From the NCBI GenBank assembly GCA_019359075.1, contig JAHHIB010000073.1:1-44947 (forward strand): a stretch of 44,947 nucleotides of DNA, in the 5' to 3' direction. The notes under the pieces were generated by a model that did not search any database, had not been told where the DNA came from, and saw only the letters and a list, made by a program, of their open reading frames with translations. Within the stretch, counting starts at the first letter, position 1. The number at the start of each line of letters is the position of its first letter. The position numbers and the translations under genes are program-made. This DNA is from Kalymmatonema hyalinum WJT4-NPBG1. GTDB taxonomy: Bacteria; Cyanobacteriota; Cyanobacteriia; Cyanobacteriales; Nostocaceae. Positions 1 to 44,947 of this stretch are shown in pieces.

Positions 1-2
1 TG

Positions 3-110
3 CATCCAAAGAAAACCCCCCTGAAAGCTAACGATCGCACCCTCGGAATTTGTGATTTCTACCTAAAAGCCTCAGATCGCTATCATACCTTCATTTGGCG
101 ACTTTCTTAA
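3..110 (+). CDS. 3' end of an unknown gene entering from the left edge
   Basis: The third forward frame is open from the window edge for 35 codons and ends at a TAA. The readable tail includes the residues RTLGICDFYLKASDRYHTF, which look like real protein rather than random frame. I do not recognise the family. The same-strand neighbours to the right are a broken and an intact CHAT gene, so it could belong to a CHAT-linked cluster, but that is inference. It is too short to judge further. Confidence 0.35.
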   Translation, partial: HPKKTPLKANDRTLGICDFYLKASDRYHTFIWRLS

Positions 111-153
111 ATACCTACCCTTGAAAGTGCCCCCTCATTCCCCCCTACAAGAG

Positions 154-311
154 GCTACGGTGTACACACAAGTCATCAAATAATTCAAAATTGCTTAAGA
201 ACCTCACCCTGCCCTGTCGGGCATCCCTCTCCGAACTCGCGGAGAGCGAAAGATTTTAGCGTAGCTAAAAGCGAGGGTGAGGTTTTGAGCAAGATGTGTG
301 TATACCGTAGC
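154..311. mobile_element. 158-bp MITE with 17-bp terminal inverted repeats and 9-bp target duplication
   Basis: The ends are inverted repeats: GCTACGGTGTACACACA on the left and the complement of GCTACGGTATACACACA on the right, with one mismatch. The element is bracketed by an exact 9-bp direct repeat CTACAAGAG at 145-153 and 312-320, the signature of a transposition event. The interior is almost all hairpin: a 10-bp stem ACCTCACCCT pairing 201-210 with 274-283, plus small stems at 211-222, 227-246 and 254-270. There is no coding capacity, so it must have been mobilised in trans by a transposase that makes 9-bp duplications. It sits just upstream of the broken CHAT gene. Confidence 0.8.
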
Positions 312-360
312 CTACAAGAGGGGAGCCTAAGCGCAGATAAACGCGGGGTGGGGTTCTTCC

Positions 361-742
361 CAAGATTTACTTGATGCTGCCTTTTTGCAAACTGTGGAAG
401 CTGTAGGGGAAATGGCATCACAGCAGGGAGATGAAAATACAGCAGCTTGGTTGAGAAATTTCGCAAGTGAATTGGGGAATACGCTGGATTTCCCGCCACA
501 AGCTAATGATTCGATTTTACCAGAATATCAAAGCTGGCTTAACAATTGCCCTTGCCCTTAACCAAGCGCAAACTTGGCTGCGAGATAGTACACAAGCTGA
601 TTTGTGGGAGTGGACGCAGCAGTTAAATTTGGCTGAGGGTTTTCAAGAACAAATCCACAAGCAGCTAAGCTGGTTTGATGCGGAGGAAGTGCCTTTTGGG
701 AAGGTTGTGTATTGGGGGGCTTTTTGTGCGGTAGGGTGCTAG
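361..742 (+). pseudogene. Internally deleted CHAT-domain gene remnant
   Basis: Two pieces of a TPR-CHAT gene are joined here in different frames. Bases 361 to about 490 encode an N-terminal piece (QDLLDAAFLQTVEA, then QQGDENTAAWLR) that matches residues 32-65 of the intact gene at 882. From about 505 a different frame encodes the C-terminal end (LMIRFYQN, LALNQAQTWLR, then VVYWGAF), matching the end of the same gene. About 1,000 codons, including all TPRs and the catalytic His and Cys, are missing. This is the deleted remains of a tandem paralogue of the downstream gene. A short in-frame piece from 467 to 742 could still be translated but would carry no catalytic residues. Confidence 0.8.
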
Positions 743-881
743 AGTCCCATGGCACTAAGCGTTTTTGGGAGAATAGACAGTAAGCTGAGATACAATATTT
801 GCAAGTATTTTCCGTAATGATATCTAGTGCTTTTGAATATCTTTATAAAGTAAATGTGTTATCAGATACTAGCCTGCACCC

Positions 882-3800
882 ATGAACGAAAAGCGCCAGC
901 AAGCCTACATCAACCTCATTCAAGATTTGCTAAATTGTCCTATTGGGAAAGAATCTGAAATTTTAGCAGCGAACCGAGATTTACTTGATGTTGGCTTCTT
1001 GCAGACAGTGGAAGCTCAAGCAGAAATAGCATTACAGCAGGGGGATGAAAACACAGCAAATTGGTTGAGATATTTGGCAATTCAAATGCCAGATAGCCAA
1101 AAAAATTTACAAACTTATATTCAGTTATTAGGTGCAGTATTAGGAGCAATACAAGATAGCGAAGGCGATGCACAAGTGGTTTATCCAATACTGACAGCAA
1201 ACCTAGACAAACTCAATGATAATTTTGTACAAATTTTACAAAGTTGGGCAAAATCTAGGCTTTACAAAGTGATGCGAAAGGAAGAAACGCAAGCTATAGC
1301 TAAATTCATTGCCGATTTGAGCCATCTCATAGAAGAATTCCCATTAGGTAGTAAATCTAACACCATTGAAATTGCGATCGCTGGATACGAGATTGCCTCA
1401 ACTATTTTTAAGGATCATAAAACTATTAAAGCTTGGGCATTTATACAAAAGTTTTTGGCAAACGTATATCGTGAAAGAATCCTAGGGAATAGGGCAGATA
1501 ATTTGGAGAAAGCTATTGCATTTTTGGAAGCAGCGCTGGAAGTTTTTACTCGTGAAACCGATCCAGAACAATGGGCAAATACTCAGCATGTTCTTGGAGC
1601 CACATACTATGACAGAATCCAAGGACAGAAGGCTAAAAATTTAAAAAAAGCTGTTAGTTATGATCGAGCAGCCTTACAAGTCTTTACCCGTGAGAAATTT
1701 CCTGAAGAGTGGGCACAGAACCAGCACAATCTTGGGGTTGTACACAATCATGAGGAAATGCCAGAAGAAAAAGCACAAAATATCGAAATAGCAATAGCTC
1801 ATTTTCAAGCCGCCTTACAAGTATTTACTCGTAAAGATTTTCCAGATAGATGGGCAAACACTCATAATGATTTGGGGAATAGTTACCTCAAGAGAGTTTA
1901 TGGTGAAAGGGTACAAAATTTAGAAGCCGCACTTATTTCTTACGAATCAGCATTGCAAGTTTTTACCCCAAAGGAGTCTCCCAATCAATGGGCAATTGCT
2001 CAAGATAATTTAGCTTATATCTACTACCAAAAAAGCCGTTGGGAAAGTTTAGATAACTTAGAAATGGCTATTAATTGTTACCATTCAGCCTTACAAGTTT
2101 ACAGCCATGAGGTATTTCCTGAAAAATGGGCAAAGACGCTGTTTCTGTTGGGTATTGCATACCTAGAAAGAATTCGGGGAAATGAAGCAGAGAATGTGGA
2201 AATGGCGATCGCATGTTATAAAAATGCTTTGCAAGTCCACACTCGTGAGGTATTTCCTGATGAATGGGCAAAGATTCAACATGAACTAGGGCTTGCATAC
2301 CATAACAAAATCCTTGGAGAAAAAGCCAAGAATATGGAATTGTCGATTGCTTATTCTCAAGCTGCTTTAGAAATCAACACTTATGAAATATCTGCTGATA
2401 GTTGGGCAGGTACGCAAAATAATCTTGGACTAGCTTATAGTAAAAGAATCTTGGGGGATAAGACAGAAAACTTGAAAGCAGCAATCGCCTGTTACCAAAA
2501 TGCCTTAAAAGACTATACTCGTGAGGCTTTCCCCGAAAGATGGGCAGGTATTCAAGGTAATTTAGCAAATGTCTACGAGGAACTAGGGGACATTGAAACT
2601 GCACTCCAACATTCAAAGTTAGCTCTCGAAGTTTATACACCTAAATCATTCCCTGTAAAATGCTTGTTAGTAGGGCGTAATTTGGGTGATTGCGCTTTTG
2701 CAAACCAGAAATGGGAAGTAGCAGTTCAAGGTTATCAACAAGCTATAGGTGCAATCGAAAACAGTCGGGAGTGGGCAAATAACGACACAACCCGTAAAGA
2801 CATAATGGAGAACACAATTTATGTCTATGCCAAAATGATACAAGCTTGTTTGAACATAGGTGATTTGGTAAAAGCTATTGAGACTGCGGAACTGAGTAAA
2901 ACTCGTAACTTAGTTGAACTTATATTGAATCGTGACCTGCAAACATTTTATCCATCAGAAGTTGCCAGTAAATTAGATAAATTACAAAATAAAATTAACG
3001 TATTACAGTATCACATCAATAATGGGAAAGAGGAAAATCCGACCTTCTTAGTGCAACATCTCCAAAATTTACGACAGCAGTACAAAGAATTGCAAGACGG
3101 TTATTTATTTGTTGGTAATGGCTTCAATTTAGACCTCTTTCAAAGAACTTTAGATGAACATACAGCTGTTATTGAGTGGTATTCTACTAGTACGAGTTTG
3201 GAGACATTTATTATTACCCATAAGACTGTTCAAAGGTTAAAATCATCAACGTTAGATGATAAGTTGCAAGCCTTTGTAGATTGGGTGAATAAGTATTTAC
3301 AGGCATATTATAAAAATAAAACTGAATGGATACATAGCCTTAAGTCTCGCCTCGCTTGCCTTTCAAAAATCCTACAAATAGAAGATATCCTCAAATTAAT
3401 ACCAAAAACCTGCTCGCGTCTTGTTCTCATCCCCCATCGCTATTTACACCTATTTCCCCTCCACGCACTCCCCTTAACTAACAGTGAATTATTGTGCGAA
3501 AAATTCTCCAACGGCGTAAGTTATGCCCCCAGTTGCCAAATATTGCAACAAGTGCAGCAACGAAAACGCCCTGATTTCCAAAACCTATTTGCCATCCAAA
3601 ACCCCACAGGCGACTTAAATTATACCGATTTGGAAGTACAAGTTATTCAAAGCTACTTTAATACTGCCAATATCCTGAAAAAATCGGCAGCTACACTCAC
3701 TGCGGTTAATAATTCTGACTTCAATAGTTACCACTGTGCCCACTTTAGCTGTCATGGCTATTTTAATTTAACAAATCCCAGTAAATCAGCACTGATTTTG

Positions 3801-4373
3801 GCAGATGCACTCATCGCTGACACACCTACAGAATCTGACTCAGAACGTTACCTGAATTTCCGAGAAGGGAAAACCCACGATTTAGCAAAATGCCTTACTT
3901 TAGATAAAATCTTCAGTCTCAAATTAGAAAAATGTCGCCTTGTCACCCTTTCTGCTTGCGAAACTGGACTAATTGATTTCAATAACACCAGTGACGAATA
4001 TATTGGTTTGCCCAGTGGTTTTCTATTAGCAGGTAGCCCCAGCGTTGTCAGTTCTTTGTGGAAAGTAGATGACCTTTCTACAAGCTTTTTAATGATTAAA
4101 TTCTACGAAAACCTAATTAAACTTGATAACCTGGAAGCGGAAAATATTGCTATGTCCCTGAATCAAGCCCAACAATGGCTGCGAAATCTAAATATAGAAG
4201 AATTGGATAAGTTTTTAGAGCAGCATAAACCTCAAATTGAGCAAACCCTTGCCCCATTGAGGAAAGGACAACGCTTGAGATTTCAGGAATCTTTAAAACT
4301 AATCAAGCAACGTCAACCCTTACCTTTTGCAAATCCATACTACTGGGCTGGATTTACGGCTTCAGGACGTTAA
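882..4373 (+). CDS. TPR-CHAT caspase-like protease
   Basis: This is a 1163-residue CHAT (caspase HetF associated with TPRs) protein. Residues about 160-640 are tandem TPR-like repeats of about 55 residues, each with a variant of ALQVFTRE, FP, WA, LG and a helix ending AI..Y..AL. The C-terminal CHAT domain (about 760-1163) keeps both catalytic residues of the clan CD fold: His958 in the FSCHGYF motif and Cys1026 in SACETG. The end, YYWAGFTASG, is typical of the family. CHAT proteases are cysteine peptidases whose TPRs bind a partner or substrate; some act in bacterial immunity, and HetF acts in heterocyst development. The substrate here is unknown. A deleted paralogue lies just upstream, and a small convergent gene overlaps its stop codon by 4 bp. 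Start chosen: the first ATG, aligned to the remnant paralogue. Confidence 0.9.
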   Translation: MNEKRQQAYINLIQDLLNCPIGKESEILAANRDLLDVGFLQTVEAQAEIALQQGDENTANWLRYLAIQMPDSQKNLQTYIQLLGAVLGAIQDSEGDAQVVYPILTANLDKLNDNFVQILQSWAKSRLYKVMRKEETQAIAKFIADLSHLIEEFPLGSKSNTIEIAIAGYEIASTIFKDHKTIKAWAFIQKFLANVYRERILGNRADNLEKAIAFLEAALEVFTRETDPEQWANTQHVLGATYYDRIQGQKAKNLKKAVSYDRAALQVFTREKFPEEWAQNQHNLGVVHNHEEMPEEKAQNIEIAIAHFQAALQVFTRKDFPDRWANTHNDLGNSYLKRVYGERVQNLEAALISYESALQVFTPKESPNQWAIAQDNLAYIYYQKSRWESLDNLEMAINCYHSALQVYSHEVFPEKWAKTLFLLGIAYLERIRGNEAENVEMAIACYKNALQVHTREVFPDEWAKIQHELGLAYHNKILGEKAKNMELSIAYSQAALEINTYEISADSWAGTQNNLGLAYSKRILGDKTENLKAAIACYQNALKDYTREAFPERWAGIQGNLANVYEELGDIETALQHSKLALEVYTPKSFPVKCLLVGRNLGDCAFANQKWEVAVQGYQQAIGAIENSREWANNDTTRKDIMENTIYVYAKMIQACLNIGDLVKAIETAELSKTRNLVELILNRDLQTFYPSEVASKLDKLQNKINVLQYHINNGKEENPTFLVQHLQNLRQQYKELQDGYLFVGNGFNLDLFQRTLDEHTAVIEWYSTSTSLETFIITHKTVQRLKSSTLDDKLQAFVDWVNKYLQAYYKNKTEWIHSLKSRLACLSKILQIEDILKLIPKTCSRLVLIPHRYLHLFPLHALPLTNSELLCEKFSNGVSYAPSCQILQQVQQRKRPDFQNLFAIQNPTGDLNYTDLEVQVIQSYFNTANILKKSAATLTAVNNSDFNSYHCAHFSCHGYFNLTNPSKSALILADALIADTPTESDSERYLNFREGKTHDLAKCLTLDKIFSLKLEKCRLVTLSACETGLIDFNNTSDEYIGLPSGFLLAGSPSVVSSLWKVDDLSTSFLMIKFYENLIKLDNLEAENIAMSLNQAQQWLRNLNIEELDKFLEQHKPQIEQTLAPLRKGQRLRFQESLKLIKQRQPLPFANPYYWAGFTASGR

Positions 4374-4741
4374 GCAGTAGAATCAGGTGTTTTGTTACAA
4401 AATTTCTTCGCACCTAGCTTAAACACGCATATACTCAGTGCCGTTGCCGTACCCAGAGGAATACCAGCACTAGCTGCCAAAGGTTCTATAATTGGAGCGA
4501 TTAACCCAGATTCCAAAGCATCTCTAACTTCCTCTTGACAAATAAATTGGCGGCATTTTTCCAGCCAATCATTTAATCCTCTGTCTGCTTCCTGTGCAGT
4601 TTCCCGCATGAAAAGCAGTGGTACAGCATCCTCTAAATAACCTTCACACTCTTCTATCGTATCCAAAGCAGTCAAAGCCTTTGGACTATCCGTCAATTGG
4701 CTGCGAAACTGAGTAATTTCTTCTGGCGTAACGGTAATCAT
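4370..4741 (-). CDS. Small conserved-looking protein, convergent with the CHAT gene
   Basis: This is a 123-residue protein of unknown family. The N-terminal two thirds is acidic and helical (TPEEITQFRSQL, EECEGYLEDAVPLLF). Residues about 80-112 are hydrophobic and Ala/Gly-rich (PLAASAGIPLGTATALSICVF), enough for one membrane-associated helix or a buried core. It is tail-to-tail with the CHAT gene; the two stop codons share the four bases TTAA. Such tight packing suggests an old, stable arrangement and perhaps a functional link to the protease, as partner, inhibitor or substrate, but nothing in the sequence proves it. Confidence 0.6.
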   Translation of the reverse strand: MITVTPEEITQFRSQLTDSPKALTALDTIEECEGYLEDAVPLLFMRETAQEADRGLNDWLEKCRQFICQEEVRDALESGLIAPIIEPLAASAGIPLGTATALSICVFKLGAKKFCNKTPDSTA

Positions 4742-5152
4742 TTGATAGTTGAAAAACTAAATTAATACAGAAATTCATTAGTAATGATACACCTGATAGG
4801 CAAATTAGCGGAAATATTAGAATTTGATAGAATTTTTACTTTGGTTAATGTCAAAATCATGGCTGAGTCATGACAGGTTAAGTGCAATCCAACGACGAAT
4901 AAAAATATAACAAGCAGAGAGCGATCGCGATTCTCATGGAGAGGCATCGCGATCGCCCTACTTACCAATTAATGTCGTCTTACGGTTTAGTATTTGCATC
5001 GCCATGCCATCTAAACGCAACCTTCTGCATTGTTAATGAATCGACATGCAAAAATTAGTCCACCCTTGCGCTAACTTTGTTCTATCTAAAAACCTTACCT
5101 TCATAGGGGGAAGGGGGAAAGGTTAAAGGGGAAAGGATAAGAAGAAAAACCC
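4742..5152. other. Intergenic region between the CHAT neighbour and mutS
   Basis: No convincing gene. It is AT-rich near 4760-4860 and contains one notable structure: an 11-bp perfect inverted repeat GCGATCGCGAT (4921-4931) pairing with 4946-4956 over a 14-nt loop, built from two HIP1 octamers. The hairpin lies downstream of mutS (minus strand) but has no T-run, so a terminator role is unproven. A purine-rich stretch follows at 5105-5150. Confidence 0.5.
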
Positions 5153-7726
5153 CTAATCCAAACTTTGCAAGCCGATCGCAATCTTACTATGCTTTTCGAT
5201 TTGACCCATCACCTGTTTTGCCCGTTGAATCACCACCGCAGGCAAACCAGCTAATCTTCCCGCTTCAATACCGTAGGACTTATCAGCGCCTCCCGGTTGG
5301 ACTTGATGCAAAAAGATAATTTGGTCTGGTAACTCCTTCACCGTCACCTGGTAATTGGCAACATTTGGCAATAGCGACGCTAGTTCATTTAACTCGTGAT
5401 AGTGCGTGGCAAAAATCGTCCGCGCCCGAATCTCCGTTGCAATGTACTCCGCCACCGCCCAAGCAATAGAAAGACCATCAAACGTGGCTGTCCCTCTGCC
5501 AATTTCATCCAATAATACCAGCGATCGCGACGTTGCATGGTTGAGAATATTCGCCGTCTCATTCATCTCCACCATAAAAGTAGATTGACCCGTTGCCAAG
5601 TCATCCACTGCACCCACACGCGTGAAAATGCGATCGCACACTCCCAAGCTAGCAGACCGCGCAGGGACAAAACTACCAATTTGCGCTATCAGCTGAATTA
5701 ACCCCACCTGACGTAAATAACAACTCTTGCCACTCGCATTTGGACCAGTGAGGATAATTAAGTCAGGATGAGAAGAATTTCCCTTGTCCTCCTCTTCCCT
5801 TCCCAACTGCGTCGAATTCGGTACAAAGAAACCCGCAGGCAAAGACTGTTCCACCACCGGATGACGCCCATCCACAATCGTAATTTCTCGCCCTTCCACC
5901 ATTTCTGGACGACAGTAACCTTGATGAACCGCTAACTCAGCCAAACCACACAACACATCTGCCGCCGCCACCGCACGGGAAATATTGCGAATCATCTCCG
6001 CTTGTGAACCCACTTCTTCGCGCAACGCCACAAAAATCTCATATTCCAACTGATTCAAATCATCTCGCGCCGTGAGAATTCGCGCTTCCCGTTCCTTCAA
6101 CTCCGGCGTGATGTAGCGTTCTTCATTGACCAGCGTTTGCTTACGTATATAATTAGACGGCACTTGGTCTGCCTTTGCACGGGAAATACTGATATAATAA
6201 CCAAAAGTTTTGTTAAATCCCACCTTCAGCGTCGGAATTCCCGTCCTCGCTCTTTCGTCAACTTCCAAGTTGGCAATCCATTTTTGGTCGTCTTCGACAG
6301 TCGTACGTCGTTCGTCCAACTGAACATGAACTCCAGGACGAATCAAGCCGCCTTCTTTGATATGTATCGGTGGCGACTCCACCAGATGACCGCGAATTTG
6401 CTGTGCTAACTCTTCTAAAACAGGCGGTACCTTCTGTAATGCTTTCAGGAAGGGTGAACGAGCATCAGCCACCAAGCGAGATAATTCCGGCAAACGAGAT
6501 AGCGAGTCTGCCAAAGCAAGTAAATCTCTTGCATTAGCAGTACCAGAACCAGCGCGTCCCGTGAGCCGATCAAGGTCATAAATTTGACGTAACAATTGCC
6601 GTAGTTCTTGACGGAGAGTCGTATTTTCTACCAATTCTTGAATAGTATCTTGCCGTGTCCGAATACCTTTAATATCAAGTAGTGGTTGCAACAACCACCG
6701 CCGTAAAGCACGACTACCCATCGCCGTACTCGTTTTATCTAATGCCCAAAGAAGGGAACCGTGAAAAGTGCCATCACGCACAGTTTGCGTAATTTCCAGG
6801 TTGCGGCGAGTTTGATGGTCAACAATTAAAAAGTCAGTGAGGGTATAGGTGCGTAGCGACTGGAGGGGGATAGCGTTTTCTTTTTGCGTATCTTCCAAAT
6901 ATTCCAGCAACCCACCTGCGGCGCGGACGGCTAAAGGAAGATGATCGCAACCCAATCCTTCTAGCGATCGCACTTTAAACTTTTGCAACAATCTTGCCCG
7001 AGATTCTCCTTGAGAGAACGGAATTTGCGATCGCAACGAATAACAAAAAGACGGTGGCAAACATTGCGGGAGATGTTCTGATTTTTCTCCTGGACGCAGT
7101 AAACTGCCCAAGTCTGGTGCGTTGGTAGGAATGAGCACCTCCGCAGGCTGCAAGCGCATAACTTCCTGTGTCAAATGCTCTAAATTGCTACCTTGCGTCG
7201 TGAGGAATTCACCAGTGGAAATATCTGCATACGCCAAACCCCAATGCTCCCCAGCAATCACCACAGCCGCCAGGTAATTATTGCGACTTGACTTTAGCAT
7301 TCCCTCCTCTAGCAAAGTGCCAGGGGTAAGGATGCGCGTAATCTCCCGCCGCACTAATCTGCCAGCAGCTTCTGCAGCATCTTCCACTTGGTCGCAAATG
7401 ACAACAGCATATCCTTTTTCTACCAGCTGCGTCGCGTGGCGTTCCCAGGCGTGATGCGGTACGCCACTCATCGCTACCCGTCCTACTTCCCCTACTGACT
7501 TGCTGGTGAGGGAGAGTTCTAATTCCTGCGCCAAAGTCACAGCATCTTCAAAGTAACATTCAAAGAAATCTCCCACTCGATACAGTAGCATCGCGTGAGG
7601 ATACTTATCCTTCGTCTCGACATAATGCTGAAACATTTGAGTCAGCTTACTGCGATCCACCAATCGAGTGTCAGTGTGCGGCGCAGTCGGGTTATTGGGT
7701 TGGGATGCAGAGTAAGAAGCGGTCAT
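5153..7726 (-). CDS. mutS: DNA mismatch repair protein MutS
   Basis: This 857-residue protein has the full MutS1 architecture and family length. The mismatch-reading Phe-x-Glu lies in GDFFE (residues 52-56), so it is a mismatch-recognising MutS1 rather than MutS2. The connector, lever and clamp regions follow, including the FNKTFGYYI segment. The ABC-type ATPase has Walker [10 protein letters not shown] (about 660-668), the MutS hallmark STFMVEM, Walker [11 protein letters not shown] (about 737-746) and THYHEL. It binds base mismatches and small loops as a clamp and recruits MutL. The ATG start precedes a poorly conserved ~20-residue tail, as usual. No mutL is in the window. It is codirectional with, and downstream of, the ATPase/PIN pair. 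Confidence 0.97.
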
Positions 7727-7800
7727 GAATGTCTACCAATACACATGGCAACCTGCCAATATCCGATGATAGCTTGATATCAGCGATACTCTCAAATTGT

Positions 7801-8322
7801 TCAAGGTTTGTTAACTCTTCGGCTACTTCGCCTAGGAATTTGGACAGGAGACGTTGGTTGGTAAGCCTTCAGTCCGTCATCACCCGTGAGAATTTCCACC
7901 TGACAACCGATTTTGGCGTAGTATTCAGCTACATTCTTGATAGTGGCATCGCCGATAGAAATACGTTGCACTGCTAACTTAGACCATTCAGCCGCTAGCT
8001 TTTTCAAGCCTTCTGCGTCCCAAAATTCCGCTTGTTCAGTGAAAGCAGCCCAAGGTGTTGTCGCGTCTGCTGCTTTCACCATTAAGTCAGCTAAAGCTTG
8101 AGCGATTTCATATCGATTCAAATTTGCTTGCGCAATGTGATTACCAGTTTCTATGATGACGGCTAGAGGTAGCACAAAATATGCACTGTCTTCTTCTTTT
8201 TTGAGAAATTCATCAACTCGCTTTTTGTCCCACTTATTCTCATCTGTTCCACAGGTATCTTTGCCAGGAACCCCCAAGTCAACACACAGTATCGATGTAT
8301 CTATTATCAGAACCTTCTTCAT
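7801..8322 (-). CDS. PIN-like nuclease-fold protein paired with an AAA ATPase
   Basis: This 173-residue protein has the pattern of a PIN-like ribonuclease fold. It opens with a hydrophobic strand ending in Asp (LIIDTSIL, D8), has an acidic residue after the next strand (VIIETGNH, E58), an Asp in SIGDATI (D125), and finally ILTGDDGL (D148/D149). These four positions match the usual acidic metal-binding set. The start follows the stop of the upstream ATPase by only 8 nt, so the two are surely cotranscribed and probably act together. The basic C-terminal tail (PRRSSRRVNKP) could bind nucleic acid. It is longer than a VapC toxin and there is no VapB-type antitoxin beside it. RNase activity is inferred from fold-like motifs only. 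Confidence 0.7.
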   Translation of the reverse strand: MKKVLIIDTSILCVDLGVPGKDTCGTDENKWDKKRVDEFLKKEEDSAYFVLPLAVIIETGNHIAQANLNRYEIAQALADLMVKAADATTPWAAFTEQAEFWDAEGLKKLAAEWSKLAVQRISIGDATIKNVAEYYAKIGCQVEILTGDDGLKAYQPTSPVQIPRRSSRRVNKP

Positions 8323-8330
8323 ATTTGGCG

Positions 8331-9539
8331 CTACTTGGTATCAGCAAGGCTCCTTTCAATAGCACCCTTAGTTGCAAGCTTACCCAATGTACCCGATGCC
8401 ATTAATTTAGGCAGGTTCTCAATATCTTCTAGCAAAGTCAGTTTACTTTCTCCAGTTTCATAATCTCGATGCGCTACTACCACAAATGGCACTATTTCTG
8501 GTCCTAAAGCATCAAGCAAAGCTGGGTTATGAGTAGTTATTAATATGTCAATTTTTCTTTTTTCACCTATTTCTCGCAGCATTCTTACCAGTAATTCTGC
8601 CCGCGAGGGATGAAGTCCGTTATCTATTTCTTCAATTACCAGTTGACTACGTTCTGGTCGTGTGAGTAAGGCTGTCAGAATAGCTATAAATCTAAGAGTG
8701 CCATCTGACATACTTCTGGCATCAATTTCTGTGACGTGACCTGGTTTCCATAGCTCCTCACAGTAGAGCATTGCATCTGTGCCAAACCTACCGACTTTCT
8801 CTGCCCATATTTTTTGAATATCTCCTTCTGGCAAATTTTTGGCGTAGGCTGATATCCTTCGCTCTACTTCTGCTTTTTGCTCATTAGGCAATGCTGCTAA
8901 TACACCTGCAATGTTTGAGGCATCACTTTCAAGCGTGTCATGAAGCAGTGAGTAATCCCGCATTTTGGAAGGAATGGGATTGAGAATGAAAATATTTGTG
9001 AGCGCAGATATTATTATATTGATTTTGTCTAATGCATTTAAAAATTTAATATCATTATTGGCTTTATTTAAGTTAAAATAATATAATTTATTTCTATTTA
9101 AAATGAGCTTTAGTTCTGGGAAAAAAGATTTTTTTGATTTCGTTTCATTTAAAATATCCTTTTCAAGAAGATGTTCATCATTTTTTTTATCTTCTATACG
9201 TTCTTGCAAAACTTGAACAACAGGTTTTGTTTGTAACGTAATACTATAAAGATAATCGGGATTTTCATCTTCCCCTTGAAGAACTGCCTTTAATGTAAAC
9301 TGAGTTTCCGGTTTACGTGCAGCCCATTCCACACCGCCTCGAATTGAGGGTAAAGTTTTATCTCCTGCCAAGGCTGCTTCAATATCCTCACCTCTAACTA
9401 TTCTTTGGAGAAATTCCAAAGCTTCAACGACATTCGATTTACCACTCGCATTTGTACCAATAAGAACAGTCAGTGGGTCAATCGGAAGTTCTGCATAACG
9501 AAAACTTTTCCAATTCTCAAGGATGAGTTGCTTAAGCAT
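8331..9539 (-). CDS. AAA family ATPase (OLD/RecF-like, ABC-type head)
   Basis: This is an SMC/OLD-like ATPase of about 402 residues. Counted from the chosen start it has Walker A IGTNASGKSN (about 27-36), an ABC-like signature region SMSDGTLRF, Walker B QLVIEEIDNGLHPS and a switch histidine in ITTHNPALLD. The middle (about 110-240) is a variable, AT-rich, helical insertion. I chose the ATG at 9539 over the TTG at 9551 because GGAG lies 6 nt before it and MLKQLILENWKSF is the usual beginning of the family. The gene directly downstream is a PIN-like nuclease. ATPases of this class commonly act as sensors in nuclease-based defence modules, so the pair is a candidate conflict system; this is inference from gene pairing. 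Confidence 0.85.
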   Translation of the reverse strand: MLKQLILENWKSFRYAELPIDPLTVLIGTNASGKSNVVEALEFLQRIVRGEDIEAALAGDKTLPSIRGGVEWAARKPETQFTLKAVLQGEDENPDYLYSITLQTKPVVQVLQERIEDKKNDEHLLEKDILNETKSKKSFFPELKLILNRNKLYYFNLNKANNDIKFLNALDKINIIISALTNIFILNPIPSKMRDYSLLHDTLESDASNIAGVLAALPNEQKAEVERRISAYAKNLPEGDIQKIWAEKVGRFGTDAMLYCEELWKPGHVTEIDARSMSDGTLRFIAILTALLTRPERSQLVIEEIDNGLHPSRAELLVRMLREIGEKRKIDILITTHNPALLDALGPEIVPFVVVAHRDYETGESKLTLLEDIENLPKLMASGTLGKLATKGAIERSLADTK

Positions 9540-9583
9540 GACCCACTCCAAAACTCTAATAGTTGACTTTTCTTATTATCGCT

Positions 9584-10690
9584 TTATCGCTCTAGCAAAA
9601 CAGTTGGGGTTTGTTCACCAGAAATCCTATCACCTGAGTTATGCTCCGCAGGCGGTACCATAAATCCCCCACCACGCCAGCTATCCGCTACATCTTTAAT
9701 AAAACTGGCTATAGGTATAGCAACCAATAAACCCAGTAGTCCTCCCAGTTTGGTTCCTAACAGCAAGGAAATGACCACCCACACGGGATTTAAACCAGTC
9801 AAATTCCCCAAAAGGCGAGGAGCAACAAAATTAGAATTGACTTGGTCGATCGCCACAGCAACGGCTAAGACTTCTATCCCCAACCAAAAGTTCTGCAATC
9901 CCACCAATAAGCTTACTATAGCAATACCTATACCCGTGCCAAAGGGGAACAGAGAAAAGAATCCAATGACAATACCAAAAAGTAAAGCCAAGGGAACTTG
10001 CAGCGCCAAAAATACAAGTATCAGAGCAACGGCTAGCAAAGCACCCAATATTGCTTGTCCAATAAAGTAATTTTGGAAGTCCTCGCGCAACAATTGTCGT
10101 ACTTGCGAACCAATATGAAGCGGAAACCACTGAAAAATTCCGTCCCAAAGACGTTCTCCGTTTAATACTAAGTAGATTGTTAGCACGACCGTCAGGAGTA
10201 CGTTGACTACACTACCAATGGTGTCCACGGCAAAACCGAGGATTTGACCGGTAAAGGACTGAAGTTGATTGGATAATCTGTCTAACAGTTGAGTCAATAA
10301 ACCGCTTAAATTCACGGGAAGCTGTTGAGCCGCAGCCCAGTCTTGGAAAGCTTGAAGTTGTTGGGTTCCAGAATCAATCCAACTTGGCAAAAAATTAGCC
10401 AGTTCGTTAAGCTGTTCCAAAATTAGAGGAACTAAGGTGAGAGCTAAAGCGACTACAATCACTACAGCTAACAACAACACACTCCCAACAGCTAAGTTGC
10501 GTTTTACCCCTCGTTGTTGGAAAAACCGAATGGGATAGTCTAGAACAAAAGCCAGCAAACTGGCGGCGACAAAGATACTAACCAAAGGTTGAAAATACTG
10601 CATAACCTGAAGCAATACCCAACCGTTGAGTACAGCCAGGGGAAATGCGAGGCTCAAACTTAACCATCGCGGTAGTTTGTAGTTAATCAT
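9584..10690 (-). CDS. AI-2E/PerM family membrane transporter
   Basis: A 368-residue polytopic membrane protein of the AI-2E transporter (PerM, formerly UPF0118) family. There are two hydrophobic helices near the N-terminus, a third at about 65-90, an extra-membrane helical part (QLQAFQDWAAAQQLP), then the hallmark C-terminal bundle with FFSLFPFGTGIGIAIVSLL and ending GLLGLLVAIPIASFIKD. Members move small solutes such as autoinducer-2 or ions; the substrate in cyanobacteria is not established. The family fold is clear, the transported molecule is not. It lies 10 bp downstream of the Nudix gene on the same strand, so the two are likely cotranscribed. Confidence 0.9.
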   Translation of the reverse strand: MINYKLPRWLSLSLAFPLAVLNGWVLLQVMQYFQPLVSIFVAASLLAFVLDYPIRFFQQRGVKRNLAVGSVLLLAVVIVVALALTLVPLILEQLNELANFLPSWIDSGTQQLQAFQDWAAAQQLPVNLSGLLTQLLDRLSNQLQSFTGQILGFAVDTIGSVVNVLLTVVLTIYLVLNGERLWDGIFQWFPLHIGSQVRQLLREDFQNYFIGQAILGALLAVALILVFLALQVPLALLFGIVIGFFSLFPFGTGIGIAIVSLLVGLQNFWLGIEVLAVAVAIDQVNSNFVAPRLLGNLTGLNPVWVVISLLLGTKLGGLLGLLVAIPIASFIKDVADSWRGGGFMVPPAEHNSGDRISGEQTPTVLLER

Positions 10691-10700
10691 TAGTTATTAG

Positions 10701-11174
10701 TCATGAGTCATTAGTCAGATTAACACTTGAGTCAGAAGACAATTTATTGTGTCTCTCCATAAAATCTAACAAAATCTGCTGATGCACAGGTCCAAAGGGT
10801 CGCACGTCTCCTGATACAGCTGAATAACTCGCACCCAAGCGAATGTCTTCCGGTGTCATTAAGCCCATATCCCAACCTTCATTCAGAACCAGTTGATTTA
10901 ATTCCACTGTCAGGGGTGCATAGAAGACATGACGAACCGCAATTTTGTCGCGATAGCAGCCAAACTTAGAAAATGTTGGTGGTATAGTGTAGCCGATTTC
11001 TTCTAAAATTTCCCGTTGTACCGCAACCTCTGGGGTTTCACCGGGTTCTATGTGTCCGCCAAAAAATGCCCAGTAACCAGGGTAGACAATATTGGGTTTG
11101 TTATCCCGCAACTGCATGAGAAATTTGTTGTTTTGGTAGAGAATGGCGATCGCCACTTCGGTAGCCATATTCAC
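10701..11174 (-). CDS. Nudix hydrolase
   Basis: This 157-residue protein carries a complete Nudix box: G40-x5-E46-x7-R54-E55-x2-E58-E59-x-G61, read as [20 protein letters not shown] followed by EIGY. The Glu residues of REILEE bind Mg2+ for hydrolysis of a nucleoside diphosphate linked to another moiety. The segment before it ([11 protein letters not shown]) is typical of MutT/ADP-ribose-type members. The substrate cannot be read from sequence. The C-terminal part ([14 protein letters not shown]) is low-complexity. It precedes the PerM-type gene by 10 bp on the same strand. Confidence 0.92.
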
Positions 11175-11320
11175 TCCTGCTTGTCATGATTTACCTGTTT
11201 AGGATAAACATTGTCTATCATGCATGATTACCACAAAAACTTTAACCGTTTATTATGTTTCAGTTATGAATTCCTTGAATACAACCTTTGCATAGCAAGG
11301 GCTTTAAATCAAATCTTTGA

Positions 11321-11375
11321 TGTGAATCCCCAGCTTCAAAGGAGCGAAGCGAAGTTAAGCCGGGGAGAACGTCAA
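11321..11375 (+). mobile_element. Relic right end of an IS200/IS605-type element
   Basis: The forward strand reads GAATCCCC, then a stem-loop, then GGGGAGAACGTCAA. This is the same layout as the right end of the tnpB element at 20961 (minus strand: GAATCCCC, loop, GGGGAGTACGTCAA). The loop here carries a secondary stem with the bases CTTC and GAAG. No tnpB remains upstream, so this is an orphan end that abuts the 3' end of the next gene. Confidence 0.6.
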
Positions 11376-11384
11376 GTAGCGATA

Positions 11385-11801
11385 CTACTTGGGAATGCTA
11401 AAGCCAGCCTTTTCGGCGGTAGCTGTATCTGCAAAGCAGATATTGGGCTTGACCTTTTCATAATCGAGTGATTTGGGAGCATGATATATGTTACCCCGCT
11501 TTTTGGTAACTACGCCCTTAACAAGAGCATTGCCCGGACAGGTGGTTGCTCCTTGGGGGGTAACACCTAACTTCTGAGCTTCAGCCGAAATCCCACTTGT
11601 TGAAGAAGTACCTGTTGTCGGGTTTCCAGAACTATCTGAGGTTCCAGTTCCACTAGACGGTGCAGTTGTAGATGTAGATTCGCCAGAGTCGCTAGATGGA
11701 GAAGTATTGCCTTCGTCAGCCTTTTTCCCACAACCCGAGAGGGCTAATATAGTCAAAAGTGTGATGGAAATAGTCAATTGATGTCGGAATATATTTTTCA
11801 T
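11385..11801 (-). CDS. Lipoprotein with Ser/Thr-rich linker and C-terminal sunset-type domain
   Basis: This 138-residue protein starts with a lipoprotein signal peptide; the lipobox is LALSGC, so Cys24 would be lipidated and the protein membrane-tethered. Residues about 30-75 form a low-complexity Ser/Thr/Gly linker. The C-terminal 50 residues (CPGNALVKGVV, KKRGNIYHAP, YEKVKPNICF, TAEKAGF) match the compact sunset-type fold found in nuclease and Ada-like proteins, usually read as KGN-x-IYH-x-Y-x-KP-x-CF-x-AxxAGF. Its function is unknown. The stop codon lies in a small hairpin (AGTAG-CGATA-CTACT) next to a relic IS605 end. Confidence 0.75.
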   Translation of the reverse strand: MKNIFRHQLTISITLLTILALSGCGKKADEGNTSPSSDSGESTSTTAPSSGTGTSDSSGNPTTGTSSTSGISAEAQKLGVTPQGATTCPGNALVKGVVTKKRGNIYHAPKSLDYEKVKPNICFADTATAEKAGFSIPK

Positions 11802-11812
11802 CGAAAATTTGG

Positions 11813-12212
11813 GTAGAAACCCCGTCCTTGTAGGACGGCTTTACATTTTTGAACCATTACCGCCTTGGGGCTACTCAATACCGTGTACTTTTGCGCTGTA
11901 CTTTCGTTCGGGCAATTACGAACTGATATTTTTCACCCTGTACGCATAACGGTTTTGCTCCGTGGAGCCTCCCAATAGGGGTTAAGTTAGCCTGGACAAT
12001 GTTATTGGTCGGTACTTTATTGAGAACACTGGCTTAACCCTCTAAACCTGTTTAATCCTCAATTTCTAGAGCTACAGACTGGCGCGCGCATCCGTAGGTA
12101 GGAACTTAAACGCTTACCAATAACGTAGTACTCAAGGTACTTAGTCGGGTCAACTAATCCTAAAGGTTTGAGGCTAGAAGCCCCTTGCCTTTAGGCAGGG
12201 GTGTTGACAGCC
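11813..12212 (+). ncRNA. Candidate HEARO-like (IscB omegaRNA-type) structured RNA without its protein gene
   Basis: About 400 nt with no ORF but dense, mutually consistent pairing: a 5' hairpin CCGTCCTTGTAGGACGG; GGGTTAAG (11979-11986) with CTTAACCC (12033-12040); GTTATTGG (12001-12008) with CCAATAAC (12117-12124), crossing like a pseudoknot; AGTAC-TCAAG-GTACT; and a 3' hairpin CCCCTTGCC-TTTA-GGCAGGGG followed by GTTGACAG, like an IS605-type right end. The first part (CCATTACCGCCTTGGGG, then GTGTACTTTTG) recurs at the right edge of the window with a different but equivalent 5' hairpin, which supports a conserved RNA. Size, position at element-like ends and the motif GGTTTGAGGCTAGAAGCCCC are what I would expect of cyanobacterial HEARO RNAs, which precede iscB genes. 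No iscB follows; the next gene is on the other strand. Confidence 0.55.
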
Positions 12213-12278
12213 TGTTTTGATTGCTGAAATTGCACCCATTAGACCCTAAGTGGGTCGGTTTGATTAAACTCAATGTAA

Positions 12279-12343
12279 ACAAGGGTAAAAGGGTGAGGGA
12301 TTTGGGTAAGTAACCTTTTCTTACCCTTTCCCTCTACCCTTGT
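12279..12343. repeat. Nested inverted repeat (cruciform or bidirectional terminator)
   Basis: ACAAGGGTA (12279-12287) pairs with TACCCTTGT (12335-12343), and inside it GGGTAAG pairs with CTTACCC. This gives a long, interrupted stem between the structured RNA and the BON gene. It could serve as a terminator for the minus-strand BON gene or be a small palindromic repeat element. Confidence 0.5.
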
Positions 12344-12379
12344 ACAAGTTTTCCGTTTATTTACGCCGCTGCTGCTTCT

Positions 12380-12730
12380 CTAACCGACACTGACTTGGTC
12401 AGTTGTAACGTCTGTTGCACCGCTAACACTGCTTGCAATCTCTACCAGTTGGTCGAGAATCTCTTGACTGGGAACTGACCCTTTGAGAACAACCGTACCG
12501 CCTGTTTGTGCTACGTACAAGCTGTCAATATTATCAAACTCGGGGTTTTCATCAAAAGCTAGGGCGACCCGCTTTGCCAGACCACTCTGGTCGTACTCTC
12601 CATTTAACCCCACTCGCTCTAAAGGAGTGTCTTCGCCTGTATCGTTGTTCTGACTAACTGCAGTGGGATCGGGATTCACTTGAGCATCTTCAGGCTTTTC
12701 GAGACCAAAAAGTCGTTTTAACCAACCCAT
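12380..12730 (-). CDS. BON-domain protein
   Basis: This is a 116-residue soluble protein. Residues about 45-115 form one BON domain, with the hydrophobic pattern LAKRVALAFD, LYVAQTGGTVVLKGSVPSQE, LVEIASSVSGATDV and a closing V-x-V. BON domains bind phospholipid surfaces or act as small adaptor domains in periplasmic and envelope-stress proteins. There is no signal peptide; the first 12 residues (MGWLKRLFGLEK) are amphipathic and could sit on a membrane. The linker at 13-45 is acidic. No partner gene is adjacent. Confidence 0.85.
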   Translation of the reverse strand: MGWLKRLFGLEKPEDAQVNPDPTAVSQNNDTGEDTPLERVGLNGEYDQSGLAKRVALAFDENPEFDNIDSLYVAQTGGTVVLKGSVPSQEILDQLVEIASSVSGATDVTTDQVSVG

Positions 12731-13733
12731 AAACTTTTTTCTCCAAATATCAAAGACTTGATTGTTGGTCTACTTCAAATCAGGGTTATTTCCTTGTCAC
12801 CCAACCCATGCAGGTTTGTATTGCCTACTATTTGTCCATAAATTTTCTAGTGGGTTTGAGGACAAACGAAATAGCCCTGCCTTGAAAGCAGAGTTGTTGC
12901 TTTATAAAAAGGGACGCAATAAATAAAGTTAAAAACTGATAAAAAATTGTTTCTTTCTCTATCTAAAGTATGTCTCCGTTGTCTCTAAAGCAACGCTGTA
13001 TAATGATGACGACTTCGTACATTACAACACTTACACATAAAAAAAGCTAAAGAAAAAATAAATTTTTCCTATATTAGGATTGCCAGAGTAAATTAACAAA
13101 TATAGCCGCTGTCGTTGAGTTAAAATTTTGCTTTGATATAAATAATAATTAAAGTTTGCAGAAAAAGTAATTTTAGAGGTCATTTATAAAGTAAAAATAA
13201 AATTCTTGTAGGGGAGCCAGTGCGCCCTTGGAGGTTTGCTCGAGTGTGCAAACTGGCGTTGTGTTAGGCGCACCCTTTCGATCTAATTTGTAACGAAAAA
13301 CATGACATGAGCGCAAGGCAGCACTGCCATATAACACAATACAGTTCAGATAAGACCAAAACCATTATCATAATGGCAATGTAGAACTCTCGGATGCAAC
13401 GTCAAGACACGTGTGGAATCTATGGCACATTCGTGCCACGCGCTCGTCCCTATCGGGACATACTGCTTTGTACCCCGCTTCGGGGGCGCTTTGCGCTTAC
13501 GCTATCATCAACAATCCTTAAGTGAACCGTATTGCCACATAACATGGTGCGCACTTGCTAAAGCCTAATGCACCTACTTAAGATTTACTTTATAAATCAA
13601 CTCTTATTTCTGACAAATTAGGGAAAATATGCCATTTTCACTTTGCCACCCAAACGAAAAGTGATAATTTGCCACACGTCACACATATGCCATTCATGAG
13701 TCATTCTCCTTTTCCGAATGCCCGAATTGCTTA
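12731..13733. other. 1-kb gene-free, repeat-rich region
   Basis: No credible ORF. The left half (12731-13180) is AT-rich. The right half holds a pair of 14-bp inverted repeats (13182-13195 and 13584-13597) and, between them, a run of short GC-rich hairpins. Nothing resembles a tRNA or a known riboswitch. Confidence 0.6.
13182..13597. repeat. 416-bp hairpin-rich segment bounded by 14-bp inverted repeats
   Basis: ATTTATAAAGTAAA on the left and its exact complement TTTACTTTATAAAT on the right bound a segment without genes. Inside, four small hairpins follow one another around 13415-13500, including GTCCCTATCGGGAC, CCCCGCTTCGGGG and GCGCTTTGCGC. The layout is that of a non-autonomous transposable element. 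I could not find clear flanking duplications, so mobility is uncertain. Confidence 0.4.
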
Positions 13734-14141
13734 TTATTGCTCCTCTATATAAACTTCCCCATATTCTTTGCCAGCTAAAGGAATACTTTGGTGGCGAACT
13801 TTACCCTTAATCACCACTTGCTCTCCCTCGCCTAGACCAGTTTGATTGGTGACAACCCAGATTTTCCCTGTAGAATCATTAATTTGATATGCATGTTGAT
13901 TCAAAAGTGGAATTCGCTTTTCTACCTTACCTTGTATGTAGACTGTAGTACCATCGTCTTGTTGTGGTTTCAAGTCTTGAATTTGGGTGATGTTGGCTCC
14001 TATGGCATTCATGCCAAACTGCCCCAAGTTACCACAACTTAGCAGTCCCCCTACAAGGCAAAGGGTCAATCCCAGGCGTATGGGTACGGCAATGCCATAT
14101 TTGTATAAAAACGAGAAGTTGAAATTTTTCACGAATTGCAT
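13734..14141 (-). CDS. OB-fold lipoprotein
   Basis: A protein of about 135 residues with an N-terminal hydrophobic segment ending in a lipobox (VGGLLSCGN), so it is probably a lipoprotein. The rest is a small OB-fold: GTTVYIQGKVEKRIPLL, HAYQINDSTGKIWVV and EGEQVVIKGKV are the usual strand patterns of bOB/tRNA-anti-like domains. I chose the inner ATG because GGAGGT lies 7 nt upstream of it; the longer form would need an ATG 7 codons earlier that overlaps this Shine-Dalgarno. The ligand is unknown. Neighbours give no hint. Confidence 0.7.
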   Translation of the reverse strand: MQFVKNFNFSFLYKYGIAVPIRLGLTLCLVGGLLSCGNLGQFGMNAIGANITQIQDLKPQQDDGTTVYIQGKVEKRIPLLNQHAYQINDSTGKIWVVTNQTGLGEGEQVVIKGKVRHQSIPLAGKEYGEVYIEEQ

Positions 14142-14541
14142 AACTCTTACCTCCACTCGCAAATTTTGGCATCAGTGCTTGGGTTGTGACAATTTTAATT
14201 TAACAAGTGATTATCAATACTTTATGTTTCAGTATCAAAAACTCGCAAAAAGCAACCCCTCATACTATTTTGAATGCGTGGATTTTAGATTTACAGATTG
14301 TGAAAATCTTACATACACTCAGTTTCACTCAACCATGTGTCGCATTCTTTTTTCACGCTTGGTCTTTTAATCGTTTTCCTTGAAAATCTAAAATTCTTTC
14401 CTGGTTGGGGAACATTCTAAATTCTGGGTTCTCAAGTCTTGTTAGACAACCAATCTGAGAAGATAAAGAATGTGGTCTTGCTGTTTACGCTCAGGCATCT
14501 GACAGCAACGCCAAGGCGTAGCGTACTTGTGTTGAGTTCTC
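14142..14541. other. Intergenic region upstream of folD
   Basis: This space lies between the divergent OB-fold lipoprotein and folD genes. It is AT-rich and must hold both promoters. I see no convincing gene; the open frame reaching in from 13987 is antisense to the lipoprotein and has cysteine-rich, biased composition. No riboswitch-like fold was recognised. Confidence 0.5.
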
Positions 14542-15423
14542 ATGGAAACAAAAACAGCCAAACTTCTTGATGGTAAAGCGTTAGCTGAAAAAATTCAGCA
14601 AGAACTCTCTGCTGCCGTTAAAGAATTGCAACCCCAAATAGGACGCCCGCCAGGTTTAGCTGTGCTGATGGTGGGCGATAACCCAGCGTCAGCAGCTTAT
14701 GTACGCGGCAAAGAACGAGCTTGCCAGAAAGTGGGTATTGCCTCTTTTGGCAGGCATTTTCCCACGCAAACCACCCAAGCAGAACTAGAAGAAGTGATTG
14801 CTGCACTTAACAATGATCAAAGGGTGGATGGCATTCTCGTGCAATTACCCCTACCTAACCACTTGGATGCTGTGGGACTTTTGCATCAAATAGAGCCAGA
14901 TAAAGACGCTGATGGACTGCACCCAGTGAACTTAGGACGACTGGTGCGCGGAGAACTAGGTTTACGCAGTTGCACTCCAGCGGGGATCATGCGGCTGTTG
15001 CAGGAATATGCAATTCCCTTGCAGGGAAAACAGGCGGTGGTGGTAGGACGTAGTATTTTGGTGGGCAAACCAATGGCTTTGATGCTCTTGGAGGCAGATG
15101 CTACTGTGACTGTAGCTCATTCGCGATCGCACGATTTGCAATCTATCAGCAAAAATGCTGATATTCTGATTGCAGCAGTAGGTCGTCCAGGACTTATTAC
15201 TGCGGAAATGGTGAAACCGGGCGCTGTTGTGGTAGATGTGGGGATGAATCGCGTGACACACTCAGATGGCAACAGTCGTCTAGTAGGCGATGTTGACTTT
15301 GAGTCCACTGCTTTAGTTGCCCAATACCTCACCCCAGTTCCGGGTGGTGTTGGTCCAATGACAGTAGCCATGTTACTGCAAAATACTTTTTCTAGTTATT
15401 CAAGGACGAATCAAAAATTATGA
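14542..15423 (+). CDS. folD: Methylenetetrahydrofolate dehydrogenase/cyclohydrolase FolD
   Basis: A 293-residue bifunctional FolD. It interconverts 5,10-methylene-THF, 5,10-methenyl-THF and 10-formyl-THF in the cytosol, using NADP. The catalytic pair Y53 and K57 lies in [10 protein letters not shown]; the second signature [10 protein letters not shown], the NADP-site [16 protein letters not shown] and the closing [14 protein letters not shown] are all present and intact. Length matches the family. It heads a same-strand cluster with crtE and a divergent PAP2 protein, an arrangement common in cyanobacteria, though the 250-bp gap to crtE argues for separate promoters. Confidence 0.97.
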
Positions 15424-15440
15424 ATTATGAATTACAGCAG

Positions 15441-15467
15441 AACTCACAACTCACAACTCACAACTCA
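15441..15467 (+). repeat. Short tandem heptamer repeat
   Basis: AACTCAC is repeated almost four times in a row in the folD-crtE gap. The surrounding sequence (15424-15620) is built of similar degenerate 7-mers such as TGAATTA and ACTCCTC. Such short tandemly repeated repetitive sequences are characteristic of heterocystous cyanobacteria. Confidence 0.8.
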
Positions 15468-15681
15468 GAAGTAAAATTTGCTCTATATCTAGCTGTTGAG
15501 TTGAAAAGGTATACCTCAATAAAGATGCAGACTGCTTTATGAATTATGAATTATGAGTTATTATTCTTCACTCTTGACTCTTAAGTCCTAAATTTTTTCC
15601 TGACTCCTCACTCCTCATTCTTAATGTGCCAAAGCCTCGTAAAATTGTTACGTATATAACAGAATATTAAGGGATTCAAGG

Positions 15682-16608
15682 ATGGTAGCAGCAGATAACA
15701 TTCAAAAAACTCCTGAGTCAACCAAATTTGACCTAAGAGCTTATCTCAAAGAGCGACAAAAGCTTTGTGAAGCTGCTTTGGATAAAGCTATTCCCATACG
15801 TTATCCAGAAAAGATTTACGAAGCAATGCGCTATTCACTCTTAGCAGGAGGTAAGCGTTTGCGCCCGATTCTTTGCCTTGCTACCTGTGAGATGATGGGC
15901 GGTACAATCGAAATGGCACTTGCGACAGCTTGTGCTGTGGAGATGATCCACACAATGTCGCTCATTCACGACGACTTGCCAGCAATGGATAATGATGATT
16001 ACCGTCGCGGTAAGTTGACAAATCACAAAGTTTATGGTGAAGATATAGCTATTTTAGCTGGGGATGGCTTGTTAGCTTATGCTTTTGAGTATGTGGTAAC
16101 TCACACCCAGAATGTACCACTGGAGCGAGTTGTACAGGTAATTGCTCATTTGGGTCGTGCTACGGGAGCGACTGGCTTGGTCGGGGGTCAAGTGCTAGAT
16201 TTAGAATCGGAAGGAAAGACAGATATTTCCCTAGAAACGTTGAGTTTCATTCATAGCCACAAAACAGGTGCCCTCTTAGAAGCTTGTGTTGTTTGTGGTG
16301 GCATTTTAGGAGGAGCATCATCTGAAGATGTGCAGCGACTGTCTCGCTATTCCCAAAACATTGGGCTTGCCTTCCAAATTATTGATGACATTCTAGATAT
16401 CACTGCAACGTGTGAGCAATTGGGCAAAACTGCTGGAAAAGACCAAAAAGCTCAAAAGGTGACGTATCCTAGCCTTTGGGGACTGGAAGAATCAAAACAA
16501 AAAGCTCAACAGCTGATTGAGGATGCTTGTGCAGAATTAGAACCCTTTGGAGAAAAATCTTTGCCTTTAAAGGAGCTGGCGCACTTTATCACCAATCGCA
16601 AGCACTAA
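15682..16608 (+). CDS. crtE: Geranylgeranyl diphosphate synthase
   Basis: A 308-residue trans-prenyltransferase. The first aspartate-rich motif is HDDLPAMD (DD at 97-98, D103), the second is IIDDILD (233-239), and the flanking GGKRLRP (57-62) and GGQVLDL are intact. It condenses farnesyl or shorter diphosphates with isopentenyl diphosphate to the C20 precursor of carotenoids, the chlorophyll phytyl tail and quinones. The FARM has the four-residue spacer typical of plant and cyanobacterial GGPP synthases. It lies between folD and a PAP2-like gene on the same strand. Confidence 0.95.
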
Positions 16609-16725
16609 ATAATGAATAATGAATGATAAAGGCTGAGCGAGTTTACAATTCATAATTTATCATTCATAATTCATATTTCTTTTCATATTTCATAATTTAT
16701 AACTTCTCATCTTACGCAAAATAGC

Positions 16726-17199
16726 ATGCAGGACATAGGCGATATATTAGACAACCGAGTGCTGTGGGTTGCTCTAGTAGCTTGTTTGATGGCTCAAGCA
16801 TTGAAGCTCGTCTTCGAGCTTGTCAAGAACCGGAAACTGAATATAAGTGTTTTAGTCACAACTGGAGGTATGCCTAGTGCTCACTCAGCACTGGTAACAG
16901 CCTTAGCAACTGGAGTAGGGCAAACTCTTGGTTGGGCTTCTCCGGAATTTGCGGTGGCGATGATTTTTGCCATTATAGTCATGTATGACGCCGCAGGAGT
17001 TCGCCAAGCCGCTGGAAAGCAAGCCCGGATCCTCAATCAAATGATTGATGAATTATTTCACGAACACCCAGAATTTAACGGCGATCGCCTCAAAGAATTG
17101 CTGGGACACACGCCCGTTCAAGTCATTGCTGGATCGGCGTTGGGTATAACCATCTCTTGGTTGGCCAGATCAACCGGCGTGTTGGTTTTTAGTCCATAG
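16726..17199 (+). CDS. Divergent PAP2 family membrane protein
   Basis: A 157-residue integral membrane protein of the divergent PAP2 (DUF212) family. It has a helix at about 12-32, then the family signature GGMPSAHSALVTALA with the phosphatase-like Ser-His pair, a helix at 70-90 and YDAAGVRQAAGKQA, ending with HTPVQVIAGSALGI. Whether the family hydrolyses lipid phosphates is not settled; its place beside crtE suggests prenyl-diphosphate dephosphorylation, which is inference. A hairpin terminator follows the stop. Confidence 0.92.
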   Translation: MQDIGDILDNRVLWVALVACLMAQALKLVFELVKNRKLNISVLVTTGGMPSAHSALVTALATGVGQTLGWASPEFAVAMIFAIIVMYDAAGVRQAAGKQARILNQMIDELFHEHPEFNGDRLKELLGHTPVQVIAGSALGITISWLARSTGVLVFSP

Positions 17200-17205
17200 T
17201 TAACC

Positions 17206-17224
17206 AAAAAGCCGACTGCTTTTT
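17206..17224. terminator. Bidirectional rho-independent terminator
   Basis: AAAAAGC-CGACT-GCTTTTT forms a 7-bp stem with T-runs on both strands, exactly between two convergent genes. Confidence 0.75.
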
Positions 17225-17232
17225 GATCACTG

Positions 17233-17919
17233 CTACTGCAAACGCACAGTTGAGCGCAGTAGCACTACTTTACGACTATCTACGAGTAGGGCAAAAAAAC
17301 CTTGTTCGCTCAGCTTCTCCAATGTGCTATATGCTTCTTTTTGATTAGGTGTGTAAATAGCCAGCAAATAAGGGCGTTGTCCGTAGGAAACAAAACCCAC
17401 GTCTCCTCCCACCACTTGCCGCACTTGATTGGCAACTTCCGGGCGGTTGTAGTAATCTACCAATACGGCGAAACCCCCTCCCAACCGTTCGGGTTTATAG
17501 CTGACTGGCTGAGGCTGAGTCTGAGTCTGTACCACCTCTGATGAGCGAGCAGTTTCTGATGGTCGAGTGGTGATAATACCAGACAAACCGGCAACATTGT
17601 TGATATACTTTGCCCAACTGTTAGCATCGTCTATCTTGGTAAACCCACCTATGCGCGTCACTGTATCTTTGAGATACCTACAGCTGGTCGTTTTAATGTT
17701 AGATGGTAACGCGTGGCGCAACTGCTTCTGATTATCTGCTGTGGGACTGATAACCAACAAAAGATACTCACCTGCATTCGGAGGTTGACAAACGGGAAGA
17801 TCTTGTTGTCGTTGAGCCAAAGCAGAATTTATGCCGCCAGAAGAGCCCACAATGGCTAGCACTAAACCACTCACTAAAGCATTTGGTATCTGAAATTTCT
17901 GGACAACAGTTTTATACAT
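17233..17919 (-). CDS. Exported cyanobacterial protein of unknown function (SPOR-like halves)
   Basis: This 228-residue protein begins with a Sec signal peptide (hydrophobic 14-32, likely cleaved at ALA before QRQQ), so it is exported. The mature part has two similar alpha/beta halves of about 75 residues separated by a Thr/Gln/Pro-rich linker. The first has YLLLVISPTADNQKQLRHAL, the second GGFAVLVDYYNRPEVANQVR and RPYLLAIYTPNQKEAYS. This resembles duplicated SPOR-like folds, which bind peptidoglycan glycan strands, but the match is structural impression only. It is convergent with the PAP2-like gene. Confidence 0.75.
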   Translation of the reverse strand: MYKTVVQKFQIPNALVSGLVLAIVGSSGGINSALAQRQQDLPVCQPPNAGEYLLLVISPTADNQKQLRHALPSNIKTTSCRYLKDTVTRIGGFTKIDDANSWAKYINNVAGLSGIITTRPSETARSSEVVQTQTQPQPVSYKPERLGGGFAVLVDYYNRPEVANQVRQVVGGDVGFVSYGQRPYLLAIYTPNQKEAYSTLEKLSEQGFFALLVDSRKVVLLRSTVRLQ

Positions 17920-18177
17920 AAATTTTTATTCAACTTTTCTTTTCAAAGATTATATTTAGTTATTGGTCAATCGTCTATAGTCCAATAACTAATGATCACA
18001 AAAGAACTCAGAACTCAGTTGTTAGAACTCAGCAATTTTTGAGAATCTAGTTATTAGTCGAGAGAGTAAGTTCTGTAACAACTGAGTGGAGAAGTCTTGG
18101 ATACTTACCGCCCCCAGCAAATTGCCATTGGTGCATTCTGTATTCTGAGTTCTGCGTTCTTCTTATTTGACCATAGA
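17920..18177. other. Intergenic region with degenerate short repeats
   Basis: No gene. It contains inverted copies of TTATTGG and CCAATAA (about 17958-17990) and repeated AGAACTCAG 9-mers around 18003-18032, the usual dispersed short repeats of this genome type. Confidence 0.5.
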
Positions 18178-18507
18178 TTAAGACACGGCAGCCAGAGATG
18201 CCAACGCATCAGGAATTTCAGGTGAAGGAGCTTGAAATTCGCCTGTTAGGACGTACTCCAATCGAAGTTTCAACCAGGTAATAAATTGGGGATTGGTGGA
18301 AATAATCGCCACTGCTGGTTGAGGACACTTCGCCTTAACTTCTGCCATTTGAGGTGCTTCCAAAAAAGCTGGCTGCTTAACCACCCAAAAATCAATTTCT
18401 TTTTCTTGTTCGTGATAGTGACGGGTGCGTTCCTTGAGAACTTCCTCCATCGGTTCTTCTTCAAGAAGAAAGCGTTGAGAAGCCAAAACGTAATAGTATG
18501 TTTGCAT
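18178..18507 (-). CDS. ycf54: Ycf54 family subunit of Mg-protoporphyrin monomethylester cyclase
   Basis: A protein of about 109 residues that matches Ycf54 (DUF2488) throughout: YYYVLASQRFLLEEEPMEEV, EKEIDFWVVKQPAFLEAP, PQPAVAIISTNPQFITWLKL and LEYVLTGEF. Ycf54 binds AcsF (CycI) and is needed for the oxygen-dependent cyclase that makes the isocyclic ring of chlorophyll. I chose the inner ATG because AGGAAG precedes it by 3-4 nt and conservation starts there; the longer frame adds 17 residues unlike the family. acsF itself is not in the window. Confidence 0.93.
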   Translation of the reverse strand: MQTYYYVLASQRFLLEEEPMEEVLKERTRHYHEQEKEIDFWVVKQPAFLEAPQMAEVKAKCPQPAVAIISTNPQFITWLKLRLEYVLTGEFQAPSPEIPDALASLAAVS

Positions 18508-18587
18508 TTTCTTCCTTTGCTTGCTAATCAATAATGATAAGGGTACAGTGCTGCTCACTGTACCTCTATCATCTCAGTGAACTTGAA

Positions 18588-19361
18588 TCACTTGATCAAA
18601 GCACTCAAGGGACAACGACTCGCTTGCAGTTCGCCAGTTGCTTGTTTTTCTCTTGCTCCCCAAAGTCGCCTGACAAAACCCCAAAAACTTCTTTGCTGTT
18701 CACCAGTTCCTTTTTTTGCACCAGTTGTCAGCTTTTTAAGAAACAGGCTGTTGTCGAAGTAGTGTTCTATGGAAAGAACTCTCAAATCATCACTCACACG
18801 CGCCACGCTCATACCAACTATCTCCACCCTCTCTCCTGTAGGTGCATAGTCTTTGTATGAACCGTTGAAAGTTCCCCAATGCCGCCATTTGAATGTAACA
18901 TTTGGTGGACCTGAGTAAACCTCAAGCACTTCCCACAAAAATCCTTTGGGAAATGCTGTATGGAAGAGATTGGCTGATGATTCAAAATCTTCCTCGGAAG
19001 CCTTGTAATCTTCAGTATCGCCGATAAATAAGTTGTAAGTGCCTGCCTCTACCACATCTGATGCTGTGTACTGAGGACCACCATTACTACTCATGCGAAA
19101 CTGTTCGTTCACAACTGACAACCACTCAGAAGGGTTGGTTTTGAACGATGCTTCCATCTCAAAGGTTCTGACTAAGTTTTGGACAAGAGCCTCTAATGAA
19201 CCTTCAAGATGGTTATGTGTACTTTCCTTTGCAAGATTTTCTTTTGAGCGGGTATAGTCTGGAGGCTCGCCATAGCGCCATTCGGCATCGCGACTATGTG
19301 CAATAACTGTGTCTCTACCCTGTACCCAAAGTGGAACATTGTTGGATTGTGCTGCGCTCAT
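18588..19361 (-). CDS. Plant-type pathogen-related protein homologue (SnoaL-like)
   Basis: A 257-residue protein similar to plant pathogen-related proteins, which are of the NTF2/SnoaL-like alpha+beta type. The recognisable blocks are VQGRDTVIAHSRDAEWRYGE, a helix EALVQNLVRTFEMEASFK, NPSEWLSVVNEQFRMSSNGG, FLWEVLEVYSGPP followed by FKWRHWG, and a closing strand VARVSDDLRVLSIEHYFD. The last 45 residues are basic and unconserved. The biochemical role is unknown; the fold often binds small hydrophobic ligands. It lies upstream of ycf54 on the same strand, with an 80-bp gap. Confidence 0.75.
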   Translation of the reverse strand: MSAAQSNNVPLWVQGRDTVIAHSRDAEWRYGEPPDYTRSKENLAKESTHNHLEGSLEALVQNLVRTFEMEASFKTNPSEWLSVVNEQFRMSSNGGPQYTASDVVEAGTYNLFIGDTEDYKASEEDFESSANLFHTAFPKGFLWEVLEVYSGPPNVTFKWRHWGTFNGSYKDYAPTGERVEIVGMSVARVSDDLRVLSIEHYFDNSLFLKKLTTGAKKGTGEQQRSFWGFVRRLWGAREKQATGELQASRCPLSALIK

Positions 19362-19459
19362 AAAAGTCTTTGTTTAAGATGTAAGTTTTGGTATCTGAAA
19401 ATACAAAACACTTTCTAGATTTACGCAGTCGAACCCCAAAATTGTCTTTGCAGTTGCCC

Positions 19460-20182
19460 TTACAGTAGCCCTCGCATCGCTTGCTTCATTTCGCGGACTG
19501 CTCTTTCCATCCCCACTAAAGCTGCCCGACTGACGATGGTATGCCCGATGTTCAGTTCTTCCATACCTGGAATGCCAGCCACGCGATAGACGTTCCAGTA
19601 GGTGAGTCCATGACCGGCATTGACTCGCAATCCTGCTTGAATCGCTTGCTCACACCCTTCGTCTAGCAAGGCTAATTCCTGGTCGCGACTAATTTCATCC
19701 TTAGCCTCAGCATATCGTCCAGTATGCAGTTCAATAAATTGTGCCTGCACCTTGACAGATGCTTCAATTTGTGCTGGTACGGCATCGATAAACAGACTCA
19801 CTGGAATGCCAGCGCTTTGCAATTTATCAACTACCTCTGCCATTCTATCAATTTGACCGACGATATCCAGCCCGCCTTCTGTGGTGACTTCTTCGCGCTT
19901 TTCGGGTACTAAAGTCACATAATCGGGTTTGATGTCGAGGGCGATCGCCACCATTTCATCAGTCGCTGCCATTTCTAAATTGAGGTGCGATCGTACCGTT
20001 TGCCGCAACAGGCGCACATCTCGTTCTTGAATATGTCGCCTATCTTCTCGCAGATGCACAGTAATGCCATCTGCACCTGCTAATTCTGCCAGTACCGCCG
20101 CTGCCACGGGATCTGGTTCCACCGTCCGCCGCGCTTGCCGGATAGTGGCAATGTGGTCAATATTTACACCAAGTGTCGGCAC
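19460..20182 (-). CDS. pdxJ: Pyridoxine 5'-phosphate synthase PdxJ
   Basis: A TIM-barrel enzyme that condenses deoxyxylulose 5-phosphate with 3-amino-2-oxopropyl phosphate in the DXP-dependent vitamin B6 pathway. Family blocks are intact: [72 protein letters not shown] and VNAGHGL. I place the start at GTG 20182: AAGGAG lies 9 nt upstream and the resulting 240 residues fit the family, whereas an upstream ATG at 20260 would add an unconserved tail that overlaps this Shine-Dalgarno. A second, truncated copy of this 5' end lies at 22577-22715. Confidence 0.95.
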
Positions 20183-20279
20183 CCCTACTATCTCCTTATC
20201 CACACTCTCAGGTCTTGATTTTACAGGAAATATGGGTTGTGGGGTGAGTGTGTGGGGCATAGTGGATGTAATAGCCAGT

Positions 20280-20630
20280 TTATCTCTTTAAAAATTCCAC
20301 ATTGTTGTGTATTTCTGCACTGGACTTTGTCGCAATCAGTTCCAGCAGTTGTCGCATCTGGTCGCCAATTGAGTAACGCTGTTGAGAGGCAAGGATGATT
20401 CCAGCATGGCTTTTACCTTCGGTTAAATACCTTGTATGCAAACGATAGAAGTCTCCTCTGTTAAAAGAGTACAAAACGCGCCCTTGGGTCGTTGCATAGT
20501 CGAGGTGGTCAGCATCACTACGCCCAAGCATTCCAGCATCAGCAGCCGTGATCACATCTACTCCCCGTGCCCGAAGTGCAGTGACTAGATCCCGATCCAT
20601 AGAGTCTTCATCTAGATAGAGTGGGATCAT
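20280..20630 (-). CDS. DUF5615 PIN-like toxin
   Basis: A 116-residue protein of the DUF5615 (Mut7-C-like PIN) family. It opens with [20 protein letters not shown], the family's first acidic motif, then [20 protein letters not shown] and [14 protein letters not shown], which carries the second Asp. It overlaps the upstream DUF433 gene by 4 nt (ATGA), the usual arrangement of this toxin-antitoxin type. The predicted role is RNA cleavage when the antitoxin is lost. It lies immediately upstream of pdxJ on the same strand. Confidence 0.88.
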
Positions 20631-20935
20631 GCTTGCTCGGAAAGTTGCGATTCGCGATGCTGTTGTTCAAACAATTTTGCCTCAGCTTCTTCTGCAGCAA
20701 TATCTGCTTCTATTTCCTCGCGGTTCGCATGGTAATAGGTAAGTGCAGCATAAATCTGCGCCAAAGTCAACGTCGGATGCCCAATTCGATTGAGGATTTC
20801 TTCTGGAGTGAGACCTAGCTTATACCAAATGACGATGCGACGTACAGTTAGTCCTGTTCCAGCAATAATCGGTCTACTACCCCGAATTTCAGGGGAGCGG
20901 GTAATTAGAGTACCAATATCAATCGTCGTCGTCAT
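20627..20935 (-). CDS. DUF433 antitoxin
   Basis: A 102-residue DUF433 protein, the usual antitoxin partner of DUF5615. A winged/HTH region reads GSRPIIAGTGLTVRRIVIWY, LGLTPEEILNRIGHPTLTLA, QIYAALTYYHANREEIE. The C-terminal 25 residues are Glu-rich and probably the toxin-binding tail. The stop overlaps the toxin start, so the two are translationally coupled. The promoter lies next to the right end of the tnpB element. Confidence 0.88.
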   Translation of the reverse strand: MTTTIDIGTLITRSPEIRGSRPIIAGTGLTVRRIVIWYKLGLTPEEILNRIGHPTLTLAQIYAALTYYHANREEIEADIAAEEAEAKLFEQQHRESQLSEQA

Positions 20936-20960
20936 GTTAGTTTTGTCCCATGTTTACGAT

Positions 20961-21130
20961 TTGACGTACTCCCCGGCATAAATGCACGGGGATTCTCGAA
21001 GGATGTTACGAGGCGGGAACACCAGATACCTGCGGCGGGAAACCCGTCCGCAGTACTGGCTCCTGAAGTCGCGCCTCTCCACCTTTCTTCCTGCTTCGTT
21101 GACTCTTAACTAGACGGTTTCCCGTCCCCG
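20961..21130 (-). ncRNA. Candidate TnpB omegaRNA (reRNA) at the right end
   Basis: TnpB guide RNAs begin within the 3' part of tnpB and run through the right end, taking their guide from the flank. The segment here ends in the conserved right-end hairpin and GTACGTCAA. The guide would then begin ATCGTAAACATGGG, within the antitoxin's upstream region. This is by analogy with the ISDra2-type system; the 5' limit is a guess. Confidence 0.4.
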
Positions 21131-22369
21131 CTAGACCGTCTCCACAGGCATTTTCTTCCAGGCTGCGACAAGAGCCCAGAGATCCCCTTCGGGTTCGCAG
21201 TCGCCTGCGGAGGGAAACCCTCCTGCAGCGCTGTCTCACCACGATTGCGGATCACTTGAGCGGCGGCTACATCTCGGTGAGTGGTGTAACCGCATTCAGG
21301 ACAGGAATGAACCCTGTCCTTTAATTCCTTTTTCCCAGTGTGGGTATCACATTGTGGACAGACTTGGGAGGTGTAGTCTTTGTTCACCTTTTCAAAGTAC
21401 ACTCCACGCTTGGAGCATGCCCATTTCAGGATTTCGATAAATTGCCCAAATCCTGCGTCTAAAGTATGCTTACCCAACATGCCTTTAGCCCACGTCCGGA
21501 AATCAACGTCTTCAACAAACATCATTCCAGCATCATCGCAAAGCTTATGGGCTAATTTAAACTGCCAGTCTTTACGAGTATCGGCAATGCGTTGATGAAG
21601 TCGTGCAATCTTTCGATTTAGTTTATGGCGATTGCTTGACCCTTTGTGTTTATGCTTCAATCTGCGTTGTAGCAATTTCAGCTTACGGTGCAGTACTTGA
21701 AGAAATCGAGGGCGTTCAATCAACACACCATCGGAGGTTGCAACAAACTTGTCTAAACCTAAATCCAGTCCAAGTGGATGACCAGATGGTACTGGTGAAG
21801 GCACTAACACATCGCATTCCAGCGTCAACATCACGAAGTATCCCGAAGCCTTGCGAACTATCCGGGCTTGTTTCACAACAAACCCATCAGGTATTTCACG
21901 AGACTTGATATACTCTAGCCACCCCAACTGCGGCAACTTGATTTGGTTGCCTCTCAAGAACTGAGACTTCCCTAATTGAGGATAAACAATCATACCGCAT
22001 TCTGTATCGATTCTTGAAGCGAGGAAATCCCATTCCTTTACGCTTCATATCGATAAATGCGGTCTCTAGTTTTCTCAATACTTGCTGCAACACTTGAGCA
22101 TTGACTGTTTTAAGTTCTGGATACTGCTCTTTTGCTAAAGTTAAAGATTTGGCTTGAGCGTTATAGTTCGGATATGGCTGCGAAGCTGGAATAATATATT
22201 CGGATGTTAATGAGCAAGCGTTAACTTGACATGAGCGAGATTTTAGCCAGTCTTTGCGCTCACGAAGAGCAAAATTCCAAACTTTGCGACACACATCCAA
22301 AGTGTGTTCAATAATTTGAATTTGCTCTTTTGTGGGCTTTGCTTTGTACTCGTAAGTTAAAGTTAACAC
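21106..22369 (-). pseudogene. tnpB: tnpB with a single-base frameshift
   Basis: The RNA-guided nuclease TnpB is split into two overlapping frames. The N-terminal part (start GTG with GGAGGT 9 nt upstream) runs through TYEYKAKPTKEQ and FPRFKNRYRMR; reading must then move by one base within GCGGTATGATTG (about 21990) to continue as IVYPQLGKSQFLRGNQIKLP. In the rest all RuvC residues are present: Asp in GLDLGLD, Glu in MFVEDVDF and Asp in HRDVAAAQV, with both Cys pairs of the zinc ribbon (CPQC, CPECGY). One extra T thus separates it from an intact gene; it may be recently inactivated, or be a sequencing error. Confidence 0.85.
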
Positions 22370-22576
22370 TTGCTTATTACCTCCTACAAAAATATAGCAT
22401 TTTTTGTAGAAAATCATGAAAAAAAAGAAACAAAGGGTTAAAACCCTTTGTGTCGGGTTTCATCCCCTCTCTGTTCGCGTAGCGTGCCGCAGGCATAGAG
22501 GAGGGGTTCTCACCCTCCCATCATGTTTTGATAGTTACAAGCTTTATCTTTCTACACACCTAGTTTTTCCATTACT

Positions 22577-22715
22577 GCTGCCACGGGATCTGGTTCCACC
22601 GTCCGCCGCGCTTGCCGGATAGTGGCAATATGGTCAATATTTACACCAAATGTTGGCACCCCTATTGTCTCCTTATCCACACTCTCAGGTCTCAGGTCTT
22701 GATTTTACAGGAAAT
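22577..22715 (-). pseudogene. Duplicated 5' fragment of pdxJ
   Basis: About 130 bp repeats the start of pdxJ (20104-20232) with only a handful of differences, including the AAGGAG Shine-Dalgarno, the GTG start and about 27 codons. It also has a 7-bp internal duplication (CAGGTCT). The copy stops abruptly on the tnpB side. It marks a rearrangement that now leaves the toxin-antitoxin pair and the tnpB element between the two copies. Confidence 0.85.
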
Positions 22716-22947
22716 GGTGGGGGCACTGTCAGGGTAAACGCATCTAATTTTGTGAAGAGTACAGAGGACTTACTGGTATAACATGAATAGATAAAGAGAC
22801 TATAAATATATAAATAGGATGCGTAGCCTTTGAGTACAAGATCCAATTCGCGGTGTTGGTGCGTTACGGCTTCGCCTAACTCACCCGAAGCTATCTTCAA
22901 TTTGTTTTCGCCTACCTACTTAAATACAAAATCGGGTAAGTGACAAA
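22716..22947. other. Intergenic region upstream of the cupin gene
   Basis: No gene seen. It is AT-rich at 22780-22830. GGGGCACTGTCAGGGTAAAC at 22723-22742 looks like an insertion-sequence end, but no partner end or transposase is near. Confidence 0.4.
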
Positions 22948-23601
22948 ATGAACCCAATTTCAAGTATTCATAACGAGATTGAAAAAATCGTACGTTCTAT
23001 CGTTGGAGATATAAGCAAGGATAGATTGAGAGATTTTATTCACCAACATTGGGACAAGGGAGAATTTTTCTTTAATGTGGATGAATCCTTACACTCCAGC
23101 ATTGAACTCATTAATACTTTAGATCAAGATAAGCAATTTGAAACAGTCCCTTTTTATTCACCACATCAAGTACCTTCGACATCAACTCTAGTATACGAGA
23201 AAGAGTTTGCGGCAAGGCTTGTTCATGACTCGGCTGACGAAAAATCTAAATACATGAAATTTAGTGAATATAATATTGAGCCGCATTACCATGAAGTTGA
23301 TTCAATTATTATTGCTACGTCTAAATGTCAATCAAGGAGTGCAGAATTTATGATTCATGACTCAAGATTAGGATCTGACGCTGTTGTTAGAATACCTTTT
23401 GATTTTGGTAGTGTCGTTTGCTTTCCTCGTGGTGTGAATCACACTTTTATCCCATCAGATATAGGACTTTCGACACTAGGTATAACTGACCGTTATATTC
23501 GACCAGATACTAATGGTTTCTCTCACCCAGCAACATACAATTTTGATGATGCAGTAGTCATGTCTTATCGTGATTACCAAAACCTGATGCAGGCGAAATA
23601 A
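22948..23601 (+). CDS. Cupin-fold protein of unknown function
   Basis: A 217-residue protein whose second half has the two cupin motifs. Motif 1 is around H113 and H115 (IEPHYHEVDSIIIAT); motif 2 is FDFGSVVCFPRGVNHTF with H165, giving a probable three-His metal site. The N-terminal 100 residues are helical and unrecognised. The closest general type is a small-molecule-binding or oxygenase-like cupin. It stands alone, between the pdxJ fragment and the convergent TIR gene, in a region of mobile DNA, and its AT-rich codon use differs from the housekeeping genes; horizontal acquisition is plausible. Confidence 0.65.
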   Translation: MNPISSIHNEIEKIVRSIVGDISKDRLRDFIHQHWDKGEFFFNVDESLHSSIELINTLDQDKQFETVPFYSPHQVPSTSTLVYEKEFAARLVHDSADEKSKYMKFSEYNIEPHYHEVDSIIIATSKCQSRSAEFMIHDSRLGSDAVVRIPFDFGSVVCFPRGVNHTFIPSDIGLSTLGITDRYIRPDTNGFSHPATYNFDDAVVMSYRDYQNLMQAK

Positions 23602-23858
23602 CTCTTACACCAAAACATAAAGTTTATTTGAAAAATCAAGAGAAGCTGCGGATTACGGTTCAAAGGAGCTTAATTTTCTTGCTTCCAGTTTGATTTAATT
23701 CAGGGGTGCTTTGCTTTTTATTTGTACCCCCTGAACGGTTAGGCACAAGAAAAAAAATGCCCAACCTTGTCCCAGCCCTTCGGGCGCTTGACGACCTCCA
23801 CGCGCCAACTACACCAACTAGTTATTGAAGATTGGGGATTTTTTTATTTGGAGCTCCT
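23602..23858. other. Intergenic space between convergent cupin and TIR genes
   Basis: No gene seen. It contains short GC-rich palindromic scraps (AGCCCTTCGGGCGCT near 23776) that could end transcription from either side. Confidence 0.4.
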
Positions 23859-25466
23859 TTACATATTGTCATTAATGCTCTCTCTCTTAATACATACGTA
23901 TTTAATGTTACACATATTTACGCAGTGGCTATTCCTGGGAAATTCAATAACTACTGCAAATGGATCATTAGGCTTTAATAAGCGCCCTTTTTCACGTCTT
24001 AATCGGTCATAAATAACGTCAATGTATTTGTAAAGATACTCTCCAAGCATCTCAGTGGCTTCTTTTGTGATGCCGCCGCAAACGATTATGTTTTCTTTAT
24101 TATGTCTCAATTTCGCGAATAAGGCATACTCAAACGGATCGTTTTCTTTATCGTCTCTCACAGCATACCATTGGTCACGTGGAAATAGTTTATCGTCATC
24201 ATCAAATTTCCCAATTTCAATCACAAAGCAATTGTAGCCGTCTTTGGTAACTGTCTTAAGATCAAAATATTTTGTTGGATTATTTTTAGAAATACTCTCA
24301 TTATCAAGTACGGAGCTTGAAAGCCCTATTACAATATTAACATCCGCTTTTTTCTCATTGAAAGAAAATTCTATATCCTTCTTCCAAGAGGGCGTCCTAA
24401 GCTTGTGCTCCTCAAATAACTTTATTATGTTTGTCTGAATCCCGGTATCCTCGAAACATGGAAGTTTAGCATCTTCTTGGTGAAGGTTTTCTGTTGCTGC
24501 TGCTTTGAGGCCTTTAACTTGAGGCGGATTCTCTGTATCTTTTTTTTCGATAGAATATACTGGTTTTTCGATAGAATATACTGGAATCCATATTAGACTA
24601 GAACTCTCTTTAGACTTGTAACCAAAAATTGTCGACACCATGTTGCTTGGTTTTAAATTTGGTTTCTTTCCTGTAAGCGCGAACCATAACTTGTCAAGAT
24701 TGCCATCATCCTCGTTCAAATCAACAGGAAATTCCAAGTAGGGAGTGAGGAAGTGGGGAAAGTTATTTCTTCCTCTCACAGACTCTGGGGAAGCACCTTC
24801 CAAATACACAAATATAAAACGGTCTGTATCTTCTTGGTTTCGTATATCGTAATACTCTTTTAAGAAGGTTTGTTGATCCTCCCAGGGCCCTGTGCCATCC
24901 GGATTAATAAAAAGCACGATTGCCTTAGTTTTCTTTATGCACGCCAGCTTAGCTTTTTGCCAGTTCGTACCAGGCGTCAGATCCAACCCTACGCAGATCT
25001 CTATCTTATTATCTTCGTCCTCATAATTTTCCTTCAGCTGTTTCACGATCTCTTCAACTTGATTTTTAGAGAACTTCTTGGTTTTTTTATATAATTTGGG
25101 TTCTGTAAATAAAAAGAAAAATTCTGGGACAGATAGTAGGTTTGTAGTTGTATTTGCTAAAGAACTATCCTCCTCTTCTGGCTCGACCAAGTCTTTCTCT
25201 TCAGGCCATTCTACATTATATCCGTTAGCAAGTCCTTGGTACCTTTGGCACAGCCCTTTAAACAGATCTGGATCAACTGGTAGTCCTTTCGTAAACTTGC
25301 TTACAGTTTGGCGATCACACTCAGGCTTACATTCCTTTCCGATGTCCCCCTGGCTGTACTTCGCCTTGCTGGACTTCATGTTATCCCGGATTTCCTTGCA
25401 TCTTTCTTGTCCCAAACGCGATAATTTCAATTTTTTATCCTTTGAAGAATTCAAATTTCTAGACAT
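23859..25466 (-). CDS. HTH-TIR-Rossmann-like protein, candidate conflict/immune effector
   Basis: This protein of about 535 residues has three parts. Residues about 15-90 form a helix-turn-helix domain (YSQGDIGKE, CDRQTVSKFTKGLPVDPDLF) like the N-terminal HTH of cyanobacterial vWA-MoxR/WD40 conflict proteins. Residues about 115-265 look like a TIR domain of the bacterial effector type: FFFLFTEP, ICVGLDLTPGTNWQKA, AIVLFINPDGTGPWEDQQTF, RFIFVYLEGAS, PYLEFPVDL. At the expected catalytic Glu after PW the sequence reads EDQQ, so NADase competence is open. Residues about 340-490 form a second alpha/beta domain (VNIVIGLSSSVLDN, ENIIVCGGITKEATEML). The ATG at 25466 fits the domain edge better than the GTG at 25526. 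Codon use is AT-rich, unlike the neighbours. Confidence 0.65.
   Translation of the reverse strand: MSRNLNSSKDKKLKLSRLGQERCKEIRDNMKSSKAKYSQGDIGKECKPECDRQTVSKFTKGLPVDPDLFKGLCQRYQGLANGYNVEWPEEKDLVEPEEEDSSLANTTTNLLSVPEFFFLFTEPKLYKKTKKFSKNQVEEIVKQLKENYEDEDNKIEICVGLDLTPGTNWQKAKLACIKKTKAIVLFINPDGTGPWEDQQTFLKEYYDIRNQEDTDRFIFVYLEGASPESVRGRNNFPHFLTPYLEFPVDLNEDDGNLDKLWFALTGKKPNLKPSNMVSTIFGYKSKESSSLIWIPVYSIEKPVYSIEKKDTENPPQVKGLKAAATENLHQEDAKLPCFEDTGIQTNIIKLFEEHKLRTPSWKKDIEFSFNEKKADVNIVIGLSSSVLDNESISKNNPTKYFDLKTVTKDGYNCFVIEIGKFDDDDKLFPRDQWYAVRDDKENDPFEYALFAKLRHNKENIIVCGGITKEATEMLGEYLYKYIDVIYDRLRREKGRLLKPNDPFAVVIEFPRNSHCVNMCNIKYVCIKRESINDNM
24543..24584 (-). repeat. In-frame 21-bp tandem duplication inside the TIR gene
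   Basis: The 21-bp unit, encoding PVYSIEK, occurs twice head-to-tail in the linker between the TIR and C-terminal domains. It keeps the frame, so it only lengthens the linker. Confidence 0.85.
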
Positions 25467-25698
25467 AATTTTTACGGCAAAAAATTTAACAACAATTGAC
25501 CACTGATTTTTGTGACGGGAGAACACAGAACACTGCAGCCATATAGGAACTCAGGAGAAACCTGGGGGTTCTAGGGTCGGTTGGTTAGTTTCATTACTTT
25601 CGACTAGGATTCATTTTCTAACAAAAAGCTTACAATACAGTATCTGTTATACAATCTTAGGCTTTTTTTTGGAAAACTGTAACAATATTTGAGAAACT

Positions 25699-25840
25699 AT
25701 CATTATTATATAATGGTTTTTGTGAAATGTAGAAAATGTAAATAACATCGTTTACGGTATTAACATTTTTAACATTGTGTTTTACAATTTTTACATGGCA
25801 GTAACAACATCTAAACTTGTATTAACAGTTTATACATGAA
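25699..25840. promoter_or_regulatory. Cluster of TTAACA/TTTACA words, possible operator array
   Basis: Within about 140 bp the words GTAACA, ATGTAAA, GTTTAC, ATTAACA, TTTAACA, TTTTACA, TTTTACA, GTAACA, ATTAACA and TTATACA follow each other at roughly 8-15 bp spacing, in both orientations. This is denser than the AT content alone would suggest. It lies about 230 bp upstream of the HTH-TIR gene, so it may bind that protein's own HTH or another regulator. No footprint evidence; inference. Confidence 0.35.
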
Positions 25841-25898
25841 CTTTTATGTACACGTACTTAGCTTGCTCAAAAAGATATTAAAATTTAGTGACGTTGGA

Positions 25899-26001
25899 TA
25901 AGTAAGTACGCGAGAAAAAATCAAACTATGTAAAGAAAAGTAAGCTTGAAAACTAGCTCGTAGTAGGCGCTTTAGCGCTAAAGCGCTTACTACATTCCTT
26001 T
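25899..26001 (+). repeat. Direct repeat copy 1 (about 105 bp, with large palindrome)
   Basis: It shares about 90% of bases with 28242-28346 in the same orientation. The conserved end is an almost perfect inverted repeat centred on TTTAGCGCTAAA and flanked by GTAGTA and TACTAC. The second copy runs straight into a broken tnpB, so this may be a solo left end of the same element family. Confidence 0.8.
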
Positions 26002-26215
26002 AATTATTTACACTGACCTACTTAGATCCCAAAACTGTCGTGCTGAGCGAAACGGTAGTGAAACGAAGAATCCCAGATGCTTCGTTGCGCTGAGTCCCAA
26101 GGGGACACGCTACGCGTTGGCGAAGCCTGCGCTTTGCGCTTACGCTCCACTCAGAATGACGGCCACCTACGAACTTATGAAAAATTGTGCTTGGAATCTG
26201 TTTGAAAAAAAAATC

Positions 26216-27181
26216 ATGAAGCAAATCAACCCCAACCTATTCGTAATCGCGGGAGCCAATCCGCATGGAGCTGTAGCTAAATACGATGCTCACCTTGAAC
26301 GCATTAGGCCTGACATTCGCGCGTACGTTCTAGAGGAGCATTCAAAAATTATCTCAGAATATGAAGCGTTTCTTGAAGATTACAATCGCACTTTCGATAC
26401 CAGATTGTGTGGTTATCTCTACTTAGGAGCAATGTATAATTTCGACTATGCATGGCCTATCGCAGCTGTGTTCGGCTTGCAGCGGGACGTTAGAAAGTAT
26501 AAGAACGTTGCTCGCTTTTATGGCTTAATTGGGGATCTTGCTCGTCATGTGTTTAAATATGGTAAGCTCGAAGAGCTGGCGAATCAGTTGGATCAAGTGC
26601 TTCTACAGACTGATAACGCTATCTTCCACGATTCTGTTCTCATGATGCTGATATCTCTGCGTTGCCACTGGCTAAGGTCTGAGGGAGCAGAGACCCTTGC
26701 GGAGGGTGTCCTAAAAGTTCCTCTGATAGGTATGGATGAACAAATCCTCGACTTTTGCTACAGGTTTTATGAAGGGCTGGCAGCCCCTGAAGCTGAAGAA
26801 CGATTTTCTCTATTCCGGCCAATAATGGTAGATTATATTGCTCGAGAGCAGTCCATCTTAACTTATCACTTAGAAAATTTCTTCTCGGAAAGCAAAAATT
26901 TATGCCTCACTAAGGTCCTCACGCAGATCTCTACGGTGAGCAGCCCAGTTATCCAACGTAAGCGCGATCATTGTCAGTTAGTATTCAAGCCGTACAAAAT
27001 GCCTCGAGACTTTGACGTGTTTAGCCACAACCAGCGTGTTCAAGAGTTTACAAAGGCGCTGGAACCCCTTACACGCAGCTATCCTGATTACCGAGCTGCT
27101 GTAGATTTCGTTCACAAACAATTTCCAGCAATCCTTGCTAAGTTCCCCGAGAAGTACAGGTACTTGATAGCGCGCGTTTAA
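26216..27181 (+). CDS. Helical protein of unknown function
   Basis: A protein of about 321 residues that I do not recognise. It is predicted almost all helical, with aromatic-rich repeats such as YEAFLEDYNRTF, YNFDYAWPIAAVFGL, ILDFCYRFYEGLAAPEAEE and YRAAVDFVHKQFP. It has no signal peptide or membrane segment. The frame is open further upstream to 26117, but that part is a dispersed genomic repeat, so I chose the ATG at MKQINPNLFVIAGANP. It is bracketed by the two ~105-bp direct repeats and followed by a hairpin, which suggests cargo gained with mobile DNA. Confidence 0.65.
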   Translation: MKQINPNLFVIAGANPHGAVAKYDAHLERIRPDIRAYVLEEHSKIISEYEAFLEDYNRTFDTRLCGYLYLGAMYNFDYAWPIAAVFGLQRDVRKYKNVARFYGLIGDLARHVFKYGKLEELANQLDQVLLQTDNAIFHDSVLMMLISLRCHWLRSEGAETLAEGVLKVPLIGMDEQILDFCYRFYEGLAAPEAEERFSLFRPIMVDYIAREQSILTYHLENFFSESKNLCLTKVLTQISTVSSPVIQRKRDHCQLVFKPYKMPRDFDVFSHNQRVQEFTKALEPLTRSYPDYRAAVDFVHKQFPAILAKFPEKYRYLIARV

Positions 27182-27195
27182 AATTGCCTCCGCGC

Positions 27196-27218
27196 AGCTT
27201 CTCCCCTTGGGAGAAGCT
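27196..27218 (+). terminator. Hairpin after the helical-protein gene
   Basis: AGCTTCTCCC and GGGAGAAGCT form a 10-bp perfect stem with a 3-nt loop, 14 bp after the stop codon. The following TAACTTTACT is only weakly T-rich. Confidence 0.5.
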
Positions 27219-27579
27219 AACTTTACTCCCTTTGGGAAACCTACGACTAGGACTTGCATATGGTGAAGACTTTCACGAGAAGAATACTAATTGTAATCTT
27301 TGTAATCTGCCTATGTAGGCTTTTCGATAGACACATTCAAGGTGTTTCAAAGCCCCTCGAAGACGAACTACAGGTCATTTTGTGTCAATGGCAACATGTC
27401 CTTGAGATGAGCGATTCCAACCCGGGTGTACTTTCAGCAGGTATTGCACATTGCGAGCAAATACACACTCCGGCCGAGACATCGTATTCTCGTTAATTTT
27501 TGAGATGCTTCACTACGCTGTCGCTTCGTTCAGCATGACGTTTTGAACTCTTAGGCAGCGAATCAAAACTTTAGAAAAG
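27219..27579. other. Region without a supported gene
   Basis: An 80-codon open frame at 27254-27496 has no recognisable motif, no good Shine-Dalgarno and ends in a dispersed repeat (about 27500-27545, GATGCTTCACTACGCTGTCG). I do not call it. Confidence 0.4.
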
Positions 27580-27870
27580 TTATTGCAGTTGGACCATCTC
27601 TCCTTTAATTTTCGCGATCGCTCCAGGGGCAGCTTTCACCTCTAGCAATTTTTCTAGCCCTCCTTGTCGATACCTTTGCAACCAGCGTGTTACAGTCGAG
27701 CCATCTCTGCCCAGTCTTTGGCTCAATTCCTTATGGTGTGACACTTGTCCTGTTTTTACCCACCACAGCATTTGCAACCGTTCTTTTTCCAACGCTGTGC
27801 GAGCCTTCTTCAGACTTTTGGACAAATACTCAGTACTCTCGCTGATTTCTAGGTTGAAGGGGCGTGCCAT
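27580..27870 (-). pseudogene. IS630-type transposase fragment (N-terminal HTH only)
   Basis: A 96-residue frame matching the N-terminal DNA-binding part of IS630/Tc1-mariner-like transposases: RLQMLWWVKTGQVSHHKELS, QRLGRDGSTVTRWLQRYRQG, GLEKLLEVKAAPG. The linker where the DDE catalytic domain should begin is replaced by KIKGEMVQLQ and a stop. So this is a 3'-truncated transposase, unable to transpose; it could still bind DNA. Nothing of the DDE domain is visible downstream. Confidence 0.75.
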
Positions 27871-27958
27871 TGTTTGCGTCTGGTCTTTAATCTTTTCCGT
27901 TCTTTATTCTACAGTTCTATGCACCCTCACATAGAATTGGTATAAAGGTGTTTACTAT

Positions 27959-28252
27959 ATGATATATCACCTGCTGAAGCTAAACCGTTCACAACTTATC
28001 CAGCTTTTAAAACAAGCTATATGTGAGGGTTCTGGACGTTCCCCTTTGAGGAGTCATGATCCCGGGGCGGTAACCCTTTTTTTAAGTTTTTTGTTAACGT
28101 CTTTAGTTTTCCTAAACATGTCTTCTAGCGAAAAAGAGCTTAATGATGAATTAAGGTTTTTCATTCGCTTGCTAGGTGTATTTTGTCTTATAGCAGCACT
28201 ACTTACGATTTTATTGATTACTGGCAAGTTCCTGAACTACCTAAGTAAGTAG
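27959..28252 (+). CDS. Small two-helix membrane protein
   Basis: A 97-residue protein with two hydrophobic segments (about 39-54 LFLSFLLTSLVFLNM and 68-92 FFIRLLGVFCLIAALLTILL) joined by a charged loop. It has no recognised domain. The N-terminal amphipathic stretch LLKLNRSQLIQLLKQAI could be cytoplasmic. It ends 10 bp into the second ~105-bp repeat. It may be a real small gene or a decayed piece; nothing decides. Confidence 0.4.
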   Translation: MIYHLLKLNRSQLIQLLKQAICEGSGRSPLRSHDPGAVTLFLSFLLTSLVFLNMSSSEKELNDELRFFIRLLGVFCLIAALLTILLITGKFLNYLSK

Positions 28253-28346
28253 GCGAGAAAAAATCAAATTATCTAAAGAAAAGTAAAGCTTGGAAACTAG
28301 TTCGTAGTAGGCGCTTTAGCGCTAAAGCGCTTACTACATACCTTTG
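28242..28346 (+). repeat. Direct repeat copy 2 (about 105 bp, with large palindrome)
   Basis: Second copy of the repeat at 25899, ending exactly at the start of the tnpB remnant. A partial match to its palindrome (GGCGCTAAAGCGCAACTAC) occurs again near 29272, just after that remnant, which suggests the palindrome belongs to the ends of that element. Confidence 0.8.
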
Positions 28347-29228
28347 ACAACGACATACCAATACAAACTACGACCAACAAAACAACAAGCAGAAGAAATA
28401 GACAGATGGTTGTCTATGCTTTGCGCTCAATATAATTATTTGTTGGCTGACAGATTTAATTGCTATGAGCAAAATCGTTGTCCAGTTAACGCTTGTCCTC
28501 TTGTTTGTTACTTGCCAGAGTTAAGGGATAACCCAGATTATTATTCACAAAAGAAAAAATTACCACTACTCAAAAAGACTCACCCTCATTACAGTGATAT
28601 TCATTCACAGGTTTTGCAAGATGTAGTCAAGCGAGTTAAGGTAACTTTCGACCGTATCTTACGTGGTGACAGTAACGGAAAACGGAGTGGTAGACCTCGG
28701 TTTAAGTCTCGTGACCGTTACCGGACTTTTACCTATCCACAGATCAAGGATGATTGCATCTCCAGAAGCGTGATATCCTTGCCGAAGCTAGGGAGTATCA
28801 AGCTAATCTTGCATATTTCCACTTCAAAACAGCAAAGCAATTGCTGTCAAAATATGACATTGTAGTTCATGAAGACCTCAACGTTAAAGGACTTTCCAAA
28901 TCCAAGCTAGCAAAGTCTGTGCATGATGCTGGAGGGCACCCGCTTCCTGTCAATACTAATAAACAAAGCCGAAAATGCTGGTTTGTTGGTTATTGCTGTT
29001 AATGCTTCTGGCACAACACAAGATTGTTCTAGTTGTGGTGCGAAAGTTCCTAAGAAGTTGCATGAACGCTGGCATTCTTGGCAATGCGGTTGTTCGCTAG
29101 ATCGTGACCACAATGCAGCTATAAATATAAGAAATAGAGCGGTGGGGCATCCCGTTCTTAAAGCTCACTCAATGTCCGACGGGATACCGGGAGTCGCTGA
29201 GAAGCCTACACTGTATGCGACAGCATGA
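28344..29228 (+). pseudogene. tnpB: Second tnpB, with internal deletion and frameshifts
   Basis: Three successive frames together spell a degraded TnpB. Frame one (TTG start) gives [19 protein letters not shown] through [18 protein letters not shown] and [14 protein letters not shown]. Frame two then gives [20 protein letters not shown] and [18 protein letters not shown], with the RuvC Glu. Frame three gives [25 protein letters not shown] and [14 protein letters not shown] with the last Asp. The stretch that should hold the first RuvC Asp (GIDLG) is missing between frames one and two, so about 100 codons are deleted. It cannot make an active nuclease. It differs clearly from the tnpB at 21106, so it is a separate lineage. 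Confidence 0.85.
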
Positions 29229-29326
29229 CTTGTAGGAGTATGTCACTCTGAGTTAGGATTGATTGTTATGGCGCTAAAGCGCAACTACAAACCTATCAAA
29301 ACTTTTGCGATACACCACTAGTGTCT

Positions 29327-30124
29327 CTAACTTGAAGCACTGGTATAAAACCGCAACGCAAACCGCCAAAACCTGGAGGAAACAAAAAACAGCACCAATG
29401 CCAACACACCTGCGCCTACTATCCAACCGATTTGACCCCTACCTAGCATCGCTTCTGCAGGTATAGTTGTTAAAAAAGCGACAGGAACAACAAACGTGAA
29501 GAAAAAGCGGAATGCACTAGGATATGCTACCATGGGATATCGCCCAGCTTCCAAAAAACCCCGCAGTACTTCGGTGACGTTGTAAATTTTGACAAACCAG
29601 ATGCTAGTAGCTCCTAGCATGAACCACAAACTGTAAAGAATGACCAAGCCAAAACTCAGGGGAATTGCACTGATGAGGTAGTCGTCTATTCGTAAACCAA
29701 GTTTTGTACCTGCATAGCCAATTATGATACTCCCAAAGATGAGATCTGGCAGTCCCCAAGGTGAAACGGTACGGGTGGAAAGCCAAAACTGGCTGCGGAT
29801 AGGTTTGAGGAGGACAAAGTCCAGTGTACCTTCCTGTACGTGGCGGACAATGCTATTCAGGTTTGGGGCAAGGAAAGTTGCAGAAAAACCTTGTAGCAGG
29901 GTAAAAATTCCCAAAACTACTAAAGCTGCTTCCCATGACCACCCAGCAAAAGTGTAGCCGTTACCGTAAAACAAGAATAGCCCGAAGAGACTACCTGCAA
30001 GATTACCCAAGCTGCTCAAGGTTGCTAAGAGGAAGTTGATACGATACTCCAGCTCAGCCTCTATGGCAGCGCTCCAGAATAATCTTAGTACTTTTAGGTA
30101 TCTGTTTCTCAAGCTGAAGAACAA
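29327..30124 (-). CDS. ABC-2 type transporter permease
   Basis: A 265-residue integral membrane protein of the ABC-2 (DUF990-like) permease type. It has six hydrophobic segments, starting after YLKVLRLFWSAAIEAELEYR; a central block VQEGTLDFVLLKPIRSQFWL is a family hallmark (LLKPI). Partners are normally a Pgp-type ATPase and a second permease (EbsB/NatB-like), neither of which is beside it. The substrate is unknown; such systems export lipids, antibiotics or peptides. It lies 62 bp downstream of a MarR-family gene on the same strand. Confidence 0.9.
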   Translation of the reverse strand: MFFSLRNRYLKVLRLFWSAAIEAELEYRINFLLATLSSLGNLAGSLFGLFLFYGNGYTFAGWSWEAALVVLGIFTLLQGFSATFLAPNLNSIVRHVQEGTLDFVLLKPIRSQFWLSTRTVSPWGLPDLIFGSIIIGYAGTKLGLRIDDYLISAIPLSFGLVILYSLWFMLGATSIWFVKIYNVTEVLRGFLEAGRYPMVAYPSAFRFFFTFVVPVAFLTTIPAEAMLGRGQIGWIVGAGVLALVLFFVSSRFWRFALRFYTSASS

Positions 30125-30186
30125 TCAGGGCAAAACTAGGTTCAATGCTCTTATTATCTCATCTACTTCACGCTTTTTGCTCGCGC

Positions 30187-30666
30187 CTAGCCGTTTTCTT
30201 TCTGTTCTACAGTTTGTTCAAACACTTGTTTTAATAAAATCAATCCTTCTTCTATCTGAAGAATTTGTTCTTGTGTGAGGTGAGTGAAGAGATCAGCAAT
30301 GCGATCGCGAGTTTGTTTGCGAGCTTGTTCCAGGTGATGCAGCCCGTCTTCAGTCAGCTTGAGGACAATACGCCGCCGTTCTTGGGGGTGATCATTGCGA
30401 TGCACATAGTTGCGCTGAACAAGCCGCTCTATAGTTGCTGAGGCTGTCGCACGAGTCACTCCCAAGTGTTCGGCAAGGTCAGAAAGTGAAGTACCAGGAT
30501 TACGATCTAAAAATGCGAGCGTCCGGAATTGAGGAACGGACAACGTAGTAGAGCCTATAGCACGCATATCTGCTCGGATTGCTCGCATAACCAATGGAAT
30601 TGTTTCCATTACCTTAGCCGCACAATCTTTTGAGGTTGTTTTTTGAGAAGTTTGCTCTAAGCTCAT
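30187..30666 (-). CDS. MarR-family transcriptional regulator
   Basis: A 159-residue winged-helix regulator. The HTH is SLSDLAEHLGVTRATASATI with the wing at RNDHPQERRRIVLKLTEDG, the D-x-R(R) pattern typical of MarR. The flanking helices make the dimer interface. Such proteins repress neighbouring efflux genes and release DNA on binding phenolic or other ligands. An ABC-2 permease lies downstream and the deleted remains of an ABC exporter upstream, so it probably once controlled that exporter; what it controls now is unclear. Confidence 0.93.
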   Translation of the reverse strand: MSLEQTSQKTTSKDCAAKVMETIPLVMRAIRADMRAIGSTTLSVPQFRTLAFLDRNPGTSLSDLAEHLGVTRATASATIERLVQRNYVHRNDHPQERRRIVLKLTEDGLHHLEQARKQTRDRIADLFTHLTQEQILQIEEGLILLKQVFEQTVEQKENG

Positions 30667-30912
30667 TTTATTGTTATTTTTCCTAACTCATTGCAAGTTT
30701 AACGATGCAAAGTTGTCATTCTACCTTAGAGATAACAATCTCTTAACCTCTGCTGCCACTTTTATTAAATACAATCAGAAGACAGCAAAATCATAGGTAG
30801 AGCAGATGCTTTACCTACGATATACAAATTTCCGTCAAGAAAAACGCTCTTTACTTGCAGTGACTTAGGACTGAAGGCAAAGAAAAAATCGCATGAGTCT
30901 GCGTGGAATAAG

Positions 30913-31228
30913 TTACATAACCACGCGTGAATACAGTCGTCCACTAATGACCGTCATGACCACAATTGCAAATAGCAGAACTGTAAAGTCTAGAGCAAAC
31001 CCATATGTGCTTGTGCCATTTGCCAACATTGTACCTCTAAGAGCATCAACCTGATATGTTAACGGATTAAGGTGTGAAATCATCTGCAACCATTTTGGCA
31101 TCAGCGAAATGGGGTAGATCGCATTGCTCGCAAAGAACAATGGCATAGTCATTTGCGGTAAATTTGCCAAATTTGCGAGTCAGGTCGTACGCCTGCAATG
31201 CAGCCTCAGTGATAGTCAGTTGCACCAC
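30913..31228 (-). pseudogene. Deletion fusion of an ABC-exporter ATPase start to a permease end
   Basis: The last 85 codons of an ABC-2 exporter permease (TMPLFFASNAIYPISLMPKW, LNPLTYQVDALRGTML) are intact to the stop. Directly upstream another frame encodes the first residues of an ABC ATPase: after GTG 31228, with GGAGG 12 nt before it, the reading is VQLTITEAALQAYDLTRKFG. The two meet within GGCAAATTTACCGCAAATGA and are out of frame by one. A deletion of about 1.5 kb or more thus removed the rest of the ATPase and the first part of the permease. A DrrA/DrrB-type drug exporter operon was most likely here. Confidence 0.75.
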
Positions 31229-31589
31229 GGATGAAATTTGCCTCCGTTAGTTAGATAAGCTAACAATCAGTATTGCATATCTTTCTTCACTCGAATATTT
31301 ACGTTTCATTGAGAGATGCAGAACTTAGGCACTAAAACGGTCTAGGCACATTCTGGCTAATACAGGAGTTTTCAATTGGGTAGAACGCAGGTTTTCCGTA
31401 GGGGCACAGCAAGGCGAGCGTGCCCCTACCATGTAGTTTGTGTAAATGAAAAGCCCTGTATATTGGCATCGTGTTCTCTGCCTTTGGTGTATGCAATGGA
31501 AAAGCGTGATAAATCAGTTAAAGTCAAAAAAAGTTCTGATATTCCTTAGAATTTTGTGTTAAATAAGTTATTGAATTAGAGGATTTTCT
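31229..31589. other. Intergenic region between the ABC remnant and dedA
   Basis: No gene. It holds a strong hairpin at 31398-31429: GTAGGGGCAC and GTGCCCCTAC pair perfectly over a 12-nt loop, a dispersed repeat type seen widely in cyanobacteria. The dedA promoter must lie at the right end, but no clear -10/-35 pair stands out. Confidence 0.5.
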
Positions 31590-32195
31590 ATGCATTTTGA
31601 TTTAGTACAAATAATAAAATCACTGGGCTACTTTGGAGTATGGGGAATTATTTTTGCTGAGTCTGGCTTACTGATTGGCTTTTTTCTACCAGGTGATAGT
31701 TTGCTGTTCACTGCTGGATTCGTAGCATCTCAGAAACTACTTAACATCTGGGTTCTCGTAATTGGCGCTTTTCTCTGTGCAGTCCTTGGTGATAATGTGG
31801 GTTATGCAACTGGACACAGATTTGGTCGTAGGCTCTTTCAAAAAGAAGATTCATGGTTATTTCATAAAAAACATTTGGTAAAAACAACAAATCTATATCA
31901 AAAGCATGGTAAGAAAACACTTGTTTTAGCGCGATTTGTGCCTATCGTGCGGACTTTTGCGCCGATTGTTGCGGACATTGGTGCGATGCATTATCGTACA
32001 TTTATGTCCTATAACTTAATTGGCGGCTTACTTTGGACATTCGGCATCACTCTGTAAGGATTTTTCTTAGGAAAATCCTTACCTGCCGAACAGATAGATA
32101 AGTTTTTGTTACCAATTATTGGATTAATTATTGTTGTTTCTTTAGTGCCATCAATTATTCATCTTGTCAAAGAAAATAAGATAAACGGACATTGA
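31590..32195 (+). pseudogene. DedA-family membrane protein with an in-frame stop
   Basis: The frame encodes a DedA/SNARE-associated membrane protein: FGVWGIIFAESGLLIGFFLP with GDSLLFTAGF, the core GDNVGYATGHRFGRRLF, then VLARFVPIVRTFAPIVADIG. After GLLWTFGITL comes TAA, and the same frame continues without a shift as GFFLGKSLPAEQIDKFLLPI, a helix and a second stop, exactly what a normal DedA C-terminus looks like. So a single nonsense change cuts off the last 45 residues and one membrane helix. DedA proteins are lipid flippases of the undecaprenyl-phosphate type. A truncated 155-residue form may still be made. Confidence 0.85.
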
Positions 32196-32362
32196 AATGA
32201 CAGTCGTATAAACAGGTGCGTTAGGCGCTCCTCACTGTATCATTGGTACAAAGTTATAAATAATCTGTACCTAAGGCACTTACTACTTTTGACTTCTGAG
32301 TTTTGAATTATTTAGTGGTATTTCTGTACCAAGTTTATAGAACAAGGTAATTTCGGTATTTT

Positions 32363-32986
32363 ATGGCTAGACTTTCTAACGAATTACAGCGCTTTTTTTT
32401 TGAGGAAGAGCGACCATCACAAGTTAAGTTGGCAGACATTCTGCTGCTAGCAGGAGAACGAATTTTTGGTTTTTTGTTCGTTATCCTGTCTTTACCTTCA
32501 GCTTTGCCAGTTCCTGCGCCTGGTTACTCTGTTCCTTTTGGTATCCTGATTTTTTTACTAGCGATGCAGTTGCTCGTGGGTTCTAAAAGCCCTTGGCTAC
32601 CACAACGGATGATGAATCATCCGATCAAACTGGAAACTGTCCAGAAGTTTTTGAAAGCAGGGCTGCCTTGGTTGCGAAGGATTGAAGCCCTCGCTCGTCC
32701 CCGTATGACCTATATCTGTACGACTGTACCAGGTAGAGTGACGATTGGCAGTACGATCGCCCTGATGGCAATTTCGATGATGATTCCCATTCCGGGAACA
32801 AATACTCTACCCGCAATGGGAGTTTTCGTGACTGGCTTTGGTTTGCTAGAAGATGATGGTGCTATTAGTCTCAGTGGTTTAGTCCTTTGTGTGATGGGTG
32901 CAATTCTAAGTACCTCAATTTTATTTGCGTTAATTTGGGGTGGTTCCAGTCTTCTTGACGTTATCAAGACTTGGTTGGGTCGTTAA
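32363..32986 (+). CDS. ExoD-family membrane protein
   Basis: A 207-residue protein of the exopolysaccharide synthesis ExoD family. It has LADILLLAGERIFGFLFVIL and SLPSALPVPAPGYSVPFGI, a central amphipathic region WLPQRMMNHPIKLETVQKFL, and a C-terminal hydrophobic bundle with AISMMIPIPGTNTLPAMGVF and TGFGLLEDDGAISLSGLVLC. ExoD affects exopolysaccharide production and alkali tolerance in rhizobia; its molecular function is unknown. It converges on cheB with its stop directly adjoining the cheB stop. Confidence 0.9.
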   Translation: MARLSNELQRFFFEEERPSQVKLADILLLAGERIFGFLFVILSLPSALPVPAPGYSVPFGILIFLLAMQLLVGSKSPWLPQRMMNHPIKLETVQKFLKAGLPWLRRIEALARPRMTYICTTVPGRVTIGSTIALMAISMMIPIPGTNTLPAMGVFVTGFGLLEDDGAISLSGLVLCVMGAILSTSILFALIWGGSSLLDVIKTWLGR

Positions 32987-34072
32987 CTATTTGCTCAAAG
33001 AAAGTAAGAGTAAGAAAGGGGCGATATCTTCAATGGGAAGCAAATGTTGAGCAGCACCGAGAGCGATCGCCTCTTTCACCATGCCAAACGCCACACCATT
33101 CTCATCTTGGGCGATTGTCAGACCTCCTACTTGAGAAATGACTTGTAAGCCTTGTACACCGTCATGACCAAGCCCAGTCAATAAAACCCCGGCAGTTGTT
33201 TTACCATAGAAGCGAGCGATAGATTTAAACATCACTGTAATCGAGGGACAGTGCTTTTCTCCTGGTACAGCTCTTAAATAAATAAAGTTGCCTCGAGAGT
33301 CTAATTCAAGATGATTCTTCTCTGGAGCAAAATAAACTGTTCCTGGTTCAGGGGACTCACCAACTTCAGCAACTTTGATTTTCAACTTAGACTGCAAGGA
33401 CAACCAATCCACCAATTTTGACAAAACGCCTTCGCCTACGTGCAGGGTACAAATAATCGGTAATGGGAAATCAGACGGCAGTTTGCCCAGAATCTTCTCA
33501 ATAGCTTGAAGACCTCGTGTGGAAGCCCCTATACAGATAACTCGGTAGGAACTTGTCACATTTTTTACTGGTATTTCAGTTTTTAAGGACGACCCAGATG
33601 TTGTCGGCGACCCAGGGGGAGGAGTCAACGGCTGTTTTTGTTGTTGCGGTTTGGTAGCCACTTTCATACTCGAAAGGACTTTAATTTTGGCAATCAATGC
33701 TGCTTTGATTTTCTCGTAGTCAGTCGGGGAACCAGTGCTTGGTTTGGGGAAAATATCTGCAGCACCTGCTTGCAACAGACGAAAGATAGTGTCGATGTCT
33801 GTGTTTTGGACAAAATTGCTAATCACTAAAATTGGTCGCGGGTCTTGAGCCATCACACGTTTGGTCAACTCCAGACCATCCATGTTGTCCATGAACAGGT
33901 CTGTACAAATCACATCCGGCTGCGTCTTGGTAATCACTTCCAGACCCTCCTCACCATCGCGTGCTGTACCGACCACAGCCACCTCTGGTGAGGAATTTAG
34001 CAATCGTTGGAGAATTTCCAAAGCAATAGGGGAATCTTCGACCAGAACCACTTTCTTTTGGCGTGTATTCAT
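32987..34072 (-). CDS. cheB: Chemotaxis methylesterase CheB
   Basis: A 361-residue CheB with an N-terminal receiver (phosphoacceptor D58 in VICTDLF) and a C-terminal methylesterase domain from about 178. The catalytic set is visible: Ser in CIGASTRG (the usual last GG is RG), His in CTLHVGEGV and Asp in LTGLGHDGVQG. It removes methyl groups from, or deamidates, receptor glutamates to adapt the signal. Its ATG directly follows the TAG of cheA (TAGATG), so the two are coupled. CheB is uncommon in cyanobacterial chemotaxis clusters, and no cheR is in the window. Confidence 0.93.
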   Translation of the reverse strand: MNTRQKKVVLVEDSPIALEILQRLLNSSPEVAVVGTARDGEEGLEVITKTQPDVICTDLFMDNMDGLELTKRVMAQDPRPILVISNFVQNTDIDTIFRLLQAGAADIFPKPSTGSPTDYEKIKAALIAKIKVLSSMKVATKPQQQKQPLTPPPGSPTTSGSSLKTEIPVKNVTSSYRVICIGASTRGLQAIEKILGKLPSDFPLPIICTLHVGEGVLSKLVDWLSLQSKLKIKVAEVGESPEPGTVYFAPEKNHLELDSRGNFIYLRAVPGEKHCPSITVMFKSIARFYGKTTAGVLLTGLGHDGVQGLQVISQVGGLTIAQDENGVAFGMVKEAIALGAAQHLLPIEDIAPFLLLLSLSK

Positions 34073-36445
34073 CTATACTAGCTTCCTTAATGTATCTAAA
34101 AACTCTCCTTGCTCGAACTCGCCTTTCGTGATGTAAGCGTTTGCTCCCACCTGTGTACCTTGGCGCTTGTCCTCTTCCGATGCCATAGTTGTCACCAAAA
34201 TGACGGGCAATTCCTTGTATTCTGGTAATTCCCGAATTTTAGCAGTCAATTGCAGCCCATTCACATTTGGCATTTGGATGTCCGAGATCACAGCATCGAA
34301 TTGGCTTTCCCTGAGTTTGTTGAAGCCGTCTTGACCGTCTACAGCAGCAGTGACTTCGTAACCAGCACTTTCCAAAATCCGCCTCATTTGGGTACGAATG
34401 GGAATGGAATCTTCAACCAGAAGAATCTTCTGTTTGATTTGTGCTTTTTCGCTTAACTCCTTAACTGTAATAGAAACAACTGTCTTCTTGGCTGACTTGA
34501 ACAAATCTGGAGGATTGAGCACCATGCAAACTTCTCCAGTCCCGAGAATTGTGGCACCGGATATATTGCAAACTCTCTTGAGCAAATGACTCTGTGGCTT
34601 CAAGACAATGTCCTGTAGCTCGAAGACAGTGTCTACCAGCAGTCCCAAACGCTCGGAACCAAGCCGCAGAATAACGCAGGGAATAGTTTTGATGCCAACG
34701 TTCAAAATTTGGGTTGATGCAGGCACTTTGACAGGTAAGCCTAATAAATCTGCAAGCCAAGCAACCGAGACAGGCTGCCCTTGGAATGGGAACGTTTGGC
34801 TCCCTTCCACAGCAAAGATTTCCTGAGGAGAAACCAACAGCATCGTTTCCACAAATTCTACAGGGATGGCATAGGAATTTTGGTTGACCTGCACAATCAA
34901 GACATGGGTCGTTGCGAATATGCTACTGAGGGTGATGCGAAATAAACATCCCTTGCCTGGAGTAAATTCTACTTGGATGGTTCCTTTGAGTCGTTCGACG
35001 TTGGCACGCACGACATCCAAACCGACGCCTCTGCCGGAAATCTCAGTGACTGCTGTGCGGGTGGAGAAACCAGGCGCAAATATCAATGCCTGAATCTCCG
35101 CCGTTGACATCGCTGCCAGTTCTGCTTGAGAGCGAATGCCACGGCGCATCGCTGCCAGTTTAATGGCTTCGATATCCAAACCGCGCCCATCATCTGAAAC
35201 TTCAATACTCACGGTGTTGCCAGTTTGGTACACCCTCAAGTGAATTGTTGCCGTAGGGGGCTTGCCAAATTTTAAACGCTCTTGGGGTGTTTCGATGCCA
35301 TGATCTATGGCATTGCGAAGGATGTGCATCAGCGGGTCTTTCATCTCTTCAATAATCCGCTTGTCTACACTAGTCTGTTCACCTTCGATGTGAAGATCCA
35401 CTTCTTTGCCTTGCTGCTTAGCCAAATCTCGTACGGTGCGGGGAAACAGATGAAAAATTGTGGATAATGGCAGTAGTCGCAGAGAGGTGACTCCCGACTG
35501 AAGTTCATTGGATATGATTTCGAGTCTGGCAGTATAGTCAAATGCTTTCTTCTGGAGTCGATTGAGGTACTCTCCCAGTTGCTTGAGGCGGTTTTCTATT
35601 GAGGTAGAGAAATTTTGCACCTGTTGGAGTTGACTACCCTGCCCGCGTCGCTGTAGATCTTGATATGCCTGACGGATCATAAAGGCTTGTCGGCTCAACT
35701 CTTCCCACAGGGTGGTCATTTCGTCAATTTCAACAAGTTGGTCTGCAATCTGACCTTTAGTAACCACCAGTTCACCCACTTGTGTCAACAGCTTATCGAG
35801 CCTCTGGGATTCAACGCGGATAGTGTCAATTTGGTAGTCACTTTCAGCCGCAAAAGTGTCTGCGGTTGGTACCGTGGATTCACTAGCCTGGGCTGCATCA
35901 TTGAAGACCGTGGGCGGTTCTGCTGGAGGCAAGGCAGAGGAATTCTCCTCTGATTCGGCATCATCGAAGAGCAACGACTGTGCAAAGGGCAGGGTAGAGG
36001 AATCTTCCTCTGATTCAGCCATGTTTTCTGGCACGGTTTCTGGAATTTCCGACCATGCATCACTAGACTCACCTCTCATCAGTTGAGCTAGGACATGGAA
36101 GACGCTGACTCCTGCTGATTGTCCGGTAACGGCTTCATGGGCAATTTTACGAATAGCATCCAGTCCTTGAGAAAGGCAGTCGTAGAGTTGGGAAGTGAAA
36201 ACTCGCTCACCCTGCTTAACGGATCCCAGAATTTCTTCGATTTGGTGGGTGAGGGTTTCCACATCTTTGACCCCCAACATCCGGGAATCACCTTTGAGGG
36301 AGTGCGTTTCTCGCAGTAATCCTTCCAGTTTGGCCTTGTCTTGGGGATTTTTTTCTAGATGCAGCAACCCTGCTTCGATTTTCTGTATGCGTTCTGCACT
36401 GGCTGTTTTGTAAAGCGATCGCAGTTCTTCGTCTTCTATCATCAT
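34073..36445 (-). CDS. cheA: Hybrid histidine kinase CheA (Hpt-kinase-CheW-receiver)
   Basis: A 790-residue CheA-type kinase. An Hpt domain at the N-terminus has H48 in RETHSLKGDSRMLG. An acidic Ser/Pro/Glu linker follows (about 120-205) with near-repeats of SEEDSSTLPFAQ and SEENSSALPPAE. The P3 dimerisation helices start at IDTIRVESQRLDKLLTQVGE, the ATPase has NAIDHGIETP, DDGRGLD and GRGVGLDVVR, a CheW-like domain follows, and the last 125 residues are a receiver (ILLVEDSIPIRTQMRRIL, AVISDIQMPNVNG). It autophosphorylates in the receptor array and feeds CheY-type outputs. It sits fourth in a five-gene operon. Confidence 0.96.
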   Translation of the reverse strand: MMIEDEELRSLYKTASAERIQKIEAGLLHLEKNPQDKAKLEGLLRETHSLKGDSRMLGVKDVETLTHQIEEILGSVKQGERVFTSQLYDCLSQGLDAIRKIAHEAVTGQSAGVSVFHVLAQLMRGESSDAWSEIPETVPENMAESEEDSSTLPFAQSLLFDDAESEENSSALPPAEPPTVFNDAAQASESTVPTADTFAAESDYQIDTIRVESQRLDKLLTQVGELVVTKGQIADQLVEIDEMTTLWEELSRQAFMIRQAYQDLQRRGQGSQLQQVQNFSTSIENRLKQLGEYLNRLQKKAFDYTARLEIISNELQSGVTSLRLLPLSTIFHLFPRTVRDLAKQQGKEVDLHIEGEQTSVDKRIIEEMKDPLMHILRNAIDHGIETPQERLKFGKPPTATIHLRVYQTGNTVSIEVSDDGRGLDIEAIKLAAMRRGIRSQAELAAMSTAEIQALIFAPGFSTRTAVTEISGRGVGLDVVRANVERLKGTIQVEFTPGKGCLFRITLSSIFATTHVLIVQVNQNSYAIPVEFVETMLLVSPQEIFAVEGSQTFPFQGQPVSVAWLADLLGLPVKVPASTQILNVGIKTIPCVILRLGSERLGLLVDTVFELQDIVLKPQSHLLKRVCNISGATILGTGEVCMVLNPPDLFKSAKKTVVSITVKELSEKAQIKQKILLVEDSIPIRTQMRRILESAGYEVTAAVDGQDGFNKLRESQFDAVISDIQMPNVNGLQLTAKIRELPEYKELPVILVTTMASEEDKRQGTQVGANAYITKGEFEQGEFLDTLRKLV

Positions 36446-36486
36446 GGCTTTAAAGCTGTTTTGATGAATGATTTTGTTTTGTTTTG

Positions 36487-37965
36487 TTACAGCATAGCCT
36501 GAAGATTCTGAGCTGCTTCACTGAGGTCTTCGGTAGCTTCTTTCACCTGGGAGATGCCAATGGCTGTTTCTTTTGCCTCTAAGTTGATGGCATTCATGGC
36601 TGCGACAACTCTTTGCACGGCAACAGCCTGCTGTTTAGCTGTCATGGCAATCTCTTGGTTGTTAAGGAACACCATGTTAACAGCATCGGCGATATTTATG
36701 AACACATCACCTGTTTCTTCAGCTAACCTGATTCCTTGCGTCGCTTTCTTGGTGCCTTCATCAGTCACCATGATAGTGGAGTTAATTGCTGCTTGCACTT
36801 CGTTCACCAAAATATGAATTCGGTCAGCTGATTTCCTGCTTTGATCAGCCAGTTTACGAATTTCGCCAGCCACGACGGCAAAGCCTTTGCCTTGCTCACC
36901 CGCACGCGCTGCTTCTACGCCTGCGTTGAGAGCCAGCATATTTGTTTGGGTCGCCAAATCTGCGACGATGTCAGAAACTGTGGTGATTTGTCCAGTTTGC
37001 TCAGAAAGACGAACAATTTGGTTGGCGATCGCAATCACCTGGTCTTTTAGTTCCGAAATACCGTCCATCGCCACACCCACTGTTTTCGTTCCTGACTCAG
37101 CCAGATCTAAGGCTTTCTGCGCCCCAGAGGCAGAGATTTCGGCTTTTTGGGCGGATTGGAGCGAATAAGTTCCCACTTCCTCAATGGTAACGGTGGTTTC
37201 ATTCATTGAGGCTGACTGCTGCAAGATGGTGTGTTCCTGCTCGTTGACTGTGCTAGTAATGTCTTTTGTCGAAGATGCAACCGCATTAGAGGCGTCTTGG
37301 ATTGTCTTAGCAATACTGGAGGAGAGGGCATAAGAAATGACTAGGGAGATAGAGGCAGCTAGCAATGTACCCAACCCGGCAATAACTTGTATAAGGATAC
37401 TTGCCTGTTGGACTTCGTTAATCGATGCTTCACCCAATCTGTCTTGCTCCTGTTCAAACTCTTGCTGCAAGTTTTCAAACTCTAGAACTAAGTTTTTCTT
37501 TGCGAGCGATTCAAATCTTGTGATTGCCTGAGCTCTATTACCTGCCTCTATCAAACTTATAAGCTCTCGATTAGATGCCTCGATTTGCTGCGTGATTTGA
37601 CGGAGTTTTGTCAACCGTTCTTTCTGCTGTGGGGTGGTAGTAAGCTTTTCAGTTTCTGCAAAGGATTTCTTATAATTAGATACTTCTCGCTCATAAGATT
37701 CTTTGAAACTTGCTCTATTACCTTTTTGAGTAATTTGTTCGTCACTCAGTACAAAGAAAGTCTGCGCTGCCCGTTCCCCTCGTTCTACACCAAGTAGTAT
37801 CTGGTGTGATGCGTCAGTAGCTTCCTTAGATTTTCCCTCTTCCTTGTAAGCTCCATCTATTCTTCTAGAATTTCCAAAAGCCAGACCGCTAATGACTATC
37901 AATAAGAACAGCGGGAATGAATATCCCAATAAAATTCGACCTCTTAACTTTAATTTTCCCAACAT
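36487..37965 (-). CDS. Methyl-accepting chemotaxis protein
   Basis: A 492-residue receptor. Membrane helix 1 is at about 13-30 and helix 2 at about 190-212; between them lies an all-helical four-helix-bundle-like sensor (GVERGERAAQTFFVLSDEQ, TKLRQITQQIEASNRELISL). The signalling domain has the hairpin tip DLATQTNMLALNAGVEAARA and GEQGKGFAVVAGEIRKLADQ. No clear HAMP domain with its conserved proline lies between helix 2 and the coiled coil, so signal transfer must use a shorter linker. The stimulus is unknown. It lies between the cheW-like and cheA genes, with short gaps, in the operon. Confidence 0.93.
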   Translation of the reverse strand: MLGKLKLRGRILLGYSFPLFLLIVISGLAFGNSRRIDGAYKEEGKSKEATDASHQILLGVERGERAAQTFFVLSDEQITQKGNRASFKESYEREVSNYKKSFAETEKLTTTPQQKERLTKLRQITQQIEASNRELISLIEAGNRAQAITRFESLAKKNLVLEFENLQQEFEQEQDRLGEASINEVQQASILIQVIAGLGTLLAASISLVISYALSSSIAKTIQDASNAVASSTKDITSTVNEQEHTILQQSASMNETTVTIEEVGTYSLQSAQKAEISASGAQKALDLAESGTKTVGVAMDGISELKDQVIAIANQIVRLSEQTGQITTVSDIVADLATQTNMLALNAGVEAARAGEQGKGFAVVAGEIRKLADQSRKSADRIHILVNEVQAAINSTIMVTDEGTKKATQGIRLAEETGDVFINIADAVNMVFLNNQEIAMTAKQQAVAVQRVVAAMNAINLEAKETAIGISQVKEATEDLSEAAQNLQAML

Positions 37966-38058
37966 ATGTTCATATCCTTATGGGTGATATCTATCTATAA
38001 ATTGATTCACAATTGAATCAACATTTTGAGTTATACTTAATACGAATTGTCGGAAACA

Positions 38059-39156
38059 CTAAATTTGTTCATTCACTACCAGTCCTCCTTGGGTCAGAAT
38101 TTTAGGTAAGTCTAGGACAATCAGCATTTTTTCCTCAAAGAAAGCTATTCCTTGAAGGTACTGTGCATCGCCCGTGAGTTTTATTGTGGGCAAAGGTTTG
38201 ATTTCAGCAGGGTTGAGATTAACCACCTCCAAAACTTTATCGACAGGCAATCCGGCAACAATATCATCAACTTGAACCACCACTGCTTTAGAACCAACTC
38301 TAATTGGGGTGATTGGCAGATTCAAAACATTCCGAATATCAACTAAGGTGACAATTTCTCCACGCAAATTCATATTGCCAACAATATGGTTTGGGCAGCA
38401 GGGAATTGGTGTCAAATTGTCAATATCAGTGAATTCCCGCACCAGTTCTAAGTCTAGCCCATAGTACTCGTTACCAATGCCAATCACTGCTAAAGGCATC
38501 AGCTTGTTTGTCACCTCTAAGTCTTCTAATGATTGCCTGAGATCAACAGCCCGCTGTCGGAAAATAGCTCTTTCTTCAGGAGTCGCATGGGGACAAAATA
38601 AGTCGTAGAAGTTTGGTGTTTGGAATTGCTCAATCTGTTGGTATTCGTGATAATTTTGTTGTTCGTCATCACCTGTTATCATCTCCAACTGGCTTTGTGC
38701 ATCCCAAATCAAGGTGACTAAAATATCTGGTTGACGAACTAATTTCTTGGAATCAAGCAAAAAAAATGTTTCTGAATCTATATTGGCGATACCAGCAAGG
38801 AATGTCGTGTTGATATCACAGAGGAATCCATCAGAAGGCGCTGTTTCAATAACTTCATCATCTAGTTCTAACATTTCGTTTACCTCGTGAACTAGTATGC
38901 CAATTTGCAAGCCCTCCCACCCTAAAATAATGATGTAGTCGCTAAGATGGCAAACTTTCGGCGGATATCCTTGAAGCCAATCAAGATGTATCACTGGCAC
39001 AATTTGCGTCCGCAAATTGAGGATGCCGATAATATCGGTACTTGCTTCAACAATGGGTATCAGTTCCGGAAGCGGGAAAATTTCTTGAACCAGTGCTGCT
39101 TCGATTCCATAGTGCAAATCATGTATACGAAATATGAGGTATTTTTTGTTCTCCAT
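38059..39156 (-). CDS. cheW: Double CheW-domain coupling protein
   Basis: A 365-residue protein with two CheW-like SH3-type domains. Domain 1 (about 1-150) has YLIFRIHDLHYGIEAALVQE, DIIGILNLRTQIVPVIHLDW; domain 2 (about 205-355) has LMPLAVIGIGNEYYGLDLEL, HIVGNMNLRGEIVTLVDIRN and DDIVAGLPVDKVLEVV. An acidic Gln/Glu-rich linker joins them. CheW couples receptors to CheA, so a double form could bridge two array contacts. Single CheW proteins are about 150-180 residues, so this is a fusion or tandem duplication. It precedes the receptor gene in the operon. Confidence 0.92.
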   Translation of the reverse strand: MENKKYLIFRIHDLHYGIEAALVQEIFPLPELIPIVEASTDIIGILNLRTQIVPVIHLDWLQGYPPKVCHLSDYIIILGWEGLQIGILVHEVNEMLELDDEVIETAPSDGFLCDINTTFLAGIANIDSETFFLLDSKKLVRQPDILVTLIWDAQSQLEMITGDDEQQNYHEYQQIEQFQTPNFYDLFCPHATPEERAIFRQRAVDLRQSLEDLEVTNKLMPLAVIGIGNEYYGLDLELVREFTDIDNLTPIPCCPNHIVGNMNLRGEIVTLVDIRNVLNLPITPIRVGSKAVVVQVDDIVAGLPVDKVLEVVNLNPAEIKPLPTIKLTGDAQYLQGIAFFEEKMLIVLDLPKILTQGGLVVNEQI

Positions 39157-39290
39157 TGCAGTTTTCTACTCTTTATGTTGACTGTTAACAATGAACTGTC
39201 AATGGTCAGACGACACTGATTTTAATACAATTTGATATAATAAAAGGATAGGTAAAAATATAAAAAAACTGAAAATTTGGCAAAAATGTG

Positions 39291-40469
39291 TTAGCGAAAG
39301 TTATATTTGTAAGAGACAGCTTTTAAACTTTCTCCTCTTTCGCCCACAAATTTTTCCACCATTTCAACTAAATGGTGAGGTTCAAATGGCTTGGTTAAAT
39401 AATGAGTTGTTCCAGCAATTTGACCTCGAAGTTTATCAGAGAATTTATCTCGTGCCGTGACCATAATAATGGGTAATTTTTTGAATTTTGCAATACTGCG
39501 TACAGTACGGCAGAATTCTAAACCGTCAACATCTGGCATGGTGACATCTAACAGCAACAGTGCAATAGGATTGGTATTCATCAAACTCAGCGCTTGCAAA
39601 GCGTTATCTGAAAAAAGAACTTGATAGCGTTCTCCCAAAGCCCGCTTGATTAAAATCTGCACCACAGGGCTGTCATCAACACTCAGAATAACTGGACGTT
39701 GCTCTTCAACATGAGAAACTGTTTGAACGACAGGTGTATGCTGCCCAAAAGTTATCGAGCTTGATGCTACCCACTCCATATAGCTTCGTGCTATATCTAG
39801 AGGGTCTTGGTCTAATTGTTCGGCGATGTCTATGAGCGATCGCCTACCATCCACCCACTTGTGTAAATGCTGCTGGGCAATGTTTGTTTTTACTGTTCGC
39901 CAGCCTGGTAACAGTTGAGGAACCGCCTCCATGCTGGGAACAACAGAAGCAAGTGCAGTCCATTCGTGCTGGCGATGAGCAACATCTTGAATGAGTTTCT
40001 TCCATTCCAAACCGTGAGCATCTTTTCCATAACTTAAATCAATCTCAACTGTGGGATCTAACTCTAATTTTCCTGGATAAGGCAATGTTTGTTCTAACAC
40101 TTGCACAAATTGAGTATGGATACAGGTTTCAATTTCTTCCCACTTAAAGACTCGTATCCGCACGATTTGCTCTAAAAGTTCTCGAAAAGATGATGGATTT
40201 TGTAATTTTTGCGCTGCATATTTAACAGCAACGTCAGCCCAGTCATGACTTAACTTAATCCCAATTCTTCTAGCAAGTTCTTGATTATTAAGTATTTTTG
40301 ACCCGCCGTAAACAATCTTACCGTTGTTCAAAAAGACAACACGCAATCTTGGCTTTTGCTCAGAATTTACAATTGCATTGATGCAAACAGATCCACTAGC
40401 ACCTTTACTTTGTAGATCCTCTAGTAAATCACTGAGTTGTCCAGCTTGATAGTGTAATGATTTCAACAT
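39291..40469 (-). CDS. PatA-like response regulator (PATAN plus receiver)
   Basis: A 392-residue regulator of the PatA/PixG type. Residues about 1-235 are the PATAN (DUF4388-related) region, with SVCINAIVNSEQKPRLRVVF and NNGKIVYGG near the start and a winged-helix-like end (LHKWVDGRRSLIDIAEQLDQ). Residues about 255-380 are a receiver, phosphoacceptor D308 in LLLLDVTMPDVDGLEF, with the conserved Thr and Lys in IIMVTA and YLTKPFEP. In cyanobacteria such proteins head chemotaxis-like operons for pilus-based motility, phototaxis or hormogonium development. It is the first gene of this operon, so it is the likely output regulator; no separate small CheY gene is present. Confidence 0.92.
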   Translation of the reverse strand: MLKSLHYQAGQLSDLLEDLQSKGASGSVCINAIVNSEQKPRLRVVFLNNGKIVYGGSKILNNQELARRIGIKLSHDWADVAVKYAAQKLQNPSSFRELLEQIVRIRVFKWEEIETCIHTQFVQVLEQTLPYPGKLELDPTVEIDLSYGKDAHGLEWKKLIQDVAHRQHEWTALASVVPSMEAVPQLLPGWRTVKTNIAQQHLHKWVDGRRSLIDIAEQLDQDPLDIARSYMEWVASSSITFGQHTPVVQTVSHVEEQRPVILSVDDSPVVQILIKRALGERYQVLFSDNALQALSLMNTNPIALLLLDVTMPDVDGLEFCRTVRSIAKFKKLPIIMVTARDKFSDKLRGQIAGTTHYLTKPFEPHHLVEMVEKFVGERGESLKAVSYKYNFR

Positions 40470-41507
40470 CCTAAATTAAAGAATTTGCTATACATTTAGA
40501 GGTATATGTAGCGGATAAATCATATTTTGTTATTACCCACACTCAAGATGCAGACAAGCCATATGAATTTTGCTTTTCCGTCTTAAAAAAGAAAACCTGT
40601 CTATTCAAAATTCTGCCCTTGTCATCCCTCGCTTAATTCAAAAATCACGCATTATAAATTCAAAATTTTTTTGAACTTTGAATGAGCGAATGAGCGAATT
40701 TGAGCGCTGCGAGTGTCACCTACTTTGCCTCAAAGGGTAGGTTTACTAAATTCACCCCAATATATCTAGCTAAAACAAACACTGAGTTGCTATTCTATTC
40801 CCTATCCATAAATGACCTAAAATGACCTAACTTAACTGGATCTATCCTCGCTCACACTAAAAGTATGCGCTTAGTGAATGATGAAATTTACACTACAGAT
40901 TTAGGGCAGTCAGTGTAAGCACCACAGCCCTTCAATAAAGTAGGTATTCAAGAAGAATGAATCTTCACCTCTGGAAAATCCGGTAGATACCCCATAACCT
41001 CATTGCGACCGATAGCAAAAATGAGACACACCCAATCACGGTTCTATCAAGAGGTTTTTCTCGTTGCGATCGCTTTCTTACGTATATACGTATATACGTA
41101 TTTTAGTAAAAAGCGACGACCAAGTACGGTCACGTACTCAGGTTGAGTTGCATAACCAAAGTTACCAAACAAGAAACTAAAAATCAAGTAGAATCTATGA
41201 AGGCTTTAAGAAAAGTTGTTTAATTGGGATCAAAGTTTGATTAAGGCTTTGAAATGAAGGATGTACGGGGTTAGCTCTTATACTGCCTTTGTACCTGTGA
41301 TAGTTGCTGTATGTAAAAATTCCAAGAATTAAGATTTATAGGCGCATTATTGAATTGATTATTATTGATTTTTATTTCATTCTTTCTCTTAAATGTTTAG
41401 AGATACTTAAGGCTTAGTGTGAGCAGGAAAACAGAACGCAGTCAGAAGTCTTAAGAGAGTACATTCGCAGTCTCAAGAAGAAGGTTAAACGTGACAACAA
41501 AGATTAA
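40470..41507. other. 1-kb gene-free region between the divergent chemotaxis operon and the 41598 gene
   Basis: No supported gene. Visible items: a tandem AATGACCTAA/AATGACCTAA at about 40808-40828; a dispersed AT-rich repeat; a 22-bp palindrome of TACGTATA units at 41079-41100 next to an HIP1 site. Promoters for the operon on the left and the gene on the right must lie here. Confidence 0.5.
41079..41100. repeat. 22-bp palindrome built of TACGTATA units
   Basis: TACGTATA repeated twice plus TACGTA forms a perfect 22-bp palindrome. It could be a protein-binding site or simply alternating purine-pyrimidine repeat DNA. Confidence 0.6.
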
Positions 41508-41514
41508 TTGGGAA

Positions 41515-41591
41515 CCTCCGGACCTCCGGTTACACCGTACTACCCCCTACGACCAAACCCGAAACGGGTTATGGTCGCAGTACCCCGGAGG
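41515..41591 (+). promoter_or_regulatory. 5' leader able to hide the Shine-Dalgarno
   Basis: CCTCCGG occurs twice (41515-41521 and 41523-41529) and is the exact complement of CCGGAGG at 41585-41591, which contains the Shine-Dalgarno of the next gene. Between them a stable hairpin, CGACC, A, AACCCG, AAA, CGGGTT, AT, GGTCG, brings the arms together. With two alternative CCTCCGG arms, the leader looks like a translational switch. Function is inferred. Confidence 0.6.
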
Positions 41592-41597
41592 TTTCTG

Positions 41598-42134
41598 ATG
41601 GCTTCCTTAAACACAAACCTCTACCTGTTTGTAGAAAACCTCGTCTTTTTCATACTTGCTACATCTTTTCTGATAGTTGTCGGCTGGGCGTGGAGAAACT
41701 CGAAACCCTTCAGCCTTCCTCAACCACTGCCTGGGTGGTTTAAAATTTGGTTCGGTACAGTGCAGGTGCTGGGACTGATCGTACCTCTGGTGATGCTTGT
41801 CTGGGGTGTATGGTGGCGTGATACTCGCCTATTCACTGTGTTTGTTCCCTACTTGGTGATGCTGGGGTTGCAAATCCTATCTGAGATTTTAACACTGAGG
41901 CAATTTCAGACAGTTGTGTGGGTGATGGTTCCTTATTTATACTTACCTTATCGCTTTTGGCAGCTTTATGAAGCGTGGAAGTTCCTAAGTTTTGAAACCG
42001 ATTTGGCATGGGTAAGAAATTTATTGCTGCTAGAAATCGTCTTGTGGATTGGGAACTATGTCTTAGATGTAACGCAGTTACCAAGGCTACTGCGCTGGGA
42101 AGTTAAAGAAGATTCCGACATTAGTATCAGTTGA
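41598..42134 (+). CDS. Multi-helix membrane protein, cyanobacterial, unknown function
   Basis: A 178-residue integral membrane protein with about five hydrophobic segments: LVFFILATSFLIVVGWAW, TVQVLGLIVPLVMLVWGVWW, LFTVFVPYLVMLGLQILSEI, a segment ending VPYLYLPYRFWQLYEAWKFL, and LLLLEIVLWIGNYVLDV. It is Trp-rich at the helix ends. No family name is certain. The ATG is chosen because GGAGG lies 6 nt before it; the longer frame would start inside the structured leader. The ABC exporter follows after a 67-bp gap on the same strand, so the two may be cotranscribed. Confidence 0.8.
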   Translation: MASLNTNLYLFVENLVFFILATSFLIVVGWAWRNSKPFSLPQPLPGWFKIWFGTVQVLGLIVPLVMLVWGVWWRDTRLFTVFVPYLVMLGLQILSEILTLRQFQTVVWVMVPYLYLPYRFWQLYEAWKFLSFETDLAWVRNLLLLEIVLWIGNYVLDVTQLPRLLRWEVKEDSDISIS

Positions 42135-42187
42135 ATGTTCAGAAACTAGAGAAAAGCTGATAGCGTCAAACAAAGGAGAGTATTTTT

Positions 42188-42205
42188 GTGGACGTTGTAG
42201 CTTGA
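42188..42205 (+). other. Five-codon upstream ORF overlapping the exporter start
   Basis: GTG at 42188, 7 nt after AGGAGAG, opens the frame MDVVA and stops at TGA 42203-42205. That stop overlaps the TTG start of the exporter (TTGA). Either translation re-initiates at TTG by coupling, or one T was lost from GCTTTGAAA and the GTG was the original start. Confidence 0.5.
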
Positions 42206-43926
42206 AAACGCGCTCTAACTACTGGCAGCTTCTACCGTATATCCGACCCCAGTGGCGAACCATTGTCAAGGGGTTCATTGGCATCTTGGGATATGTGCTG
42301 GCGACTTTGGCACTTTTGACTCTCGTGCGTCAATTTGCAACTCTTTTTGGGGGTGGTGATTTAAAAGCGATCGCCCTACAGCTTGGCTTCATAGCAGCTG
42401 TGTTTCTGGTGCGAGGATTTTTTCAGTCGGTGCAAGATATGTACATGGCAAAAGCAGCACTGCGGGTCGCTTTTCATCTGCGTAAACAGGTTTACTCACA
42501 CCTGCAAAAGCTGAATCTCAGCTATTTTGAAACAGCAAAAGCAGGTGATTTATCTTACCGCCTCACCGAAGATGTTGACCGGGTTGGGGAAGTCGTACAC
42601 AAACTCTTTCATGACTTTATCCCCTGCGTTTTGCAGTTGGTGGCAATTCCCATTTACATGATTTCTCTGAATTGGCAACTGACGCTAGCCACAGTCATAG
42701 TTGCACCGTTGATGGGTATTTTAATTGGTTGGTTTGGCGAAAAGTTACGCCAGTTTTCCTTAAGAAGTCAAAATCGCGTTTCAGATTTGTCAGCAATACT
42801 AACGGAAGTTTTCAGCGGTATCCGCCTCATCCAAGCTTTTGCAGCAGAAAACTACGAAATTGCCCGGTTTAGCCGTGAAGCAGAACGCACTTTAAAAGCA
42901 AAATACTCAGTCGAACGGCTAAAAGCAATTCAGATTCCGATTATTGGATTTCTCGAAGTTTTGAGTGTTTTAACACTGCTGTTCGTTGGCGCGTGGCAAA
43001 TTGCTAATGATAACTTGACAGTAGCGGACTTTCTCAGCTACCTAACCGCAGGAGGGTTGTTGATTGACCCTATCGCTCACGTTACCAACAACTACAATGA
43101 GTTTAAACAGGGTGAGGCGTCTGTTGATCGGGTTTTTGAATTGTTGGCTATTCAACCTACAGTGGTGGAAAAACCAGATGCTCTTTTGCTTCCTTCAGTC
43201 ACTGGTAAGGTGGAATATAGTTCTGTGTCCTTTGCCTACAAAGCTGCTGAACCTGTCTTAAAAGATATCAGTTTGTTGGCACTACCAGGAGAAGCGATCG
43301 CCCTTGTGGGTGGTTCGGGTGCTGGAAAAACCACTTTCGTGAATCTTCTCCCCCGCTTTTATGATCCCAATACTGGTCAAATCTTAATCGACGGCGTTGA
43401 TATTCGGGATGTCACGCTTGACAGCTTGCGGCGACAAATTGGCATTGTTCCCCAAGAAACGATTATGTTTTCTGGGACAATTGCCCAAAATATTGCTTTC
43501 GGGCAAGACTCGTTTGATATGGAAGCGGTTGAGAAAGCTGCGAAAATTGCTAACGCTGAGGAGTTTATCACCCAACTGCCAGATGGTTATCACACTTGGG
43601 TGGGAGAGAGAGGCGTGAATTTATCCGGTGGACAGCGGCAAAGAATTGCTATTGCGCGTGCTGTTCTGCTGAACCCCAGAATTCTTATTTTAGATGAAGC
43701 CACATCTGCCTTAGATTCAGAGTCGGAAGCTTTGGTACAGGAAGCGCTAGAAAGGCTGATGGAAGGGCGGACTGTGTTTATTATTGCTCATCGCTTGAGT
43801 ACAGTGAGGCGGTGCGATCGCATTTTAGTTCTGGAACGCGGTCAAATTGTCGAATCGGGAACTCATGAAGAATTGTTAACGCTGGGGCGTCGTTATGCCA
43901 GATTTTACGCCCAGCAGTTTAGCTAG
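42202..43926 (+). CDS. ABC exporter, fused permease and ATPase (HepA/MsbA type)
   Basis: A 574-residue half-transporter. Residues about 1-310 form six membrane helices of a type-IV (exporter) transmembrane domain, with the coupling-helix region LNLSYFETAKAGDLSYRLTE. The ATPase has Walker A VGGSGAGKTT (about 369-378), Q-loop IVPQETIMFSGT, signature LSGGQRQRIAIARA (474-487), Walker B ILILDEATSALD (494-505) and switch IIAHRLS. It works as a homodimer. HepA-like members in Nostocales serve heterocyst envelope polysaccharide or glycolipid export, and MsbA-like ones lipid export; the substrate here is not readable. The start is TTG, as no in-frame ATG/GTG lies upstream. Its stop is 2 bp from a miniature IS605-derived element. 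Confidence 0.93.
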   Translation: MKTRSNYWQLLPYIRPQWRTIVKGFIGILGYVLATLALLTLVRQFATLFGGGDLKAIALQLGFIAAVFLVRGFFQSVQDMYMAKAALRVAFHLRKQVYSHLQKLNLSYFETAKAGDLSYRLTEDVDRVGEVVHKLFHDFIPCVLQLVAIPIYMISLNWQLTLATVIVAPLMGILIGWFGEKLRQFSLRSQNRVSDLSAILTEVFSGIRLIQAFAAENYEIARFSREAERTLKAKYSVERLKAIQIPIIGFLEVLSVLTLLFVGAWQIANDNLTVADFLSYLTAGGLLIDPIAHVTNNYNEFKQGEASVDRVFELLAIQPTVVEKPDALLLPSVTGKVEYSSVSFAYKAAEPVLKDISLLALPGEAIALVGGSGAGKTTFVNLLPRFYDPNTGQILIDGVDIRDVTLDSLRRQIGIVPQETIMFSGTIAQNIAFGQDSFDMEAVEKAAKIANAEEFITQLPDGYHTWVGERGVNLSGGQRQRIAIARAVLLNPRILILDEATSALDSESEALVQEALERLMEGRTVFIIAHRLSTVRRCDRILVLERGQIVESGTHEELLTLGRRYARFYAQQFS

Positions 43927-43928
43927 AC

Positions 43929-44296
43929 TTGACGTACTCCTCGGCATAAAATGTACGAGGATTCTTAAAAGATGTTCCAATGTAGGCTAAAGCCATACAT
44001 TTCCACCTTAATTCCTGTTTTTTAGACTCTTAACTAGACTGAAAATCAGTCCCCGCTACTACCGTCTCCGCAGGCATTTTGATTTTACGTCCACGACGCG
44101 TCCCACCGCAGATTACGGTACAGTCCAAAGACTACGTTTCTACCCTCGGAGTCCAGTTATGGATATCCTGTATGGATCGCCACCCAGTACCTTCAAGAAT
44201 TCTACCAGAGAAACATGATTGTTAAAACCTGTCGTGTCACGTTTCATCCCCGGATTAAAAGGCAGGGGTTCTCACGCTCCCGTTATGCTTTGATAG
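43929..44296 (-). mobile_element. Miniature IS200/IS605-type element keeping tnpB's last codons and the right end
   Basis: Both ends match the tnpB element at 20961-22534: right end TTGACGTACTCC with its hairpin (plus strand), left end through GGGGTTCTCAC and TTTGATAG. Inside, on the minus strand, the final tnpB codons survive (RRGRKIKMPAETVVAGT, then a stop), so the segment that in larger elements gives the guide RNA is kept while about 1.2 kb of tnpB is gone. If still transcribed, its guide would begin GTCTAGCTAAACTGC, the end of the ABC exporter gene read antisense. It cannot move by itself. Confidence 0.75.
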
Positions 44297-44825
44297 ACAA
44301 CTCATAGGACAACTCATGGTCTTCATGAGGAGCAAAATCCCAGTTTAGGAGTTTTTCCAAAAGTTGACTCTGACGTTTGGCATTTTGCTCAATCTCTTTC
44401 AGTGCCACAATTGTAGCACTGCGGTCAAGTTGACCTTGACGCCATAGTTGAGTCAAGTGAGATGTGCGATTCAAACACGACTTGAACTCGATAGCCAGAG
44501 AATATTGAAACTTCCTTAATTTTTGATAGTGAAAGTCTACATTGAGTGACACACTTAAAGCATGAGGGTCGATTTCGTAAGGAGCAAGACGCCAGTTTAG
44601 GAGTTGTTCCAACAGTAGAGTCTGAAGTTCGGTGTGTTGCTCAACGATTTCAAAAGCTTGAAGAGTGGCATTGTGGTCGAACCGAGTTTGACGCCACAAA
44701 TGAATCCAAGATAGCAGACAGTTAAGGGAAAATCTAAATTCAATAGATATAGAAGATAGAAATTTTATATACTTTTGGTTAACGTAATCTGCATCTATCT
44801 TAGTACTGACTTTATTTTTTCTCAT
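44283..44825 (-). CDS. Tandem HisKA-like (DHp) protein lacking the phosphorylated histidine
   Basis: A 180-residue protein made of two similar ~64-residue repeats (21-84 and 105-168). Each resembles the dimerisation/phosphoacceptor domain of cyanobacterial hybrid kinases: IEFRFSLNCLLSWIHLWRQ, then IVEQHTELQTLLLEQLLNW; and IEFKSCLNRTSHLTQLWRQ, then EIEQNAKRQSQLLEKLLNW. The usual form is HELRTPLN followed later by IERNAKLQTQLIEDLLD. The acceptor His is Ile in both repeats (I28, I112), and no ATPase domain follows. It may form four-helix bundles with kinases as a decoy or scaffold; that is inference. The last codons (LSIKA and stop) lie in the end of the miniature IS605 element. Confidence 0.7.
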   Translation of the reverse strand: MRKNKVSTKIDADYVNQKYIKFLSSISIEFRFSLNCLLSWIHLWRQTRFDHNATLQAFEIVEQHTELQTLLLEQLLNWRLAPYEIDPHALSVSLNVDFHYQKLRKFQYSLAIEFKSCLNRTSHLTQLWRQGQLDRSATIVALKEIEQNAKRQSQLLEKLLNWDFAPHEDHELSYELSIKA

Positions 44826-44886
44826 AAGACCTCGTGGGAAGTATGGAAACTCAGCGTCTTCAGACCTGAGAGGAAATACGACTCGT

Positions 44887-44947
44887 GCGACTTTAGTCGC
44901 TTTGTTCCATTACCGCCTTGGGGTTACTTGAATCGGTGTACTTTTGT
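44887..44947 (+). ncRNA. Start of a second HEARO-like RNA, cut by the window edge
   Basis: A hairpin GCGACTTTAGTCGC is followed by CCATTACCGCCTTGGGG and GTGTACTTTTG, the same order and spacing as at 11821-11896, where the hairpin has a different sequence. Whether a protein gene follows lies outside the window. Confidence 0.5.

Follow-up and report, generated by a model that had tools for sequence, protein, structure and literature searches.

A nuclease-less HEARO element with an additional 3' RNA domain at a start codon in Kalymmatonema hyalinum, a probable non-autonomous relative of IscB transposons

The window, meaning the whole 44,947-nt stretch of DNA analysed here (Kalymmatonema hyalinum WJT4-NPBG1, contig JAHHIB010000073.1), carries a structured element inserted directly in front of a small lipoprotein-like gene, and part of a second copy at its far edge. 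The features are as follows.

11385..11801, minus strand: small lipoprotein-like gene, its start codon adjoining the element (ORF; start conserved in relatives)
11798..11801, minus strand: ATGA, target- or TAM-like tetranucleotide overlapping the lipoprotein start codon (empty sites; ORF 11385-11801)
11802..12208, minus strand: the complete insertion, 407 nt (empty sites of both congeners; 11-copy alignment)
11802..11843, minus strand: terminal end of type RE1 with hairpin 11822-11838 (alignment, hairpin)
11855..11951, minus strand: additional 3' RNA domain, a long closed stem enclosing two hairpins (covariation; not in Rfam)
11981..12208, minus strand: HEARO/omegaRNA scaffold (RF02033, 149.9 bits)
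12209..12224, minus strand: 5' flank, predicted guide of about 16-20 nt ending at 12209 (directly 5' of HEARO position 1)
44286..44825, minus strand: 180-codon ORF (L082) whose ATGA start abuts the second copy
44826..44947, minus strand: second copy, cut short where the contig stops, with an RE2-type end and a portion of the 3' domain

When the whole window was scanned against Rfam 15, a single match reached the gathering threshold, HEARO (RF02033), at 12208-11981 of the minus strand. The match spans the full length of the model (1-211) and scores 149.9 bits against a gathering cut-off of 83 (E 1.2e-31). The original prediction, made from the letters alone, had named HEARO, and the covariance run bears out that identity, although the strand on which the RNA had been read was wrong. 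The lipoprotein-like gene downstream matches no Pfam family, yet has orthologues in both congeners (G291 and G292). In these congeners the corresponding sites are empty, reading ...TTTCAGCAATCAAAACAGGCT immediately followed by ATGAAAAATATATT, while the window has 407 nt (11802-12208) between the two halves. The two empty sites place the insertion in ATGA, between the 5' flank and the ATG of the lipoprotein gene, without target-site duplication, and such precise insertion at a short target is what is found in ISC and IS200/IS605 elements. The extent first proposed, 11813-12212, was thus close, and the empty sites correct it to 11802-12208. An alignment of copies within the same genome for their exact ends, a check proposed with the original prediction, was made with no end pattern imposed, and 11 of 11 copies end at ATGA.

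Guides of the IscB and IsrB type are copied from the sequence 5' of the scaffold, and the guide of this element is therefore predicted to be 12209-12224, or slightly more, on the minus strand. A stretch identical to this predicted guide abuts ATGA in the empty sites of both congeners. A guide at 11790-11815, as originally proposed, is ruled out by the strand and by the empty sites, and that region proves to be the 3' end of the element together with the start of the downstream gene. Because both congeners have empty sites, the insertion is recent in the lineage of the window. Domestication of the window copy, an option raised with the original prediction, is rejected since the insertion is absent from both.

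The element consists of two transposon ends, the HEARO omegaRNA and a second structured RNA domain, and nothing else. As originally described it is free of convincing ORFs, the ORF list giving only mechanical frames of 40 and 46 aa within it. No iscB, the HNH-endonuclease gene that accompanies HEARO RNAs, lies near the window copy; other protein-less copies also pass the RNA model, so Rfam membership is independent of an adjacent iscB. An ORF of the size of a Y1 transposase is likewise lacking in the 407 nt, so the element can be at most a non-autonomous member of the ISC or IS200/IS605 group. By the RNA tests made it is a HEARO member and, in our judgement, a non-autonomous relative of IscB transposons. 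Domain V of group II introns (RF00029) gave no match at gathering threshold in the window, and the element is not an intron. A search for phage relatives returned no match. No sigma-70-like promoter was detected on the minus strand, and the single weak match on the plus strand did not rise above shuffles.

Two long-range helices had been proposed from the sequence, of which one stands. The pairing of 12001-12008 with 12117-12124 is the HEARO core helix; both arms were located in 57 copies, and 54 of these pair throughout, with many compensatory versions. Conserved pairing of 11979-11986 with 12033-12040 is rejected, as full pairing occurs in only 4 of 51 copies, nine copies with displaced ends having been excluded by hand from that count. 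An IS605-like right-end hairpin had also been called; the structure near 12176-12206 is part of the first HEARO helices, and the other terminal hairpin is that at 11822-11838.

The 3' domain was aligned from 30 of 56 distinct copies, namely those without nested inserts. It folds into two hairpins and a long closed stem interrupted by internal loops, comprising 28 pairs, 14 of which are changed on both sides, with 96.3% of cells paired. The covariation score of 0.391 compares with 0.187 in shuffles (0 of 500 as high) and with no more than 0.060 for slid partners. Support comes from the inner helices, the long closing stem showing little variation (0 of 9 pairs changed on both sides). The covariance model R1 matches the window at 11850-11992 with 157.7 bits, the window copy being part of its training set. 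A known RNA family for the domain was sought and rejected, since the sole Rfam 15 match at E<=10 is a 12-bit snoRNA hit. Across cyanobacteria, a core model of the domain finds a match at E<=0.001 in 27 of 386 genomes and 13 of 143 genera, a count that includes G040 and G006, where the match lies in introns. The full model matches in 18 of 388 cyanobacterial genomes. HEARO is above threshold at 15 of the 20 loci of one scan of 3'-domain loci and at 10 of the 12 loci of another.

The genome to which the window belongs (G000; 8.4 Mb in 174 contigs) contains 26 HEARO hits, 21 of them above the cut-off. At 16 of the 26 an adjacent gene of the iscB or isrB type is undetectable, in keeping with the expectation of many copies without the protein. 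Intact iscB genes number six in the same genome, 433-461 codons long, and a seventh is broken. One intact iscB (C48:3528-4466) lies on a contig that has no HEARO hit. Six further, shorter proteins with an RRXRR domain and without a full IscB profile are IsrB-like, and are encoded at these positions:

C138:139334-139825, IsrB-like gene
C138:167839-168399, IsrB-like gene
C26:31316, IsrB-like gene
C55:40125, IsrB-like gene
C36:26494, IsrB-like gene
C36:40320, IsrB-like gene

Weak HEARO hits lie upstream of four of these six genes, the associated RNAs reaching only 41.7-54.3 bits with RF02033 and having no 3' domain. At one IsrB-like locus (L023) the element appears to end in GGAGG shortly before the ATGA of an ORF that by eye is NAD-epimerase-like.

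The congener G292 has 61 HEARO hits. Adjacency was examined at 85 HEARO loci: all 26 of G000, 53 of 61 in G292 (the eight weakest excluded) and six of seven in G291. Counting any tblastn match as an adjacent gene, fragments included, 36 loci have an iscB or isrB gene or fragment, 31 have the conserved 22 nt of the 3' domain downstream, none has both and 18 have neither. Of the 54 loci that lack the 22-nt pattern, 52 (all but L024 and L215) were searched with the covariance model of the domain, which added one 3'-domain locus (L174), bringing the total to 32 of 85, none of them with iscB. In protein-bearing loci this model reaches at most 21.8 bits; the strong hit at L196 belongs to a neighbouring element, L183. 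Because no locus examined has both the 3' domain and iscB, the 3'-domain elements are not simple deletions; something else replaces the gene. A single origin of the 3'-domain group on the HEARO tree was considered and rejected, as the starred branches force at least four changes in what is a quick tree of 230 columns only. The domain sits where iscB sits in its relatives and, judged from this layout, would be part of the host mRNA leader. Its most likely role is protein binding or RNA folding.

The same domain was found outside HEARO elements. It lies within domain VI of two group II introns of G040, which score 60.0 and 57.1 bits with R1, and upstream of domain V in an intron of G006 with 37.9 bits, probably a third group II intron bearing the domain. 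The positions are:

L268 1458-1668, group II intron holding the 3' domain (G040)
L279 1458-1668, group II intron holding the 3' domain (G040)
L346 1493-1641, probable group II intron holding the 3' domain (G006)

Since R1 was built from element copies only, its hits are independent evidence for the introns. Two intron copies went into a second model, R2; among the 27 genomes of R2, G040 has the domain in introns alone and G006 has a single intron hit of 39 bits. The converse arrangement is seen in G033, where a group II intron on the sense strand lies inside a HEARO element (L267 1380-1634) and interrupts the guide RNA. This intron could splice out.

The second copy announced at the window edge is real, and it is cut by the contig end. 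Its end is at 44826 and the conserved 22-nt piece of the 3' domain lies at 44907-44928. Both window copies precede an ATGA that starts an ORF. The 3'-domain pattern matches 28 times in the genome as a whole, and 16 of these matches share one 25-nt end. For at least 9 of the 28, a contig end is no more than about 40 nt away (C26, C31, C34, C63, C79, C80, C118, C123 and C164); the assembly breaks at this element family, and the window edge is one such break.

Other repeats are present in the window. A 33-nt repeat (22502-22534 and 44264-44296) resembles sequence beside a Y1 transposase in L235 and is perhaps the end of another IS200-type miniature element. Direct repeats of 60 nt (25942-26001 and 28286-28345), 95% identical and with a palindrome inside, lie 2.3 kb apart. 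Between 1496 and 2550 seven 86-nt copies occur, mostly at a spacing of 138 nt (46 codons), and this is probably a repeat-protein gene.

The placement of the elements relative to genes was analysed by joining both flanks of each copy and calling ORFs, which was possible for 46 of the 68 copies in the list. Of these, 21 abut a start codon, 22 are intergenic and 3 lie inside a gene, against 67, 376 and 799 for other ATGA sites in the same stretches. With the end of L064 corrected, 22 of 43 non-intragenic copies are at a start, against 67 of 443 background sites (Fisher odds ratio 5.9, p 2.5e-7), the background being drawn from the same neighbourhoods, which ties the test to where elements survive. 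In genomes outside the genus the result was replicated, with 21 start, 19 intergenic and 4 inside against 48, 258 and 768 (p 8e-7), or 21 of 40 against 48 of 306 as the start share of non-intragenic sites. About half of the non-intragenic copies therefore abut a start codon, as against 15-16% of comparable ATGA sites. With RefSeq annotation in place of ORF calls, 49 kb of a Trichormus plasmid give a background of 22 of 116 (19%), so the ORF method comes reasonably close.

Ends in the wider set were located with patterns that require ATGA or GTGA to follow, and 68 of 68 are thus at ATGA/GTGA by construction; the unforced evidence for ATGA is the 11-copy alignment and the empty sites. ATGA/GTGA is absent at the expected end in L192, L154 and L295. 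Four copies without a recognisable end were dropped from the first set (L192, L063, L069 and L154), of which L063 shows ATGA by eye. The replication set comprised 69 loci, of which 44 have both flanks and 10 have the 3' flank only (7 start, 3 intergenic, outside the test); dropped were 10 without a recognisable end, one of which, L252, resembles another psb27 start by eye, 2 without an element hit and 3 duplicates. Mis-calls of the replication pattern include at least L253 and L255; L296 and L300 were scored as inside a gene though their ORFs look like true starts, and none of these entries was changed in the count. A copy on a Dolichospermum plasmid (L351) ends 56 nt before the annotated start and is a miss.

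Genes behind the elements include gatC, ilvN, mnmA, psb27 and that for NADH dehydrogenase subunit B (nuoB, which is ndhK in cyanobacteria), as well as nicotinate phosphoribosyltransferase, pgeF, a response regulator and an HtrA-like protease. The protein models of gatC, ilvN, mnmA and psb27 start at residue 1-3 of the ORFs that abut elements. The psb27 start was hit in two families (L198, assigned by NCBIfam, and L064, assigned by likeness to L198) by elements that are only 74% alike, and the L064 element has a 92% sister at another site. A Shine-Dalgarno sequence in the element end was considered as a general feature and rejected, being present in many RE2 elements and iscB elements and absent from those with RE1, the end of the window copy. 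In two genomes (L319 in G181 and L320 in G261) a decayed HEARO element lies about 100 nt upstream of an ORF that is dnaK-like by eye.

The preference for start codons could be the product of survivorship only, ATGA being targeted anywhere while intragenic and promoter-splitting insertions are lost and those at starts remain; we give this account slightly worse than even odds. Intragenic copies are indeed few (3 of 46 and 4 of 44). In the young group with identical ends, only 4 of 16 copies from the window's own genome have an ORF of at least 60 codons at the site (4 of 19 when three G292 copies are added), as against 30 of 68 copies overall, so survivorship can explain part of the bias. However, intragenic sites were already excluded from the comparison, and the contrast between roughly 50% and a background of 15-16% (ORF-based) or 19% (RefSeq) persists, and psb27 was hit independently in two families.

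As to how the element would move, Y1 transposase hits number 17 in the genome, fragments among them, and the element ends are common to elements that do carry family proteins. RE1, after TCAT, also ends an element with an IS891/IS1136/IS1341-type (TnpB) gene on the Calothrix brevissima plasmid AP018208.1, and in L238 an intact IS200/IS605 transposase gene (tnpA, by NCBIfam) is followed by an RE2-like end at ATGA. A HEARO end was not found in these protein-bearing partner elements. Mobilisation in trans by a Y1 transposase is well supported by this anatomy. The related enzyme IsrB prefers an NTGA TAM and nicks ATGA targets according to PMC9581776, which fits a putative role of ATGA/GTGA as the TAM of the element family.

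An iscB above the cut-off is present in 22 of 27 genomes with the 3' domain and in 9 of 27 comparison genomes (p 0.0008), the latter being hand-picked, 20 (f1) negative by the core model and 7 (f2) negative by the 22-nt pattern only. By family the figures are 12 of 16 against 4 of 20 in f1 (p 0.002) and 8 of 9 against 5 of 7 in f2 (p 0.55), a clear difference in f1 that vanishes in f2; without the two intron-only genomes they are 20 of 25 against 9 of 27. Among the 27 genomes with the domain, five have no iscB above the cut-off, with none in G229, G256 and G278 and fragments in G261 and G033. Service of the guide RNA by IscB in trans is possible and fits these data.

Persistence was addressed through insertions shared by two species, in which HEARO identity is 97.9-99.6% against 94.6-98.3% in the flanks (L008/L193, 98.7% against 96.9 and 94.6; L001/L171, 99.6 against 98.3 and 95.4; L017/L201, 97.9 against 97.3 and 95.3). 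In comparisons with a third species (L216), for which only the 5' flank could be compared, the values are 95.0-95.4 for HEARO against 94.3-95.0 in that flank. Over the 150 nt that follow HEARO, identity is only 67 and 61% in L008/L193 and L001/L171, where nested inserts differ. HEARO thus diverges slightly less than the flanks or equally, and selection on individual copies is not demonstrated.

The best explanation, to which we assign a probability of about 0.7, is that of a non-autonomous IscB-type (ISC, IS200/IS605) element whose movement and RNA-guided cutting would rely on proteins supplied in trans. A Y1 TnpA would move the element. Read-through from upstream, or an unrecognised promoter, would yield an RNA whose 5' end copies the host flank, and IscB made elsewhere would load this RNA. 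The complex could then cut element-free alleles, in which the flank is followed by ATGA, and element-bearing chromosomes would replace them. A preprint (PMC11870625) reports that TnpB acts as a gene drive for IS200/605 elements; the congeners carry exactly the flank and ATGA, and the same logic would let the guide direct IscB against such alleles. At a start codon the element would lie downstream of a host promoter oriented to transcribe the guide, and its later deletion would be costly to the host.

A bolder version can be framed, and we hold it to be doubtful. It would regard the protein-less elements as separate, ancient guide-RNA parasites in which iscB was replaced by a portable domain, employed by some group II introns as well, that lets the guide RNA capture IscB in trans or folds and expresses the leader of the host mRNA. 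Such elements would live between the promoter and the start codon of indispensable genes, the host promoter making the guide and the host being unable to afford the deletion.

It is improbable that the element is dead or purely parasitic, a miniature of which only the DNA ends matter, moved by transposase in trans while its RNA is inert. In favour of this, no protein gene is present; the 28 pattern matches with 16 identical ends look like a recent burst; the test for slow evolution at shared sites is weak; and some genomes have copies and no iscB. However, the pairs of both HEARO and the 3' domain are kept by compensatory changes across copies and genera, which DNA ends do not need, and the overall co-occurrence with iscB also speaks against inertness. 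That the elements are or become host regulatory leaders, controlling the gene behind them as sensors in its 5' UTR or as RNA-guided regulators, is very improbable, for although about half of the non-intragenic copies sit at start codons, gatC, ilvN, mnmA, nuoB and psb27 among them, with a conserved folded domain in the would-be leader, the window copy is absent from both congeners, the downstream genes are very varied, 21 of 68 copies precede a reading frame of at most 12 codons and only few insertion sites are common to species.

Standalone omegaRNAs have been noted before, and the case bears on why guide RNAs without a nuclease multiply; the defined ends, empty sites, donor iscB genes and second domain make service in trans directly testable. 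Insertion at the start codons of core genes (tRNA amidotransferase, acetolactate synthase, a photosystem II assembly factor and complex I) could reveal by what means an RNA-guided element secures transcription of its guide and keeps its place. Strangest of all is that two kinds of mobile RNA use one portable RNA domain; a domain common to omegaRNA elements and group II introns is possibly a handle for loading IscB. A covarying domain without an Rfam 15 family is a candidate new RNA, and both the domain and the start-codon bias look new. In the literature searched, which had most subscription papers outside its scope, no title or abstract opening announces a second RNA domain, its exclusion of iscB, start-codon placement or a link to introns. 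A term search within PMC9755519 and PMC13180657 returned nothing on ATGA or standalone RNAs.

Several known systems can be set beside the element. The founding papers are those of Weinberg in 2009 for HEARO, Altae-Tran in 2021 for IscB and Kapitonov in 2016 for ISC. With the HEARO/omegaRNA of IscB the window element shares the full-length covariance match, the guide position in the 5' flank and the ATGA/GTGA at the far end, which has been reported for HEARO; unlike it, the window element has an extra 3' RNA domain in place of iscB. It resembles ISC and IS200/IS605 transposons with iscB in its terminal hairpins and in the lack of target duplication, yet has neither tnpA nor iscB, while autonomous iscB relatives occur in the same genome, several of them ending at ATGA/GTGA by eye. 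Arthrospira has HEARO copies without a protein and Ktedonobacter has standalone omegaRNAs, and the likeness there is that of many guide RNAs with few or no adjacent proteins. IsrB with its long omegaRNA is a further relative, with IsrB-like genes in the genome and an NTGA TAM preference (PMC9581776) that fits the ATGA/GTGA edge, whereas the four IsrB RNAs found here match RF02033 weakly and are without the 3' domain. With group II introns (RF00029) the 3' domain is held in common by the two introns of G040 and probably by the one of G006, whereas the window element is without domain V.
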